A stretch of 64,000 nt of DNA from Rhodococcus ruber NBRC 15591 (lineage in GTDB: Bacteria; Actinomycetota; Actinomycetes; Mycobacteriales; Mycobacteriaceae), in NCBI RefSeq assembly GCF_001894945.1, contig NZ_BCXE01000006.1, positions 1 through 64,000 on the forward strand, read 5' to 3'. How positions within the stretch are numbered: position 1 is the first letter of the stretch; each line of letters starts with the position of its first letter. Shown here one piece after another: positions 1-64,000 of this stretch. The translations under genes were made by a program, and so were the position numbers. The notes beneath the pieces were generated by a model that was not told the DNA's origin, did no database searches, and was given only the letters and a program-made list of their open reading frames with translations.

Positions 1-106
1 CCTCGTTCCACAGGAACCGGCAGCGATGCCACTCGTCGAGCAGGGCGCGTTCGGCGGCGCGGCCCGGCCGCAACCGGTAGTTGTAGCGCACCACCTCGTC
101 CCCCAT
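1..106 (-). CDS. tnpB: TnpB (IS200/IS605 family), N-terminal part only
   Basis: This is the first part of an RNA-guided TnpB nuclease, cut off by the window edge. Translation from the ATG at 106 gives MGDEVVRYNYRLRPG and then a WHRCRFLWNE motif, matching residue for residue most of the start of the complete TnpB at 7437-8600 (MGVEVVRYNYRLRPG...). Differences such as LLDEWHR versus LMQEWHR show a diverged second copy rather than an identical recent duplicate. No catalytic residues are visible because they lie beyond the edge. Confidence 0.8.
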   Translation of the reverse strand, partial: MGDEVVRYNYRLRPGRAAERALLDEWHRCRFLWNE

Positions 107-228
107 GTCCGGCACCGTAGCCGCACCCTCCGACACGTTCGCTCGACACCACCCCAGCCCGCCACCGAGGAAGGAGGACGGCGCTTGCGCTCCCTCGTCT
201 ACGAGGCAGTATCCGCGCCGAACACCAG
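107..228 (-). mobile_element. Left end of the first IS200/IS605-type element
   Basis: The stretch upstream of the partial tnpB aligns with 8601-8716 upstream of the complete copy; the shared tail reads AGTATCCGCGCCG and ends in CAG. It contains an imperfect hairpin at 190-209 (CTCCCTCG, loop TCTA, CGAGGCAG, one mismatch), the usual type of subterminal structure at ends of this family. The last base of the element, 228, directly precedes the ATGA that opens the acyl-CoA dehydrogenase gene, so the insertion replaced that gene's native leader. Confidence 0.65.
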
Positions 229-1326
229 ATGACCGACCTGCTGTACTCCGACACCGAGGACGCCCTGCGCGACAGCGTCCGTCGCATGCTCGCCGAGCGT
301 TGTCCTGCGTCCGTCGTGGTGACCGCGTACGACGCCGCGCCCGCCGACTTCTCGGGCGTGTGGAAGACCGTGGCCGTCGAACTCGGGCTGGCGGGGCTGC
401 TGGTGCCCGAATCCCTGGGCGGCGCCGGCGCGGGCACCCGCGAGGCCGCGGTCGTCATGGAGGAGATCGGCCGGGCCGTCGCGCCGGTGCCGTACCTGTC
501 GAGCGCGGTGCTCGCCACCGTCGCGTTGCTGCGTGCCGGCGACACCGGGACGGTGCCGGACCTCGCGGCCGGTGCCGTCACCGGCGCCCTCGCGGTCCCG
601 CTGTCGGTGGGGCCGGACGCCGCGATCACCGGGGTGCGTCGCACCGGCGACGGCCTGACCGGCCGGGTCACCAGCGTTGCCGGAGCACACGAGGCCGACG
701 TGCTCGTCGTCCCCGTCGCGGGGCCCGACGGCCTCGAACTGCACACCGTCCGGTCGGATGCGCCCGCCGTCACGGTGACCCCCGTGCTGTCGCTGGACAT
801 GACCCGGCCGATCGCCGACGTCGAGTTCGCCGGGGCCGCCTCCACCCGCATCGACGGCGGCGACGCGGCAGCGGCCGTGACCGAGGCGCTGCGGTGCGGG
901 GCGGTGCTGCTCGCCTCCGAGCAGCTCGGGGTGGCCCAGTGGTGCCTCGAGACGACCGTCGCCTACGTCAAGGAGCGCCGCCAGTTCGGTCGCGCCGTCG
1001 GCTCGTACCAGGCGATCAAGCACCGGCTCGCCGACCTGTGGCTCGAGGTGGGCGCGGCGCAGTCCGCCGCCCGGTACGCGGCCGACGCGTACGCGCGCGG
1101 CGACGGCGACACCGCGATCGCGACCGCCGTCGCCCAGGCGTACTGCAGCGACGTCGCGGTGCACGCCGCCGAGGAGTGCATCCAGTTGCACGGCGGCATC
1201 GGGATGACCTGGGAATACCCGGCACACCTCTACCTCAAGCGGGCCAAGGCCGATCAGCTCGCGCTCGGCGTCCCGTCCCGGCACCGCGCCCGGCTGGCCG
1301 AGCTCGTCGACCTGCCGGTCGCATGA
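229..1326 (+). CDS. Acyl-CoA dehydrogenase family protein
   Basis: A 365-residue flavoprotein expected to introduce an alpha,beta double bond into an acyl-CoA. The N-terminal helical part contains a typical LGLAGLLVPESLGGAGAG stretch (about residues 56-73), and the C-terminal helical domain carries ERRQFGRAVGSYQAIKH and LHGGIGMTWEYP, the family signature with Glu in the WEYP segment. The protein is slightly short and the middle beta domain is divergent, resembling the alpha/beta-paired FadE enzymes of actinobacterial steroid and side-chain degradation rather than classical short-chain enzymes; that placement is an inference. It starts the operon running to 4540. The ATG abuts an IS end and has only IS sequence as its ribosome-binding region (GGAGG at about 175). 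Confidence 0.88.
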   Translation: MTDLLYSDTEDALRDSVRRMLAERCPASVVVTAYDAAPADFSGVWKTVAVELGLAGLLVPESLGGAGAGTREAAVVMEEIGRAVAPVPYLSSAVLATVALLRAGDTGTVPDLAAGAVTGALAVPLSVGPDAAITGVRRTGDGLTGRVTSVAGAHEADVLVVPVAGPDGLELHTVRSDAPAVTVTPVLSLDMTRPIADVEFAGAASTRIDGGDAAAAVTEALRCGAVLLASEQLGVAQWCLETTVAYVKERRQFGRAVGSYQAIKHRLADLWLEVGAAQSAARYAADAYARGDGDTAIATAVAQAYCSDVAVHAAEECIQLHGGIGMTWEYPAHLYLKRAKADQLALGVPSRHRARLAELVDLPVA

Positions 1327-1363
1327 ACCGCTGCAATCACACGAAAGGACGGGTGTCGCGACG

Positions 1364-3022
1364 ATGAGCTGGTACGACGACAGGCCCTGGATGGCGCAGT
1401 ACGATCCCCGCGTGGCCGAGGTCGGACCCGTCCCGCGACGGACCACCCTCGAGGTGTTCGCGGACGCCGTCGCGACGGCGCCGGACGGGCCGGCGATCAC
1501 GTATCTCGGTGCGACGCTGACGTATCGGGAGGTCGACGAGCTCACCGACGGGGTGGCGGCGTACCTGCTCGCGCAGGGCTTCCGCTCGGGTGACCGGCTC
1601 GCCGTGTACCTGCAGAACGTGCCGCAGTTCGTCCTCGCGCTGTTCGGTGCGTGGAAGGCCGGCGGCGCGGTGGTGCCGCTGAACCCGATGTACAAGGACG
1701 AACTCGACCACATCCTCACCGACGCAGGCGTCGTCGCCGTCGTGTGCGGCGAACAGGCGTGGGCGGACCGGGTGGCGGAGCGGGCCGCCGGGGCGGGCGT
1801 GACGATCGCGTTGACGGCGAGCGAGCTGGACCTGCAGACCTCGAACGACGAGCGGCTCTTCGCCGGCGTCGAGCGCCGCCGGACCTCGGGTGTCCCCGAT
1901 CTGCTCGAGGTCGCCCGCGAGTGGGCTGGCCGCCCCGTCCCCGACCCCGGCCTGGTCCCCGACGACATCGCGCTCGTCTCCTACACGTCCGGGACGAGCG
2001 GACTGCCCAAGGGTGCCACCAACACCCACGCGAACCTCACCGTCAACTGCGTACTGCTGCGCCTGTACGACGAGATCCCGGCGGGTTCGCCGATCTTCGC
2101 GCTCGCACCGCTGTTCCACATCACCGGAATGGTGGTGCAGCTGCTCACGGCGGTGGATCTGGCCGGTCCGCTGGTCCTGGCCTACCGCTTCGACGCCGGG
2201 GTGGTGCTCGACGTCCTGAAGCGGGAGCGGCCCGCTTTCATGGTCGGCCCGTCGACCGCGTTCATGGCGCTGCTGGCACATCCGTCGTTCTCGTCGGACG
2301 CGTTCGAGTCGCTGCTGACTCTCAATTCCGGTGGCGCGCCACTGCCGCCGGCCATCGTCGAACGCTTCCGCGAGCGGACCGGCCTCTACATCCGCAACGG
2401 GTACGGCCTGACGGAGACCAGTGCGCCCTGCGTCGTCGTGCCTTCCGGTCGTGAGGCGCCGGTGGATCCGGACTCGGGCACACTGTCCATCGGTCTGCCG
2501 CTGCCCACCGCGACGGTGCGCATCGTCGACGAGGACGGCAAGGACCTCGGACCGGGCGAGGTCGGGGAGATCGCCGTCGAGGGGCCGATGGTCGTCCCCG
2601 CCTACTGGAATCTGCCCGAGGCCACCGCCCAGTCCATTCCGGGCGGACGGTTGCTGACCGGTGACGTCGGCTTCATGGACGCACAGGGCTGGGTGTACGT
2701 CGTCGACCGCAAGAAGGACATGATCAACGCCTCCGGGTTCAAGGTCTGGCCCCGCGAGGTCGAGGACGTGCTCTACCGGCATCCGGCGGTCCGGGAGGCC
2801 GCGGTCGTCGGCGTGCCCGACTCCTACCGCGGCGAGTCGGTCGCCGCGTTCGTGAGCCTGCGCCCGGACCAGCAGGTCGACCCGGACGAACTGGTGACCT
2901 GGTGCCGCGAGCGGCTGGCCGCCTACAAGGCACCCCGGTCGGTCGAGATCCTCGACGAGCTGCCCAAGACCACCAGCGGGAAGATCCTGCGCCGCGAGAT
3001 GCGCAGGGTCGCATCGTCCTGA
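1364..3022 (+). CDS. Acyl-CoA synthetase (AMP-forming ligase)
   Basis: A 552-residue member of the ANL adenylating superfamily that activates a carboxylic acid through an acyl-AMP and transfers it to CoA. The P-loop-like motif SYTSGTSGLPKG lies at about residues 205-216, followed by NGYGLTET, GDVGFMDAQGWVYVVDRKKDM with the hinge region, and the C-terminal Lys motif TTSGKILRREM. Full length for the family. It follows the dehydrogenase by 37 nt and precedes the thioesterase by 16 nt, so an operon that activates, dehydrogenates and releases one acyl substrate is likely. The substrate cannot be read from the sequence; medium- or long-chain fatty, aromatic or side-chain acids are all possible. Confidence 0.9.
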   Translation: MSWYDDRPWMAQYDPRVAEVGPVPRRTTLEVFADAVATAPDGPAITYLGATLTYREVDELTDGVAAYLLAQGFRSGDRLAVYLQNVPQFVLALFGAWKAGGAVVPLNPMYKDELDHILTDAGVVAVVCGEQAWADRVAERAAGAGVTIALTASELDLQTSNDERLFAGVERRRTSGVPDLLEVAREWAGRPVPDPGLVPDDIALVSYTSGTSGLPKGATNTHANLTVNCVLLRLYDEIPAGSPIFALAPLFHITGMVVQLLTAVDLAGPLVLAYRFDAGVVLDVLKRERPAFMVGPSTAFMALLAHPSFSSDAFESLLTLNSGGAPLPPAIVERFRERTGLYIRNGYGLTETSAPCVVVPSGREAPVDPDSGTLSIGLPLPTATVRIVDEDGKDLGPGEVGEIAVEGPMVVPAYWNLPEATAQSIPGGRLLTGDVGFMDAQGWVYVVDRKKDMINASGFKVWPREVEDVLYRHPAVREAAVVGVPDSYRGESVAAFVSLRPDQQVDPDELVTWCRERLAAYKAPRSVEILDELPKTTSGKILRREMRRVASS

Positions 3023-3038
3023 CCCGAGGAGGAGACAC

Positions 3039-3890
3039 GTGCCGAGCATCGACGAGATCCTGCGCCTGCGCGAGATCGCCCCGGCGACGTTCCGCGCCGA
3101 CCCGGTGCCGACCGAGATGGAGCGCACCTTCGGCGGTCAGGTCGCGGGGCAGGCGCTCGCCGCGGCGGCACGGACCGTGCCGCGGGAGTTCGGCGTGCAC
3201 TCGGTGCACGGCCACTTCCTGCGCCCCGGCCGCCCGCTCGAGCCCGCCGACTATCACGTGGACGCCGTGCGGGACGGCGGCAGCTTCCGCACCCGCTACG
3301 TCACCGCCGTCCAGGACGGCGAGACGGTGTTCACCCTCACCGCCTCGTTCCACCGCGGCGACGACGGGCACACCCACCAGGCGGCCATGCCGCCCACGAC
3401 CGGACCGGAGGAGGTCACGGAGAACGGGCGCCCGTGGGCCGCGTGGTACGACTTTCCGGAGTGGGACGACTGGGAACGTCGCTGGCTCCCTGCGGACGAG
3501 GCCACACCCGACGTGCCGGCGCGCCGACGGCTGTGGATCCGGCACCGCAGGCCGCTGCCCGACGACCCGGTCCTGCACGCCTGTGCCCTGACTTACTGCA
3601 GCGACATGGCGCTGCTCGACATCGCCGTCCTGCCGCACCCCGAACGGCCGATCCAGGGGGCGTCCCTCGACCACGCAGTGTGGTTCCTGCGGCCGTTCCG
3701 GGTGGACGAATGGCTGCTGTTCGATCAGGTGTCGCCGTCGTCCGACTCGGGACGCGCCCTGATCCAGGGACAGATCTTCGACACGGCCGGACGACTGGTC
3801 GCCGTCGTCACGCAGGAGGGCATGGTGCGGTTCCACGTCGAGCGCGGCGCGGCGGTCGGTGCCGGACGCGCCGAAGGGCGGGATCGATGA
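3039..3890 (+). CDS. Acyl-CoA thioesterase II (TesB family)
   Basis: A 283-residue double-hotdog thioesterase that hydrolyses acyl-CoA to free acid and CoA. The N-terminal hotdog shows ERTFGGQVAGQALAAA and HSVHGHFLRPG, and the C-terminal one shows LTYCSDMALLD and SLDHAVWFLRPFR, the arrangement seen in TesB and actinobacterial homologues. The GTG start at 3039 is chosen because AGGAGGAG lies just upstream. Its last four bases overlap the start of the next gene (ATGA), indicating translational coupling with the HAD protein. Confidence 0.9.
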   Translation: MPSIDEILRLREIAPATFRADPVPTEMERTFGGQVAGQALAAAARTVPREFGVHSVHGHFLRPGRPLEPADYHVDAVRDGGSFRTRYVTAVQDGETVFTLTASFHRGDDGHTHQAAMPPTTGPEEVTENGRPWAAWYDFPEWDDWERRWLPADEATPDVPARRRLWIRHRRPLPDDPVLHACALTYCSDMALLDIAVLPHPERPIQGASLDHAVWFLRPFRVDEWLLFDQVSPSSDSGRALIQGQIFDTAGRLVAVVTQEGMVRFHVERGAAVGAGRAEGRDR

Positions 3891-4540
3891 ACCGCGCCGC
3901 GCCCGAACGCACTGCCGTCCTGGTCGACTTCGGAGGCGTGCTCACCACGAGCGTGTTCGCGGCGTTCGAGCAGTTCGGCGCGGCACTCGGCGATCCGGGA
4001 CTGCCGCTGCGGCTGCTCGGCGGCGACCCGGACTCGCGACGGCTGCTCGCCGACCACGAGTCGGGGCGCATCGACGCGGAGGAGTTCGAGCAGGGCTTCG
4101 CCGGACGGCTCCGCGCCCACGGAGCAGCCGTGACCGCGGAAGGACTCGCCGCCCGGATGCAGGCCGGGCTGCGGCGCGACGACCGGACGGTGGCCCTCCT
4201 CGACGATCTGCGGGCCGCCGGCGTACCGGTGGCGCTGGTGTCCAACGCCTTCGGACGGGACTGCTACGCGGGCTTCGACCTGACCGCACTCGCGGACGAG
4301 GTGGTGATCTCCGCCGAGGTCGGCATCCGTAAGCCGTCGCGCCGCATCTACGCCCTCGCGTGCGAGCGCCTGGGGGTCGCCCCCGAACAGGCCGTCATGA
4401 TCGACGACCTGCAGCAGAACCTCGACGGAGCGGCGCGGATCGGCATCGCCGGCGTGCTGCACACCGACGCCGACCGCACCCGCTCCGAGCTCGCCGGGCG
4501 ATTCGGCCTCGTGACGGGAGGGGTGCCCGGTCAGGTGTGA
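3887..4540 (+). CDS. HAD-family hydrolase (subfamily IA-like)
   Basis: A 217-residue haloacid-dehalogenase-type phosphatase. Motif I reads VDFGGVLT, in which the usual second Asp (DxDxT) is replaced by Gly, as in the HAD-IA variants related to the N-terminal domain of soluble epoxide hydrolase. Motif II is ALVSNAF, the Lys region is EVGIRKPSRRIYALA, and motif III is MIDDLQQN. The nucleophile Asp is intact but general acid catalysis may differ, so the activity could be phosphatase or something else. It is translationally coupled (ATGA overlap) to the thioesterase and so probably belongs to the same acyl-CoA pathway. Confidence 0.85.
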   Translation: MNRAAPERTAVLVDFGGVLTTSVFAAFEQFGAALGDPGLPLRLLGGDPDSRRLLADHESGRIDAEEFEQGFAGRLRAHGAAVTAEGLAARMQAGLRRDDRTVALLDDLRAAGVPVALVSNAFGRDCYAGFDLTALADEVVISAEVGIRKPSRRIYALACERLGVAPEQAVMIDDLQQNLDGAARIGIAGVLHTDADRTRSELAGRFGLVTGGVPGQV

Positions 4541-4568
4541 GCCCCGTACGCGCGGGTACCCGCCACCC

Positions 4569-5201
4569 ATGACCAACGCACATCCTCACGGCCTCGATGC
4601 CGCGCCGTCCGGCGCTGCGGGCTCGTCGGACGAGTCGGTCAAGGAGAGGCAGCTGCTGCAGGTGCTGACGAAGGCGGTGAACACCCTCGGTGAGGCCGGG
4701 GTGCGGTTCGCCGTCGGCGGCGGCTGCGCGGTGTACGCGCGTGGCGGCCCGGCGTCCGACCACGACGTGGACCTGTTCGTCCGCCCGCTCGATGTGGACG
4801 CCGCGCGGGAGGCGCTCGTCGCCGCCGGCATGCGTCCCGTCGACCCGCCCGAGAACTGGCTGAGCAAGGTCTACGAGGGTGATCACCTTGTGGACCTGAT
4901 CTTCCGTCCCAACGACCGGGACGTCGACGATTCGATGCTCGCCCGCGCACAGTGGATGCGCATCGGTCCGACCGCGGCGCCGGTGATCAGCGGCACCGAC
5001 CTGATGAGCGACAAGCTCAACGTGCTCGACGCCCACCGCTGCGACTTCGCGCCGTTGCTGCGTATCGCCCGCGCCCTGCGCGAGCAGGTGGACTGGGGGC
5101 AGGTGGCCACCGCGACGGCCGCGTCGCCGTACGCCCGCGCCTTCCTCGGCCTGCTCGCCGATCTGGGCATCATCGAACCCGACCCGGAGGCCCGACGATG
5201 A
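4569..5201 (+). CDS. Nucleotidyltransferase-fold protein
   Basis: A 210-residue protein with the minimal nucleotidyltransferase pattern: FAVGGGCAVYARGG, then a short spacer and DHDVDLFVRP (about residues 58-70), where the paired Asp residues would bind metal, and a third acidic position near VDLIFRP. Such proteins occur as stand-alone transferases or toxin-like antitoxin partners, but no toxin is adjacent. It is the first gene of a tightly coupled trio with a BON-domain protein and a metallophosphoesterase (ATGA overlaps at both joints), which suggests a shared role, not known to me. No convincing Shine-Dalgarno precedes the ATG. Confidence 0.75.
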   Translation: MTNAHPHGLDAAPSGAAGSSDESVKERQLLQVLTKAVNTLGEAGVRFAVGGGCAVYARGGPASDHDVDLFVRPLDVDAAREALVAAGMRPVDPPENWLSKVYEGDHLVDLIFRPNDRDVDDSMLARAQWMRIGPTAAPVISGTDLMSDKLNVLDAHRCDFAPLLRIARALREQVDWGQVATATAASPYARAFLGLLADLGIIEPDPEARR

Positions 5202-5464
5202 GTCACGAACACCCGGAGCACCCGCAATACGTGGTCGCGCACCTGCACCGCGCCCTGGCCGAGGACCCCCGCACCGCCGAACAGGGCGTGCGTGTCACGA
5301 TCCGCGGCACCGACGTCTACCTGACCGGCGAGGTCGCCAGCGCCGCGCGTCGTGACGCGCTGACCGTGGTGGTGCAGGAACAGCTGCCTGGCGTCACCGT
5401 CCACAACGACGTGCACGTCGTCGACTCGCGCGACCCCGGAACTTCGGTGGAGGAACTGCGATGA
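5198..5464 (+). CDS. BON-domain protein
   Basis: An 88-residue protein made up almost entirely of one BON domain: VRVTIRGTDVYLTGEVAS, RRDALTVVVQEQLPGVTVHNDV. BON domains usually bind phospholipid or other hydrophobic surfaces and are often secreted or part of channels; no signal peptide is present here, so this copy is predicted cytosolic. The start ATG overlaps the stop of the nucleotidyltransferase (ATGA), and its own stop overlaps the metallophosphoesterase start in the same way. Confidence 0.82.
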   Translation: MSHEHPEHPQYVVAHLHRALAEDPRTAEQGVRVTIRGTDVYLTGEVASAARRDALTVVVQEQLPGVTVHNDVHVVDSRDPGTSVEELR

Positions 5465-6174
5465 GGATTGCCGCCGTCGGAGACGTCCACCTGGCCGAGG
5501 ACGCCCGCGGTCATCTGCGGCCCGCCCTCGAACACCTGCACGAGCACGCCGACGTGCTGCTGCTCGCCGGTGACCTCACTCGGCACGGCACCGTCGACGA
5601 GGCGCGCGTCGTCGCCGACGAGTTCGGCGATCTACCGGTGCCCGTCGTCGGTGTGCTCGGCAACCACGACTATCACAGCGACGCCGAGGACGAGATCACC
5701 GAACTGCTCCGCGACCGGGGCATCGTCGTGCTCGAGGGCGAGTCGGTCGTCCTCGACGTGGACGGGGCCCGGCTCGGCGTGGCGGGAACCAAGGGGTTCG
5801 GCGGGGGTTTCGCGGGCAAGTGCGCGAGCGCGTTCGGTGAGCCGGAGATGAAACAGTTCGCCGGGCACACCGTGGAACTGGCCGACAGGTTCCGTGGCGC
5901 CGTCGCCGAGCTCGACGGTGCCGACGTCCGCGTGGCGCTGCTGCACTATTCGCCGATCAGCGACACCCTGCGCGGCGAGCCCGCCGAGATCTATCCGTTC
6001 CTCGGGTCGTATCTGCTGGGCGAGCCGATCGACGAGTTCCACCTCGATCTCGCGGTGCACGGGCACGCACACGCGGGGTGCGAGCGCGGCACGACCCCGG
6101 GCGGTGTGCGGGTCCGCAACGTCGCACAGCCGGTCATCCGCACCGCGTACGCGGTGTATCGGTTCGAGAACTGA
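5461..6174 (+). CDS. Metallophosphoesterase (calcineurin-like)
   Basis: A 237-residue phosphoesterase with all metal-binding motifs of the calcineurin-like fold in order: GDVHLAED near the N-terminus, LLAGDLTRHG, GVLGNHDYHS, LLHYSPIS and VHGHAHAG. Two metal ions and hydrolysis of a phosphomono- or diester are expected; the substrate is unknown. It is the last gene of the trio beginning at 4569 and is followed by a strong hairpin. Confidence 0.88.
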   Translation: MRIAAVGDVHLAEDARGHLRPALEHLHEHADVLLLAGDLTRHGTVDEARVVADEFGDLPVPVVGVLGNHDYHSDAEDEITELLRDRGIVVLEGESVVLDVDGARLGVAGTKGFGGGFAGKCASAFGEPEMKQFAGHTVELADRFRGAVAELDGADVRVALLHYSPISDTLRGEPAEIYPFLGSYLLGEPIDEFHLDLAVHGHAHAGCERGTTPGGVRVRNVAQPVIRTAYAVYRFEN

Positions 6175-6176
6175 TC

Positions 6177-6213
6177 GCGCCCGGCCGCGCCGCGGGGCGA
6201 CCCGGCCGGGCGC
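6177..6213. terminator. GC-rich hairpin between convergent genes
   Basis: A perfect 11-bp inverted repeat (GCGCCCGGCCG at 6177-6187, CGGCCGGGCGC at 6203-6213) lies in the 46-nt gap between the metallophosphoesterase and the leftward oxidoreductase. It has no T-run, as is common for actinobacterial terminators, and could serve both strands. Confidence 0.55.
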
Positions 6214-6220
6214 GGGGTTC

Positions 6221-7237
6221 TCAGGAGTCGGCCGTGGTCTTCAGGACGAGTTTGCCGGTGTTGGCACCGTCGAACAGCATGTTGAGTGTGCGTCCGAATG
6301 CCTCGACGCCGCCGGTCTCGACCTGTTCACGGGTCACCAGTTCGCCGCGGCGGATCCATTCCGACACGGCAGCCATGCCCTCGGGGAAGCGGTCGAGGTA
6401 GTCGAAGACGATGAACCCGGTCATGGATGCCCGGTTCACGAGCAGGGACAGGTAGCGGGACGGGCCCGGCTGCGGGTCGGTCGCGTTGTAGCCGGAGATG
6501 GCCCCGCACAACACGACTCGCGCGTGCTTGCGCAGCACGGCCAGCGCCGAGTCGAGCGTCTCCCCGCCGACGTTGTCGAAGTAGATGTCGATCCCGTCCG
6601 GTGCGGCGGCGTGCAGCGCCCGGCCCACGGATCCGGCCTTGTAGTCGATGGCGGCGTCGAATCCCAGCTCGTCGGTGAGCCACGCGCACTTCTCGGGTCC
6701 GCCGGCGATGCCGATGACGCGGCATCCGCTCAGTTTCGCGATCTGCCCGGCGATGCTGCCGACGGCCCCGGCGGCGCCCGACACGAGCACGGTGTCGCCG
6801 GGCTTCATCCGCCCCACGTCGACGAGCCCGAAATATGCCGTCATGCCGGGGAATCCGAGTGCACCCAGCCACACCGGCGGCGGCGCGAGGGACTCGTCGA
6901 CCGCGACGACGCCGCTGCCGTCGGAGACGGCGTAGTCGCACACGCCGAAGTGCCCGGAGACGAGCTGTCCTTCCTTGTAGCCGTCGTGGCGGGATTCGTG
7001 TACCCGCCCGACGGCGTGGGCGCGCATGACCTCACCGATCCCGACCGGCGGGACGTACGACCGGACGTCGTTCAGCCATCCGCGCATGGCGGGGTCGAGG
7101 GAGACGTACTCGACGCGGACGGTGAACTCGCCGTCGGCCGGCTGCGGGACCGGGGCGCTGGTGACCTCCCATGTGGAGTCGTCGGGGCGGCCGACCGGTC
7201 GTCGTGCCAGTCGGACCTGCCTGTTCACGGACGCCAT
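6221..7237 (-). CDS. NADP-dependent oxidoreductase (CurA/PTGR-like MDR family)
   Basis: A 338-residue zinc-independent medium-chain reductase. After an N-terminal MASVNRQVRLARRPVGRP, the protein shows LDPAMRGWL, then GFPGMTAYFGL, the nucleotide-binding VSGAAGAVGS, and the VDIYFDNVGGETLDS signature of 2-alkenal/prostaglandin-type reductases. The expected reaction is NADPH-dependent reduction of an alpha,beta-unsaturated aldehyde or ketone. The ATG at 7237 is chosen over an upstream in-frame start because GAAAGGAAG lies just before it and family members begin at this point. A promoter with an overlapping inverted repeat (7311-7338) lies upstream. Confidence 0.88.
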   Translation of the reverse strand: MASVNRQVRLARRPVGRPDDSTWEVTSAPVPQPADGEFTVRVEYVSLDPAMRGWLNDVRSYVPPVGIGEVMRAHAVGRVHESRHDGYKEGQLVSGHFGVCDYAVSDGSGVVAVDESLAPPPVWLGALGFPGMTAYFGLVDVGRMKPGDTVLVSGAAGAVGSIAGQIAKLSGCRVIGIAGGPEKCAWLTDELGFDAAIDYKAGSVGRALHAAAPDGIDIYFDNVGGETLDSALAVLRKHARVVLCGAISGYNATDPQPGPSRYLSLLVNRASMTGFIVFDYLDRFPEGMAAVSEWIRRGELVTREQVETGGVEAFGRTLNMLFDGANTGKLVLKTTADS

Positions 7238-7310
7238 ACGTCTTCCTTTCGGTTGCAGAAAAGCCCTGCTGCGGTGCGGTGATTCGGATGTGCGGCGGTC
7301 GTCCCGGTCA

Positions 7311-7338
7311 GTTGAATTCGACGCCGGATTCAACTATA
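7311..7338 (-). promoter_or_regulatory. Putative operator/promoter of the oxidoreductase
   Basis: GTTGAAT at 7311-7317 and ATTCAAC at 7328-7334 form a perfect 7-bp inverted repeat with a 10-nt spacer. On the minus strand TATAGT (7338-7333) overlaps it and could be the -10 element. The arrangement fits repression by a TetR- or MarR-type regulator, but no regulator gene is adjacent. Confidence 0.45.
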
Positions 7339-7397
7339 CACGGTGGGTGACCGGGATCACCCCGTCGCCGCCGGATGCCCCGAGAACGGAAGGTCGA

Positions 7398-7520
7398 CTT
7401 AACGCCTCTCCTTCCCGAAGGCAGGAGATTCCCGGCTCAGACCGCAACCGCACCACCACCCGGAGGGAGGTGATCCGCTTGACTCACGTCGTCGACACCG
7501 ATGTGGCCACGCTCCGCCAC
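7398..7520 (-). ncRNA. Candidate omega-RNA / right end of the tnpB element
   Basis: In characterised TnpB systems the guide RNA is transcribed from the 3' end of tnpB through the right end, and its guide is the flanking DNA. Here the region after the tnpB stop (7437) has a hairpin at 7408-7427 with stem CTCCT/AGGAG, an inner CC/GG and a TTCG loop on the minus strand. The guide would then be the bases below about 7398. The assignment rests on position and the hairpin only; the 5' limit is a guess. Confidence 0.35.
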
Positions 7521-8600
7521 AGCCAGAATCACTCTGGCAGCGTTCCGGTCCCGGCACGCGGTATACCCGCACGCCCAGCACCGGAAGATACGTTCCCCGA
7601 GTCCGAGGCGTTGCTCGGCTCTCGCGAAACACCTCGAACACGTCATGGTCGTGTACGCGGGCCGCACCGACACCACCTTCCGGCCGGCCCGCCTGCCCCG
7701 CTCGAGCAACTCCCGTTTCACCGTCGCGATCGCGGCATCGGCGGCCGTGCGCGCCATCGTCGACCTCGACAGGAATTTGGGTCGGAAATCCTCCACCGCG
7801 ACCAGATGATGCGCCTCGACCACGGCCCTGGCCCAGATCCGGCCGTCGTGCCGGTTCTGTCGGGCCGCTTTCTTCTGCACCTTCGCGGCCCGGGTGCGGG
7901 CCCGGCGATAGCCCCTCGAGGGTGGGTGCCCCGTGCCCCGGCGGCGCCGCGCCATCGTCCGCTGCGCTCTCGCCACCTGCGCCGCACACCGTTTCCGGTG
8001 CCCGTGCTGCGGCAGATCGAAACGCTCCTCGGTGGCCGTCGCGGTGCGGGCCACGCCCCAGTCGATCCCGACCGCGCTGTTCGGGTCGGCGGCCGGGATC
8101 GGCTCGGCGTCGCGGGTCACCACGAACGAGGCGTACCAGTGCCCCAGGCAATCGCGGGTGATGCGCACACTCGACGGCTCGGACGGCAGTGCCCGCGACC
8201 ACACCACCGGCACACTCACGCCTTTGGGCAGCACCAACCGGCCGTGGCGGATCCGGAAGCCGCGGCGGGTGTACTCGAGCGAGGGCCGGGTCTTCTTCCG
8301 CGCCTTGTACCTGGGCCGGCCTCGGCCCTTGACCGTGCACGACGCGTCGAGCGCCTGCGCGTAGGTGCGCAGCATCTGCTGCTGGGCGACCTGGGAGCCG
8401 TCCCGCAACCACGACGAGCGTGCCCGGGCGTCGGTCAACTGCTTGGCCAGCTTCCCGAACGTCGGCCTGCGACCGGCCTTGTGTTGGTGCACCGCCTCGT
8501 TCCACAGGAATCGGCAGCGATGCCACTCCTGCATCAGGGCATGTTCGGCGGTGGTGCCCGGCCGCAACCGGTAGTTGTAGCGCACCACCTCGACCCCCAT
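7437..8600 (-). CDS. tnpB: TnpB RNA-guided nuclease
   Basis: A 387-residue TnpB with all catalytic residues present. RuvC motif I is AVGIDWGVA (Asp180), motif II LVAVEDF (Glu270) and motif III CRDRNAA (Asp351). A four-Cys zinc ribbon (CSRC at 321-324, CWAC at 341-344) lies between motifs II and III. The ATG at 8600 is preferred over longer in-frame starts because the partial first copy begins at the same residue. It is likely a functional nuclease guided by an RNA from the element's right end. Without a TnpA in the window, mobilisation would need one elsewhere in the genome. Confidence 0.92.
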   Translation of the reverse strand: MGVEVVRYNYRLRPGTTAEHALMQEWHRCRFLWNEAVHQHKAGRRPTFGKLAKQLTDARARSSWLRDGSQVAQQQMLRTYAQALDASCTVKGRGRPRYKARKKTRPSLEYTRRGFRIRHGRLVLPKGVSVPVVWSRALPSEPSSVRITRDCLGHWYASFVVTRDAEPIPAADPNSAVGIDWGVARTATATEERFDLPQHGHRKRCAAQVARAQRTMARRRRGTGHPPSRGYRRARTRAAKVQKKAARQNRHDGRIWARAVVEAHHLVAVEDFRPKFLSRSTMARTAADAAIATVKRELLERGRRAGRKVVSVRPAYTTMTCSRCFARAEQRLGLGERIFRCWACGYTACRDRNAARVILAVAERGHIGVDDVSQADHLPPGGGAVAV

Positions 8601-8716
8601 GCCCGGCACGCTGACCGACCCCACCGACAGGTGTGCCCGACACCACCACTCCCCCCGAAAGGAGGACGGCGCTTCCTCTCCCTCGTGAACGAGGGAGTAT
8701 CCGCGCCGCACATCAG
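8601..8716 (-). mobile_element. Left end of the complete TnpB element
   Basis: The non-coding left end contains a perfect hairpin at 8678-8697 (CTCCCTCG, loop TGAA, CGAGGGAG), the kind of subterminal structure bound as single strand by TnpA. It ends at 8716, directly before the ATG of the acyl-CoA synthetase gene, for which it also supplies the GGAGG at about 8660. Confidence 0.6.
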
Positions 8717-10441
8717 ATGACACGCGAGCTCAACACGGTCCCCACCGACTCCGACGCCCTCGAGGCTGCACTCGGCGGGATCCGGCGGGTGCAGGAAGCG
8801 CACTGGCCGCCGGAGGTGCCGCGGACGGTGGAGTACCCGATCGACGAGCGCGCGCTCGTGGACTACCTGCGGCACTGGGCGCACGTGCGCCCGCATGCCC
8901 CCGCGATCGAGTTCTACGGTCGCACGGTCGGTTACGCCGAGTACGACGACCTCTCCGACCGGTTCGCCGGCTGGCTGCTCGCCCGCGGCGCCCGGGCCGG
9001 CGACCGGATCGGTGTCCACCTCGGCAACTGTCCGCAGTTCCACGTCGCGATGCTCGGCATCCTCAAGATCGGCGCCGTCCACGTACCCGTGAACCCGATG
9101 CTGCGCGAACACGAACTCGCCCACGAGCTCGCCGACGCCGGCGTCACGATCCTGCTCACGCAGCCCGAACTGCTCCCGCTGGTGGAGGTGGTCCGACCGC
9201 GCACGCCGGTGCGCCACGTCGCCGTGACCGCCCTCGGCGACATGCTCGCCGGTGCGAGGCCGGGGGAGGTGCCGCCACCCTTCCCGGTCACCGATCCCGC
9301 CGCCGGCGACTGGGCGAGCATCCTCGACAGTCCCCGCGCACCCGCCGTCGCGACGGACCCGGACGCGCTCGCCGCGCTGAACTACACCGGCGGCACCACC
9401 GGCATGCCGAAGGGCTGCGAGCACACCCAGTGGCACATGGTCTACACCGCGGCTGCGGCCACCGTCGGCGGCGGCCGGCGGGTGGGGGAGACCACCGTGG
9501 TGCTCAACTACCTGCCCGTGTTCTGGATCGCCGGTGAGGTTTTCGGCATCCTCAACCCTCTCGTCAACGGCGGCTCCGTGGTGCTGATGACCCGATGGGA
9601 CGCGGACGCCGCGCTGGCTCTCGTCGAGCGGCACGGCGTCACCAGCACGGTCGGCACCGTCGACAACTATGTCGAACTCATGGACGCGCCCGGCTTCGAC
9701 GGGAACCGCGCCGCCACGCTCGACAACGCCATGGCGGTGTCGTTCGTGCTGAAGCTCGACCCGGCGATCCGCCGGCGGTGGCGCGACGCGACCGGCCACA
9801 CCCTGCGGGAGGCGAGCTACGGCATGACCGAGACGAACACCGCGGACACCTTCACCCTCGGCTTCCAGGACGGCGACTTCGACCTCGCGAGCGAGCCGGT
9901 GTTCTGTGGCCTGCCCGTGCCGGGCACCGACATCCTGATCGTCGACGAGGCGGGTGCCCCGGTGCCGCTCGGTGAGACCGGGCAGATCGTCGTGCGCAGC
10001 CCCTCGGTGACCACCGGGTACTACCGCAACGCCGAGGCTACCGCGGACGCGTTCCAGGGCGACTGGCTGCGCACCGGCGACGTCGGCCGGTTCGACGAGC
10101 GCGGTGCGCTGCACTATCTCGCCCGCAACAAGGAGATGATCAAGACCAACGGTATGAGCGTCTTCCCCGCCGAGGTCGAGGCGCTGCTGCGCATGCACCC
10201 GGGGGTCGCGACGGTCGCGGTGGTCCCCAGGTCCGATCCGGACAGAGGGCAGGTCGCGTTTGCGTTCGTCCAGCCGGTCCCCGGCGCGACCGTCACGGCC
10301 GGCGAACTCACGGCGTGGGCGCGCGAGAACATGGCGGGTTACAAGGTGCCGATCGTCGAACTCGTCGAGGCGATGCCCATGACGGCCACCGGCAAGATCC
10401 GCAAAGGCGATCTGTTTGCGCGGGCGGAGGGGAGTCACTAG
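8717..10441 (+). CDS. Acyl-CoA synthetase (AMP-forming ligase)
   Basis: A 574-residue ANL-superfamily ligase. Motifs: LNYTGGTTGMPKGCEH at about residues 220-235, ASYGMTETN, the hinge block GDVGRFDERGALHYLARNKEM, and the catalytic-Lys region ATGKIRKGD at the end. It belongs to a different subgroup from the ligase at 1364: the phosphate loop has GG and the middle is unlike it. The ATG at 8717 is chosen because MTRELN follows directly on the IS end; upstream in-frame codons belong to the insertion element. The gene stands alone and its native promoter was displaced by the element. The substrate is unknown. Confidence 0.88.
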   Translation: MTRELNTVPTDSDALEAALGGIRRVQEAHWPPEVPRTVEYPIDERALVDYLRHWAHVRPHAPAIEFYGRTVGYAEYDDLSDRFAGWLLARGARAGDRIGVHLGNCPQFHVAMLGILKIGAVHVPVNPMLREHELAHELADAGVTILLTQPELLPLVEVVRPRTPVRHVAVTALGDMLAGARPGEVPPPFPVTDPAAGDWASILDSPRAPAVATDPDALAALNYTGGTTGMPKGCEHTQWHMVYTAAAATVGGGRRVGETTVVLNYLPVFWIAGEVFGILNPLVNGGSVVLMTRWDADAALALVERHGVTSTVGTVDNYVELMDAPGFDGNRAATLDNAMAVSFVLKLDPAIRRRWRDATGHTLREASYGMTETNTADTFTLGFQDGDFDLASEPVFCGLPVPGTDILIVDEAGAPVPLGETGQIVVRSPSVTTGYYRNAEATADAFQGDWLRTGDVGRFDERGALHYLARNKEMIKTNGMSVFPAEVEALLRMHPGVATVAVVPRSDPDRGQVAFAFVQPVPGATVTAGELTAWARENMAGYKVPIVELVEAMPMTATGKIRKGDLFARAEGSH

Positions 10442-10489
10442 GGAGCGGGGTTCCGGGCCGGCGGGTGACGCACCCCAACCGGCTGCAAT

Positions 10490-10528
10490 GATTGGTAGGC
10501 TAACCAAACCAAGGGTAGCCTGAGCTAT
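10490..10528 (+). promoter_or_regulatory. Two tandem IdeR/DmdR-type iron boxes
   Basis: Two 19-bp segments resemble the actinobacterial iron box (TTAGGTTAGSCTAACCTAA). The first, 10490-10508, contains TAGGCTAACC; the second, 10510-10528, contains GGTAGCCTGAGCTA. By my count each matches 13 of 19 positions. They precede the N-hydroxylase by about 60 nt and predict repression by iron-loaded IdeR. Confidence 0.65.
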
Positions 10529-10584
10529 CTTCTTGTGCGATCGATCCATCCGCGGCTGCGGCCCCCGAGCACGGAAGAGCGACC

Positions 10585-11976
10585 ATGACCGACCGCTCCT
10601 GCAACGACAGCGGTGACTCGCCGTCGCCGGACGGCGAACCACCGGAACTCCTCGACCTCGTCGGGATCGGATTCGGACCCGCCAATCTCGCATTGGCGAT
10701 CGCCGTCGAAGAGCACAATGCCGAAGCCCCGCACGACCCCGTGCGGGCCCGGTTCTTCGACCGGCAGCCCGCGTTCGCCTGGCATCCCGGAATGCTCCTC
10801 GAGGGCTCGACCATGCAGATCGCCTTCCCGAAGGACCTGGTCACCTTCCGCAACCCGACGAGCCCCTACACCTTCTTCGCCTACCTGCACGACCGGGGCC
10901 GGCTCGTCGACTTCGTCAACCACCAGACGTTCTTCCCCACCCGGCACGAGTTCCAGGACTACCTGCAGTGGGCGGCCGCCCGCGTCGACGCCGACGTGCG
11001 GTACGGCACCGAGGTCGTCGCCGTCGAGGCCGTACGCGACCCGGCGGGCATCGCCGACCGCCTCGCCGTCCACGCCGCCGACGGCACCGTCGTACACGCC
11101 CGCAACATCGTCGTCGGCGTGGGGTTGCGGCCCCGCATCCCCCCGTGGGCCACCGAGACCGTGCGGTGCTTCCACAATCACCGGTTCCTGTTCCATCTGG
11201 CCGAGATGCCGGCGCCGGTGCACCAGCGGTTCGTCGTCGTCGGTGCCGGCCAGAGCGCTGCCGAGGTGGTGCAGTACCTGCACAGCCACTACCCGCAGGC
11301 CGAGGTGCACAACGTGTTCGCCCGCTTCGGCTACAGCCCCGCCGACGACAGCCCGTACGCCAACCGCATCTTCGATCCGGCCACGGTCGACGAACTGCAC
11401 GCCGCACCCGCTGCGGAGCGGGAGCGACTGCTGGCCCTGCACCGCAGCACCAACTACTCCGTCGTCGACCCCGACCTCATCGCCGCGCTGTACGCGGCCG
11501 AGTACCGCGAGCGCGTCGGCGGCCGGCGGCGGCTGTTCATGCGGCGCGCCTCCGAGGTCGCCGCGGTCACCGAGACTGCCACCGGAATCGAGGTGGACGT
11601 GCGCAGCACGCTCGACGGACTCACCGACACCCTGACGTGCGACGCCGTGGTCCTCGCCACCGGATTCGACGCTGCCCCGCTGCCACCGCTGCTCGGCGCT
11701 CTCGCTCCCGCCTCGTCGCCGCTGCGTACGGTCGACCGGGACTACCGCCTGCCCACCGCGGGCGACGTCCGTGCGGGGATCTATCTTCAGGGCGGCACCG
11801 AGAAGACCCACGGGCTGACGGCCTCGCTGCTGTCGAACGTGGCGATCCGGTCCGGGGAGATCCTCGGATCCGTCCTCGAGCAGCGCGACGGAAAACTACC
11901 AGCGGGTCATGACCGGGCCCCGGAGCTTGCTAGGGTACGGGAGCAGCACACCTATGCGACAAGTGAGGCGAGATGA
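10585..11976 (+). CDS. L-ornithine/L-lysine N-monooxygenase (siderophore hydroxylase)
   Basis: A 463-residue class-B flavin N-hydroxylase that forms the hydroxamate precursor, most likely N5-hydroxyornithine. The FAD motif [12 protein letters not shown] is at residues 27-38, [15 protein letters not shown] follows, the NADPH motif [13 protein letters not shown] is near residue 216, the substrate-binding [10 protein letters not shown] near 290 and ATGFDAAP near 359. These are the family hallmarks of SidA/PvdA/IucD enzymes; lysine is the alternative substrate. It is preceded by two iron boxes and overlaps the MbtH gene by ATGA, tying it to the siderophore NRPS genes 33 kb away. No formyl- or acyltransferase acting on the hydroxylamine is adjacent. 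Confidence 0.93.
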
Positions 11977-12212
11977 GCACGAATCCTTTTGACGACGAAG
12001 ACGGCCGCTTCTACGTCCTCATGAACGACGAGGAGCAGTACTCGCTGTGGCCGACTTTCTCCGAGGTGCCGCAGGGGTGGCGCGTGGTGTTCGGGGAGGA
12101 GTCGCGTGCAGCGTGCGTCGAGTACGTGGAGAAGAACTGGACCGACATGCGGCCGAAGAGCCTGCGTGACGCCATGGAAGCCGACGAGAAGGCCCGCAAC
12201 GCCGGCGCCTGA
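11973..12212 (+). CDS. MbtH-like protein
   Basis: A 79-residue activator of NRPS adenylation domains. The family signature is complete: [21 protein letters not shown] and [13 protein letters not shown]. It binds the A-domain core and is usually needed for solubility or activity. Translational coupling to the N-hydroxylase (ATGA) and shared iron boxes make it a likely partner of the NRPSs at 44991 and 58510, which have no MbtH gene beside them within the window. Confidence 0.97.
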
Positions 12213-12232
12213 CCGTCCGAGGTAACGCGTAG

Positions 12233-12277
12233 ACGAGAGTCACGCCGCGGGTGCGCCACCCGCGGGGTGGCTCTCGT
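12233..12277. terminator. Long hairpin between convergent genes
   Basis: Arms at 12233-12253 and 12257-12277 (ACGAGAGTCACGCCGCGGGTG and its near-perfect complement) form a 21-bp stem with two non-Watson-Crick positions and a 3-nt loop. It follows the MbtH gene and includes the last codons and stop of the leftward ThrE gene, so it could end both transcripts. Confidence 0.6.
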
Positions 12278-13703
12278 GGCGTTTCGCCCCCCGGTACGGA
12301 CGGACCAGCCGGACGCGCCGCAACTGCGGCCGGCGCAGCGACCCCGCCCGCAGCACGCTGCGCGGATGCCGGACCGTGCGGGCCAGCCACTCGCCGAGCG
12401 TCACCCCCGCCGCCAGCGCGCACCCGATGCCGAACGCCGAGAACAGCGCGGTCAGTCCGAGCAGCAGTTCGTTGCCGATCACCGCATACAGGCCCCGGTA
12501 CAACGACAGGCCCGGCAGCAACGGGGTGATACCGGCGACCGCCACCACCAACGGTGGGGTCAGCGCCCGTCGCGCCATCAGGCCGCCGGCGAAACCGACC
12601 ACCGTCGCGGCCGTCGCCGACGAGATGATCGGACCCACCGCGAACTCCATCGACATCAGGAACACGAGGCTGCCCACCGCACCGCCGAGCGCGGCGGCCG
12701 TCAGCGCCCGCCGTTCGGCGTAGCACGCCAGCGCATAGAACAGTGCCGACGCCGCACCGGCGAGTACCTTCACCGGCAGGGCGGTCGCCGTGGGTAGCGC
12801 ATCGTTGCTGATCACCGGCAGCTCCGCGCCCAGCGCCTCCATCACCTTCAGCGCCGTCGCCACGCCGGCGATGATCCCGCCCGTCATCATCACCAGTTCG
12901 AAGAACCGCGCCGACGCGGTGATCGGCGCTCCGGTGATCGCGTCCTGCACCGAGCCGACCAGCGACAAGCCCGAGAGCAGTACCGTCACGCCGGCCGCGA
13001 TGATCAGCCCCGGCGGGGCGTCGACACCCAACGGTTCGCGCAGGTTGAACAACAGGATCGCGGGCGTCGCGGCGATGATGCCGCCGACGACGTGCTGGAA
13101 GAAGAACGGCAGACCCATGCCGTTGAGGATGCGGTTCGTCCGGTCGATGACCGCCGTCGACGCGAACGCCATCGCCGCCACGAGCGCGCCACCACCGAGC
13201 AGCACCGAGATCGACGCGGCCATCGCCGCCCACGCGAACGTCGCCACCCAGCGGTGATACGGGTGCGGCGCCGTCGTGATCGCCAGCAGATCCTCACGGG
13301 CCTGCGCCGGGGAGATCGCCTCCCGCCGGATGCGCCGGGTCAACCGGTCCACCGCGGCGAGCCGCGTGAAGTCCATCGACCGGTACTGCACGACGCGCAT
13401 CGTGCTCGCCGGCGGCATCGTCGGCCCGCGGTACGCCGAGAGCACGATCGAGTTGTAGGTCACGTCGACGTCGCACTGCGCCAGGCCGTACGTCGCGGCG
13501 ACGAAACGCACCTGCTCGGAGGTGTCGATCGCGCCGGTGCCCGCGGCCAGCAGCACCTCGCCGACGCGGACGGCGACGTCGAGTGCCTCGGCGACCGTCG
13601 CGTCGTCCGTCAGGTCGATCGGCTGCAGCGGCGCCGGCGCCTCGGTGATGGTGTCCAGGGTCGCCCGGCGGTCGAGGACAAGCTTTCCGAAGGCGGCTGC
13701 CAT
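12240..13703 (-). CDS. Threonine/serine exporter family protein (ThrE-like)
   Basis: A 487-residue membrane protein of the ThrE family. The N-terminal cytosolic domain has VGEVLLAAGTGAIDTSEQVR and the DVDVTYNSIVLS segment typical of DUF1212; the rest is about ten hydrophobic helices with conserved Gly-rich loops (for example PLLPGLSLYRGLY). ThrE of Corynebacterium exports threonine and serine by proton motive force, and that is the expected role. The ATG at 13703 (MAAAFGKLVLDRR) is preferred to a longer frame start whose N-terminus is Arg/Gly-rich and lacks similarity. Confidence 0.87.
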   Translation of the reverse strand: MAAAFGKLVLDRRATLDTITEAPAPLQPIDLTDDATVAEALDVAVRVGEVLLAAGTGAIDTSEQVRFVAATYGLAQCDVDVTYNSIVLSAYRGPTMPPASTMRVVQYRSMDFTRLAAVDRLTRRIRREAISPAQAREDLLAITTAPHPYHRWVATFAWAAMAASISVLLGGGALVAAMAFASTAVIDRTNRILNGMGLPFFFQHVVGGIIAATPAILLFNLREPLGVDAPPGLIIAAGVTVLLSGLSLVGSVQDAITGAPITASARFFELVMMTGGIIAGVATALKVMEALGAELPVISNDALPTATALPVKVLAGAASALFYALACYAERRALTAAALGGAVGSLVFLMSMEFAVGPIISSATAATVVGFAGGLMARRALTPPLVVAVAGITPLLPGLSLYRGLYAVIGNELLLGLTALFSAFGIGCALAAGVTLGEWLARTVRHPRSVLRAGSLRRPQLRRVRLVRPYRGAKRHESHPAGGAPAA

Positions 13704-13832
13704 CGTTCCCACCGCTGTGCGCTCCCAACTCTGTCGTCGTCGATTGCGGCCGTCGCGGCCACCAATCCACCGTAACGAACCGGGGGGTGGCATGCCGGGC
13801 CCGGTGTCTCGGTATGATTGGCGCGCTCGACT

Positions 13833-13907
13833 GCCTCCTTAGCTCAGTGGTAGAGCACTCGCCTTGTAAGCGAGCGGTCGTCAGTTCAATCCTGACAGGG
13901 GGCTCCA
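13833..13907 (+). tRNA. tRNA-Thr (anticodon TGT), CCA encoded
   Basis: A complete cloverleaf can be folded: acceptor GCCTCCT pairs with AGGGGGC (one T-G pair), the anticodon stem is CTCGC/GCGAG with loop CTTGTAA giving anticodon TGT at 13865-13867, and the T arm is GTCAG TTCAATC CTGAC. The discriminator T13904 is followed by an encoded CCA. It reads ACA and, by wobble, ACG codons. Confidence 0.95.
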
Positions 13908-13993
13908 CCAGCGGCGCGGGGGCATCCGCGCGGTTCTCGGTCGGACGCGACAACAATTGCATTCGCGTCCGGCTGCCCGGATCGCGGATGCGC

Positions 13994-14245
13994 TCAGGTC
14001 TCGCTGTCCGGGTGGATCGGTGAGGCGCGCAACCCGGTCTCGTCGCTCTCGTTCGCGGCGACCTCGAACACCTGCAACGGCGTGTTCGGGGGAGGGGCGT
14101 CCTCGGTTCGATCGGGCGCTGCTGCCGCGGAGACGGCGGGCGACGACTCGATCCGGCGGCGGATCTCCGCGAGCAGGGCGTCGGTCGGCACCCGGGTCAG
14201 GTCGGGTCCGGCACCGGATTCCGGCATCTCCGTCACGGTGATCAC
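13994..14245 (-). CDS. Small hypothetical protein
   Basis: A polypeptide of about 83 residues if started at GTG 14245; ATG 14227 and TTG 14263 are alternatives and none has a clear ribosome-binding site. It contains DLTRVPTDALLAEIRRRIE, a likely amphipathic helix, followed by an Ala/Pro-rich low-complexity stretch. No family is recognised. The frame keeps the strong third-position GC bias of real genes here, but it is short and could be spurious. Confidence 0.45.
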   Translation of the reverse strand: MITVTEMPESGAGPDLTRVPTDALLAEIRRRIESSPAVSAAAAPDRTEDAPPPNTPLQVFEVAANESDETGLRASPIHPDSET

Positions 14246-14300
14246 CCCCGGAGCTCGTGACAACGTGTCGACCGATTCTCGCAGAGCGCCCGGCGGTGGG

Positions 14301-14822
14301 TCACCGGTTTGCGGAGGCGTTGCGCATCGCGCGGCGGGCCTGTTCCGCGGTGAAGTTCGGCGTCACGCGCAGTTCCTCGAGGGGGACTTCGCGTTCGGCG
14401 CTGCGGACCTCGACGCGCACGGGATCACCGGTCGTGTCGTCGGACAGGCCGAGAGGAGCGCCGCGCTCGCCCTGGAGGTACTTGTCACCCCACTGCTGCA
14501 GCGCGAGTACCACGGGGAGCAGGTCGCGGCCCTTCTCGGTGAGGACGTACTCGTACCGCGTCCGCTGCCCGGGTTCCTTGTACGGCCGACGCTCGAACAG
14601 GCCCTCGGCGGTCATCTCGCGCAGTCGGGCTGCCGCGACAGCCTCGGTGACCCCGACGCGGCGGGTGAAGTCGTCGAACCGCCGGGTGCCGTAGTAGGCC
14701 TCGCGCAGGATCAGCATCGCCGAGCGGGTTCCCACCGTGTCCATCGCCTTCGCGATCGAGCACTGGGTGGTCTGCCAGGCATCGCGATCGGCGAGAAAGC
14801 CCTCCAACCGTGCCGCATCCAT
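14301..14822 (-). CDS. HxlR-family transcriptional regulator
   Basis: A 173-residue winged-helix protein. After CSIAKAMDTVGTRSAMLILRE the recognition region FDDFTRRVGVTEAVAAARL and the wing RRPYKEPGQRTRYEYVLTEKG match HxlR regulators, including the single Cys near residue 21 and the LLPVVLALQQWGDKYL dimer helix. A C-terminal extension of about 50 residues follows the typical domain. Family members sense aldehydes or redox state, but the target here is not apparent: the neighbouring genes are unrelated. Confidence 0.88.
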   Translation of the reverse strand: MDAARLEGFLADRDAWQTTQCSIAKAMDTVGTRSAMLILREAYYGTRRFDDFTRRVGVTEAVAAARLREMTAEGLFERRPYKEPGQRTRYEYVLTEKGRDLLPVVLALQQWGDKYLQGERGAPLGLSDDTTGDPVRVEVRSAEREVPLEELRVTPNFTAEQARRAMRNASANR

Positions 14823-15025
14823 GCACCCATCCTAAGTGACTTGCCCGCGACATAGTCAGGCCGACGGTCGGTTCCCGGCACGAAGGCCGTCGGCTGGCTA
14901 CCCGACGAACCGTGGTGAGGCACATCACAGAGTGCGCTTGTCGAACTGGGGGTAACACCTATCGTGTACCGCTCGATGATCTTGATGATGCCCCCGTCGC
15001 GCGCTCAGCGACGTGGAGCGTCGTT

Positions 15026-15048
15026 CGTCTCCGTCCCCTGCGGAGACG
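15026..15048 (+). promoter_or_regulatory. Hairpin in the leader of the 21-residue peptide gene
   Basis: CGTCTCCG at 15026-15033 and CGGAGACG at 15041-15048 form a perfect 8-bp stem with loop TCCCCTG, 32 nt before the small ORF at 15081. It may be a cis-acting leader element; there is no T-run, so it is not an obvious terminator. Confidence 0.35.
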
Positions 15049-15080
15049 AAGGATCGTCACACGACACCTTGGAGGTAGGA

Positions 15081-15146
15081 ATGGTTCTCGGTTCCCTCGC
15101 TGCAACGCTGTTCACTCTGCTCGCCGGTCTCGGCATCCTGCTCTGA
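15081..15146 (+). CDS. 21-residue single-pass membrane peptide
   Basis: The ORF encodes MVLGSLAATLFTLLAGLGIL followed by a final L, almost entirely hydrophobic and long enough for one membrane span. GGAGGTAGGA ends right at the ATG, one of the strongest Shine-Dalgarno sequences in the window, and an 18-bp intrinsic terminator starts 8 nt after the stop. The unit (leader hairpin, strong SD, micro-ORF, terminator) looks like a dedicated small-protein gene too short for normal gene callers. The function is unknown. Confidence 0.6.
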   Translation: MVLGSLAATLFTLLAGLGILL

Positions 15147-15153
15147 TCCATCA

Positions 15154-15195
15154 CCCCTCGGGCGCTCCCACCTCGAAGTGGGAGCGCCCGAGGGG
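15154..15195 (+). terminator. Strong intrinsic terminator
   Basis: A perfect 18-bp stem (15154-15171 with 15178-15195) around loop CTCGAA, followed by TTTCG. It ends the transcript carrying the 21-residue peptide. Confidence 0.8.
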
Positions 15196-15266
15196 TTTCG
15201 TGCAGTCCAGCGGTCGAACGCGATCAGCCCTTCCGTTCCGCACCGGCCCGTGTTCCGACTCCCGCA

Positions 15267-16628
15267 TCACCTGCCGCTGTTGCCGTTGCCGCCACCGCCG
15301 TTGCCGCCGCCGCTGTTGCCGCCGCCGCTGTTGCCGTTGCCGCCGCTGTTGTTGCCGCCGCCCTCGTTGCCACCTTCGTTGCCGTCACCGCGGCCCTCGT
15401 TGCCGCGGCCGTCGTCACCGCTACCGTTCCCCTCGTTACCGTCCTCACTGCTTCCGTTCCCGGACTCCGGCACTACCGGCGGCACGATCGGGGCCGGCGC
15501 GGGAACGGTGGTGAACACGGGCGTCGGGCTCGCCTCTGGGGTGCCGGGTGAACTGGGGTTGCCGACCGGAATCGGGATGCTGACGGGAACGCTGCTCGTC
15601 CCCGCGACCGACGGCGCATCACCGCCCCGCCCCCAGGCAAGCAGGAGCAGGGCAACCGTTACTGCGGTCGTCACGCCGAGTGCCAGCAGGATCCGGCGAC
15701 GACCGGGGTCGGGCTCGGGGGTCGCGTCGAACCGCACAGCAGTCGTGGCGGGCGCGAGTGGCACGGCGGCGGTGAACTCCCGTGTCGGCCCGTGAGGCAC
15801 CGGGCTCACCGGAGCGGCGAAAGGCCGGCCCTGCAGGGCGGCGAGCATGTCCCGGGCACTGGTGAAGCGTTGTCCGGGATCGCGTGCCATCGCCCGCTCG
15901 ATCACGGCCACGAGTCCGGGGTCGACGTCCGGTCGCGCTGCGGCCAGCGGGGGCGGCGGTCCCTGCGTGATCGCCCGTGCCAGCGCCAGCAGGTTGTCGT
16001 AGTCGTAGGGCTTGCGCCCGGTCAGTGCCTCGTACCCCACGGCCCCGAGGGCGTACAGATCGTCGTGCACGCTCGCCGGCGTGCCGGCAAGCCGATCGGG
16101 GCTCAGGTAGGCGACGGTGCCGACGAGTTCGCCGGTGCGGGTGTAGTCCTCGCCGGCGCTCTTGGCGATGCCGAAGTCGGTCACCTTCACCGCTCCGGCC
16201 TCGGTGAAGAGGATGTTGCCCGGTTTGATGTCGCGGTGGAGGATCCCGGCGTCGTGCGCCGCGGCGACCGCGGCTGCCACGTCGATCAGGATGGCCCGCA
16301 CCCGGTCCTGTGGCATCGGGCCGAGCGCGATCTCGTCGGCGAGGGTGCCGCCGGGCAGGCGCTCCATCACGATGTAGGGCACTCCGGCGTCCTCGCCGCT
16401 GTCGTGCACCGCGACGATGTGCGGATCGTCGAGGGACGCCGCAGCGCGTGCCTCGGCCTCGAAGCGTCGGCGCACGTCGGGCAGGCGTCCGAATTCGCCC
16501 CGAAGCACTTTCACCGCGACGGGTCGCCCGAGACGGGTGTCCCAGCCGTCTCTGATCTCACCCATCCCGCCGCAGCCCAGCACGCCGCGCAACTCGTAGC
16601 GGCCGGCGAGCAGTTCGGGGACGGGCAT
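15267..16628 (-). CDS. Ser/Thr protein kinase (PknB-like), membrane-anchored
   Basis: A 453-residue eukaryotic-type kinase. The Gly loop GVLGCGGMGE is at 15-24, ATP-binding Lys40 in VAVKVL, catalytic HRDIKPGN at 131-138 and DFGIAK at 151-156. A transmembrane helix is at about 312-333. The extracellular part is Pro/Thr-rich and ends in a roughly 60-residue Gly/Asn-rich tail instead of PASTA repeats, so the sensed signal is not peptidoglycan fragments in the PknB manner. In the glycine loop the second Gly is followed by Cys, unusual but tolerable. A TAGCGT box at 16641-16636 lies 7 nt before the ATG, so the mRNA may be leaderless. Confidence 0.92.
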   Translation of the reverse strand: MPVPELLAGRYELRGVLGCGGMGEIRDGWDTRLGRPVAVKVLRGEFGRLPDVRRRFEAEARAAASLDDPHIVAVHDSGEDAGVPYIVMERLPGGTLADEIALGPMPQDRVRAILIDVAAAVAAAHDAGILHRDIKPGNILFTEAGAVKVTDFGIAKSAGEDYTRTGELVGTVAYLSPDRLAGTPASVHDDLYALGAVGYEALTGRKPYDYDNLLALARAITQGPPPPLAAARPDVDPGLVAVIERAMARDPGQRFTSARDMLAALQGRPFAAPVSPVPHGPTREFTAAVPLAPATTAVRFDATPEPDPGRRRILLALGVTTAVTVALLLLAWGRGGDAPSVAGTSSVPVSIPIPVGNPSSPGTPEASPTPVFTTVPAPAPIVPPVVPESGNGSSEDGNEGNGSGDDGRGNEGRGDGNEGGNEGGGNNSGGNGNSGGGNSGGGNGGGGNGNSGR

Positions 16629-16635
16629 GGTTCCA

Positions 16636-16641
16636 ACGCTA
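16636..16641 (-). promoter_or_regulatory. -10 element of the kinase gene, leaderless arrangement
   Basis: On the minus strand TAGCGT is followed by 7 nt and then the ATG at 16628, with no Shine-Dalgarno between. This is the TANNNT spacing of leaderless actinobacterial mRNAs. Confidence 0.4.
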
Positions 16642-16758
16642 GTAGCCTCGGCCGGTCCCGTCGCGCTGGTCCGTCGCGCGGGGCGCCAGCACGGTCCGTT
16701 CGCTCGGTGGGGCGAGGCGGTCCTTCGAGCCGGCGTCCAGGGCCGGCTCGGGCACAGT

Positions 16759-17223
16759 TCAGCGAGACCGGGTCCCTCGAGCCGACGAGCGACCCACCAC
16801 GCTGCGGACGAAGGTGACGAGGGCGGCGACGATCCCGATGACACTGCCCACGATTCCCAGCCCCAGGACGATGCGCGCCACGAGCGGCCAGTCGAACGAG
16901 GCGTCGCCGAAGTCGAACGGGAACACCTGCCAGATCGTCAGCAGCGCCAGCAGCGCAACCGTCGTGGTGACCGCGTCTCCCAGCGCCTTGAACCACACGG
17001 GATCCCGCATCAGGTACAGGAGATTGGCGACCAGGCTGACCAGGATCGAGGCGTTGACCCAGCCGATGACGGACCGCGTGTCGTCGGTGAGGAACGGCAC
17101 CGCCTCCCAGCCCGGCCACACGTTCGCGGCGTACAGCACCACCGCGTTGAGGAGGGCCGCGACGAGATACCCGAATCGTCGGGCGGCGACCGGGGAGCGC
17201 GGTCGGGTCGAAGTGGGTGTCAT
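16759..17223 (-). CDS. Four-helix membrane protein, function unknown
   Basis: A 154-residue protein with four predicted membrane spans (around YLVAALLNAVVLYAANVW, VNASILVSLVANLLYLM, TTTVALLALLTIWQVFPF and VLGLGIVGSVIGIVAALVTF). The polar N-terminus is Thr/Pro/Arg-rich. GGAGG precedes the ATG on the minus strand. Proteins of this layout are common and uncharacterised in Rhodococcus and Nocardia; no transport motif is evident. Confidence 0.75.
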   Translation of the reverse strand: MTPTSTRPRSPVAARRFGYLVAALLNAVVLYAANVWPGWEAVPFLTDDTRSVIGWVNASILVSLVANLLYLMRDPVWFKALGDAVTTTVALLALLTIWQVFPFDFGDASFDWPLVARIVLGLGIVGSVIGIVAALVTFVRSVVGRSSARGTRSR

Positions 17224-17367
17224 GGCGACCTCCCTCGGTCGGAACCGTCTTTCACGCTAGACCCGGGGGTCCGTGCCGGGGAAGAAGGTCACCGCCCGGC
17301 CGATGAGTTTACCGCCGCTCGGCGGTCGGAACAGGTACGGCATCGTTCGCAGTGAGGAGTCAGCACC

Positions 17368-18150
17368 ATGTTGGACCGTTCCTTTTCCAGTTTCGCTGTC
17401 GACGACGTGGCGGCGGCCGCGAAGTTCTACGGAGACGTCCTCGGTCTCTCCGTGTCCGAGGAGCACGGGATGTTGCACCTGCACCTCGACGGCGGACGCG
17501 ACACGTTGATCTATCCGAAGGAGGACCACACTCCGGCCACCTACACCGTCCTCGACTTTCCCGTTCGCGACCTCGAGAAGGTGGTGGACGAACTCGCCGC
17601 TCGCGGTGTCCGGTTCGAGCGCTACGACGACGTCGACGACAAGGGCATCTTCCGTCGGGTCGGCCCGCCGATCGCGTGGTTCCGGGACCCGGCCGGCAAC
17701 ATCCTCGCCGTCCTCGAGACGGACGAGGCTCCGGACGAGGAGCGGATTCGTGCGCTGATCGAGGAACACACCGCGGCCCGCAACGCCAAGGACGTCGATC
17801 GGCTCGCCGCGTGCTACGTCCCCGGTGCGACGGTGTTCGATCTGGCGCCGCCGCTGCGCAAGTCCGCCCCCGCTCCGCAGGTCTGGGCGTCGTGGTTCGC
17901 GGGGTTCGACGGCCCTCTCGACTGTGAGGTGCGGGACCTGCGCGTCGAGACGGCCGGCGACGTCGCGTTCTGCCACGCACTGTCGCGGCTGGGAGCGACA
18001 CAGCACGGCGGGCCGCGCTTCGACCTGTGGTTCCGCGTCACGTTCGGTCTACGCCGCGTCGAGGGGTCGTGGCGGATCGCACACGAGCACGAGTCCACCC
18101 CGTTCCACATGGACGGCACCTTCCGGGCCGTCACGGACCTGCAGGAGTGA
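17368..18150 (+). CDS. VOC (glyoxalase-like) and SnoaL-like fusion protein
   Basis: A 260-residue two-domain protein. Residues 1-115 form a vicinal-oxygen-chelate domain ([17 protein letters not shown], then [16 protein letters not shown]). Residues 120-260 form a SnoaL/NTF2-like domain ([21 protein letters not shown] ... [14 protein letters not shown]). Such fusions are annotated as small-molecule-binding or resistance-like proteins; the chelating residues are only partly visible and the substrate is unknown. Its stop lies 5 nt from the stop of the convergent repeat-protein gene. Confidence 0.8.
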
Positions 18151-18155
18151 GCGGA

Positions 18156-19010
18156 TCAGTCCGGTGCCCGCAGTTCGTGCCTGCCGCTGTTGCCCGAGCC
18201 ACCCGAGTTGCTGCGCAACCACCGGCCGGGCAGCTTGCCCGCGAGATCACCCAGCGGGCCCACCGCCTCGCGGAGCAGTTCGGCGGTCTCCTGCAGCACG
18301 TCGATGCTGGTGCTCATCCGATGGATCGTGGGGGTCAGCTGCACCAGCGTCTCGGACAGCGACACGATCTGGTCGAGCGGTCCGCCCTTGGCGAGCAGGC
18401 GTTCGAGGGCGCCCTGTTCGGCGAGCAGGGTGTCGAGCACCCCGCCCTGCTCGAGGGCCCGTTCGACCAGGCCGCCGGGCTGGAGGGCGACGTCGACGAT
18501 TCCGCCGGGAGCGGTGAGCCGTTCGACGGGCCCGCTCTCGGCGAGCAGACGCTCGAGCGGGCCGCTGGGGGCGGTGAGCCGATCGAGGAGGCCGCCGCTC
18601 GACAGCAGGCGGTCCAGGGCTCCGTCCTCGGCGAGGACCTTCTCGAGCGGACCGCCGGGCGCCGTCACCCGGTCGAGGGCGCCACCGGGTTCGAGGAGCC
18701 GGTCGAGGGGGCCGCCCGGGGCGGTGAGCCGGTCAACCGGTCCGCCGGGCGCGAGGAGGCGATCCAGCGGTCCGCCGGGACGCAGCGCCTGGCCGAGCGG
18801 ACGGTCGTCGGCGGCAAGCACGGAGACCTGTTGCAGCAAACCGAGCGGTCCCCGCGGGCTCGCGACGCCGACCGCGTTCAGCCCCGCATACGTCTGGGGG
18901 GAGACCGCCAGGCGGACGGTCCCGATGACGCCTTCGGCCACGCCGAGGGCCGAATCCGCCGCAGCGAAGCCGAGACGGACGGGGAACGCGAGCGCGGACG
19001 CCAGACTCAT
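18156..19010 (-). CDS. Decapeptide-repeat protein, function unknown
   Basis: A 284-residue protein built around 14 consecutive 10-residue repeats (residues 78-217) of consensus PGGPLDRLLA, with substitutions at positions 1, 4 and 7-10. The N-terminal 77 residues are Ala/Val-rich with weak helical or membrane-associating character (FPVRLGFAAADSALGVAEG). The C-terminal 67 residues contain a probable coiled segment (SIDVLQETAELLREAV) and a Ser/Gly-rich linker. The ATG at 19010 avoids an Arg-rich upstream extension. The regular Gly-Gly plus Leu/Val pattern suggests a solenoid or amphipathic scaffold. I do not recognise a family, although rhodococcal relatives may exist as hypotheticals. Confidence 0.75.
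   Translation of the reverse strand: MSLASALAFPVRLGFAAADSALGVAEGVIGTVRLAVSPQTYAGLNAVGVASPRGPLGLLQQVSVLAADDRPLGQALRPGGPLDRLLAPGGPVDRLTAPGGPLDRLLEPGGALDRVTAPGGPLEKVLAEDGALDRLLSSGGLLDRLTAPSGPLERLLAESGPVERLTAPGGIVDVALQPGGLVERALEQGGVLDTLLAEQGALERLLAKGGPLDQIVSLSETLVQLTPTIHRMSTSIDVLQETAELLREAVGPLGDLAGKLPGRWLRSNSGGSGNSGRHELRAPD
18360..18779 (-). repeat. 14 x 30-bp coding repeat (decapeptide array)
   Basis: Positions 18779 down to 18360 encode fourteen decapeptides such as PGGPLDRLLA, PGGPVDRLTA and PSGPLERLLA. The first five are most alike; later ones diverge (EDGALDRLLS, QGGVLDTLLA), indicating an old array with newer expansion towards the N-terminal side. Confidence 0.85.
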
Positions 19011-19074
19011 GACTGTCACTGTAACCGGCGCAACAGTGCGGCTCGGCGGGACGAGCCGCCGCCGCCGGGGGTCC

Positions 19075-19284
19075 TCAGGAGACGCGGAGCGTTCCCACCC
19101 GGGCATACACCTCGGTGCAGCCGCAGCCCCGAGCGAGTTCGGAGCAGTCGATCACCAGCACGTGCCGCACCCGGGAGGTGTCGAAGCAGTCGGGATCGGT
19201 GCATTCCACGGTGGTCGTCGCGTGCACGACGAGGGTGCCGTGACAGTGGTCGAGATCGGATCGGCACGCCCGGCACGTCGTCAT
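19075..19284 (-). CDS. Small Cys-rich, probable zinc-binding protein
   Basis: A 69-residue protein starting MTTCRACRSDLDHCHGT, with further cysteines in ECTDPDCFD, LVIDCSEL and RGCGCTEV. The pairs CRAC, CTDPDC and CGC could hold one or two zinc ions or another metal. AAGGAGG lies 8 nt before the ATG, which supports the start. Short proteins of this pattern appear in actinobacterial genomes as hypotheticals; the role is unknown. Confidence 0.75.
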   Translation of the reverse strand: MTTCRACRSDLDHCHGTLVVHATTTVECTDPDCFDTSRVRHVLVIDCSELARGCGCTEVYARVGTLRVS

Positions 19285-19370
19285 GGGCGGGACCTCCTTC
19301 GCGGTGGCTGTCTTCGTCCCGTAATAGCATCACGCGCCGACAACGTGGTGGACGTGCGGGGGCGTGTCCG

Positions 19371-19439
19371 GCCGGATCAGCGCCTCCGGCGGGGCCGGAT
19401 CACCGCCTCCGGCGGGGCCGGATCAGCGCCTCCGGCGGC
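19371..19439. repeat. Three tandem 23-bp repeats at a gene's 3' end
   Basis: The unit GCCGGATCAGCGCCTCCGGC plus GGG occurs at 19371-19393, 19394-19416 (one change) and 19417-19439 (one change). The third copy contains the stop codon and Arg tail of the leftward gene at 19423. The 23-bp period is not a codon multiple, so the two outer copies are non-coding duplicates of that gene end. Confidence 0.8.
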
Positions 19440-20607
19440 GGGCGAGGACGGCAACGGCCAGCACACCGGCGATCGCCCCGACCCCGGCGGCGATCCACCA
19501 GCCGCGGGCGTTCCCGGATCCGGGCACCGTCACCGCGACGGGTTCGGAGGTCGCGCCCGCCGCGCCGGGCGCGCCCGAGTAGACCGCGGTGATCGTGTGG
19601 CTTCCGGCGCCCGAGAGGCGATGCTCGACGGCGGCCCGGCCGTCGACGACCGCCACCGGCTGACCCAGGTCGGTGCCGCCGTCCCGGAACAGCACCGTGC
19701 CGCCTTCGACGTCCGGCGACACCGTCGCCGTGAGGGTGACGACCGTCCCGTCGTCCACCACGTCCGGGGCGTCGACGGTGACCGTCGCGGGCACCTCGGC
19801 GACGTCGGAGATCGTGATGACCGCGAGCGGACCGGCGCCGGCGTTGAGGGGGCCGGTCATCGTGTCCCGCGGTGAGCAGCGTGTCGGTCCCCACTGGGTG
19901 GAGCCGAGGAACGTGGCCTGGGTGAGCGAGGTGTTGTAGTTGGCGTCGTCGTCGACCAGGCCCGCGTCGCCGGCGGTGCGGAGCATCGGCGTGATCACGC
20001 CCGCGTCGCCCGCGATCATGGTCACCTCCACCGCGGGGAGCCGGAACCAGCTGTCGCCGACGGGACTGGGGGTGCCGTCGAGCTGCAACTGTGTCTTGGG
20101 CGCCCGGATCCCGGCCTCGCCCTCGGTGCCGGACGTGGGGCTGTTGCCGATGACCTCGTTGTTTCCGGACAGGCGCAGGATCGTGCCCGCCGGGTCGGGG
20201 ACGCCGTCCTCGTTCACCCGCAGCACGCCGGGCGGCACGTTGTCCAGGTTGAAGGCGGTCCCGGGCACGACCGCGGCGTCGACGAACGTCGCGTTGGCGG
20301 GAATCGCGAAGTCGTTCTTCAGGCGGGAGACGCTGCGGGTGGTAGCGCCGCGGCTCGAGTCCGGATACGCGACGGGGGCCGTCTGGATGCGGTAGCTGAA
20401 CCGTTCACCCGGACGGACCCGGGCGGGCGCGTCCACCGTCGCGGACGATCCGAGCAATTCGTCGACGTCGATCACCGACCGCACCCGGCACGCGAGGCCG
20501 AACGAGACCTCGACCTCCTCGGCGGCCCCGGGCGGGCAGGCCACGAGCAGGGACACGGCGACGGCCGCGGCCGACGCCGCCCCGCGGCGCAGCCACTTCG
20601 GCGACAC
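19423..20607 (-). CDS. Secreted, membrane-anchored protein with Ig-like repeat domain
   Basis: A 394-residue exported protein. The signal peptide (ASAAAVAVSLLVACPPGAA) is followed by a roughly 230-residue beta-rich region resembling domains of other actinobacterial surface proteins, then an Ig-like domain typical of Big_3/adhesin modules (VTLTATVSPDVEGGTVLFRD ... SGAGSHTITAVYSG). A C-terminal membrane helix (WWIAAGVGAIAGVLAVAVLA) and an RRRRR tail give a stop-transfer anchor, with no LPXTG motif. A cell-envelope or adhesion role is an inference. It is divergent from the two-component system at 20766. Confidence 0.8.
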   Translation of the reverse strand: MSPKWLRRGAASAAAVAVSLLVACPPGAAEEVEVSFGLACRVRSVIDVDELLGSSATVDAPARVRPGERFSYRIQTAPVAYPDSSRGATTRSVSRLKNDFAIPANATFVDAAVVPGTAFNLDNVPPGVLRVNEDGVPDPAGTILRLSGNNEVIGNSPTSGTEGEAGIRAPKTQLQLDGTPSPVGDSWFRLPAVEVTMIAGDAGVITPMLRTAGDAGLVDDDANYNTSLTQATFLGSTQWGPTRCSPRDTMTGPLNAGAGPLAVITISDVAEVPATVTVDAPDVVDDGTVVTLTATVSPDVEGGTVLFRDGGTDLGQPVAVVDGRAAVEHRLSGAGSHTITAVYSGAPGAAGATSEPVAVTVPGSGNARGWWIAAGVGAIAGVLAVAVLARRRRR

Positions 20608-20765
20608 GGCGGCTCCTCACGATGCGGATACGTCTCACAGTGCGAACACGTCCATGATCCCCGATCGCCGCACCCCGACGGCCCGGATTCGGCAGGGCCG
20701 GCCGTACAGGAAGTTCCCAGGGTTCTCGCAGCGGCATGCCAGAGCACTCCGGGAGAATCGGCGCC

Positions 20766-21473
20766 GTGACCGACAAGACCCGCGAAGCCCGGATTCTGAT
20801 CGTCGACGACGAGCCGAACATCGCCGAACTGCTCTCGGTGAGCCTGAAATTCCAGGGCTTCGAGGTCGAGACGGCGAGCAACGGCGCCGAGGGGCTCGAC
20901 CGGGCCCGGGCGTTCCGGCCGGACGCGGTGATCCTCGACGTCATGATGCCCGGGATGGACGGGTTCGGGATGCTGCGCCGGCTCCGGGCCGACGGCTCGG
21001 ACGCGCCGGTGTTGTTCCTGACGGCGAAGGACGCCGTGGCGGACAAGGTGTCCGGCCTGACCCTGGGCGCGGACGACTACGTCACCAAGCCGTTCAGCCT
21101 CGAGGAGGTCATCGCCCGGCTCCGGGTGATCCTGCGACGGGCCGGCAAGGTCGCCGCGGACGAACGCTCGGCCCGCATCACCTTCGCCGACATCGAACTC
21201 GACGACGACACCCACGAGGTGTGGAAGGCCGGCCGGCCGGTGTCGCTCTCACCCACCGAGTTCACCCTGCTGCGGTACTTCATGGTCAACGCGGGCACGG
21301 TGCTCAGCAAGCCGCGCATCCTCGACCACGTGTGGAGCTACGACTTCGGCGGCGAGGTCGGCGTCGTGGAGTCGTACGTCTCCTATCTGCGGCGCAAGGT
21401 CGACACCGGGGACACCCCGTTGATCCACACCCTGCGCGGGGTCGGGTACGTCATGCGGGAACCCCGCGCGTGA
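20766..21473 (+). CDS. OmpR/PhoB-type response regulator
   Basis: A 235-residue regulator. The receiver domain begins ILIVDDEPNIAELL with Asp14/Asp15; the phospho-acceptor is Asp58 in AVILDVMMPG; Lys is in YVTKPFSL. The C-terminal winged helix has SPTEFTLLRYFMVNAGTVLS and VESYVSYLRRKVD. The GTG at 20766 is chosen because GGGAG lies upstream, whereas the ATG at 20736 has no ribosome-binding site. The stop overlaps the kinase start (GTGA). The close resemblance is to TcrA/TrcR-type regulators of mycobacteria; the target genes are unknown. Confidence 0.93.
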   Translation: MTDKTREARILIVDDEPNIAELLSVSLKFQGFEVETASNGAEGLDRARAFRPDAVILDVMMPGMDGFGMLRRLRADGSDAPVLFLTAKDAVADKVSGLTLGADDYVTKPFSLEEVIARLRVILRRAGKVAADERSARITFADIELDDDTHEVWKAGRPVSLSPTEFTLLRYFMVNAGTVLSKPRILDHVWSYDFGGEVGVVESYVSYLRRKVDTGDTPLIHTLRGVGYVMREPRA

Positions 21474-22879
21474 GCCGCGTACGGCCGCTGCCGCTGCGGT
21501 TGACGCTGGTCGCGGCGCTGGTGGCGTTGTCGGGCCTGGGACTGCTGGCGTCCGGGGTGGCGGTGACGTCCGCGTTGCAGGGTTCGCTGCTCGCCCGGAC
21601 CGACCAGGACCTGCGCACCGCGGCGCAGACGTGGGCCAAGCCACCCGGGGCCGGCCGCGAGCTGCCGCCGCCGGACGTTCCGAGTTCGAACCGCCCGCCG
21701 AGCCCGTTCTATGTGCGGGTGGTCGACCCGGACGGGCGGGAGCGGTTCGTCGTGAACGACGAGTCCACCGCGCCGGCGCTGCCCGGCGAGCCGGTGTGGG
21801 AGCCGCAGACCGTGGGCTCCGCCGACGGGTCCGACGTGCGCTGGCGGGTGGTGTCGACCCGTAGCGCCGCGGGCCTCGTGACCACCGTCGGTGTCACCCT
21901 GGTCTCGATCGAGGACACGGTCGATCGGCTCGTCGTGCTGCAGGTCGGCATCGGCGCCGCGGTGCTGCTCGTGCTCGGCGTCGCCGGGTACTTCGTGGTG
22001 CGGCGCAGTCTGCGGCCGCTGAAGGAGGTCGAACGCACCGCGGCAGCGATCGCGGGCGGGGATCTGCACCGGCGGGTTCCCGAGCGGGACCCGCGCACCG
22101 AGGTCGGTGGGCTGTCGGTGGCGCTGAACGGCATGCTCGGCCAGATCCAGGAGGCCTTCGCGGCGACGGCGGCGTCGGAGGAGTCCGCCCGCAGATCCGA
22201 GGAGAAGATGCGACGGTTCGTCGCCGACGCCGGCCACGAGTTGCGCACCCCGCTCACCACGATCCGCGGGTTCGCCGAGCTCTACCGGCAGGGCGCGAGC
22301 AGCGACACCGCACTGCTGATGGACCGCATCGAGAGCGAGTCCCGGCGGATGGGCCTGCTGGTGGAGGATTTGCTCGTGCTGGCCCGCCTCGACGCCCAGC
22401 GGCCGCTCGAGCAGAATCCGGTGGACCTGCTCGCCCTGGCCGCCGACGCCGTGCACGATGCGCGGGCCGTCGCGCCGGAGCGCACCGTCGAGCTCGAGGT
22501 GTTCGACGGCCCCGGGATACCGGAGGTGCTCGGCGACGACGCGCGACTGCGGCAGGTGCTCGGCAACCTCGTCACCAACGCTCTCACCCACACTCCGGCC
22601 GACGCGCGCGTCACCGTCCGGGTCGGCACGGCCGGACCCGACGCCGTGCTCGAGGTCGTCGACACCGGCCCCGGCCTGAGTGAGGCGGACCGCGCCCGGG
22701 TCTTCGAGCGTTTCTATCGCGCCGACGTCTCGCGCGCCCGTTCGTCGGGCGGCAGCGGTCTCGGGTTGTCGATCGTCGCCGCGCTGGTGGCGGCCCACGG
22801 CGGCCGGGTGGAGGTGGAGTCCGCGCCGGGCGCCGGGTCGACGTTCCGGGTGCTGATCCCGCGGATGCCGGTGGAGTGA
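21470..22879 (+). CDS. Sensor histidine kinase
   Basis: A 469-residue membrane kinase and partner of the preceding regulator. Two membrane helices (about residues 7-30 and 155-178) flank an extracellular sensor of about 120 residues. A HAMP domain is followed by the H-box DAGHELRTPLTTIRGF with His256, the N-box LGNLVTNALTH, DTGPGLSEAD and the G2 loop SGGSGLGLSIV. All catalytic motifs are intact. Start is GTG overlapping the regulator stop, so the two are translationally coupled. The sensed ligand is unknown. Confidence 0.93.
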   Translation: MSRVRPLPLRLTLVAALVALSGLGLLASGVAVTSALQGSLLARTDQDLRTAAQTWAKPPGAGRELPPPDVPSSNRPPSPFYVRVVDPDGRERFVVNDESTAPALPGEPVWEPQTVGSADGSDVRWRVVSTRSAAGLVTTVGVTLVSIEDTVDRLVVLQVGIGAAVLLVLGVAGYFVVRRSLRPLKEVERTAAAIAGGDLHRRVPERDPRTEVGGLSVALNGMLGQIQEAFAATAASEESARRSEEKMRRFVADAGHELRTPLTTIRGFAELYRQGASSDTALLMDRIESESRRMGLLVEDLLVLARLDAQRPLEQNPVDLLALAADAVHDARAVAPERTVELEVFDGPGIPEVLGDDARLRQVLGNLVTNALTHTPADARVTVRVGTAGPDAVLEVVDTGPGLSEADRARVFERFYRADVSRARSSGGSGLGLSIVAALVAAHGGRVEVESAPGAGSTFRVLIPRMPVE

Positions 22880-22932
22880 CGGTCCGGCCCTGGGCTACGG
22901 TGACGTAACTGACTTTCGAGTAAGGAGACGTC

Positions 22933-24033
22933 GTGGGACTGTCGGGGACGGCGCAGCGCGCCGTGCGCAACGCGTGGGCGCTGTTCGTCGGCGACGGAAT
23001 CGAACCACCGCACGCCACCGCGTCGGCCGTCGTCGCCGACGGACCGCACCGTACCCTGCGCCGCTACGGTGAGTCCGACGCGGGCGCCCCGGTCCTGCTC
23101 GTGCCGCCGCTCGCCGCGCCCGCGCGCTGCTACGACCTGCGCCCCGGGCAGAGTCTCGTGCAGCACCTCGTCGCCACCGGTCGCAACGTCCACGTCCTCG
23201 ATTTCGGCACCATGGACCGCTCCGACCGTCATCTCGGGTTCGAACACTGGGTCGACGACATCGTGCCCGAGGCGATCGCGCGGGTCGCCGAACTGTGCGG
23301 CGGCCGCGACGTCGACCTGGCCGCCTGGAGCCTCGGCGGAACCCTGTGCCTGCTCACCGCGGCCGCCCATCCCGGGTTGCCGATTCGCTCGATCACCGCG
23401 TTCGGCACGCCGATCGACTACGAGCGCATCCCCTTCCTCGGGCCGGCTCGGCACCTCGGCCGCCTCGTGGGCGAACCCGCCCTCACGGCCGTGACCCACC
23501 TGCTCGGGGGCGTGCCCGCCCCGCTGGTGCAGCTCGGTTACCGGGCCACCGCCCTCGAACGCGAACTGACCCGGCCGTGGTTCGTCGCCCGCAACCTCGC
23601 CGACGCCGGCACCCTCGCCCGGATGGAGGCGATCGACCGGTTCCAGGCGGACATGCCCGGCTACCCGGGCCGGCTGTTCCATCAGATGGCGATGCGCCTC
23701 ACGGTCGCGAACGAACTCGCGACGGGCCGGGTCCGGTTCGAGGACCGGACGATCGACCTCGCCGACGTCACCGTGCCCGTGCTCGCACTCGCCGGCAGCG
23801 ACGACGTGCTCGCACCCGTCCCGGCCGTCGAGGCGATCGGCCGGGTACTGCCCGGATCGCCCCACGTGCGGTTCGAGGTCGTGCCCGGCAGCCACCTGGG
23901 ACTGCTCGCCGGCCCAGCCGCCCGCGGCACGTCGTGGGCGCACTTCACCGGGTTCCTCGACGACCCCGCACCGGTGCCGCCGCGGACCGGAAGGTCAGGC
24001 GGGGACGTGGTCCGCGTGCCCGAGTTCCCGTAG
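22933..24033 (+). CDS. Alpha/beta hydrolase (PhaC-like fold)
   Basis: A 366-residue hydrolase resembling polyhydroxyalkanoate synthases and their relatives: [32 protein letters not shown], the nucleophile elbow [11 protein letters not shown], and late [11 protein letters not shown] (Asp) and GSHLGLL (His). The lipase box has Ser where true PhaC has Cys, so it is probably an esterase or lipase rather than a polymerase. The GTG start follows TAAGGAGACGTC. Its 3' end overlaps the convergent HIT gene by 39 nt. Confidence 0.82.
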
Positions 24034-24420
24034 CGCGGCCTTCAGCTTCGCCTGGGCCTCGTCGAGCGACTCCGGCGACGGGTCCTTCTCCGCCTTGCTG
24101 ATGTCGAAGTCACCGAGGTCGTACGCCGGGAAGACGTGCAGGTGCAGATGCGGCACCTCGAGGCCGGCGACGAGCAGTCCCGCACGCGGCGCGCCGAACG
24201 CCGAGCACACCGCCCGGCCCATGATGCGGGCGACGTGGTGGACCTTGTCCCACAGGTCGTCGTCGACGTTCTGCCAGTGATCCACCTCCTGCCGCGGCAC
24301 CACGAGCACGTGGCCCTGGTTCACGGGGTTGATGGTCAGGAAGACGACGACGTCGTCGTCCTGCCACACGAACCGGCCCGGCAGGTCGCCGGCGATGATC
24401 ATGCTGAACACGGAAGCCAT
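23995..24420 (-). CDS. HIT-family hydrolase
   Basis: A 141-residue histidine-triad nucleotide hydrolase/transferase. The N-terminus [19 protein letters not shown], then [17 protein letters not shown] and the triad HLHLHVFP match HIT proteins that cleave AMP conjugates such as adenosine 5'-phosphoramidates. The ATG at 24420 lies 7 nt after a TATTCT -10 box on the minus strand, so it is probably translated from a leaderless mRNA. It is divergent from the P-loop kinase at 24474. Confidence 0.9.
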
Positions 24421-24427
24421 ACCGGGG

Positions 24428-24467
24428 AGAATAGGCGGACCCCCGCAGCCGGCGCCTCTCGTATCCT
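24428..24467. promoter_or_regulatory. Divergent leaderless promoters
   Basis: TATTCT on the minus strand (24433-24428) is 7 nt before the HIT ATG, and TATCCT on the plus strand (24462-24467) is 6 nt before the kinase ATG. Neither gene has a Shine-Dalgarno. The two start codons are 53 nt apart. Confidence 0.5.
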
Positions 24468-24473
24468 CGTCGC

Positions 24474-25169
24474 ATGCCGTCGCCGCAGCCACCCCGGACG
24501 GGACCGCTGCGCGCGCTCGTCGCCGACCTGATCGACCGGCACCTGCGCACCGTCGCGGCGGGGGAGCGCCGCGTGGTCGGGCTCTGCGGCCCGCCCGGCG
24601 CCGGCAAGAGCACCGCCGCCGACCTGCTCGTCGACCTCCTGCGCGACGCCGGCATTGCCGCCGCCGCCGCTCCGATGGACGGCTTCCACCTGTCCAACCA
24701 CCGGCTCGACGCCCGCGGCACCCGATCCCGCAAGGGCGCGCCCGAGACGTTCGACGTCGACGGATTCGCGGCCCTGCTGCGCCGGATCCGCGACGACCGC
24801 ACGGAGACCGTGCACGCACCCGAGTACTCGCGCCGCCTCCACGAACCGATCGCCGCGTTCCACGAGATCACCCCCGAGACCCGCGTCGTCGTCACCGAGG
24901 GCAACTACCTGCTCCTCGCAGACGGCGGATGGGAACGGATCCGCCCGCTCCTCGACCTCGTCGTCTACCTCGACGCACCCGACGACGAGCTCGAGACCCG
25001 CCTGGCCCGGCGTCACCGGGCCACCGGATCGACCGTCGCCCAGGCCGCCGAGTGGGTCCGCACGGTCGACCTGCCCAACGCGTACACCGTTGCGCGGACC
25101 CGGGACCGTGCCGACCTGGTGTGGTGCCCGGTCGTGGGAACCGGAGGGGACGCCGGAGCGGCCCGGTAG
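24474..25169 (+). CDS. P-loop nucleoside/nucleotide kinase-like protein
   Basis: A 231-residue kinase of the uridine kinase/pantothenate kinase-like superfamily. Walker A is [17 protein letters not shown]; the lid and substrate region includes [27 protein letters not shown] and [10 protein letters not shown], as in the YggC/FrcK-type family thought to phosphorylate a sugar or nucleoside. The phosphate acceptor is not known. Confidence 0.82.
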
Positions 25170-25265
25170 CGCCGGGCGGTCCCGGTCGTCCGTCCCGGTA
25201 CCCCGTCGCCCGCGCACGGACGGTGGGGCACCGATGCGTCGGTCCGGGGCCCCGGACCGGTCCCG

Positions 25266-25271
25266 TAACCT
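25266..25271 (+). promoter_or_regulatory. -10 element of purD, leaderless arrangement
   Basis: TAACCT is followed by 7 nt and the GTG start of purD, with no Shine-Dalgarno. Confidence 0.45.
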
Positions 25272-25278
25272 GTCCTGC

Positions 25279-26535
25279 GTGCGCGTACTCGTTATCGGTT
25301 CCGGTGCCCGTGAACATGCCCTCGTCCTGGCCCTGACCCGCGATCCCGGCGTGACGGCCGTGCTGGCGGCGCCCGGCAACGCCGGCATCGGCCGGATCGC
25401 CGAGCAGCTCCCGGTCGACGCCGCGTCCGCCGAGGACGTCGTCGCGCTCGCGAAGGCGCAGAATGTCGACCTCGTGGTGATCGGCCCGGAAGTGCCCCTG
25501 GTCCTCGGCGTCGCCGACGCCGTGCGCGCCGCGGGCATCGCCTGCTTCGGTCCGTCCGCGGCGGCCGCCCGCATCGAGGGCTCGAAGGCGTTCGCCAAGG
25601 ACGTCATGAAGACCGCCGGGGTCCGCACCGCGCACAGCGAGGTCGTCGACAATCCCGCCGATCTCGACGAGAAGCTCGACCGCTTCGGCCCCACCTGGGT
25701 GGTCAAGGACGACGGGCTCGCCGCCGGCAAGGGCGTCGTCGTCACCGCCGACCGGGCCGCCGCCCGCGACCACGCCGCGGAAATCCTCGAGAACGGGCAC
25801 CCCGTGCTGCTCGAATCGTTCCTCGACGGCCCCGAGGTCTCGCTGTTCTGCCTCGTCGACGGCGAGACCGTCGTGCCGCTGCTGCCGGCGCAGGACCACA
25901 AGCGCGTCGGCGACGGCGACACCGGCCCCAACACCGGCGGCATGGGCGCCTACACGCCGCTGCCGTGGCTGCCGCAGGGCATGGTCGACACGATCGTCGC
26001 GGACGTCGTGAAGCCCGTCGCCGCCGAGATGGTCCGCCGCGGATGCGGCTTCTCGGGCCTGCTCTACGCGGGCCTGGCCATCGGCAAGGACGGTCCGGCC
26101 GTCGTCGAATTCAACTGCCGCTTCGGTGATCCCGAGACCCAGGCCGTGCTCGCCCTGCTCGAGTCGCCGCTCGGCGAGGTGCTGAACGCGGTCGCGACCG
26201 GCACCCTGGCCGAGCTGCCGCCGCTGCGCTGGCGCGACGGCGCCGCCGTCACCGTGGTGCTGGCGGCCGAGTACTACCCGGCCAGCCCCCGCACCGGCGA
26301 CGTGGTCGTCGGCGCCGACGCGGAGGGGGTGCTGCACGCGGGCACCAGGATCGCCGACGACGCGGTCGTCTCGGCCGGCGGACGCGTCCTCAGCGTCGTC
26401 GGCACGGGCGCCGATCTCACCGCCGCCCGCGACGAGGCGTACGCCACGCTCGCCGGCATCAAGCTGCCGGGTGGGCACTTCCGCAAGGACATCGGACTGG
26501 CCGCCGTCGAAGGGCGCATCACGATCCCGTCCTAG
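25279..26535 (+). CDS. purD: Phosphoribosylamine-glycine ligase (GAR synthetase)
   Basis: A 418-residue ATP-grasp enzyme making glycinamide ribonucleotide in step two of purine synthesis. It starts [16 protein letters not shown]; diagnostic segments are [45 protein letters not shown] and [11 protein letters not shown]. The length matches the family. The GTG at 25279 gives the exact family N-terminus. It lies two genes upstream of purB; the genes between are an aminotransferase and a TetR regulator, not purine genes. Confidence 0.97.
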
Positions 26536-26668
26536 GGGGGACGTACCCGCGCGGTGCCCGGACACGGGCGCGCTCCGGTCGGCGCGCGGGTGTCCGTCGA
26601 GGGAGCTGACGTCGCGACGGTCCGCCGGTGCATGCCCACCGGGAAACATCCGGCCGAGCGCGAGCGGC

Positions 26669-26674
26669 TAACGT
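26669..26674 (+). promoter_or_regulatory. -10 element of the aminotransferase gene, leaderless arrangement
   Basis: TAACGT lies 7 nt before the GTG start at 26682. Confidence 0.4.
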
Positions 26675-26681
26675 CGAGGTC

Positions 26682-27860
26682 GTGCGCTTCGAATCCCGAC
26701 GATCCCGGATCCAGACCTTCCACGTCATGGACGTGTGGAAGGCGGCCACCGAGCGGCAGCGCAGCCACGGCGACGTGCTGAGCCTGGCGGCAGGTCAGCC
26801 GTCCACGCCGGCACCCGCCCCGGTGCTGCGCGCCACCCATCGTGCCCTCGACGACGAGCTGCTCGGCTACACCGAGACGTTCGGGATCCTGCCGCTGCGC
26901 GAGGCGATCGCCGGCTACCACCGCGACCGCTACAGCGTCGACGTCGGCGCCGACGACGTGGTCGTCACGACCGGATCCTCCGGGGCGTTCACCCTGCTGT
27001 TCCTGGCTGCCTTCGACGTCGGCGACACGGTCGTCGTCGCCCGGCCCGGCTACCCCGCCTACCGCAACACCCTCGCCGCCCTCGGTTGCCGGGTGGTCGA
27101 GCTGGACTGCGGGCCGCACACCCGTTACCAGCCGACCGTCGAGATGCTCGAGGCCCTCGACGGTCCGATCGCCGGACTCGTCGTCGCCAGCCCCGCCAAC
27201 CCGACCGGCACCATGATCGAGCCGGCCGAGCTGGCCGCGCTCGCCCGCTGGTGCGACGACCACGACGCGCTGCTCATCTCCGACGAGATCTACCACGGCA
27301 TCGAGTTCGGAACGCACGGTGCACCCGCCACGAGTTGCGCGTGGGAGACCTCCCGCGACGCCGTGGTGATCGGCTCCGTGTCGAAGTACTTCTCGATGAC
27401 CGGGTGGCGGCTCGGCTGGATGCTCGTACCGGAGGGACTGCGCCCGCCGTTGCAGCGCCTGGCCTCCAACATGACGGTGTGCCCGCCGGCGATCTCCCAG
27501 TACGCGGCCGTCGATGCGTTCGGCGCGGAGGCTCGGGCCGAGCTCGACGGACACGTCACGCGGTACGCGGCCAACCGCGAGCTGCTGCTCCGGGGCCTGC
27601 CGGAGCTGGGTGTCACCGAGCTCGCCCCCGCCGACGGTGCCTTCTACGTCTACGCCGACATCGACCACCTGCTCCCGGACGGCGAGAACTCCACCCGCTG
27701 GTGTGCTCGGCTGCTGCAGGAGACCGGGGTGGCGCTCGCGCCGGGCGTCGACTTCGACACCGTGCACGGCGATCGGACCGTCCGGCTGTCCTTCGCCGGG
27801 GCCACCGCGGACGTGCAGGAGGCGCTGGCACGGCTGCGCACCTGGCTACCCGGATCGTGA
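26682..27860 (+). CDS. Class I/II PLP-dependent aminotransferase
   Basis: A 392-residue fold-type I aminotransferase. Features: SLAAGQPSTPAPAPV near the start, TTGSSGAFTLLFLAAFD, VVASPANPTGTMI, LISDEIYHGIEF and the cofactor Lys in VSKYFSMTGWRLGW, with Arg in RLSFAG near the end for the substrate carboxylate. This is the aspartate/alanine aminotransferase-like subgroup common in actinobacteria; the actual amino acid is not determinable. The GTG at 26682 is chosen because VRFESRRSRIQTF fits homologues and the upstream extension is Arg/Glu-rich. Confidence 0.88.
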   Translation: MRFESRRSRIQTFHVMDVWKAATERQRSHGDVLSLAAGQPSTPAPAPVLRATHRALDDELLGYTETFGILPLREAIAGYHRDRYSVDVGADDVVVTTGSSGAFTLLFLAAFDVGDTVVVARPGYPAYRNTLAALGCRVVELDCGPHTRYQPTVEMLEALDGPIAGLVVASPANPTGTMIEPAELAALARWCDDHDALLISDEIYHGIEFGTHGAPATSCAWETSRDAVVIGSVSKYFSMTGWRLGWMLVPEGLRPPLQRLASNMTVCPPAISQYAAVDAFGAEARAELDGHVTRYAANRELLLRGLPELGVTELAPADGAFYVYADIDHLLPDGENSTRWCARLLQETGVALAPGVDFDTVHGDRTVRLSFAGATADVQEALARLRTWLPGS

Positions 27861-27935
27861 CGAAACCCGACAGATTGGTCCTACCTGCGAGTATTCGGGC
27901 CGTTTCCCTCAGGCGTGACCACGGGGACTGGCACC

Positions 27936-28562
27936 ATGACAAGGGTGTCGATCGCAGCCACCCCCAAGGGCGAACGGCGCCGCCAGGCGCTCGTCGCGGC
28001 GGCGGCCGACCTGATCCTCGAGGGCGGGATCGATGCCGTCCGGCACCGCGCCGTCGCGCACCGGGCCGGACTTCCGCTCGCCTCCACCACGTACTACTTC
28101 CATTCCCTCGACGACCTCGTCGCGAGCGCGGTCCAGCACAACGGCCGGCGTGAACTCGACGTCATGCGCTCGCGCGTGCAGTGCGTCCCCCCGAGCGACC
28201 GCGGACCCGAGTCCACCGCGGACCTGATCGTCGACCTGCTCGTCGGGCCCGGCGGGGTGGGCGAGATCGAACGCGAGCGTCTCATCGCCCGCTACGAGCG
28301 GTGCGTCGCCACCGCCCGCCACCCCGAGCTGCGCGACGTCCAGCAGGAGCTGCGCGCGCAGATCGAGCAGCTGCTCACAGACCTGCTGCAACGGTGCGGA
28401 CGGTCGGTGCACGAGCCGCAGCTGCGGCGGCTCGTCGCGGTCGTCGACGGTGCCGTGCTCGGCGCGCTCAGCGATCTCGACCCCGATCCGCGGGCCCTCG
28501 CGCGGTGCATCCTGCCCGGCGTCCTGGAGGGGGTGGCACCGCCTGCCGAACAGGAGGCGTGA
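27936..28562 (+). CDS. TetR-family transcriptional regulator
   Basis: A 208-residue regulator. The HTH domain reads ALVAAAADLILEGGIDAVRH, then VAHRAGLPLASTTYYFHSLD, characteristic of TetR proteins; the remainder is the helical ligand-binding domain. Start ATG 27936 has an ACGGGG upstream; GTG 27915 is possible. No operator or target is evident. It lies between the aminotransferase and purB, both on the same strand. Confidence 0.88.
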   Translation: MTRVSIAATPKGERRRQALVAAAADLILEGGIDAVRHRAVAHRAGLPLASTTYYFHSLDDLVASAVQHNGRRELDVMRSRVQCVPPSDRGPESTADLIVDLLVGPGGVGEIERERLIARYERCVATARHPELRDVQQELRAQIEQLLTDLLQRCGRSVHEPQLRRLVAVVDGAVLGALSDLDPDPRALARCILPGVLEGVAPPAEQEA

Positions 28563-28572
28563 CGGGGCGCCG

Positions 28573-28578
28573 TAAACT
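28573..28578 (+). promoter_or_regulatory. -10 element of purB, leaderless arrangement
   Basis: TAAACT lies 8 nt before the GTG of purB, with no Shine-Dalgarno between. Confidence 0.45.
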
Positions 28579-28586
28579 GATGTCCT

Positions 28587-30008
28587 GTGAGTCGCATCCC
28601 GAACGTCCTTGCCACCCGTTACGCCAGCCCGGACCTGACCGCGCTGTGGTCGCCGGAGCACAAGATCGTGCTCGAGCGCCAGCTGTGGCTGGCGGTTCTG
28701 CGGGCGCAGGCGGAGCTCGGGATCGACGTCCCCCGGGAGGCGCTCGCCGATTACGAGCGGGTGCTCGAGCAGGTCGACCTCGAGTCGATCGCGGCGCGGG
28801 AGCGCGTCACCCGCCACGACGTGAAGGCCCGCATCGAGGAGTTCAACGCCCTCGCCGGCCACGAACACGTGCACAAGGGCATGACCAGCCGCGACCTCAC
28901 CGAGAACGTCGAGCAGCTGCAGATCCTGCGTTCGCTCGAGCACGCCCACGCCCACGGTGTCGCGATCGCCGCGCGGCTGGCCGAGCGCGCCGCCGAGTAC
29001 TCGACGCTGGTGATGGCGGGCCGGTCGCACAACGTCGCGGCGCAGGCCACCACTCTCGGCAAGCGGTTCGCGTCCGCCGCCGACGAGTTGCTCATCGCGC
29101 TCACCCGGTTGCGCGAGCTGATCGCCCGGTATCCGCTGCGCGGCATCAAGGGACCCATGGGCACCGCGCAGGACATGCTCGACCTGCTCGGCGGTGACGC
29201 CGACAAGCTCGCGCGTCTCGAGGCGAAGGTCGCCGAGCACCTCGGCTTCGCGAACGTGCTCACCAGCGTCGGCCAGGTCTATCCGCGCTCCCTGGACCAC
29301 GACGTGCTCTCCGCGCTCGTGCAGGTCGCGGCCGGGCCGTCGTCGTTCGCGCACACCATCCGCCTGATGGCCGGGCACGAGCTCGTCACCGAGGGCTTCC
29401 AGCCGGGCCAGGTCGGCTCGTCCGCGATGCCGCACAAGATGAACACCCGTTCCTGCGAGCGGGTCAACGGCCTGCAGGTGGTGCTGCGCGGGTACGCGTC
29501 GATGGCCGCCGAGCTCGCCGGCGCGCAGTGGAACGAGGGCGACGTGTTCTGCTCGGTCGTGCGGCGCGTCGCACTGCCCGACGCGTTCTTCGCCCTCGAC
29601 GGACTGATGGAGACCTTCCTGACCGTCCTCGCCGAGTTCGGTGCCTACCCGGCGGTGATCGAGAAGGAACTCAACCGCTACCTGCCGTTCCTGGCGACCA
29701 CGAAGGTGCTCATGGCGGCGGTGCGCGCGGGCGTCGGCCGCGAGACGGCGCACGAGGTCATCAAGGAGCATGCGGTCGCCGTGGCACTGGCGATGCGTGA
29801 GCAGGGCCGCGAGCCGGACCTGCTGGACCGGCTGGCCGCCGACGAGCGGCTGCCACTGGATCGAGCGGCCCTCGACGCCGCGCTGGCCGACCGGTCGGCG
29901 TTCGTCGGTGCCGCACAGGCGCAGGTCGCCACCGTTGTCGCGGCGGTGCAGGACCTCGTCGAGCAGTACCCGGACGCCGCGAAGTACACGCCGGCGCCGA
30001 TCCTGTAG
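28587..30008 (+). CDS. purB: Adenylosuccinate lyase
   Basis: A 473-residue fumarase/aspartase-superfamily lyase that releases fumarate from SAICAR and adenylosuccinate in purine synthesis. Signature motifs: RHDVKARIEEFN, HKGMTSRDLTENVEQLQI, MAGRSHNVAAQATTLGKRF with the catalytic His, and the flexible loop GSSAMPHKMNTRSCER. The length fits. The GTG start gives SRIPNVLATRYASPDL as in relatives. Confidence 0.96.
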   Translation: MSRIPNVLATRYASPDLTALWSPEHKIVLERQLWLAVLRAQAELGIDVPREALADYERVLEQVDLESIAARERVTRHDVKARIEEFNALAGHEHVHKGMTSRDLTENVEQLQILRSLEHAHAHGVAIAARLAERAAEYSTLVMAGRSHNVAAQATTLGKRFASAADELLIALTRLRELIARYPLRGIKGPMGTAQDMLDLLGGDADKLARLEAKVAEHLGFANVLTSVGQVYPRSLDHDVLSALVQVAAGPSSFAHTIRLMAGHELVTEGFQPGQVGSSAMPHKMNTRSCERVNGLQVVLRGYASMAAELAGAQWNEGDVFCSVVRRVALPDAFFALDGLMETFLTVLAEFGAYPAVIEKELNRYLPFLATTKVLMAAVRAGVGRETAHEVIKEHAVAVALAMREQGREPDLLDRLAADERLPLDRAALDAALADRSAFVGAAQAQVATVVAAVQDLVEQYPDAAKYTPAPIL

Positions 30009-30075
30009 GGATCGTCCGGGACAAGGCTGCCGGGGGGAGTTGTCAGATGGGGGTAGCCGAAATGCAGGGGAGAAG

Positions 30076-30699
30076 ATGTTGGCCGGGAAGCCGGGTAATG
30101 CCGTACGGATCCGGGATGCGGTGCGGACGCGAGCCGCGCTGCTCGACGCCGCGACGGAGGTGTTTCTCCGCGACGGGTACGCCGCGGCGGCGACCGAGGA
30201 GATCGTCGCCGTCGCGGGCGTGACCCGCGGGGCGCTCTACCATCACTTCGCGAACAAGCGGGATCTGTTCCGCGGGGTCGTGGAGCGGATGCAGGTGGAG
30301 ACCGAGGAGACGCTCGCGGCGATCGAGGGCAGCGATCCGTGGGAATCGTTCACCGCCGCGGTGCTCGCCTCGCTCGATGTCGTGTACGACCCGGCGATCC
30401 GGCGTCTGCTGCTCATCGAGGCCCCCGCGGTGCTGGGCTGGGCGGAGGTCCGGGAGGGGCACCGCAAGAACACCATCATGATCACCGAGCGCGCGCTGCG
30501 GGCCATCGCGCGGCGCAGCGGCGAACCGGCACCGCAGTCGTCGGCGCTGGCGCACATGATCGTCGCGGCCGTCGAGGAGGCCATGCTCTACCTCGCCCAC
30601 AGCGACGACCCCATCCGCGAACGGCCGGAGGTGCAGGCGCAGCTGCTGCAGCTCCTCGAAGGCGTCCGGCGGCCGGCACCCGTTCAGGAGAGTGCGTGA
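30076..30699 (+). CDS. TetR-family transcriptional regulator
   Basis: A 207-residue regulator with HTH LLDAATEVFLRDGYAAAATE, IVAVAGVTRGALYHHFANK and the start of helix four DLFRGVV; the C-terminal part is helical (AcrR-like subgroup). ATG 30076 has GGGGAGA just upstream. Its stop overlaps the GTG of the HIT gene, so the two are coupled and the regulator may control the HIT gene or itself. Confidence 0.9.
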   Translation: MLAGKPGNAVRIRDAVRTRAALLDAATEVFLRDGYAAAATEEIVAVAGVTRGALYHHFANKRDLFRGVVERMQVETEETLAAIEGSDPWESFTAAVLASLDVVYDPAIRRLLLIEAPAVLGWAEVREGHRKNTIMITERALRAIARRSGEPAPQSSALAHMIVAAVEEAMLYLAHSDDPIRERPEVQAQLLQLLEGVRRPAPVQESA

Positions 30700-31133
30700 G
30701 CGACTGCGTGTTCTGCGCGATCGTCGCCGGCGCCGCGCCGGCGAGCATCGTGTTGGACGAGCCGGATGTGCTGGCGTTCATGGACATTCGTCCGTTCACA
30801 CCCGGGCACCTGCTGGTGATCCCCAAGCGCCACGCATCCGGCCTCGCGCACCTCGCCCCACAGGACGGCGCGCGGGTGTTCGACGCGGGCCGGCGCATCG
30901 CGACCGCGCTGCGCGCGAGTTCGCTTCCCATCGAGGGGGTCAACCTCTTCCTGGCCGACGGCGCCGCCGCCGGCCAGGAAGTGTTCCACGTGCACCTGCA
31001 CGTCGTTCCGCGCCGTCGCGGCGACGGTTTCGGACTGCGGGCCGTGCCGCGCACCCCGAACCGCGCCGTGCTCGACGGCACCGCCGAGACCGTGCGGGCA
31101 GCGCTGGCCGACGCCGGGGGCAGCCCCGGCTGA
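30696..31133 (+). CDS. HIT-family hydrolase
   Basis: A 145-residue histidine-triad protein, typical of the Hint/FHIT-like proteins of actinobacteria: CVFCAIVAGAAPASIV, FMDIRPFTPGHLLVIPKRH and triad HVHLHVVPR. The CxxC pair near the N-terminus may bind zinc. The GTG start overlaps the TetR stop (GTGA). The second HIT protein in the window (23995-24420) is only distantly alike. Confidence 0.9.
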   Translation: MSDCVFCAIVAGAAPASIVLDEPDVLAFMDIRPFTPGHLLVIPKRHASGLAHLAPQDGARVFDAGRRIATALRASSLPIEGVNLFLADGAAAGQEVFHVHLHVVPRRRGDGFGLRAVPRTPNRAVLDGTAETVRAALADAGGSPG

Positions 31134-31150
31134 GACCGAGTCGTCCGGGC

Positions 31151-31354
31151 TCAGCCGGCCAGGTCGTCCGGACCCACTTCGTCGTCGCGCCACGCCGACG
31201 CGCTGACGCCCTGGCTCGACCGCAGCCACCGGATGCCGGCGGCCAGGGCCAGGACGAGCGAGCCGACGAGGAGGACTGCGCGGCCGGACGAACGCCCGCG
31301 CAGCAGGATGGCCGGAGAAGGTGAGGAATCGGGCACCGCACCATCCTGCCTCAT
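31151..31354 (-). CDS. Small single-pass membrane protein
   Basis: A 67-residue protein with one hydrophobic helix (SGRAVLLVGSLVLALAAGIRW) and an acidic C-terminus (WRDDEVGPDDLAG). Start ATG 31354 has no clear ribosome-binding site; a GTG a few codons later is possible. It is convergent with the HIT gene. No family is recognised; the evidence is the helix and the frame's codon bias. Confidence 0.5.
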   Translation of the reverse strand: MRQDGAVPDSSPSPAILLRGRSSGRAVLLVGSLVLALAAGIRWLRSSQGVSASAWRDDEVGPDDLAG

Positions 31355-31660
31355 CTCGGATGCGACGGACCGGTGCCCGCCGCGGGCCGCGACTGTATTG
31401 CCCGCATCTCCCGGGTGCGGGAGACTGTCCGGGGGCGATGGCCCGGCGAGTCGCAGGCGTCCGAGGAGGCGGTCGTGCAGTTCGGATCGTGGCGGTCGAC
31501 GAGCCGGACGACATGAACGTCGTCGTCGGACAGGTTCGTCGCGACCGTCGGGGATCTGCACGAAGCGCTCGTCGGACTGCCGCGCCCGATCGGCTACCCG
31601 CGCGGCCCTGTGCCGCATCGCCGGTACCGCGTGTGCCGCACCACGCGAGAGGAGACGACC
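31355..31660. other. Intergenic region, no gene seen
   Basis: Between the small membrane protein and the serine hydrolase, the open frames have atypical composition and no homology-like motifs. The region probably holds the promoter of the hydrolase; no clear -10/-35 or repeat could be fixed. Confidence 0.5.
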
Positions 31661-32860
31661 GTGTCCGCTCGAATATCCCGGCACCCGGGGATCCACGGAT
31701 ACGCGCGCGACGACTTCGCGGCCGTGCGGCAGGCGTTCGCCGAGAACTTCTCCCACCGTAGGGAGTTGGGTGCCGCATGCTGCGTCTACTACCGCGGGGA
31801 GAAGGTGGTCGATCTGTGGGGCGGGGTACGGGACAAGACGACCGGCGCGCCGTGGGAACGGGACACCATGACGCTGGTGTTCTCCGCCACGAAGGGGATG
31901 ACCGCCGTGACCGTCGCGCTGGCCCATTCCCGCGGCTGGCTCGATTTCGACGAGCGGGTCTGCACCTACTGGCCCGAGTTCGCGCAGAACGGCAAGGAAC
32001 GGATCACCGTCCGCCAACTGCTGGCCCACCAGGCCGGGCTGTTCGGCTTCGACGAGCCGGTGGATGCCGGGGTCATCGCCGACCCGGACCGGCTGGCCGC
32101 GATCATGGCCCGCCAGAGACCGGAGTGGGCGCCGGGGGAGCGCCAAGCCTACCACGCGATCAGCCTCGGCTTCTATCAGGGTGAACTCGTTCGCCGGGTC
32201 GACCCGCAGCACCGCACGCTCGGGCAGGTCTTCCAGGACGAGATCGCGACCCCGCTGGGGCTGGAGTTCTACATCCGCCTCCCGGCCTCCGTTCCCGACG
32301 CCCGACTTGCCCCGCTGGTGATGCGGAACCCCCTCCTGAATCTCGCCGAGCTGTCGCCGCGGCTGTTTCCGGCGTTCCTGAACAAGCGGTCGGTGTTCTA
32401 CCGCTCGCTGGTCGCCAACCCGGGAACGCTCGTGGCACTGGACCCGGACACGATCTACGCGCGCGATCTGGAGGCGCCGTCCGGCGGAGGCGTGGGCACG
32501 GCACGCGCCCTGGCGCACGCCTACGGTGTCCTGGCCACCGGCGGTGCGGAACTCGGCATGCGCCCGGAAACGCTGCACGAACTGACGGCCCCGCCGGTGC
32601 CGCCCCGGGACGGTTTCCACGACGCGTGCATGCTCGGGGACATCCGGTTCGACCTCGGTTTCATGCGCCCGAGTCCCGACTGGTCTTTCGGCGGCCCCCG
32701 GTCGTTCGGCGCGCCCGGTGCCGGCGGTTCCTTCGGCTACGCCGATCCGGATGCCGGGATCGGCTACGGCTACGTCTGCAACCGCATGGGCAAGTCTCGG
32801 AACGATCCGCGCGACGTCGCCTTACGTGCCGCGATGACCGGCGCCGTCACGTCGGCCTGA
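31661..32860 (+). CDS. Serine hydrolase, beta-lactamase class C/EstB family
   Basis: A 399-residue hydrolase of the penicillin-binding-protein fold. The SxxK motif is in VFSATKGMTAVT, followed by TVRQLLAHQAGLFG and the Tyr motif region RQAYHAISLGFYQGELVRR. Such proteins are usually esterases or D-peptidases rather than beta-lactamases. There is no signal peptide, so it is cytosolic. The GTG at 31661 is chosen for the GAGAGGAG upstream and the usual SARISRHPGIHGY beginning. Confidence 0.88.
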   Translation: MSARISRHPGIHGYARDDFAAVRQAFAENFSHRRELGAACCVYYRGEKVVDLWGGVRDKTTGAPWERDTMTLVFSATKGMTAVTVALAHSRGWLDFDERVCTYWPEFAQNGKERITVRQLLAHQAGLFGFDEPVDAGVIADPDRLAAIMARQRPEWAPGERQAYHAISLGFYQGELVRRVDPQHRTLGQVFQDEIATPLGLEFYIRLPASVPDARLAPLVMRNPLLNLAELSPRLFPAFLNKRSVFYRSLVANPGTLVALDPDTIYARDLEAPSGGGVGTARALAHAYGVLATGGAELGMRPETLHELTAPPVPPRDGFHDACMLGDIRFDLGFMRPSPDWSFGGPRSFGAPGAGGSFGYADPDAGIGYGYVCNRMGKSRNDPRDVALRAAMTGAVTSA

Positions 32861-32905
32861 TCCGGGGCGGTCGCCTACCGGGCGCCGGGCGCATCAACCG
32901 AAAGA

Positions 32906-32921
32906 CCCCTCCAGAGAGGGG
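32906..32921 (-). terminator. Terminator after the MFS gene
   Basis: On the minus strand a CCCCTC/GAGGGG stem with loop TCTG is followed by TCTTT, 9 nt past the transporter's stop. A second role for the converging hydrolase gene is possible. Confidence 0.5.
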
Positions 32922-32929
32922 GTTCGGAG

Positions 32930-34294
32930 TCAGGCCTTCGACAGCGCCGTCGGGCGGGGTTCGGTGTCGACGCCGGGGATCCCACGCCCGCGCAGGGACG
33001 CGCCGGCCGTCTCGGCCACGAAGTACAACGCGACGAGACCGACGACGCACGCGCCCATCATGTAGAAGGCGGGGACGAGGTCGTTGCCGGTCCGCTCCAC
33101 CAGCCACTCGTTCACCGCCGGGGCGGTCCCGCCGAACAGCGACGTCGAGACGTTGTAGGCGATCGCGAAGCCGGCGAAGCGCACGTGGGTGGGGAACATC
33201 GCCGGGAAGGTCGCCGAGATGGTCGACAGCTGCAGCACGTACAGCAGGCCCAGGACCGTGAACGCGACGATGGCCCAGGCGAAGCTCACGGTCATGAGCA
33301 TGTACATCGGAATCGCGAGCAGCAGCAGCCCGCCCATCGAGATCAGCCACATCGGCTTGCGGCCGATCCGGTCGGACAGCGAGCCCGCGAACGGAATGAC
33401 CGCCATCATGGCGAGCTGCCCGATGACGACGAGGGACAGCGAGGCGGTGCTCGACAGACCGATGCGGTTCTCGAGGTAGGTCGGCATGTAGCTCAGCAGG
33501 GTGTAGTTGCAGACGTTGAGCGCGACGACCAGACCCATCAGCGTCACGATCGGCTTCCAGTACTGCGAGAGCAGACTCCTGAACTGCGTGCCGGTGTCCT
33601 GCTCGACCTCCCCCTCGGCCTCGAGTTCGCGGAACACCGGGGTGTCCTCGAGCTTCGACCGCAGGTACAGCCCGACGAGGGCGAGGGGTCCGGCGACGAA
33701 GAACGGCAGGCGCCAGCCCCACGTGCTCATGAACGCGTCGGTGGAGAGCAGATCGATGGACAACACGATGAGCGCGCCGAACGAGAAGCCGGCGAGAGTG
33801 CCGAACTCGAGGAAGCTGCCGAAGAACCCGCGCTTACGGTCGGGGGAGTACTCGGCCATGAAGGTCGCCGCACCACCGTACTCGCCGCCGGTGGAGAAGC
33901 CCTGGATCATGCGCAGCAGCACCAGCAGCAGCGGTGCCCAGAAGCCGATGGAGGCGTACGAGGGAATGGCACCGAGCAGGACGGTCGCCGTGCCCATCAG
34001 GATGATCGTCAGCGCAAGCACCTGGCGGCGTCCGAGCCGGTCGCCGAGGGGACCCCACACCAGCCCACCGAGCGGACGTACGAGGAAGGACACGGCGAAG
34101 ACACCCAGGGTGAGCAGCGTGGCCGATTCCAGATCGCCGGGGAAGAACGAGTCGGCGATGTAGGTGGCGGTGTAGGCGTATACGCCGTAGTCGAACCACT
34201 CCGTGAAGTTGCCCATGGCCGAGGCGCTGATCGCGCGCCGCAGATGACCGGGTCGGACCTCGGAGTGCACGTCGGTATCGCCGGTGGGTCTCAA
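32930..34294 (-). CDS. MFS transporter, metabolite:H+ symporter (ProP-like)
   Basis: A 454-residue transporter with 12 predicted helices. The start region ISASAMGNFTEWFDYGVYAY, the loop 2-3 motif PLGDRLGRRQVL, FSTGGEYGGAATFMAEY and SLSDRIGRKPMW are hallmarks of the MHS subfamily that carries betaine, proline, citrate, shikimate or related acids by proton symport. The TTG at 34294 is preferred because AAGGGA lies 7 nt upstream and it gives a normal N-terminal length. The regulator at 34474 is transcribed the same way and may control it. Confidence 0.9.
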   Translation of the reverse strand: MRPTGDTDVHSEVRPGHLRRAISASAMGNFTEWFDYGVYAYTATYIADSFFPGDLESATLLTLGVFAVSFLVRPLGGLVWGPLGDRLGRRQVLALTIILMGTATVLLGAIPSYASIGFWAPLLLVLLRMIQGFSTGGEYGGAATFMAEYSPDRKRGFFGSFLEFGTLAGFSFGALIVLSIDLLSTDAFMSTWGWRLPFFVAGPLALVGLYLRSKLEDTPVFRELEAEGEVEQDTGTQFRSLLSQYWKPIVTLMGLVVALNVCNYTLLSYMPTYLENRIGLSSTASLSLVVIGQLAMMAVIPFAGSLSDRIGRKPMWLISMGGLLLLAIPMYMLMTVSFAWAIVAFTVLGLLYVLQLSTISATFPAMFPTHVRFAGFAIAYNVSTSLFGGTAPAVNEWLVERTGNDLVPAFYMMGACVVGLVALYFVAETAGASLRGRGIPGVDTEPRPTALSKA

Positions 34295-34473
34295 GACACA
34301 TCCCTTCGTTCGGACAACCGTTCCGGCGTACCCGACGGGCGGCCGTCCGATCCATTCGATGTGCAGTGAGAAGTAGTTTGTTACCCTTCCGTAATGTTTT
34401 TCCTGCGGGTTCCCGCATGGTGGGAGTGTGGATCTGCCGATCGACCCCCGGGGAAGGCCCGGATCTCGCGTGC

Positions 34474-34980
34474 CTAGTGTTGATCGAGGGCGCCGGCGCG
34501 CAGCGCGGCGGCATTGATGCGGGTCAGCACGTCGTGCAGTTCCTCGAGCTCGGCGAGGCTCACCCCGAGCCGGCGCACCACCGTTTCGGGCACCGTCTCC
34601 GCCCGTTTCCGCAGTGCACGTCCCGCGTCGGTGAGGTCGACGACGAGCTGACGCTCGTCCTGGGGGCTCCGGGTGCGGGTGATCAGACCGAGCGACTCCA
34701 GTCGTTTGAGAAGCGGGGACAGGGTGGGCGAGTCCAGTTGGAGGGCCCGGCCGATTCCCTTGACCGACATCGGCGCGTCCCCCCACAACGCCAGCATCAC
34801 GAGGTACTGCGGGTGGGTCAGGCCGAGCGGTTCGAGCACCGGCCGGTACACCGAAAGGACCGCGCGGTTGGTGACGGACAGGGCGAAGCAGACCTGACGG
34901 TCGAGGGCGAGGGGGTCGGCCGTCGCCCTCGACGACCCGGCTTCGGCCCCGGTCGAGTGGGGGCGGGCCTCCGTGCTCAT
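34474..34980 (-). CDS. MarR-family regulator, OhrR-like
   Basis: A 168-residue winged-helix regulator. Within LDRQVCFALSVTNRAVLSVY the Cys matches the peroxide-sensing Cys of OhrR; LTHPQYLVMLALWG, LDSPTLSPLLKRLESLGLI and RSPQDERQLVVDLTDAG are the DNA-binding and wing segments. OhrR normally represses an organic hydroperoxide reductase (Ohr), but no ohr gene is in the window; the neighbouring transporter or an unlinked gene would be the target. Confidence 0.87.
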   Translation of the reverse strand: MSTEARPHSTGAEAGSSRATADPLALDRQVCFALSVTNRAVLSVYRPVLEPLGLTHPQYLVMLALWGDAPMSVKGIGRALQLDSPTLSPLLKRLESLGLITRTRSPQDERQLVVDLTDAGRALRKRAETVPETVVRRLGVSLAELEELHDVLTRINAAALRAGALDQH

Positions 34981-35509
34981 GGCCTCGATGCTACCCAACC
35001 GGAACCTGCCGGCGACGGTCGCCGGACGGGCCGCGCAGCGACTCCGGCGCCGGTATCGCAGGCCGACGAGAGATTCCGGCCGGTGTGGAGTCCCCGCGAG
35101 GTGGCATCGCCCCATGGGTAATGCCTCCGAAAAGGACTGTCGGACCGTCGATTACCGAATGAACGGGGCCCCGGTCGCCTCGATGCGTGAATCGCACTGC
35201 ATCACAGAGCAATTCGACCTCCGCGGAGAGACGCCGTGAGACGGTCCGGTTGTGATCCTCGACGCCCGGTTCGCGAAGAACGACTGGTTCGCGGACCACT
35301 CGGACAGGCGGAGCGGCGCAGCACGGCGGGCGCCGGAACCCGGGAGCGCCGTGCCGCGCACCCGGGATTCGAGGAACTCCCCACCATCCGGGCAGACGAC
35401 ACGCCAGACTGGATACCACCCGAGTTCGAGAAGTGCTACCGGCCGGAGGAATCGAAGAGCGCCGACGGCGACGAGTTGCGGTCTCGGCCGTGAAGGCAGG
35501 AGGAAATCG
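34981..35509. other. 529-bp intergenic region, no confident gene
   Basis: The divergent promoters of the OhrR-like gene and the DUF1254 protein should lie here. A frame at 35236-35493 (85 codons, ending 16 nt before the next gene's ATG) is open but its composition is Arg/Pro-rich and no motif is visible. GGAGGAAATCG just before 35510 is the ribosome-binding site of the next gene. Confidence 0.5.
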
Positions 35510-36943
35510 ATGACCTCGCATGCGAACACCACACCTATTCCGCCCGGGATCGCGATGCCGGACGAGGTCCGGACCCGGTTGGGCACGTTGCGATTCTTCG
35601 ACGGGGTCCCCGACGATGCGGCGACCCGGACGCTGTTCGACAACCTGGACTTCCAGCGGGCGGTCCAGGCGTACCTGCTGGGGCTGGCCCCGGTCGCCGT
35701 GGCGGCGATGCGTAAGGCGCTGGTGCAGTGGGGGCCGGTGAACGCCACCCTGGTGATGTGGGCGGACCTGGTCCATCCGCGATTCCTCGGCCTTGTCTAC
35801 AACACGAGCACCTCGTACCACTACGCCTGGCTCGACCTGCGCGACGGGCCAGTCGTCGTCGAGGTCCCCCCGAAGGTATACGGCGCCGCAATCGATCCCT
35901 GGTGCCGGTGGGTGGTCGACGTGGGCCTCACCGGACCGGACCAGGGCCGCGGCGGCCGCTACCTGTTCGTGCCGCCGGGCTACGCCGGGCAGGTGCCGGA
36001 CGGTGACCGGGTGGTGCGGTCACGCACCGTCGGGTTGTGGGTGGGCTGGCGGGGTTTCCGGGACGAACACGGTGATCCGCGCCCGGCGGTGGAGATGGTC
36101 GAGGCGCACACCCGGATTCATCCGCTCTCCCAAGCGGACGATCCCCCGTCGACGCGGTTCGTGAACGTCTCCGCCGAGCCGATGTGCGCCGTCGCCCCGG
36201 CCGACTTCCGGTTCTGGGAGATGCTCGACGAGGTGGTGCAGTCCGAACCGCCGGAGTCGGCCGACCCGCTCACCCTGGGCATGTTCGCCTCGGTCGGGAT
36301 CCGTCGGGGCAGGCCGTTCGCCCCGGACGAGCGGATGCGCGCGATCCTGACCGAGGCGGCGACGGTCGGGGACGCGACCGCCCGCGCGCTGACCTACCGG
36401 TTCCGCCACCAGGAGGCGTACTACTACCCCGGCCGCGCCTGGCGCTCGGGCTTCCTCGGCGGCTACTCGTGCACGGAGGACGGGGCGTTGCTGCTCGACG
36501 CCGCCGCTCAACTCGACTTCTTGTACGGCAGTACCAGCCCGGCCTTCGATCAGAAGGCGGTCGGGACCGGGTCGCAGTACGCCCTCGCATTCGTCGACGC
36601 CACCGGCGCACCGTTCGACGGTGACCGGAGCTACCGGTTGCACGTGCCCCCGCACGTGCCCGTGAACAACTTCTGGTCGGTGCTGGTCTACGACACCCAG
36701 GCCCGGTCGATGCTGCAGACCGATCAGCAGTGGCCGTCGGTGACCAGCCAGGATGCGGACCTGGCCGTAAACGAGGACGGCTCGGTCGACGTCCACTTCG
36801 GGCCCGAACGACCCACCGAGGACTGCAACTGGATACAGAGCCTGCCCGGCAGGGGCTGGTTCGCCATGTTCCGGCTCTACGGGCCTCTGGAGCCATGGTT
36901 CGACAAGACCTGGAGGCTCCCGGACATCGAACCGGTCGGGTAG
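35510..36943 (+). CDS. DUF1254/DUF1214 domain protein
   Basis: A 477-residue protein with an N-terminal DUF1254 region (FQRAVQAYLLGLAPVAVAAM, NTSTSYHYAWLDLRDGPVVV) and a C-terminal DUF1214 region (RSYRLHVPPHVPVNNFWSVL, VDVHFGPERPTEDCNWIQS, WFAMFRLYGPLEPWFDKTW). Proteins with this pair are widespread in actinobacteria and proteobacteria and have no agreed function. Here there is no signal peptide, whereas many relatives are exported. Start ATG 35510 has GGAGGAAATCG directly upstream. It appears to be monocistronic. Confidence 0.9.
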   Translation: MTSHANTTPIPPGIAMPDEVRTRLGTLRFFDGVPDDAATRTLFDNLDFQRAVQAYLLGLAPVAVAAMRKALVQWGPVNATLVMWADLVHPRFLGLVYNTSTSYHYAWLDLRDGPVVVEVPPKVYGAAIDPWCRWVVDVGLTGPDQGRGGRYLFVPPGYAGQVPDGDRVVRSRTVGLWVGWRGFRDEHGDPRPAVEMVEAHTRIHPLSQADDPPSTRFVNVSAEPMCAVAPADFRFWEMLDEVVQSEPPESADPLTLGMFASVGIRRGRPFAPDERMRAILTEAATVGDATARALTYRFRHQEAYYYPGRAWRSGFLGGYSCTEDGALLLDAAAQLDFLYGSTSPAFDQKAVGTGSQYALAFVDATGAPFDGDRSYRLHVPPHVPVNNFWSVLVYDTQARSMLQTDQQWPSVTSQDADLAVNEDGSVDVHFGPERPTEDCNWIQSLPGRGWFAMFRLYGPLEPWFDKTWRLPDIEPVG

Positions 36944-37001
36944 CGACCGGGCCGACGGGCACCGCTTCGGCGGGTACGCGGCGCAGAACGCGAACTGCCG
37001 C

Positions 37002-37262
37002 TCATCCGGCTCGGTCCGCCTTCCATGTCCGGTGGCGATCCGGCAGGCACACCGCGCACGGGCGGTAGCCGGCTGCGACGGCGTCGGATTCGCCGGCAAA
37101 GAAGACCCGGTCCCGGACGTAGCCGCCGCGCGCGATCGCCCGCCGCGCCGCGCGGCAGTCGAGTCGTCCGTAGATCCGGCCGCGACGGTGGCCGCCCAGT
37201 GTGCCGGGGGCTGCGCTGAGGTGGGGACGTCCGTCGCTCCCGACGAGCGTGTAGTGGGTCAC
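37002..37262 (-). CDS. Ada-type metal-binding domain protein (stand-alone)
   Basis: An 86-residue protein made of one Ada N-terminal-like zinc module: LDCRAARRAIARGGYVRDRV, then FFAGESDAVAAGYRPCAVCLP. In Ada, four Cys bind zinc and one accepts methyl from phosphotriesters; here only three are visible (Cys36 and the RPCAVC pair), and Ada's first pair C-x3-C is C-x3-R, so methyl transfer is doubtful. The GTG start overlaps the upstream oxygenase stop (GTGA), so both are made together. Confidence 0.8.
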   Translation of the reverse strand: MTHYTLVGSDGRPHLSAAPGTLGGHRRGRIYGRLDCRAARRAIARGGYVRDRVFFAGESDAVAAGYRPCAVCLPDRHRTWKADRAG

Positions 37263-37981
37263 CGTGCGTCGTGCAGGACGAGGCCGAGGGTGTGGCGGAC
37301 GCCGGCGCGGACGGTGCTGACCCCGTGCCGGACGGGGGAGCGGGTCCAGCCGCGCGTGGATCGGGTGGGCCGGTCGCGGGTCGTGAAGATCAGGGCGTGA
37401 CCTTGCTGCAGCACCGTGGCGGTGCCCCGGGACTGCGCGCGGGCGCGTTGCTCGACGAGGAGGAACTCGCCGCCGAGGTGGTCGTGGCCGGGCCGGTCGA
37501 GGCCGATCACCACCTGCAGCGGGAACACCAGGTCGCCGTAGAGGTCGCGGTGCAGGGCGTTCCAGTCGCCGGCGGTGTAGCGCAGCAGCAGGGGCGTCGG
37601 CTCGGTCTGTCCCGCGGCGCGGCAGGCGTCGAGCCAGTCGCCGAACTCGTCGGGCCACGGCGCGGGGTCGCCGAGGCGCTGTGCCCAGTCCCGTGCGACG
37701 GGCAGCAGCCGGTGGTAGAACGCCGCGCGCAACCGGGTGATGCCCTCGGGTACGGGACTGCCGAAATAGCGGTAGGTGCCTTTGCCGAAGCGATACCGCG
37801 CCATGTCGATCGTGCTGCGGAAGCGGCGTTCGTCGTCCCACATCGCGGTGACGCGTGCGCACTCGTCCGCGGTGAGCAGCGGCCCGGTCTGCGCGCACCC
37901 CGTCGCGTCGAGCTCGGCGACGAGCGCCGGCCAGTCCTGAGCCTCGACCCGCGCGGTGAGCGAGTCGGTCCGGTTGGTCAT
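37259..37981 (-). CDS. 2OG-Fe(II) dioxygenase family protein
   Basis: A 240-residue oxygenase of the prolyl-4-hydroxylase-like group. The iron and 2-oxoglutarate ligands fit HRDLYGDLVFPLQVVIGL (His-x-Asp), a later His in VRHGVSTVRAGVRHTLGL and Arg. Residues FGKGTYRYFG precede. Co-expression with an Ada-type zinc protein suggests a role in DNA or nucleotide alkylation repair, but hydroxylation of a protein or small molecule is equally possible. GGAGGAACG precedes the ATG at 37981. Confidence 0.8.
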   Translation of the reverse strand: MTNRTDSLTARVEAQDWPALVAELDATGCAQTGPLLTADECARVTAMWDDERRFRSTIDMARYRFGKGTYRYFGSPVPEGITRLRAAFYHRLLPVARDWAQRLGDPAPWPDEFGDWLDACRAAGQTEPTPLLLRYTAGDWNALHRDLYGDLVFPLQVVIGLDRPGHDHLGGEFLLVEQRARAQSRGTATVLQQGHALIFTTRDRPTRSTRGWTRSPVRHGVSTVRAGVRHTLGLVLHDAR

Positions 37982-38129
37982 CGTTCCTCCTCCGGCCGGG
38001 CAGTCCACCCCGTAGACGCTCGTCGGGCGGGAAACGTGAGATCCGGCCGGGAGGTTCTCGCGGCGAACGGGAGGAAACCGGCGACGCCACTCGCGCGTTG
38101 CCGCGACAACCTCCCGCTCGTCGCGGCAG

Positions 38130-38555
38130 TCACCCGTCGGCGAGCTTGGTGAGCAGGCGGGCGAGTTCGGTGCGTTCGGGGCCGTCGAGACGGGCGAAGA
38201 ACTCGGTGGCCTCGGCGTCGCGCGCGGCATCGAGTTCGGCGGCGATGCGGCGGCCCTCGTCGGTGAGGTGGACGCACACGGCGCGACGGTCGGCGGGGTC
38301 GGCGACGCGGCGGGTCAGGCCGCGGGTCTCGAGCCGGTCGATCACCTCGGTGGCCGAGCGCGGCGCGATGCGCAGCGCCTTGGCGACGTCACCGAGGCGC
38401 AGCGGCTCGGGGGAGTGCCCGACGACGTGCAGCGCGCGGTGCTCGTGCGGGGACAGCTCCCACGGACCGAGGGTGGCGTGCCAGCGGCGGCGCAGCGTGC
38501 GGGTGGCGGTCATCAGCAGGTCGCGCAGCGCCGGGTCGGTGGGGACGTCGGACAT
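38130..38555 (-). CDS. MarR-family transcriptional regulator
   Basis: A 141-residue winged-helix regulator: LSPHEHRALHVVG, LRLGDVAKALRIAPRSATEVIDRLETRGL and RRVADPADRRAVCVHLTDEG. It is divergent from an ABC exporter, and a 9-bp inverted repeat lies between them, so it likely represses the exporter and itself until a ligand binds. Start ATG 38555 is chosen; ATG 38567 is only 1 nt after a GAGG and is less likely. Confidence 0.9.
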   Translation of the reverse strand: MSDVPTDPALRDLLMTATRTLRRRWHATLGPWELSPHEHRALHVVGHSPEPLRLGDVAKALRIAPRSATEVIDRLETRGLTRRVADPADRRAVCVHLTDEGRRIAAELDAARDAEATEFFARLDGPERTELARLLTKLADG

Positions 38556-38579
38556 GATGCGGATCATACCTCACTTGAC

Positions 38580-38602
38580 GGTTGCCTCTTAGTGAGGCAA
38601 CC
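38580..38602. promoter_or_regulatory. Inverted-repeat operator between marR and ABC exporter
   Basis: GGTTGCCTC at 38580-38588 and GAGGCAACC at 38594-38602 form a perfect 9-bp inverted repeat with 5-nt spacer. TTGACG at 38575 could be a -35. Similar CCTCAC words recur at 38569 and 38622. This is the likely binding site of the adjacent MarR protein. Confidence 0.65.
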
Positions 38603-38643
38603 TCAACAAGTACGTTTCGTGCCTCACGAAGGAGGTGACGGGC

Positions 38644-40479
38644 ATGATGCAGCCTCCGCCCGGCGGCGGGCCGGGACCGATGCGGCACGCCAAGCCCGAC
38701 CCGCGCGACCGCGCCCAGCTCGAGGAATCCCCCGTGAGCGTGCGCCGCATCGGCGCGCTCTTCGCGCCCTACCGCTGGCAGGTTGCGCTCGTCGTCGGGC
38801 TCATCGTGGTCTCGTCGGTGATCACGCTCGCCAACCCGTTCCTCGTCCGCACCCTCATCGACCACGCGATTCCCGACCAGGACGTGCCGCTGCTGCTCGG
38901 CGCCGTCGGGGCGATGCTTGCCGTCACCGTCGTCGCCTCGATCCTCGGCGTGGTGCAGACGTGGATCTCCACCACGGTGGGCCAGCACGTCATGCACGAC
39001 CTGCGCACCCGCGTGTTCGACCATCTGCAGCGGCAGTCCCTCGGCTTCTTCACCCGCACCCGCGGCGGGGAGATCCAGTCCCGGCTGACCAACGACATCG
39101 GCGGCATGCAGAACGTCGTCACCTCCACGGCGACCTCGATCGCCTCCAACGTCACCACCGTCGTCGGCACGGCCGTCGCGATGGCGGTGCTCAGCTGGCG
39201 GCTGTCGCTGCTGTCCCTGCTGGTGCTGCCGCCGGCGATCTGGCTCACCCGCAAGGTCGCCCTGATGCGCCGCGAGATCACCACCGTGCGCCAGCGTCGG
39301 CTCGCCGACATGCAGACCCAGATCGAGGAGAGCCTCTCGCTCAGCGGCGTCCTGCTCGGCAAGATCCTCGGCACCGGTCCCGCCATGTCGGAGCGCTTCG
39401 CCCGCACCTCCACCGAACTCGCCGACCTCGAGGTCCGCTCCCAGTTGTCCGGGCGCTGGCGCATGGCCACGATGAACATCGTCTTCGCCGCCATCCCGGC
39501 CCTGCTCTACCTCGTCGCCGGCCTGCCCGCGACGTCGGGCGGGATGACGATCGGCACCCTCGTCGCGTTCACCGGCCTGCAGGCCACCCTGTTCCGGCCG
39601 CTGATGAGCCTGCTCGACGTGGGCGTGTCGGTCACCGGGTCGCTGGCGCTGTTCAGCCGCATCTTCGAGTACCTCGACTTGACCGTCGAGATCGGCGAAC
39701 CCGCGAAGCCGGTGCACCTGGACCTCGGGCGCGTCGCCGGCGCCGTGCGGTTCGACGACGTCCGCTTCCGCTACGACGGTGCCGACCGGGACGCGCTCGC
39801 CGGCATCACCCTCGACGTGCCGGCGGGCTCGCACGTCGCGCTCGTCGGCGAAACCGGTTCAGGAAAAACAACTCTCGGGTCGCTCGTCGCGCGACTGTAC
39901 GACCCCACGTCGGGGCGGGTGACGATCGACGGCGTCGACGTGCGCGACCTGCCGCTCGCCGACGTCGCGAGCCTGGTCGGTGTGGTCTCCCAGGAGACGT
40001 ACCTGCTGCACGCCACGGTCCGGGAGAACCTGCGTCATGCCAAGCCCGACGCGACCGACGCCGAGATCGAGCAGGCCGCGCGCGCCGCGCACATCCACGA
40101 CCTGCTGTGCTCGCTGCCGGACGGCTACGACACCGTCGTCGGGGCGCGCGGGCACCGCTTCTCCGGCGGCGAGAAGCAGCGCCTCGCCATCGCCCGCACC
40201 CTGCTGCGCGCCCCGCGCATCCTGGTGCTGGACGAGGCGACCAGCGCCCTCGACAACGAGACCGAACGCGCGGTGCAGGCCGCGCTGGACGCGGCCCGCC
40301 GCGATCGCACGACCCTCACCGTCGCGCACCGCCTCTCGACCGTCCGCGACGCCGACACCATCGTCGTCCTCGACCGCGGCCGCATCGTGGAGCAGGGCAG
40401 CCACGACGAACTGCTCGCCCGCGACGGCCGATACGCCGCGCTCGCGGCCCGCACACAACCACAGGAAGTCGGCGTGTGA
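38644..40479 (+). CDS. ABC exporter, fused membrane and ATPase domains
   Basis: A 611-residue half-transporter: six membrane helices in the first ~330 residues, then the nucleotide-binding domain with Walker A LVGETGSGKTTLG, signature FSGGEKQRLAIARTLL, Walker B ILVLDEATSALD and the H-loop TVAHRLSTV. It should homodimerise and export a lipophilic compound or drug. GGAGG lies 8 nt before ATG 38644. The Walker A codons (39850-39876) include TCA, GGA, AAA, ACA and ACT, rare in this GC-rich gene. Control by the divergent MarR protein is likely. Confidence 0.93.
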   Translation: MMQPPPGGGPGPMRHAKPDPRDRAQLEESPVSVRRIGALFAPYRWQVALVVGLIVVSSVITLANPFLVRTLIDHAIPDQDVPLLLGAVGAMLAVTVVASILGVVQTWISTTVGQHVMHDLRTRVFDHLQRQSLGFFTRTRGGEIQSRLTNDIGGMQNVVTSTATSIASNVTTVVGTAVAMAVLSWRLSLLSLLVLPPAIWLTRKVALMRREITTVRQRRLADMQTQIEESLSLSGVLLGKILGTGPAMSERFARTSTELADLEVRSQLSGRWRMATMNIVFAAIPALLYLVAGLPATSGGMTIGTLVAFTGLQATLFRPLMSLLDVGVSVTGSLALFSRIFEYLDLTVEIGEPAKPVHLDLGRVAGAVRFDDVRFRYDGADRDALAGITLDVPAGSHVALVGETGSGKTTLGSLVARLYDPTSGRVTIDGVDVRDLPLADVASLVGVVSQETYLLHATVRENLRHAKPDATDAEIEQAARAAHIHDLLCSLPDGYDTVVGARGHRFSGGEKQRLAIARTLLRAPRILVLDEATSALDNETERAVQAALDAARRDRTTLTVAHRLSTVRDADTIVVLDRGRIVEQGSHDELLARDGRYAALAARTQPQEVGV

Positions 40480-40486
40480 CCGCCGC

Positions 40487-41140
40487 TCAGCCGGACACCG
40501 AAAGGGCGCCGGTCCGCAGGCGCCGCACCGCGTCCGCCGCCGGCACCACGGCGGCGCATCGCGCCGCGAGGTACTGCAGCGCCTCGGTGTGCTCCCGCCG
40601 GGAGAAGTCCGCGACCCCGTCCGCGACGACGAAGACCTGCACATCCCGCATGAACCCGTCCAGCGCGGTGCTCAGGCACCCGATGTGGGCGTAGACGCCG
40701 GTCACGACGAGCTGGTCCCGGCCCCACGCGTGCATCCGCTCCCGCAGGTCGGTGCGGATGAATGCGCTGTAGCGCCACTTGGTGAGCTGCACGTCGTCCT
40801 CGCGCGGCGCGAGTTCGGCGACGACGGACGTCAGAGCCGGGTCGTCGGCCAGGCCGGGACCCCAGAAGTCGGTGAGCAGGGCGCGCTCGGCGGGATCCTG
40901 ATCGCCCGGCTGGGCGGTGTAGACGACGGGAATGCCCGCCTCGTACGCCGACTGCCGGATCGTATCGATGTTCGGCACCACCGTGGCCAGCGGATCCGCC
41001 GTGCGGTCGAACGCGCGGACGAAGTACTCCTGCATGTCGTGCACGAGCAGCACCGCCCGCCGCGGATCGATCGTCCAGTCGACGGTGTTCTCCGGCAGGT
41101 CCGTGGGCATCGGATAGGAGACGGACTTCGGCAGGGCCAT
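40487..41140 (-). CDS. Isochorismatase (no carrier domain)
   Basis: A 217-residue hydrolase converting isochorismate to 2,3-dihydro-2,3-dihydroxybenzoate and pyruvate. AVLLVHDMQEYFVRAF carries the catalytic Asp35, KWRYSAFIRTDL the Lys, and VTGVYAHIGCLSTALD the Cys region. It ends after the isochorismatase fold; the aryl-carrier domain of EntB/DhbB is absent. It is the last gene of the leftward operon of DHB genes (28 nt after the ligase gene). Confidence 0.93.
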   Translation of the reverse strand: MALPKSVSYPMPTDLPENTVDWTIDPRRAVLLVHDMQEYFVRAFDRTADPLATVVPNIDTIRQSAYEAGIPVVYTAQPGDQDPAERALLTDFWGPGLADDPALTSVVAELAPREDDVQLTKWRYSAFIRTDLRERMHAWGRDQLVVTGVYAHIGCLSTALDGFMRDVQVFVVADGVADFSRREHTEALQYLAARCAAVVPAADAVRRLRTGALSVSG

Positions 41141-41168
41141 GGCGGGATTCGCTTTCTGTCGTCGGGGA

Positions 41169-42818
41169 TCAGTGCTGCAGGGTGGCGGCGAGCGCGCGGC
41201 GCAGCTCGGCGCGGCTGGTCTTGCCCACTCCGGTGACGGGGAAGGCGTCGACGAGGACCACCTTGTCGGGGATCTTGTACGCGGCCAGGCCCCGTTCCCG
41301 CAGGAACGCCTTCAGCGCCGGGGCTTTCGGCGTGGTCCCGTCGGCCACGACGAACACGCACGTGCGCTCCCCGAGGTAGGCGTCGGGCACGGCGACCACC
41401 GTGGCGTCCAGGACGTGGGGGTGGGCGAGCAGGTGGTTCTCCACCTCTTCGGCGGCGATCTTCTCGCCGCCCCGGTTGATCTGATCCTTCGCGCGGCCCT
41501 CGACGACGACGTAGCCGTCCTCGGTCAGGCGCACGAGATCGCCGGTGCGGTAGAACCCGTCGGGGGTGAACGCCGTCGCGTTGTGCTCGGGCGCGGCGTA
41601 GTAGCCGCGGATCGTGTACGGGCCGCGGGTGAGCAGGTGGCCCGTCGCGCCGGGGGCGACGGGCCGATCCTCGTCGTCGACGATCCGGATCTCGTCGTGC
41701 GGGCTGATGGGACGGCCCTGCGTGCCGACGACGGTGGTGTCGGGGTCGTCGAGCCGGGTGTAGTTGACCAGGCCCTCCGCCATCCCGAACACCTGCTGCA
41801 GGGTGCAGCCGAGTTCGGGCGTCACCCGCGCGGCCGCTTCGGCACCGAACTTCGCCCCGCCGACCTGCAGGACCCGCAGCGACGACAGGTCCCGCTCGGT
41901 GCGGGCCCGCGCCGCGAGCCACGCCAGGGCGAGCGGGGGCACGAGCGAGGCCATGGTGATCCCCTCCCGCTCGATCAGCTCGAAGGCGGTGTCGGGGCTC
42001 GGGTCCGGGGCCAGCACGACCGTGCCTCCGGCGTGCAGGACGCCGAGGATCCCGGGTGAGCTCATCGGGAAGTTGTGTGCCGCCGGCAGAACCACGAGCA
42101 TCCGGGTGCCGGCGTCGACGCCGCAGATGCGGGCCGACTCGCGCACGGAGTACAGGTAGTCGGTGTGGGTGCGCGGGATCAGCTTCGGTGTGCCGGTCGT
42201 CCCACCCGAGAGCTGCAGGAACGCCACGGATTCCGGGTCGACGTCGGCGCACGCGTCCGGCTCGTGTGCGCGCAGCGCGTCGAGCGCGGTGAACTCCTGC
42301 GCGTCGCCGGCGACGATCACGACCGGGGGCCGGTCGAGAGCCGCGCACACCTGCCGGGCCAGCGCCCGGTAGTCGATTCCGCCGTGCTCGCCGGCGATCA
42401 CGTACGCGGCGGCGTCGGTGAACCGGCAGAAGTACCCGATCTCGGCGCTGCGGTGCGCGGGCAGCGCGAACACCGGCAGCGCACCGAGACGGAACACCGC
42501 GAAGACCACCTCGGTGTACTCGACGATGTTGGGTAGCTGCACCAGGACCCGGTCGCCGCGCTGCACCCCGGCCGCCGCGAGGCCCGCGGCGATCCGGTCC
42601 GCCGTGTCGGACAGCTCGCGGTAGGTGATCCGTCGCTCGGTGCCGTGGGCGTCGCGGCCGACGAGCGCGACGCGCTCGCCGTGACGGTCGGCCCGGCCGG
42701 ACAGGAACCGGACGAACGTCTCGTCCGTCCAGTAACCCGCGGCGCGGTAGAGTTCCGCGAACTCCCGCGGGTAGCCGGCGGTGGCGGCCAGGGGAGTCCG
42801 GGTGGCGGCGATCGTCAC
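41169..42818 (-). CDS. 2,3-dihydroxybenzoate-AMP ligase
   Basis: A 549-residue adenylating enzyme of the EntE/DhbE type, which activates 2,3-dihydroxybenzoate and loads it on an aryl carrier protein. [20 protein letters not shown] is at about 201-220, the aryl-pocket block [16 protein letters not shown] at 244-259 (Asn249 corresponds to the DHB-contacting Asn of DhbE), then [31 protein letters not shown] and the terminal [10 protein letters not shown] Lys. It is the third gene of the operon, 15 nt after the dehydrogenase gene. Confidence 0.96.
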
Positions 42819-42833
42819 GGGGGTCCTTTCGGG

Positions 42834-43604
42834 TCAGGCGCGCAGCGTGGCGCCGCCGTCGACGTACAGGGTCTGCATGGTGATGTGGCGGGCGCGGTCC
42901 GAGAGCAGGAACGCGACGGCGTCCGCGATGTCGGCGGGCTCGGCGATGCGGCCCAGCGGAATACCCACCTTGAACGAGGTCGCGTCGCCGTCGATCGCGG
43001 TGCGGGCACCCGCGTCGTCGCCCGGATCCGGCCACAGGGACCGTTGCATCGCGGTGTCCGTGGAACCGGGCGCGACGACGTTGGCGCGCACCCCGAATCG
43101 GGCCAGCTCGAGACCGAGCACCCGGACGATCATGTGGGCGGCGGACTTCGACGCCCCGTAGGCGCCCATCCCGACGCGGGGCACCCCCGCCGAGTTGGAG
43201 CCGACCGTGACGATCGCGCCGCGGCGACGTTCGCGCATTCCGCGGCCGACGACGCGCAGCACGTTGACCAGGCCGGTGACGTTGACGTCGAACATCTTCC
43301 GCCACTCGGCGGGATCGCAGTCGAGCACCGATCCGGTGGTGAACACACCCGCGACGTGGGCCAGCGCGTCGACCGGCCCGTGCTCGGCTTCCACCCGGGC
43401 GACCGCCTCGGCGACGGCGGCCGCATCGCACACGTCGAGACCGTGCACGGGAGCGGGCACGTCGAGCAGCGCGGCGGTCTCGGCCAGGCCGTCGAGATCC
43501 CGATCGGCGAGGACGACGCGGTGCCCGGCCCCCGCGAGGGTGCGGGCGGTGGCGCGGCCGATGCCGTGGGCCGCGCCGACGACGAGGGTGACGGACCGGC
43601 TCAT
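42834..43604 (-). CDS. 2,3-dihydro-2,3-dihydroxybenzoate dehydrogenase
   Basis: A 256-residue short-chain dehydrogenase of the EntA type that oxidises the cyclohexadiene diol to 2,3-dihydroxybenzoate with NAD+. VVGAAHGIGRATARTL binds NAD, HVAGVFTTGSVLD follows, the active-site Ser is in VTVGSNSAGVPR and Tyr/Lys in GAYGASKSAAH. Its ATG overlaps the stop of the isochorismate synthase gene. Confidence 0.94.
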   Translation of the reverse strand: MSRSVTLVVGAAHGIGRATARTLAGAGHRVVLADRDLDGLAETAALLDVPAPVHGLDVCDAAAVAEAVARVEAEHGPVDALAHVAGVFTTGSVLDCDPAEWRKMFDVNVTGLVNVLRVVGRGMRERRRGAIVTVGSNSAGVPRVGMGAYGASKSAAHMIVRVLGLELARFGVRANVVAPGSTDTAMQRSLWPDPGDDAGARTAIDGDATSFKVGIPLGRIAEPADIADAVAFLLSDRARHITMQTLYVDGGATLRA

Positions 43605-44815
43605 CGTCGCACCTCGAGCGCGTCGAGCACCGTGCCGAACTTCGTTGTGGTCTCGGCGAGTTCGTCGAGTGGATCCGAACCGGCGACGATGCCGCCGCCG
43701 GCGTGGGTGGTGAGCGTGGTGCCGTCGGCGTCGAGGACGGCGCAGCGGATCGTCACCATCCATTCGCCGTCACCGTCCCGGTCGGCCCAGCCCACGGCAC
43801 CGGCGTAGAAGCCGCGGTCGCCCTCCAGTTCGCGGATCAGTGCCCGGGCCGCGGCGGTCGGCGTGCCGCAGATCGCGGGGGTCGGATGCACGACCAGAGC
43901 CAGGTCGAGCGCGGTGACCGACCGGTCCCGCAACCGGCCGGCGATCGGGGTGCCCAGGTGCCAGAGCTGCCGGGTGCTCGTCAGCGTCGGCGTACGGGGG
44001 ATGTCGAGGTCGGTGCACAGCGGGTCGAGGCTCGCCCGCAGGGCCTCGACGACGTGGGCGTGCTCCGCGTGGTTCTTCTCCGATGCGGCGAGGCGTTGCG
44101 CGGTGCGCCCGTCCACCTCGGGGTCCGGATGCCGGGGCGCGGACCCGGCCAGCGGATGGCATGTGACGAGGTCGCCGCGGCGCCGGACGAGCACCTCGGG
44201 GCTGGCGCCGACGAGGTGCCGACCGGTCCACGCCCCACCGGCGGCGGTGAGATCGACTACGAAACCGTTTCCGGCGGGATCGTTTCCGGCCAGCCGGGCG
44301 AGCAGCGACATCGGGTCGACGGGTGTGTCCGCCCGCAGGAGCAGCGCTCGGGCCAGCACCACCTTCGCCAGGTCGTCGGCCGGGTCGCGGAGTTGCCGCA
44401 GCGCCGTGGCCACCCGGTCGAGGTGTTCGTCCTCGGCGGGCAGTGTCGCGGCGATCCGCACCGGCGCGAGCGGGACGGCGCCGTCCCCGACGGGGTCCGG
44501 CTCGTGCCGCAGCGCGACGGGCGCCGTGAGCGCGGCGCGGTGATCGGGAGCGAACGGTAGCGCGCCGACGACGGCCGCCACCGAGCCGGCGCGCAGCGCG
44601 GCCGCGGCCTCGCCGGCCGAGTCGAACCGGACATCGACGCCCTCCGCCACGACGGTGCCGTGCGGACGCGACAGCACGAACGGGGCGGCGGCCGTGACCT
44701 GCCGCGAGGCGGCGGTATCGACTTGCCGCGAGGCGGCGGTATCGACTTGCCGCGAGGCGGCGGTATCGACTTGCCGCGAGGCGGCGGTGCCGCGGGCGGC
44801 GACCGGTGCTTGCAT
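43601..44815 (-). CDS. Isochorismate synthase
   Basis: A 404-residue chorismate-utilising enzyme that commits chorismate to 2,3-dihydroxybenzoate. The catalytic domain carries KVVLARALLLRADTPVD, FVVDLTAAGGAWTGRHLVGA, NHAEHAHVVEALRASLDPLC, and ERGFY-like GDRGFYAGAVGW with EWMVTIRCAVLD and THAGGGIVAGSDP. Before it is a low-complexity N-terminus containing four copies of TAASRQVD. The ATG at 44815 lies 9 nt after GAGAGG; GTG 44821 is too close. It is the first gene of the leftward operon and is separated from the NRPS by an iron box. Confidence 0.94.
   Translation of the reverse strand: MQAPVAARGTAASRQVDTAASRQVDTAASRQVDTAASRQVTAAAPFVLSRPHGTVVAEGVDVRFDSAGEAAAALRAGSVAAVVGALPFAPDHRAALTAPVALRHEPDPVGDGAVPLAPVRIAATLPAEDEHLDRVATALRQLRDPADDLAKVVLARALLLRADTPVDPMSLLARLAGNDPAGNGFVVDLTAAGGAWTGRHLVGASPEVLVRRRGDLVTCHPLAGSAPRHPDPEVDGRTAQRLAASEKNHAEHAHVVEALRASLDPLCTDLDIPRTPTLTSTRQLWHLGTPIAGRLRDRSVTALDLALVVHPTPAICGTPTAAARALIRELEGDRGFYAGAVGWADRDGDGEWMVTIRCAVLDADGTTLTTHAGGGIVAGSDPLDELAETTTKFGTVLDALEVRR
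44696..44791 (-). repeat. 4 x 24-bp in-frame tandem repeat in isochorismate synthase
   Basis: Unit GACTTGCCGCGAGGCGGCGG plus TATC at 44696-44719 (one change), 44720-44743, 44744-44767 and 44768-44791 (changes in the last bases). It encodes TAASRQVD repeats at residues 10-41. Copies 2 and 3 are identical, a sign of recent slippage. Confidence 0.95.
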
Positions 44816-44883
44816 GTGCACAGACCTCTCGTAGCGGTGACAGGGGCGGTCGTGGTGCCGTGCACCCGACCCAGCAGAACATA

Positions 44884-44902
44884 TACGGTTAGCCTAACCT
44901 TT
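44884..44902. promoter_or_regulatory. IdeR-type iron box, divergent promoter region
   Basis: TACGGTTAGCCTAACCTTT matches 15 of 19 positions of the palindromic iron-box consensus by my count. It lies 69 nt from the isochorismate synthase start and 88 nt from the NRPS start, so one bound IdeR could silence both directions when iron is sufficient. Confidence 0.85.
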
Positions 44903-44990
44903 GGTATCGTCACGTTTCGCGCCGGACCGGCTTCACCGCTCGTGATGCGATACGGCACAGTCGAATTCGACCGTAGAAAGGGGATCGATC

Positions 44991-47900
44991 GTGCCCACGT
45001 CCGGCCTGTCGACCTCGGAGTTTCCGCTGACGCGAGCCCAGTCCGGCGTGTGGTTCGCCCAGCAGCTCGACCCCGCGAACCCCGTCTTCAACACCGCGGA
45101 ATGCGTCGAACTCCGCGGCGAGGTCGACGTCGCCGCCCTGCTGCGCGCGGTCCGGGAGACCGTCGCCGAAGCCGAGGTGCCGACCGCGGCCTTCGCCGTG
45201 CAGGCCGACGGATCGGTCGTCATCCGTCCCGGTGCACACGCGGCGCCGGAGCCTGCCGTCGTCGATCTGCGCCGCGAGCCCGACCCGGAAGCGGCCGCGC
45301 AGCACTGGATGCGCGAGGACCATACGCGCGTGCTCGACCCCGCACGGGAACTCTGCCTGCGCGCCGCCGTGCTCCGGCTCGACGACCGGCACACGGTTCT
45401 CTACCTGTGCATCCATCACCTGGTGATCGACGCCTACGGCTTCGGCCTGCTCACCCGGCGCATCGCCGAGCGCTACACCGCCGACGTGCTCGGGCGCCCG
45501 GTGCCGCCGGCGAGGTTCGCCCCGCTCGCCCCCGTCGTCGCCGAGGAGGCCGCCTATCGCGCGTCCGCGGACTTCGCCGCCGACCGGGACTTCTGGGCCG
45601 GCTACCTCGACGGCGCCGAGGACGCCGTGGCCCTCGCCGACGGTCCCGGCGGCATCGCCGTCCGCTGCCGCGGCGTGCGCCTGACCCTGACCGCCGAACA
45701 ACAGCAGGGACTCTCGCGGCTCGGCAAGGCCACCGGGGCGAGCTGGGGCGACGTCGTCACCGCCGCCGTCGCCGCGTACCTGCGGGCCGCGACCGGACGC
45801 GGCGACGTGATCGTGGGATTCCCGGTGATGAACCGGCTGGGCAGCGCCGCGACGACCGTGCCGATGTCCGCGGTCAACGTCGTACCGCTGCGCCTGCGCC
45901 CCGAACCCGCCCGCACCCTCGCCGACCTCGTCGGCGACGTGCGCGCCGCGGTGGCGAACTGCCGTCCGCACCACCGCTACCGCGGGGAGGACATCCAGAA
46001 CGACCTGCGCCTGCCCGCCGGCTCGCGCGGTGTCGTGGGGCCGTCCGTCAACGTCAAACCGTTCGGCGACCGGCTGCGTTTCGCGGACCTGCACGCCGCG
46101 GTGCATTCCGTGGCCCGGGGCCCGCTGCAGGACTTCATGGTCACCGCGCGGCCGCTCGACCACACCGGCGGCCTCGAGATCTGGGTGGACGCCGACGCCG
46201 ACGCCTACACCGCCGACGACCTCGAGCGGCACGCCCGCCGGCTCGAACTCCTTCTCACCCGGGTCGCCGCGCTCACCGACCCGCACCGGCCGCTGGCCCG
46301 GCTGCAGATCCTCGACGCCGACGAGCGCCGCCGCCTCCTCGGCGAGCACAGCGGCGACGACCTGCCGGTGCCTGCGGGCCTCACGCTGCCGGACCTGCTG
46401 GCCGCCCAGGTGGCCCGCGACCCGGACGCACCCGCGGTGCGCGATGCCGCCACCGCACTGACCTTCGGCGAACTGGCCGCGCGTTCGCGCCGACTCGCCC
46501 GGCACCTCCTGAGCGCCGGGCTCGGCCCGCAGCGGCGCGTCGCCGTCGCGCTGCCGCGCCGCACCGACACGCTCGTCGCGCTGTTCGCCGTCCTCGAGGC
46601 CGGCGCGACGTGCGTCCCGCTGGACCCCGACCATCCGGCCGAGCGACTCGCGCACGTGCTCGCCGAGACCGCGCCCGGTGTCGTGCTCACCGGCGGCGAC
46701 GTCGCCGCACGTATCGCCGAGATCGCCTGCGCCGCGAGCCTGCCCGATCCGGTGAACCTCGACGAGCTGGACCTGCCCGGTTACGCCGACGAGCCGCTGA
46801 CCCGCGCCGAACGCGGCCGACCGCTGCACGAGCTCGACGTGGCCTACCTCATCCACACCTCCGGGTCGACCGGCCGGCCCAAGGGCGTGGAGGTCCCGCA
46901 CCGCGGGGCCGTCAACCTGTTCCACAGCCACCGCGCGCGCGTCTTCTCCCGGGCCCGCGCCGAGGCCGGCCGCGACCGCCTGCGGGTCGGGCACGTCTGG
47001 TCGTTCGCGTTCGACGCCTCGTGGGGCCCGCACCTGTGGCTGCTCGACGGGCACGAGCTGAGCATCGTCGACGAGACCACGCAGCGCGACCCGCACCGGC
47101 TCGCCGAACTCGCCCGCAGCGAGGGGTGGCACTTCGTCGAACTGTCGCCCGCGCAACTCGAGCAGATCGTCGAGGCCGACCTGCTGCGCGACGTGCCGAC
47201 CCTCGGGTTCGGCGGCGACGCCGTCACCGACACCCTGTGGCGACGCCTGCGCGACCGGGACGGCGCCGCGTTCAACTTCTACGGCCCCACGGAGGGCACC
47301 GTCGACGTCCTCGTCGCCGAGGTGGGGGACGCGGCGGAACCCGTGATCGGCCGGCCGGTGGCGAACCTGCGTGCCTACGTGCTCGACGCCGCGCTCGAGC
47401 CCGTCCCCGAGGGGGTGGACGGCGAACTGTACGTCGCCGGTCCCGGCGTGGTGCGCGGCTACCTCGGCGCGCCCGGCGCGACGGCGGCGCGGTTCGTGGC
47501 GAACCCGTTCGGCGACAGCGAAACCCGCATGTACCGCACCGGCGACGTGGTGCGGTGGACCGCGGGCGGCCGCCTCGCCTACCGCGGCCGCCGGGACGAC
47601 CAGGTCAAGATCCGCGGCTTCCGCGTCGAACTCGGCGAGGTCGAGGCGGCGCTGCAGGAGTTGCCCGGCGTCACGCGGGCCGTCGCCGGGGCGCGTCCCG
47701 ACGCGACCGGCACCGCGCGGCTCGTCGCCTACCTGGTCGGCGGCGACGGCGACCCGGCGGCGGCCCGCGAGCACGTGGCGCGGCGGCTGCCGGCGCACAT
47801 GGTGCCGTCGGCGTTCGTGTTCCTCGACGTGCTGCCGCTCACCTCGAACGGCAAGGTGGACCGCACGTCGCTGCCGGAACCGGACTTCGGGACTCTTGTC

Positions 47901-50900
47901 GGCGGGCGCGCGGCCGCCACCGAACGCGAACGCGTGCTGTGCGCCGCGTTCGCGGACGTCCTCGGCCTCGACACCGTCGGCGTCGACGACGACTTCTTCC
48001 TCCTCGGCGGTCACTCCCTCGCGGCGGCCAAGCTGATCGCGACGGTCCGCGACACGCTCGGCGTGGAACTGCCGATCCGCACCGTCTTCGACCACCCGAC
48101 CGTCGAGGCGCTCGCCGCGCAGTGCCCGGACGGTGCTGCAGCGCTGCGGATCCCGCTGCGACCGGTCGAGCGCGGCGACCGGGCACCGCTGTCGGCGGGG
48201 CAGCAGCGGCTGTGGTTCCAGTTCCGCCTCGAGGGGCCGAGCCCGACCTACAACGTGCCGCTGACGCTGCGCCTGCGCGGTGTCCCCGATCCGGCGGCGC
48301 TGCGCGACGCGGTGCGCGCGGTCCTCGACCGGCACGAGGTCCTGCGCACCGTGCTCGAGGACCACGACGGCGTCGGCATGCAGCGCGCGCTCGCCGCACC
48401 CGAGGTGCCGTTCACCGCCCGCACCGTCCCGGCGTCCGGCCTGGACGCGGCGGCGGCGGCCGAGGCGCGGCACGCATTCGACCTCGAACGCGAGATCCCG
48501 ATCCGGGTGGCGCTCTTCGACGACGGAGGCGCGGAGACCGTGCTGCTGGTGCTCGTGCACCACATCGCCGCCGACGAGCTGTCCGCCCCCATCCTGCTGC
48601 GCGAGCTCGGCGCCGCGTATGCCGCCGCGGCCGCCGGACGCTCCTGGACGCCGGCGCCGCTCCCGGTGCAGTACGCCGACTTCGCGGTATGGCACCGCGA
48701 GATCCTCGGCGGCGCAGACGGACTCGCGGACCGGCAGCTGGACTACTGGCGCGCCCGGCTGGACGGGATGCCCGAGGAGCTCGCCCTGCCCACCGACCGG
48801 CCGCGTGGGGTGACCGCCTCGTTCGTGGGCGGCACGGTCGAGCAGCCGGTGTCCCCGCACGTCGCCGACGCACTGCGCGCCGTCGCGCGCGCGGCGAACG
48901 TCACGATGTTCATGCTCGTGCACACCGCCGTCGCCGTCGCACTCGCACGCAGCGGCGCGGGGGAGGACCTCCCGATCGGCTCGCCCACCGCGGGCCGGCC
49001 CGCGGCCGAGCTGGACGGCCTCGTCGGGTTCTTCGTCAACATGGTGGTGCTGCGGACGGACCTGTCGGGTGACCCCACGCTCGCCGACCTGCTCGCCCGG
49101 GTCCGCAGCACCGATCTCGACGCCTACGCGCATCAGGACCTGCCGTTCGACCGTCTCGTCGAGGCCCTCGAGCCGGCTCGCAGCGCCGGCCGGCATCCGC
49201 TGTTCCAGGTGCTCGTGCAGCATCGCACCCCGCCCGTCGTCGACGCCTTCGCCGGTCTGGAACCGCGCGTGTCCACCGTCGACACCGGCGCCGCCCTGTT
49301 CGACCTGACCTTCGACGTGATCGAGGACGTGGACGGTGGCCTACGGGTGCGGGTGGAGTACGCGCGGGACCTGTTCGACCCGACCACGGCCGACGCGCTG
49401 GCGGGGCGCGTGGTGCGCGCCTTCGACGCCCTCGGGACGGATCCGCAGACCCGCCTGTCCGCGCTCGACCTGCTCTCCGACGACGAACGCGACCGCCTCC
49501 GCTCCGGCAGCCCGTACGTATGTATGGACGAGATCGAGGACGTCGGGGCGGGCACCCTCGGCGACCTGTTCACCCGCCAGGCGCAGCGCACCCCGGAGGC
49601 GACCGCGCTCGTCACCGGCACCGAGACGCTGACCTTCGGGCAAGTGCACGCCCGCGCCGGCCGTCTGGCCCGCTACCTGATCGGCCGCGGCGTGGGACCG
49701 GAGACCGTGGTCGCGCTGATGCTGCCGCGCGGCACGGACGCGATCGTCGCGGCCCTCGCGGTGTGGCAGGCCGGCGGCGCCTACGTGCCGGTCGATCCCG
49801 GGTACCCGGTCGAGCGCGTCGAGCACATGCTCGCCGACTCCCGGCCCGTGCTCGTCCTCGACGAGGCCGCGCTCGCAGCGGTGGACCCCGCGCTCCCGGC
49901 CGGTCCGCTCGAGCCGGGCGAGCGTCCCGGCGCCGTCTCCGGCGACGGCGCCGCGTACATCGTCTACACCTCCGGCTCGACCGGCCTCCCCAAGGGCGTC
50001 GTGGTGCCGCACCGGGGTGTGGTGAACCTGGTCGCGACGCAGCGTCGCCGGACCGTCGGCCGCGCGGAGGACCGGCCGCTGCGGGTGCTGCTCACCTACG
50101 CGCTGTCCTTCGACTCCTCGATCGATCCGTTGCTGTCCATGCTCGCCGGGCACACGCTGTACCTGCCGGACGCCGATCTGCTCGCCGACGCCGCCGCCAC
50201 CGTGGACTACGTGCGCGCCCACCGCATCGACGCCGTCGACTGCGTACCGTTGCTCATGACCGAACTGCTCGCCGCCGGGCTGGTCGAGCCTGCGGCGCCG
50301 CACCGCCCGCGCCTGCTCGCCGTGGGCGGCGAGGCCGTGTCCGCGGACCTGTGGTCGACGCTCGGGTCGATCGACGGGGTGCGGGCGCTGAACATGTACG
50401 GCCCCACCGAATGCACGGTCGACGCCACCATTGCCGAGATCCGCGGAGTGCGCCCGCACATCGGGACGCCGATCGACGGTGCCCGGGTGTACGTGCTCGA
50501 CGACCGCCTGCGCCTCGTACCGACGGGCGTGGCCGGGGAACTGTACGTCGGCGGGCCCGGCGTGACCCGCGGCTACCTGAACCGGCCCGGCCACAGCTCC
50601 ACCCGGTACGTGGCCGATCCGTTCGGTGCCTCCGGAACCCGGCTCTACCGCACCGGCGATCGGGTGCGGTGGCTCGACGCGGGCGGCGACCGTCCGGTCC
50701 TCGAATATCTCGGCCGCAGCGACGATCAGGTCAAGATCCGCGGGTTCCGTATCGAGCTCGGCGAGATCGAGACCGTGCTGTCGGCGCATCCGTCGGTCGC
50801 GGGCTGTGTGGTCGTGGCACGCGAGGACGAACCGGGCCGGCGCCGGCTCGTCGGCTACGTCGTCGGCGATGCGACCGACCCGGAGGTGTTGCGGCAGCAT

Positions 50901-52727
50901 ATGTCCCGTCGCCTGCCCGAGCACATGGTGCCGGCCGCGGTCGTGGTGCTCGACGAGTTCCCGACCACCCCGAACGGCAAGGTCGATCGGCGGGCGCTGC
51001 CCGCTCCGGTCTTCGCGCCCGCCGGTGCGCCGCGCGCCCCGGCGAACGACCTCGAGCGGCGCCTGTGCGTGGTGGTGGCGGAGGTGCTGCACCTGGACGC
51101 GGTCGGGCCGGACGACGACTTCTTCTCCCTCGGCGGCGATTCCATCGTCTCGATCCAGCTCGTGTCGCGTGCTCGCGCGGCGGGACTGCGGTTCGCCGCG
51201 CGCGACGTCTTCGAACACCGCACCCCGGCGGGCCTGGCCCGGATCGTGCAGGTCGACCCGGTATCGGAGGCGACGGATCGGACCGCGGCCCTGGGTCTCG
51301 TCCCCGCGACCCCGATCGTGCACGACCTCCTCGACCGTGGCGGCCCCTACCGGAGATTCGCCCAGTCCCGGCTGCTGATCGCACCCCCCGGCCTCGACCT
51401 CGCCACCCTGGCCGGCGCGGTGGGCCGGGTGCTCGCGGGGCACGACGCGCTGCGTGCCGTCTTCGATCCGGTCGCACGGACCTTCGACGTCCGTGCCGCG
51501 GACGTCGTAGATCCGGCCGCGCTTGTCAGACGGGTGGACGTCCGGGGACTCGACGAGCGGGCGCGCTCGTCGGTGCTGTCCGAGGAGACCGACGTCGCGT
51601 GCGCCGCCCTCGATCCCGAGGCCGGCGCGATGATGCGGCTGGTCTTCTTCGACACCGGGCCGGACCGCCCGGGCCGGGTCCTGGTGGTGATACACCACCT
51701 GGTGGTCGACGGGGTCTCGTGGCGGATCCTGGTCCCGGACCTGGCCGCCGCCTGCGAGGGCGTCGAACCGGACGGCGGGGGAACACCGCTGCGGGCATGG
51801 GCGCGGGGACTGCTGGAGCAGGTCCCCGCGCGGCGCGGCGAACTGGCGTTGTGGCGCCGCGTCCTCGAACCCGCCGGGTGCGTGCGAATTGCCGGGCGGG
51901 ACGTGGACCCGGTGCGTGACACGCTGGCCACGGTCGCGCGGGTGCAGGTGGAGGTCCCGGCGTCGGTGACCGAGGCGCTGCTGACCACCGTGCCGGAGCG
52001 GTTCCGCGCGGGTGTCGACGACGTGCTGCTGACCGCGTTGGCGCTGACCGTGCGCCGGGCGTGCGGCGGCGGGCCGGTCCCGGTGGACCGGGAGGGGCAC
52101 GGACGTGAGGAGCAGGTGGTGCCCGGCGCCGACCTGTCCCGCACCGTCGGCTGGTTCACCACCCTGTATCCGGTCCGTCTCGACGTGTCGGCGGTGGACC
52201 TCGCCGAGGCCTTCGCCGGTGGGGCCGCCGCCGGTGCGGCGCTCAAGCTCGTCAAGGAGCAACTGCGGGAGATCCCGGACAGCGGAATCGGATTCGGCAT
52301 GCTCCGTCACCTCGACCCCGACTCCGCGGCCGAGCTCGGGGCCGGACCGGCACCGGAGATCGGGTTCAACTACCTCGGCCGGCTGACCCTCGGCGACGGG
52401 ACCGGCGCGCCGTGGACGGCGGCTCCGGAAGCCGGCGTGCTCGGTGGCGCCACCGACGAGGCGATGCCGGTGAGCCACGCGATCGAGGTCGGTGCCGTCA
52501 CCGAGGAGACGCCGGCCGGGCCGGTGCTCCGCGCGACGTGGGGGTACGCCACCGGCGTCGTCACGGCGACCGTCGTCGCCGAGCTGGCACACGGCTGGGT
52601 CGCGGCGCTGCGTGCGCTCGCCGACCACGCCGCGCGCGACGACGCGGGCGGCTTCACGCCCTCCGATCTGACGCTGAGTGGTCTGGACCAGTCCGAGATC
52701 GACGAGTTCGCCCTGGAGTTCGGGTGA
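44991..52727 (+). CDS. Siderophore NRPS, C-A-T-C-A-T-E
   Basis: A 2,578-residue dimodular synthetase. C1 (about 8-440; HHLVIDA near 142, His-His-x3-Asp intact but Ala instead of Gly) resembles the EntF/DhbF starter type that accepts an aryl group. A1 (460-965; [11 protein letters not shown] near 621, FYGPTEG near 762). T1 with Ser near 1008 ([11 protein letters not shown]). C2 (1060-1490; VHHIAADEL near 1189). A2 (1510-2010; [11 protein letters not shown] near 1658, MYGPTEC). T2 with Ser near 2049 ([11 protein letters not shown]). Epimerisation domain (2110-2560; [34 protein letters not shown]). There is no thioesterase; the end [12 protein letters not shown] looks like a donor docking tail. 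My reading of the specificity residues (DAGEGGFVD for A1, DSDDAGMVD for A2) has an acidic position 278, suggesting basic amino acids. The GTG start follows GAAAGGGG. Confidence 0.95.
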
Positions 52728-52979
52728 GTGTCTGTGCGCTGGGCCGGCAGGCGCGCCCGCAGGCCACCCCTGGCCGGCCCTGCGCACCTGTTCCTCACGA
52801 TGCTGCGGTCGACCGACCCCGACACAGCCGGGCAGGACCGACCCCTACGCCGTCGTGCGCGAACTGCGACGCGCACTCGACCGTCGGGTCGGTACCTGCC
52901 CGGCCGGCCATCACTGCATCCTGACCGGACGAAGTCCTACCGCAGGACTCCTGGAAGGAACACGCTCATGGTGCAGTGA

Positions 52980-53444
52980 TCACCTCGCCGAGGGCTCGGC
53001 TTCGTAGGTGACCCAGTTCGTTCGTGTGGCGAGGGTGTTGTAGAGCGCCTGGGCTCGATGGTTGTCCTCGGCGGTCACCCACTGCACCACGGCGCGGCCC
53101 TCGGCGGCGGCCATCTCGGTGAGACGCTCGATCAGTGCACGTCCGACCCCCCGGCCCCGGGCCGCGGGGTCGGTGAACAGATCGTCGAGGAAGAGACCGG
53201 TGGTACCGGTGTAGGGCGAGGAGAAACGACGGTGGTGTGCGAACCCGAGGATCTCGCCGTGCGCCTCCGCGACGAGCGCCTTGCATTCGTGTCGGGGATC
53301 CATGAACCATCCCCATGCACGGGAGACGATGTCCTCGGACTCGGGCAGCTTGTAGAACGTGCGGTACTCACGGAAGAGGACGCGCCAGCGGGTCTCGTCG
53401 GTGGGGGCGAGCGGTCGGACCGTCGGAGTGGTGGTCGTTGTCAA
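52980..53444 (-). CDS. GNAT-family N-acetyltransferase
   Basis: A 154-residue acetyltransferase: acetyl-CoA binding motif A is FLDDLFTDPAARGRGVGRAL followed by IERL, then TAEDNHRAQALYNTLA and the typical C-terminal W-Y end. The acceptor is unknown. The TTG start at 53444 follows AGGAG by 8 nt and is the only well-placed start. It follows the DapA-like gene on the same strand (165 nt gap), and its 3' end converges on the NRPS. Confidence 0.85.
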   Translation of the reverse strand: MTTTTTPTVRPLAPTDETRWRVLFREYRTFYKLPESEDIVSRAWGWFMDPRHECKALVAEAHGEILGFAHHRRFSSPYTGTTGLFLDDLFTDPAARGRGVGRALIERLTEMAAAEGRAVVQWVTAEDNHRAQALYNTLATRTNWVTYEAEPSAR

Positions 53445-53609
53445 TTCGGTTGCTCCTGTGGGTTTTCGAAGGTCTCGGGTGGAGCGGTGCCAGTGCGTAG
53501 TGTCCGCGGGCTCTGCGTCTGCGAAGTTCGATGCGGGATGCGCTGCGCTCGGCAGGCGGCAGCGTTCGGCCAGTGCTGCGTGTGAAATACGAGCGGTGGT
53601 GGTGTTCCG

Positions 53610-54494
53610 TCACCGGCAGGCGGCGATGAGCTCCTCGAGTCGGGCGGTTTCGGGTTCATCGAGGGGAAGCAGGGGCCGGCGCGGGGTTCCCGCCTCGACG
53701 CCGACGCTGCGCAGGCCCGCCTTGATCGTGGCCGGAAGCCCGCGGCTGACGATCATGTCGAGGAGCGGACGGAGCCGATCGAAGAGTTCGGCCGCCTCGT
53801 CCTCCCGGCCCGTGGTGATCGCGCGGTGGAACTCGACGATCCGGTGCGGGATCAGGCACGGCGCCGCGGTGCACCAGCCTGCGGCACCCGCCTGAAAGGC
53901 CCTCTGCGCCAGCGGGTTGCTGCCGTTGAAGAACGCAAGTGTGTTGCCGCTGAGTTCGTTCAGGCGGTGCATGCGCGCAATGTCACCGGTGGATTCCTTG
54001 ACCATCGTGATGTTCTCGACCGTGGCGACGAGGTCGAACAGGAACTCCGCCGTCATGTCGATGCCGGTGGTAGCTGGGTTGTTGTAGACCATCACCGGGA
54101 TTCCGATCGATTCGGCGAGGGTGGTGAAGTGCAACCGGACCTCTTCCTCGGTGAGGCGCCAGTACGAGGTGGGCAGCGCCATCACCGCCGTGGCGCCGAG
54201 GCGCTCGGCGATCTGCGCGCGACGGATCGTGCCGGCAGTGGTCAGGTCCGAGACTCCGACGACCGTCGGCACCCGGCCGTCGGTGTGCTCGATGGTTTCG
54301 GTTGCGACGGTGATCCACTCGTTGTGGTCGAGGTAGGCGCTCTCCCCGGTGCTGCCGAGGGGGGCGATCGCATCGACGCCTGCATCGATCATGCGGTCCA
54401 GCAGCAGGTGCAGGATGTCCACGTCGATCGTCTCGGGGTCTCGGCTGTCGAACGGTGTGACGGGGTATGCAACGATTCCGCTGATTGTGGTCAA
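53610..54494 (-). CDS. DapA-superfamily aldolase/lyase
   Basis: A 294-residue (beta/alpha)8 enzyme of the dihydrodipicolinate synthase/N-acetylneuraminate lyase family: ISGIVAYPVTPFD, LGSTGESAYLDHNEW, Tyr in VMVYNNPATTG and Schiff-base Lys in ITMVKESTGD. Since it lies with a class II aldolase and away from lysine biosynthesis genes, it is more likely a catabolic 2-keto-acid aldolase than DapA itself. The TTG start at 54494 follows GGAG by 6 nt; TTG 54506 is less likely. Confidence 0.88.
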   Translation of the reverse strand: MTTISGIVAYPVTPFDSRDPETIDVDILHLLLDRMIDAGVDAIAPLGSTGESAYLDHNEWITVATETIEHTDGRVPTVVGVSDLTTAGTIRRAQIAERLGATAVMALPTSYWRLTEEEVRLHFTTLAESIGIPVMVYNNPATTGIDMTAEFLFDLVATVENITMVKESTGDIARMHRLNELSGNTLAFFNGSNPLAQRAFQAGAAGWCTAAPCLIPHRIVEFHRAITTGREDEAAELFDRLRPLLDMIVSRGLPATIKAGLRSVGVEAGTPRRPLLPLDEPETARLEELIAACR

Positions 54495-54533
54495 GGTGCA
54501 CTCCAAGAGAATTCGGATGGTGGGTGGCCGGGG

Positions 54534-55322
54534 TCAGTGGCAGTCGATCGCGTCCGGGTGGGAGCGCAGGGCCTTGCGTGCGTAGTAGCCGAAGTTGGCT
54601 TCGCTGCGGCGTGGGGTGAGGGTCCAGTCGTGGGCCTCACGCGCCAGCCGTGGGGGAAGAGGCTTGATCTCGCCGGCCGCCATCGCGAGCAGTTGCAGGC
54701 GGGCCGCCCGTTCGATCAGGTGCGCCAGCGAGCACGCCTCTTCGATGGTCGATCCGACGACGAGTTGCCCGTGGTGGGCGAGCAGGATCGCGCGCTTGTC
54801 ACCGAGCGCGGCAGAGATGATCTCGCCCTCCTCGTTGCCGACGGGAACTCCCGGCCAGTCCGGCAGGAACGCACAGTCGTCGTAGAGCGGGGCGACGTCC
54901 ATCTGCGAGACCTGCAGGGGGATCTCGAGCATGGACAATGCCGCCGCGTGCAGCGGATGCGTGTGGACGATGCAGTTCACATCCGGCCGTGCCCGGTAGA
55001 TCCAGCTGTGGAACCTGTTGGCCGGGTTCGCCATGCCGCTGCCTTCGAGAACCTGAAGGTCCTCGTCGACGAGGAGCAGGTTGCTTTCGGTGATCTCGTC
55101 GAAGCCGAGACCGAGCCGCTGCGTGAGGAAGGTTCCCGGTGCCGTGCCGCGCGCGGAGATCTGGCCCGCCAGACCGGAGTCGTGTCCGGCATCGAACAGG
55201 GCCCGGCAGGTCAGGGCGATCTTCTGGCGGTCCGTCCACTCGGCCGCCGCGACCTCGGTGAGCATGGTCTTCTTGGCGGTCTCCATCAACTCGGCTTTGC
55301 CGAGATTCATCGTTGTCGCCAT
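54534..55322 (-). CDS. Class II aldolase/adducin family protein
   Basis: A 262-residue zinc-dependent aldolase-type protein: SGLAGQISARGTAPG, the zinc His in CIVHTHPLHAAALS, and LLAHHGQLVVGSTIEEAC. Family members act on sugar phosphates, ulosonates or hydroxy acids. It is the first gene of the leftward operon with the DapA-like lyase, and the operator at 55366-55396 lies 43 nt upstream. GGAG precedes the ATG at 55322. Together the genes suggest breakdown of a small hydroxy or keto acid; the substrate is unknown. Confidence 0.9.
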   Translation of the reverse strand: MATTMNLGKAELMETAKKTMLTEVAAAEWTDRQKIALTCRALFDAGHDSGLAGQISARGTAPGTFLTQRLGLGFDEITESNLLLVDEDLQVLEGSGMANPANRFHSWIYRARPDVNCIVHTHPLHAAALSMLEIPLQVSQMDVAPLYDDCAFLPDWPGVPVGNEEGEIISAALGDKRAILLAHHGQLVVGSTIEEACSLAHLIERAARLQLLAMAAGEIKPLPPRLAREAHDWTLTPRRSEANFGYYARKALRSHPDAIDCH

Positions 55323-55365
55323 CCTCGGGGCTCCTTTCACCACGGACAAGTCGATGACACGTAGA

Positions 55366-55396
55366 GCACTATAGGACACAAAGTGTCCTATAGTGC
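55366..55396. promoter_or_regulatory. Perfect 14-bp inverted-repeat operator with divergent -10 boxes
   Basis: GCACTATAGGACAC (55366-55379), spacer AAA, GTGTCCTATAGTGC (55383-55396). Each arm contains TATAGT on one strand (minus 55373-55368, plus 55389-55394), so both -10 elements of the divergent promoters lie inside the palindrome. A dimer bound here would block both the aldolase operon and the XRE-cupin gene. Confidence 0.8.
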
Positions 55397-55479
55397 AACC
55401 GGGTGACGTGGTCGGTAGGGTGGGCGTGTGCGGGGACGCCTGTCTTCGCGGGCGCAACCGAGAGGGAGGTGTGGACACG

Positions 55480-56088
55480 ATGGCTGCGCTACTGCGGTCG
55501 CATCGACGCCGGGCGGGGTTGACCTTGGAGGCCCTCGCCGAGGGCACCGGGCTGACCAAGAGCTACCTGTCGAAGGTCGAGCGAGGGATCAGTACACCGT
55601 CGATCGCGGTGGCGCTGAAGATCGCGCGGGCCCTGGACGCCGATGTCAGTCAGCTGTTCTCCGACAGCCCCGACAACAGCATGATGACGGTCGAGCGGCG
55701 AGGTGAGCGCGCGCAGGTCGACGAGCGCGACGGGAGTGCGGTCTACGACGCCGTCGCCACCCGCATGATCGGTAAATCCATGCAGCCGTTCATTGTTCAC
55801 CCGACGACGCAACCCGGATCCGACTACATGGAGCACCCGGGTGAAGAGTTCATCCTTGTCAAGGAGGGGACTGTCGAGGTGAGCATCCCCGATCAGGTGA
55901 TCACCCTGGACGAGGGGGACAGCCTCTACTTCGACGCGAATACCCCCCATCGCGTCCGATCGGTGTCGCCGTCACGGGCCGTGCTGATTGTGGTCGTCCA
56001 CGACCGGGACGGCGACAGTGCCGACGCCGGGCCGGCGTCGAAGTCCGCGCAGCGCTGCGCGCCCACAGCGCCGACGTCCAGCAGCTGA
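55480..56088 (+). CDS. XRE-family regulator with C-terminal cupin
   Basis: A 202-residue regulator. The N-terminal helix-turn-helix LLRSHRRRAGLTLEALAEGT, LTKSYLSKVERGISTPSIAV is followed by a cupin domain (YMEHPGEEFILVKEGTVEVS ... GDSLYFDANTPHRVRS) with the metal-type His/Glu residues of a small-molecule pocket. Such proteins typically respond to an intermediate of the pathway they control. The gene is divergent from the aldolase operon across a perfect operator. Start ATG 55480 has GAGGGAGG about 10 nt upstream. Confidence 0.92.
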   Translation: MAALLRSHRRRAGLTLEALAEGTGLTKSYLSKVERGISTPSIAVALKIARALDADVSQLFSDSPDNSMMTVERRGERAQVDERDGSAVYDAVATRMIGKSMQPFIVHPTTQPGSDYMEHPGEEFILVKEGTVEVSIPDQVITLDEGDSLYFDANTPHRVRSVSPSRAVLIVVVHDRDGDSADAGPASKSAQRCAPTAPTSSS

Positions 56089-56424
56089 ACGCCGCCTCTC
56101 CCGAGGGTGCCCCGACCCGAACCGTAGGCATACCGGCCCTCTGACTTCCGCCGATGTCCCCCGTCCTGGGCGGTGAGCCCCTCCGACAGGCCGGAGAACC
56201 CGCGCACAGCAGGGTCGTTCAAGCAGCCAACGGGTGACGTGATCCTCTCGGCCTCGTCGAAATGAGGGGTCGCGGGAATCTGGGGATACGCGCCCTGCGG
56301 TGAGCCCGTCGCGCAGATGCGGTTGCACGGGAGCAGTGCGCGAAGGTCGTGGGCGTGGCACCCTCCGATTGCTCGGGTGGAGGGGGTGGCCGGGCCGGTG
56401 CGCCCGACTCGAGGTCGCCCGGGG
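56089..56424. other. Intergenic region between convergent genes
   Basis: This stretch has no convincing coding frame and no clear terminator or repeat. The open frames inside have mixed composition and no recognisable motifs. Confidence 0.5.
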
Positions 56425-57045
56425 TCAGGCGAGTAGTTCTGTTGTGCCCGACCACAGCACGACCCCGGCGAGAATCGTCAGGACCGCGGAGGTGGTGCGG
56501 GCGAACGCGCGGGCATGGGACCGCAGCCAGTGGTCGACGACTTTCGCGGATGCGAACCAGGCGAGGGCACCGAACCACGCGGCTTCGGAGGCGATCAGCA
56601 ACACGGCCACGGTGAGCTTGTCTGCTCCGGAGGCGTGCTGCGGTATCAGTGTGGCGAACACGGCCATGAAGAACACCACCGCTTTCGGGTTGGTGATGTT
56701 GGTGGCGACACCGAGCGCGAAGGACGTCGACGGGGATTGCGGCGATGCGCCCGTTGCGGTGTCGGTGAGGGGCCGCGCCCGGAGGGTCGCCACGGCCAGG
56801 TACAGCAGCAGCGCCGCCCCGAGGATCTGGACGGCGGCGAGCACCTTCGGTGGTCCGGCCGCCACACCCAGCATCGCTACGGTGACCCAGACCGCGATTC
56901 CGGTGGCGATCCCGAGGGCTGTGGCGATCCCGAGGCGGCGGGACCCCAGGACCGACTGTCGCAGCACCACAACAGCATCCGGTCCGGGGGAGACGACCCC
57001 GGCCAGCCAGACGCCCATCAGGGCCAGATAGCTACCGATGCTCAC
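56425..57045 (-). CDS. LysE/RhtB-family exporter
   Basis: A 206-residue membrane protein with about six helices. The N-terminus SIGSYLALMGVWLAGVVSPG followed by PDAVVVLRQ is the LysE-family opening, and FALGVATNITNPKAVVFFM is the second signature (the NPK motif). Export of an amino acid or homoserine-like compound is expected. The GTG at 57045 gives the usual length; an upstream ATG (57090) would add 15 residues without similarity. Its link to the aldolase module is only positional. Confidence 0.88.
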   Translation of the reverse strand: MSIGSYLALMGVWLAGVVSPGPDAVVVLRQSVLGSRRLGIATALGIATGIAVWVTVAMLGVAAGPPKVLAAVQILGAALLLYLAVATLRARPLTDTATGASPQSPSTSFALGVATNITNPKAVVFFMAVFATLIPQHASGADKLTVAVLLIASEAAWFGALAWFASAKVVDHWLRSHARAFARTTSAVLTILAGVVLWSGTTELLA

Positions 57046-57415
57046 CGCGCCATCGTGCCATTTCTCCAGGATCGGGGCGGTGTCGCCCACCCGTCGGGTG
57101 CCGCACGGCGTCCACCTCGGGCCGCGCCGGCGCGAGGAGCATCTTCAGGAGGCGAGGGTGTCCACCGAGGCGGTGTTGCCTGCCTCGCCGAGGTCGGGGT
57201 TGCGGCAGGGTCGGCCTCCGCACCGGAGGGGCGGTGCGTGTGCGGCTGCGGTGGTGGCGACGCGGTGGCGGGGGAGCCGGCGGCTCGGACCGGCGCGACG
57301 CGTGAGGGGACGCCGTGGTCCGGAGACGTAGCGCTTGGCGCGCAGAGTAGGTTCGGTTAGCCTAACCAACTGAGTTCGGGCAGGTGCCCGGCGAACAGAC
57401 ATGTGGGAGTGAGCG
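57046..57415. other. Intergenic region upstream of the siderophore-binding protein gene
   Basis: No gene is seen. It holds divergent promoters for the LysE-type gene and the binding-protein gene, including the iron box at 57352-57370; the rest has no repeats that I could find. Confidence 0.55.
57352..57370 (+). promoter_or_regulatory. IdeR-type iron box
   Basis: TTCGGTTAGCCTAACCAAC matches 16 of 19 consensus positions by my count, the best of the boxes here. It is 46 nt before the binding-protein ATG and predicts iron repression of that gene and the NRPS behind it. Confidence 0.85.
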
Positions 57416-58432
57416 ATGCGGGTTGAGGGACTGGGCCGGGTGCGCCGCGCGGCGGCGATCGGCGCGGCGGCGATGCTGGCGATCGGCCTCGCGGGATGCG
57501 GCAGCGACAGCGGCACCGGTGAGGAGTCCGGCGCGAGCACCACGCGCACGTTCGAGGCGCAGAACGGGTCGATCGAGATCCCGGCCGATCCGCAGCGCAT
57601 CGTCGCCTGCGGCTACGCGGTCCTGCCGCTGCTCCAGGCCGAGGCGAACCTGGCTGCGGCCTGCGAGTGGACCCGCGAGCTCGACAACATGGACGCCGAG
57701 ACCGAGGCCGCGTACGAGGCCCTGCCCAAGGTGGCGCCGGACGGAGCCGTGAGCGAACTCGACTACGAGGCCGTGGCCGCCGCCGCACCCGACCTGATCA
57801 TCATGGGCGTGCCCGCGCGCGTGCAGTCGCAGCTCGACACGGCCAAGCTCGAGGCGCTCGCTCCGGTGGTCTTCCTCGGCCTGACCGACCCCGGTGACTG
57901 GCGCATGCTCGGCGAGCAGTACGCCGACGCCGCCGGCGTCTCCGAGGAGTACGGCGAGTACAAGGAACAGTACGAGGCGCGTGCCGCCGAGATCGCCGAC
58001 AAGTACCGCGGCACCCTCGGGAACCTGACCTTCGCCGGGGTCTGCAATGTGTGCGGCACCGAGCCGGGTGAGTTCTACCGCGAGTACGCCTCCTCGTACA
58101 CCACCAACCTCTTCCAGGACCTCGACCTGCAATTCCCCGGTCAGCCCGCCGATCCCGAGGCCGTGCACGGCGAGTACCTCTCCGTCGAGGAGATCGGCCG
58201 GAACCTCGGGGACGTCGACGTCATCGTCTACGGCGTCGAGGGCGACGGGTCCGTCTCGCCCGAGCTGCAGGAGCTGATGGCCTCCCCGCTGTGGCAGGCC
58301 CTGCCCGCCGTGCAGGCTGGAAACCTGGTCCCGGTCCGGCACTCCCACGCCGCGACCTACGAGACCGCGCTGCTCGCACTCGATTCCATCGATCAGGCGC
58401 TCGCCGCGCTGCCCGCGAACCAGCAGCAGTAG
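57416..58432 (+). CDS. Siderophore-binding lipoprotein (FecB/FhuD-like)
   Basis: A 338-residue ABC-transporter substrate-binding protein. The signal peptide ends in the lipobox IGLAGC (Cys28), then a Ser/Gly linker and two lobes joined by a long helix, as in type III binding proteins: IEIPADPQRIVACGY, PDLIIMGVP and SLWQALPAV-like SPLWQALPAVQAGNLVPV near the end. It captures the ferric siderophore at the membrane; the permease and ATPase genes are not in the window. GGGAG precedes ATG 57416, and an iron box lies upstream. Confidence 0.93.
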   Translation: MRVEGLGRVRRAAAIGAAAMLAIGLAGCGSDSGTGEESGASTTRTFEAQNGSIEIPADPQRIVACGYAVLPLLQAEANLAAACEWTRELDNMDAETEAAYEALPKVAPDGAVSELDYEAVAAAAPDLIIMGVPARVQSQLDTAKLEALAPVVFLGLTDPGDWRMLGEQYADAAGVSEEYGEYKEQYEARAAEIADKYRGTLGNLTFAGVCNVCGTEPGEFYREYASSYTTNLFQDLDLQFPGQPADPEAVHGEYLSVEEIGRNLGDVDVIVYGVEGDGSVSPELQELMASPLWQALPAVQAGNLVPVRHSHAATYETALLALDSIDQALAALPANQQQ

Positions 58433-58445
58433 CCCTCCCGGCACC

Positions 58446-58479
58446 CACGGCCCCCGCGTCCGGCGACCCGGGGGCCGTG
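58446..58479 (+). terminator. Hairpin between binding-protein gene and second NRPS
   Basis: CACGGCCCCCG (58446-58456) and CGGGGGCCGTG (58469-58479) form a perfect 11-bp stem with 12-nt loop, then TTCGT. It may be a terminator or attenuator that lowers transcription into the NRPS, since no second promoter is visible in the 30 nt that remain. Confidence 0.5.
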
Positions 58480-58509
58480 TTCGTCGCACACCCGCTCCGA
58501 TAGGCAGCC

Positions 58510-61500
58510 ATGACCCGCACCTCCGCGCTCGAAGACATCGTTCCCCTCTCGCCGCTGCAGCAGGGCCTGCTCTACCTCAGCACCGTCGCCGCGCCCGACG
58601 ACGCCGCCCGTGCCGCCGGAGCCGTCGAACCGGACGCCTACACCGTGCAGTCCGTGCTGCGCCTGACCGGGCGGGTGGACGAGGACACCCTGCGAGCCTC
58701 CGCGCAGGCGCTGCTGGACCGGCACCCTGCCCTGCGCACGTGTTTCCGTCCCCGCAAGGACGGCCGCACCGCCGGGCTCGTCGTGCGCGGTGTCGAGGCG
58801 CTTTGGCGCAGTGTCGATCTCACCGGTTTCGCGGTCGACGAGTCCGAGCGACGTCTCGCGGATCTGCTCGACGAGGATCTGCGCGACTGGTTCGACCTCG
58901 CGCGGCCACCGCTGATCCGCTGGCTGTTCGTGCGATTCGGGCCCGACGACGTGCGGTTCGTGCTCACCGCCCACCACATCGTCGTCGACGGCTGGTCCAC
59001 CCCGATCCTGGTGCGCGAACTCCTCGAGATCTACGCCGCCGGCGGCACCGCCGCCGGGCTGGCCCCGGTGCGGCCCTTCCGCGACTACCTCAGCTGGCTC
59101 GACCGGCAGGACCACGACGCCGCTCGCGCGCTGTGGCGCGAATCCCTCGACGGGCTCACCGAACCGAGCCTCGTCGCCCCGCCCGGCGCCACCCGCGCCA
59201 CCACACCCACCGTCGCACTCGCCGTCGACGTGCCGGTCGAGCTGAACGACCGGCTCACCGGCCTCGCCCGCGACGCCGGCGTCACCCTCAACACCGTCCT
59301 GCAGACCGGCTGGGCGCTGCTGCTGTCCGGACTCCTCGGCCGCGACGACATCGTCTTCGGCGCCACCGTCTCCGGGCGACCGCCGGAACTGACCGGCGTC
59401 GAATCCATGGTCGGGCTGTTCATCAACACCGTGCCCGTGCGGGTGCGCCTGGATCCCCGCGCCACCGTCACCGAGTTGCTGCGACAGGTGCAGCTGGCGC
59501 AGTCCCGCACCGTCGACCATCAGTACCTCGGCCTCGCCGAGGTCCAGCGGGAGACCGGGCTCGGGGAGCTGTTCGACACCCTCACCGTCTTCGAGAGCTA
59601 CCCCGTGGACCGGGACGCGCTCGACCGCGCCGAGCGCGCGGGCGGGGTCACGATCGCCGCCGTCGAGGGCCGCGACGCCACCAACTATCCGCTCGTGCTC
59701 ACCGCGGGTGTCGCCGAGACCCTCGTCATGACCCTCGACTACCGGCCCGGTGTGTTCACCGCGGACGACGCCGCCGCCCTCGCCGACCGCCTCGTCCACA
59801 TCCTCGACACTCTCGCCGCCGCGCCGGACCGCCCGGCCGCCGGGCTGGACCTGCTCACCGGCGCCGAGCGCGGTCGCGTCCTCGGCACGTGGTCCGTCGC
59901 ACCGGCCGCTCCCGCGGATGGCACCGTCGCGGCGCTGCCCGCCCCGGGGGAGCCCGGCACCCTCGCGGTGGTGTGCGGCGCCGAGGAGCGCACCTTCGCG
60001 GAACTGGGAGCGAACTCGGCGCGGCTCGCGCGGCTGCTGATCGAGCTCGGTGTCGGACCCGACGTGCTCGTGGGCCTGGCCCTGCCGCGCTCCGCCGCGA
60101 CCGTCGAGGCCATCCTCGCGGTGCTCGCCGCAGGCGGTGCCTACCTTCCGCTCGACCCGTCGTACCCGGCGGACCGGCTCGCCCACATGGTCGCCGACGC
60201 CCGTCCCGGCGTCGTGCTCACCACCGGCGCCGTCGCCGCGGAACTCGGAGCGACCCTCCCCGGCGGTGGTGCGCACGTCGTCGTGCTGGACGATCCGGAC
60301 GTGCAGGCCCGGCTCACCGCACTGCCCGCCGCCGCGGTGACCGACGCCGACCGTCGCCGGCCGCTCCGCCCCGGCCACACCGCGTACGTCGTCTACACCT
60401 CCGGCTCCACCGGTCTCCCCAAGGGCGTCGTCGTCACCCACGCCAATCTCGCCGATTTCCTTGCCGCACAGAGAGAGACGATCATGCCGTCGGCATCGGG
60501 CACACGGCGGGTGCTGCTCACCTACCCGTTCGCCTTCGACTCGGCCGTCGCCGCCCTGACCTGGCTGCTGTCCGGGCACACCCTGCACGTGCTGCCCGAC
60601 GAGCACCGCAGCGACACCGCATTCGTCGTCGACTACGTGCGCACCCACCGCATCGACCACGTCGACTGCGTGCCCGTGCTGATGAGTGGTCTGCTCGACG
60701 CCGGTCTGCTCGACGGGGACCGCCACCGGCCCGCCACGGTCACCGTCGGCGGCGAGGCCGTCGGGTCGGCGCTGTGGCAGCGACTGCGCGCCGCGGACGA
60801 CGTCGAGGCCTACAACTGCTACGGCCCCACCGAATGCACCGTCGACGCCGCATACACCCGGATCGGCGGCGACACCGTCACCATCGGCGGTCCGACCCCC
60901 GGCACCCGGCTGTACGTGCTGGACCGGTGGCTGCGACCGGCGCCACCCGGTGTGGCCGGGGAACTCTACGTCGCCGGCGGCGGTCTCGCCCGCGGCTACC
61001 TGGGACAGCCCGGCCGGACGGGGGAGCGGTTCGTCGCCGACCCGTTCACCGGGGACCGGATGTACCGCACCGGTGACATCGTGCGGTGGCTACCGGACCC
61101 AATCGACACCGTGCGGTGGCTACCGGACCCAATCGACACCGTGCGGTGGCTACCGGACCCGGTCGGCACCGTGCGGTGGCTGCCGGACCCGGTCGACACC
61201 GTGCGGTGGTCACCCGACCCGGTCGACACCGAGCGGGGCGCCCTCGAATACGTGGGCCGCGCCGACGACCAGGTCAAGATCCGTGGTTTCCGCGTCGAAC
61301 TCGGCGAGGTCGAGGCCGCGCTGGGTGCCGTGCCGGGGGTGGATGCCGCGGTCGTCGTCGCCCACACCGACGCCCGCGCCGTGCGTCGCCTGGTCGGCTA
61401 CGTCACCGGAACGGCGGATCCCGGGGCCGTGCGCGCCGCGGTCGCCGCCCGGCTGCCCGACTACCTGGTGCCCGCCGTGATCCTGCCGCTGCCGGTCCTG

Positions 61501-64000
61501 CCGACCACGGCGAACGGCAAGGTCGACCGGAAGGCCCTGCCGGAGCCGGACTTCGGTGCCCTCGCCGGATCCGGTGAGCCCCGCACCGACACGGAGGCGG
61601 CGTTGTGCTCCGCGTTCGCGGAGGTCCTCGGTCTCGACCGCGTCGGCATCGACGACGACTTCTTCACCCTCGGCGGCGATTCCATCGTCTCGATCCAGCT
61701 GGTGTCCCGCGCCCGCACCGCCGACGTGCGGATCACCGCGCGTCAGGTGTTCGAACTGCGCACCGTCGCCGCGCTCGCTGCGGCCTGCGACGCCGACACC
61801 GGGGACGAGCAGCCGGCGCGGCCCGTCGTCGCGGCCACCGGTCCGGTCCCGCTCACCCCGATCGTGCGCGAAACCCTCGACCACGGAGGGGATCTGCGGC
61901 GCTTCGCGCAGTCCCGCCTGCTCGTCGCCCCGGCCGGGCTCACCGAAGCGCACCTCGCCGCCGCCGTCGCCGCGCTGCTGCGCACCCACCCCATGCTGCG
62001 CTCACGGCTCACCGTGGCCGGCGACAATGCGGAATGGATAGTCCCCGAAGATGTTCCGGACCCCGAGAGCGTGGTGCGCCGCGTCGATGCGGCAGGCCTC
62101 GACGGCCCGCGGTGGCGGGCGCTGTTCGAGACCGAACGTGCTCGCGCCCTGGCGGAGCTCGACCCCGCGGCCGGACGGATGATCCGCGTGCTGTTCCTCG
62201 ACGCCGGCCCCGGCGCCGCGGGCCGGGTGTTCGTCGTCGTGCACCACCTCGTCGTCGACGGTGTGTCGTGGCGGATCCTGGTTCCCGACCTCGCGGCCGC
62301 CGTCGATCAGGCGCGGCGGGGCACCGCGCCGGACCTCGAGCCGGCCGGCACCTCCTTCCGGGACTGGGCGCTCGGGCTCACGGCAGCCGCCGCGTCCGAC
62401 CGCATCGCGCAGTCCCTGCCGCGCTGGCAGCAGATCGCCGGAACCGCGGAACCGCGGCTCGGTGCCCGCCCGCTGGATCCGGCGCGCGACACCGTCGCCA
62501 CCACCCGGTCGCGCGAGGTGCGGGTCCCCGTGGCGGTCGCCGAGAAGGTGCTCACCACCGTGCCCGCCGCGTACCGGGCGGGCGTCGCGGATGTGCTGCT
62601 CACCGCCCTTGCGCTGGCCGTGACGTCGGTACGCGGCGGCGACGGGCTGCGCGTGCACCTCGAGGGCCACGGCCGCGCCGAGCACGTCGTGCCGGGCGCC
62701 GACCTGTCCCGCACCGTCGGCTGGTTCACCACCCTGTACCCCGCCGTGCTCGACGTGTCCGGCATCGATCCGCACGAGGCACTCGCCGGAACCGCCGCCA
62801 CCGGGACCGCTCTCGCACAGGTCAAGGAGTCGCTGCGGGCACTGCCCGACGACGGCATCGGATTCGGGCTGCTGCGGCGGCTCGCCCCGGAGGGAACGCG
62901 GAACTTCCCCGGATACCGTTCTCCCGACGTGATGTTCAATTACCTCGGCCGGATGACGCTGGGGGAGAACACCGGTCAGGAGTGGTCCACCGCACCGGAG
63001 GCGGGCGCGCTCGGCGGCGCCGTCGATCCCGGCACCCCGCTCGACCACGTCCTGGACGTCAACGCCGTCACCGAGGACGGCCCCGCCGGACCCGAGATCG
63101 TCTGCGAATTCACGGCGGCGGAGGTCCTCGACGAGGAAACCCTCACCCTCGTCGCCCGTCGCTGGGTGGAGGCCCTGACCGCGCTGGCCCGGCACGCCGA
63201 CGCCCCCGGCGCCGGCGGTCCCACCCCGTCGGATCTGACCTACCCCAGGCTGACCATTACGGAACTGGACTCGCTCACCGCCGAACTCGGCCCGATCGAC
63301 GACGTCGTGCCGCTGACGCCGTTGCAGCGCGGGATGTTCTTCCTCGCCGGTCTCGACGGCGGCACCGGGACCGACGTGTACTCGATGCAGACCGTCCTCG
63401 ATCTGCGCGGTGATCTCGACCGGGACACCCTGCGGCGCAGCGCCGCCGCGTTGCTGCACCGGCACGCGAATCTGCGCACCGGGTTCCGCACCACTGCGGC
63501 GGGCGACCCGATCGGCGTCGTCCTCCGGGACCCGGGCCTGCGGTGGACGGACGTCGCCCTCACACCCACCCCCGTGACCACCCCCGCCCCCGTGGCCGAA
63601 TGTCACATTGCGTCGGTTGGATCGACGCAATGTGACATTCGGCCGGTCGAGGAGCGCAGCGACGAGCTCGTCGCCGCCGACCGCGCCACCCGGTTCGACG
63701 TCGCGGCCGCGCCGCTGGTGCGGTTCACGCTCGTGTGCCTCGCGCCGGACCGGCACCGGTTGATCGTCGCCGCGCACCACCTGCTGCTCGACGGGTGGTC
63801 GTCGCCGCTGCTCGTGCAGGAACTGTTCACCCTGTACGGGGCGGGGGCCGATCCGGCGGCGCTGCCCGCGGTCCGGCCGTTCACCGACTACCTCGCCTGG
63901 CTGGGCGACCGCGACACCGACGACGGACTGCGCCGCTGGAGCGAGGCACTCACCGGGGTCGAGGAGCCCACGCTGCTCGCCCCCGCCGGCTCGTCGCTCG
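58510..64000 (+). CDS. Siderophore NRPS, C-A-T-E-C..., 3' end beyond the window
   Basis: At least 1,830 residues with no stop before the edge. C1 (about 8-440; AHHIVVDGW with His155-His156 and Asp160), A1 (450-1000; [11 protein letters not shown] near 629, CYGPTEC, and an expanded A7-A8 hinge at 858-907), T1 ([14 protein letters not shown], Ser1058), E (1110-1560; [14 protein letters not shown] near 1245, [20 protein letters not shown]) and C2 (from 1597; [11 protein letters not shown] near 1755). The A1 specificity residues I read as DSADTGCVD, close to those of A2 in the first NRPS. C2 carries an in-frame palindromic insert at 1695-1711. The N-terminus [20 protein letters not shown] is typical for accepting a chain from an upstream E domain, here that of the NRPS ending at 52727. 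The start ATG has only a weak AGG upstream. Confidence 0.95.
61081..61230 (+). repeat. 5 x 30-bp in-frame tandem repeat in an NRPS adenylation domain
   Basis: Five 30-bp units from 61081 encode [40 protein letters not shown] and [10 protein letters not shown]. The first two DNA copies are identical. The array lies between motif A7 (YRTGDI) and A8 ([13 protein letters not shown]): 57 residues separate GD from YVGR here, compared with 11 and 15 in the two A domains of the first NRPS. Confidence 0.97.
63594..63644 (+). repeat. Perfect 51-bp palindromic element inside the NRPS
   Basis: Two exactly complementary 22-bp arms (63594-63615 and 63623-63644), beginning GGCCGAATGTCACATTGCGT, flank the 7-nt loop GTTGGAT. 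The element is 17 codons long and reads in frame as [17 protein letters not shown]. It is AT-richer than the surrounding gene. In the condensation domain it sits in a region that is about 22 residues longer than the same place in the first C domain of this protein. Confidence 0.95.

Follow-up and report, generated by a model that had tools for sequence, protein, structure and literature searches.

A perfect palindrome that lies in frame inside the gene of a nonribosomal peptide synthetase (NRPS) raises the question where such a segment comes from and, in case it belongs to a repeat family, what the members of that family do in the genome at large. The palindrome considered here is located near the end of the window, i.e. 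the 64,000-nt stretch of Rhodococcus ruber NBRC 15591 that was analysed, and an earlier note on this DNA had read it as a mobile or formerly mobile repeat, comparable to the Rickettsia palindromic elements (RPEs), that became tolerated in a megasynthase. The sequence agrees with that note in that two perfect 22-bp arms surround GTTGGAT at 63594-63644, in the reading frame of the NRPS. The features are the following:

63594-63644, no strand assigned: 51-bp palindromic element, in-frame copy of a dispersed family (from the sequence, the strict copies in the genome and the R. aetherivorans orthologue)
63594-63615, plus strand: left 22-bp arm (from the sequence)
63616-63622, plus strand: 7-nt centre GTTGGAT (from the sequence)
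63623-63644, plus strand: right 22-bp arm, exact reverse complement of the left arm (from the sequence)
63596-63608, plus strand: conserved outer arm motif CCGAATGTSACAY (39 of the 49 relaxed R. aetherivorans copies match both outer motifs without a mismatch)
63630-63642, plus strand: conserved outer arm motif RTGTSACATTCGG (same basis)
58510-64000, plus strand, continuing past the window: NRPS gene hosting the insertion (3131 aa in the full contig)

The element reads GGCCGAATGTCACATTGCGTCG-GTTGGAT-CGACGCAATGTGACATTCGGCC and is, as had been remarked, AT-richer than its gene (GC3 of 0.53, against 0.91 across the whole NRPS gene). The RNA fold of 63584-63654 has an energy of -48.8 kcal/mol, compared to a shuffle mean of -23.8 (z -8.3; 0 of 200 shuffles as good). 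The copy could be kept because an insert of 51 bp does not shift the frame and because two of its three forward frames are open (the third contains a stop, TGA). It was correctly placed in the enlarged segment of a condensation (C) domain that is bounded by DVAL, although the stretch from DVAL to the next block counts 41 residues and not the 44 given before; the designation of this domain as the last C domain did not stand, as the gene runs on beyond the window and the protein contains four condensation stretches (Pfam). In the R. aetherivorans orthologue (87% identical) the element is present at the identical codon position, and an assembly error is therefore discarded for the NRPS element. 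The two versions differ at six positions of the 47-nt family core, all inward from the Y position, and two of these six are arm mismatches in the R. aetherivorans copy. The segment is missing from five of five related C domains (G026, G073, G055, G104 and G017 in our numbering of genomes; 55-66% identical), which were among the matches listed and whose relatedness was assessed at the level of the domain. The view of an element tolerated in a megasynthase holds up. The best reading of these alignments is that the NRPS copy would be an old, tolerated insertion in a variable protein segment.

The suspicion that the palindrome stands for a repeat family in its own genome proved right. A 121-base query around the element matched the R. 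ruber genome (G000; 5.33 Mb, 56 contigs) at least 76 times, both strands counted, at about 40 places among the best 40 of 225 candidates. The core of the family spans 47 nt, namely CCGAATGTSACAY, 21 variable nt and RTGTSACATTCGG, and a strict pattern for the arms recovered 48 copies from this genome and 0 with the reversed control pattern, so that a chance palindrome can be dismissed. The two outcomes that the earlier note had named as speaking against its view, i.e. no further copy elsewhere or a uniform length in the orthologues, were thus looked for and not found. For as many as 32 of the 48 copies a strict counterpart exists at the corresponding place in R. aetherivorans DSM 44752 (G001; 25 supported by both flanks, 7 by one); the other 16 are without strict counterpart there, and R. 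aetherivorans holds 10 further copies under a relaxed search.

Strict copies occurred in 2 of 18 genomes of the genus sample (48 in R. ruber, 39 in R. aetherivorans) and in 16 of 251 genomes of the family sample, which are the same two, 12 of 14 Prescottella genomes (2 to 23 copies each) and G122 and G159 with one strict copy apiece; in the order sample the own genome alone was positive (1 of 397). A scan across named records, in which 80 of the 89 stretches among the matches listed were taken in (83 copies), included Rhodococcus, Prescottella and Haloechinothrix among these matches. The three Haloechinothrix copies (L054, L081 and L120), from another actinobacterial family, have the same outer arms with G..C centres and a different inner sequence. 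The phage records and viral contigs searched contained no match to the family, and among the plasmid records (PLSDB) one R. ruber record carried 6 strict copies, two of which adjoin serS and an acyl-CoA carboxylase gene. This record (NZ_CP145323.1, R. ruber MSA14 pmega_4; L290, L291), labelled a plasmid, resembles a piece of chromosome, with serS, pks13, fadD32 and genes for arabinosyltransferases. Two loci compared between NBRC 15591 and this MSA14 record are 99.8% (8.1 kb) and 99.4% (6.7 kb) identical. A search of 20 copy-bearing loci against Rfam gave nothing above the gathering score except an unrelated TPP riboswitch (L018:696-794, minus strand), and for the window copy Rfam returned only sub-threshold matches, mostly to miRNA families.

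The genomic position of the copies, for which gene contexts were taken from a home-made codon-based gene finder, is strongly biased. In R. ruber 43 of the 48 strict copies are found in intergenic gaps, with 27 copies between convergent genes, 14 between codirectional and 2 between divergent ones, 4 inside a predicted gene and 1 at a contig edge; the 39 copies of R. aetherivorans divide into 22 convergent, 13 codirectional, 2 divergent and 2 inside genes. The excess of convergent over divergent gaps has p-values of 1.6e-6 and 3.6e-5, respectively. Median distances to a gene 3' end are 22 nt (R. ruber) and 19 nt (R. aetherivorans), those to a gene 5' end 79 and 80 nt, and of the codirectional copies 12 of 14 and 12 of 13, respectively, are closer to the stop of the upstream gene. 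In each of the two genomes five genes end inside a copy, at core offsets 40, 30 or 10, the TGA of the arm being located at offset 40. The distributed annotation of R. ruber MSA14 (PLSDB) gives a similar picture for its six strict copies: four are convergent and two codirectional, and one overlaps the end of a gene through its stop, at offset 40. The notion that coding sequence is the niche of the element thus had to be given up, as only 4 of 48 own copies are inside predicted genes, two of them merely in C-terminal tails. The family is REP-like since its usual location is the 3' end of genes.

The copies are conserved between the species in an uneven manner. At the shared sites of R. ruber and R. 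aetherivorans intergenic flanks differ by 18.3% and third codon positions by 17.5%, whereas 720 comparisons at the outer positions 0-11, within 30 pairs of 47-nt copies, show a single difference, a number that has to be read with the fact that the search pattern selects for these positions. Two positions that are independent of the pattern vary little: position -2 differs in 2 of 59 and position 18 in 0 of 60 comparisons, and G occupies -2 in 94 of 96 flanks in R. ruber and in 75 of 78 in R. aetherivorans. The relaxed search of R. aetherivorans (49 copies) found no mismatch in the outer letters of 39 copies, one in 7, two in 3 and three in none. Divergence at the remaining inner positions is 8-47%; the inner mean of 22% (over 23 nt) is close to the intergenic 18%, and for this reason we claim no acceleration. 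Within each of three sets the number of Watson-Crick pairs in the inner stem exceeds that of all 500 shuffles (observed versus shuffle mean: 286 versus 255.5 in R. ruber, 240 versus 197.0 in R. aetherivorans, and 370 versus 342.3 in Prescottella). Between orthologous copies the pairing is nevertheless loose: 36 inner pairs changed yet are still paired (21 by changes on both sides, 15 on one side), 46 are paired in just one of the two species, and 8 fit neither class. One orthologous pair (G000:C46:37052-37098 and G001:C69:3330-3376) shares an unusual inner sequence (TGGTCAGACTATCGA).

What the corresponding gene ends of other genomes look like was studied for three genes beside own copies, which we take to be nrdF, a phoH-like gene and pckG (named after their translated ends). 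A hairpin was accepted at a 3' end when it was better than 95% of 60 shuffles, and one phoH and one pckG region in which no stop codon was found were dropped. Outside the own genome a hairpin was present at the orthologous 3' end in 17 of 20 evaluated regions for nrdF, 16 of 19 for the phoH-like gene and 14 of 14 for pckG, and at the three own sites it beats all 60 shuffles. The regions that lack a qualifying hairpin are those of G117, G129 and G001 for nrdF and those of G117, G129 and G014 for phoH. The hairpins of the relatives are mostly of other sequence, some of them from other repeat families; relatives of the present family occupy the corresponding ends in G122 (nrdF) and G010 (phoH). 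The nrdF 3' ends of G017, G014 and G016 (L226, L228 and L231) have a hairpin type in common, GTGCG..GGTAG..CTACC..CGCAC.

Several arm words were encountered. A sister pattern, CCGAACGTSACC, has 2, 3 and 5 matches in G009, G010 and G011, and of 7 loci examined for this pattern 3 (from G009, G010 and G011) correspond to intervals in which R. ruber or R. aetherivorans has the CCGAATGT family; for the remaining 4 there was no counterpart of that family among the loci compared. An unrelated family, GTGATGGGAACC..GGTTCCCATCAC, is represented by 11 copies in G004, all of 47 nt and including one at the phoH site (L286, L288), and by 2 copies of 45 and 49 nt in G017 (L287, L289), with 0 copies in the 16 other genomes of the genus that were searched. 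One could picture from this that lineage-specific 47-nt palindromes end many rhodococcal genes, with an arm word (CCGAATGTSACAY, CCGAACGTSACC, GTGATGGGAACC, possibly CCCAATGT in G122) that is near-identical genome-wide and differs by lineage at the same sites, which would imply a trans-acting factor, or a process of overwriting, by which the arm word is recognised and the copies, the coding ones too, are made to change together. The near-invariance of the arms, with the arm word kept also in coding copies, favours such a sequence reader or ongoing overwriting; as a whole we consider this picture speculative and rather unlikely.

The remaining coding copies provide a second view of the element inside proteins. 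A 351-aa protein, in which Pfam recognises an OB-fold and a dehydratase region of FAS1-like type, contains a copy in its linker. Its gene was matched in 33 of 33 genomes searched, and the linker was readable in 26 of the 30 genomes fetched. The element is present in the linkers of R. ruber, R. aetherivorans, G026 and G122, a diverged version is present in G010 and G011 and a decayed remnant in G151, and no recognisable element was seen in 19 of the 26 linkers read. In all four carriers both arms have GTCAC on the coding strand; the usual C..G form, found in 37 of the 48 R. ruber copies, would put a TGA there, and the linker copy fits its frame because the GTCAC arms avoid it. This copy, too, is best read from such comparisons as a probable old insertion into a variable protein segment. 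Of the two further coding copies of R. ruber, one resides in the C-terminal tail of a TetR-type regulator and one in that of a permease.

With respect to the way in which the family might have been mobilised, the known routes were compared. GTAG or CGTC tags within 12 nt recur at any one offset in at most 2 of 96 flanks in R. ruber and 2 of 78 in R. aetherivorans. A Y1 transposase (PF01797) is encoded in 6 of 24 genomes, none in R. aetherivorans with its 39 copies and three in G010, which has no strict copy; a Y1/RAYT transposase was rejected as the driver, as its presence does not track copy number. Judged from the flanks of occupied sites, no regular target duplications, as would mark a MITE with terminal repeats, were evident beside the copies of these two species: there is no flanking direct repeat of at least 3 nt at 39 of 48 copies (R. 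ruber) and at 29 of 39 (R. aetherivorans). A larger autonomous element bounded by the arms was rejected as well, the sole wide inverted pair among the single arms listed for R. ruber being an insertion sequence (IS). This IS (G000:C25:81825-83630, L222:2326-4131), with TCAG on both sides, encodes a 530-aa DDE transposase (DUF772, DDE_Tnp_1_6) and, because it is located inside the loop of one copy, is a passenger. Insertion sequences strike these hairpins, and two further ones appear similarly broken: the nrdF element of R. aetherivorans (L245) has its loop interrupted by foreign sequence (GGCGGTTTCA..GCGGCCGATGC..), and at the phoH end of G014 (L248) the loop of a different hairpin is interrupted by sequence similar to it. 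Probably GGCGGTTTCA..GCGGCCGATGC.. is another IS that targets such palindromes across repeat families. The copy number, together with the relatives that lack the segment, suggests that the family has spread, and an enzyme or recombination would have mobilised it.

The own draft genome shows a sign that palindromes trouble its assembly, with contigs ending at or near copies (the C29 end, L225:1972; the C1 start, G000:C1:18; and, by offset arithmetic, the C38 end). Five R. ruber copies are an identical 46-nt perfect palindrome, and among five copies comparable with R. ruber MSA14 two of this 46-nt type differ and three copies are identical. These five palindromes were the reason to consider hypermutation or overwriting of the inner stem; they might be overwriting in action or assembly errors. 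As the two comparable ones differ from the near-identical MSA14, the five may be errors of the assembler, which could fold back where contigs end near copies.

How does the family relate to known repeats? SPRITE comes from a host that we take to belong to a different phylum from Rhodococcus. It is a pneumococcal element resembling a rho-independent terminator (PMC10969869; PMC3049150), and on the excerpted descriptions it is alike by its name only, i.e. as a dispersed repeat resembling a terminator hairpin. REPs, as described in the available part of PMC3733652, are 20-40 bp long, form GTAG and CGTC superfamilies and occupy convergent or unidirectional gaps near gene 3' ends, where they sometimes supply the stop codon, and some lie wholly inside ORFs. 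Since that paper reports the same preference for 3' ends and convergent gaps, the supply of stop codons and copies in ORFs, the kind of repeat found here is already known in its outline. The Rhodococcus family is likewise a short, dispersed, mostly intergenic palindrome near gene 3' ends; it differs from REPs as excerpted in its 47-nt core, its lack of a tag and the lack of a Y1 link, and the main text of PMC3733652, as far as available, contains 0 mentions of Rhodococcus, Actinobacteria or Mycobacterium. RPEs are about 150 bp long according to the excerpted PMC10969869, fall in ten families and have nearly half of their copies in ORFs. They have in common with the present family an in-frame palindrome in protein genes with element-free relatives (NRPS, dehydratase/OB-fold); by these partial descriptions they are set apart, as 4 of 48 copies in R. 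ruber and 2 of 39 in R. aetherivorans are inside genes. Bacterial intergenic stem-loops at large cluster at gene 3' ends and prefer convergent gaps, some being grouped in repeat families (PMC1590033, in part); the Rhodococcus family differs from them as described there in having nearly uniform outer arms within a genome, and the available text does not mention Rhodococcus. The excerpted R. equi genome paper (PMC2947987) does not describe the family where it deals with palindromes, repeats, intergenic regions and terminators, and judged by titles and the openings of abstracts none of the open-licence papers listed describes it. What is new is an actinobacterial, untagged palindrome family whose arms vary in sequence from lineage to lineage at corresponding sites.

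Taken together, we consider it most probable (roughly 0.7) that the family is a REP-like, non-autonomous palindromic repeat that likely acts as a bidirectional 3'-end hairpin, and that its coding copies are old insertions. A copy consists of near-constant outer arms CCGAATGTSACAY, a variable inner stem with a tendency to remain paired, and a short loop; it is typically situated some 20 nt past stop codons, chiefly between convergent genes, where RNA read from either strand would fold into a long hairpin. This hairpin would most likely be a bidirectional 3'-end signal, i.e. a terminator and/or a block to exonucleases. A 3'-end hairpin that serves both convergent transcripts is suggested by three observations: where the copies lie, how near the stop codons are on either side, and that different hairpins occupy these locations elsewhere. 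Like an intrinsic terminator, the family has a stable hairpin just past the stop; unlike it, the phoH site, which is the one site scanned with a terminator search, has no U-rich tract after the hairpin, and for this reason U-less termination, or protection of 3' ends that are trimmed back to the hairpin, is what we have in mind. Intergenic copies may thus serve in termination or in the protection of mRNA. Against a 3'-end role speaks that the outer arms are more constant than hairpin formation alone demands, and are so even in coding copies, in which ending transcription would be damaging; the loose pairing between orthologous copies and the missing U-rich tract at the phoH site count against it as well.

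The same evidence can be read in other ways. A purely selfish palindromic repeat without host function might survive where its insertion is harmless, i.e. in convergent gaps, at gene ends and in loose linkers, and such a repeat would agree with the copies in coding segments, the few divergent (promoter) gaps that are occupied, the patchy presence (2 of 18 genomes of the genus, 16 of 251 of the family) and the decayed remnant in the G151 linker. We nevertheless hold it to be an unlikely explanation: two thirds of the own copies (32 of 48) have a strict counterpart in R. aetherivorans, positions -2 and 18 are near-constant despite a neutral divergence of 17.5-18.3%, at which dead insertions should decay, and sites without the element mostly carry another hairpin. 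That last circumstance, with unrelated hairpins at the three sites studied in other genomes, also weakens the proposal that a nucleoid, segregation or regulatory protein binds the element sequence-specifically as DNA, through two inverted 13-nt half sites, and that the hairpin is a secondary matter. A putative protein site would account for outer arms that are constant in coding sequence too, including the linker gene across genera, and for arm words that are lineage-specific (CCGAATGTSACAY, and CCGAACGTSACC in G010/G011), also at corresponding sites, but the inner stem covaries and the location is bound to gene 3' ends, and we regard such a site as distinctly improbable.

Two further alternatives have very little in their favour. 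A true RPE, or a REP mobilised by a RAYT, would likewise be a short palindrome with some in-frame copies and, in the case of REPs, a 3'-end bias like that reported in the available part of PMC3733652; yet neither GTAG nor CGTC is found at a fixed place in the 96 and 78 flanks, and the Y1 transposase, in 6 of 24 genomes, is unlinked to copy number and missing from R. aetherivorans, so that membership of either class is not supported and appears very improbable. From the mobile palindrome of the earlier note this leaves standing that the element is dispersed, in frame and tolerated, and leaves unsupported the coding niche as well as the membership of the RPEs, for which the CGTC tag is lacking and the copies in ORFs are too few. 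That we would be dealing with an artefact of assembly or a chance palindrome could be argued from the draft state of the genome and from the five identical 46-nt perfect palindromes, two of which, where comparable, differ from the R. ruber record; the window copy, however, has an asymmetric loop and recurs at identical codons in a second species that was assembled independently, which refutes an artefact for this copy and makes it hardly credible in general.

For the two proteins the REP-like reading means that a 17-residue tract of the NRPS and of the dehydratase-type protein is of repeat origin rather than a part of the ancestral gene. At the level of genomes it means that one 3'-end site can hold different hairpins in related species, and that there are dispersed palindromes in actinobacteria that neither the published REP tags nor a Y1 transposase explains. 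The family thereby makes it testable whether such palindromes are selfish repeats, mobile terminators or the targets of a trans-acting reader.
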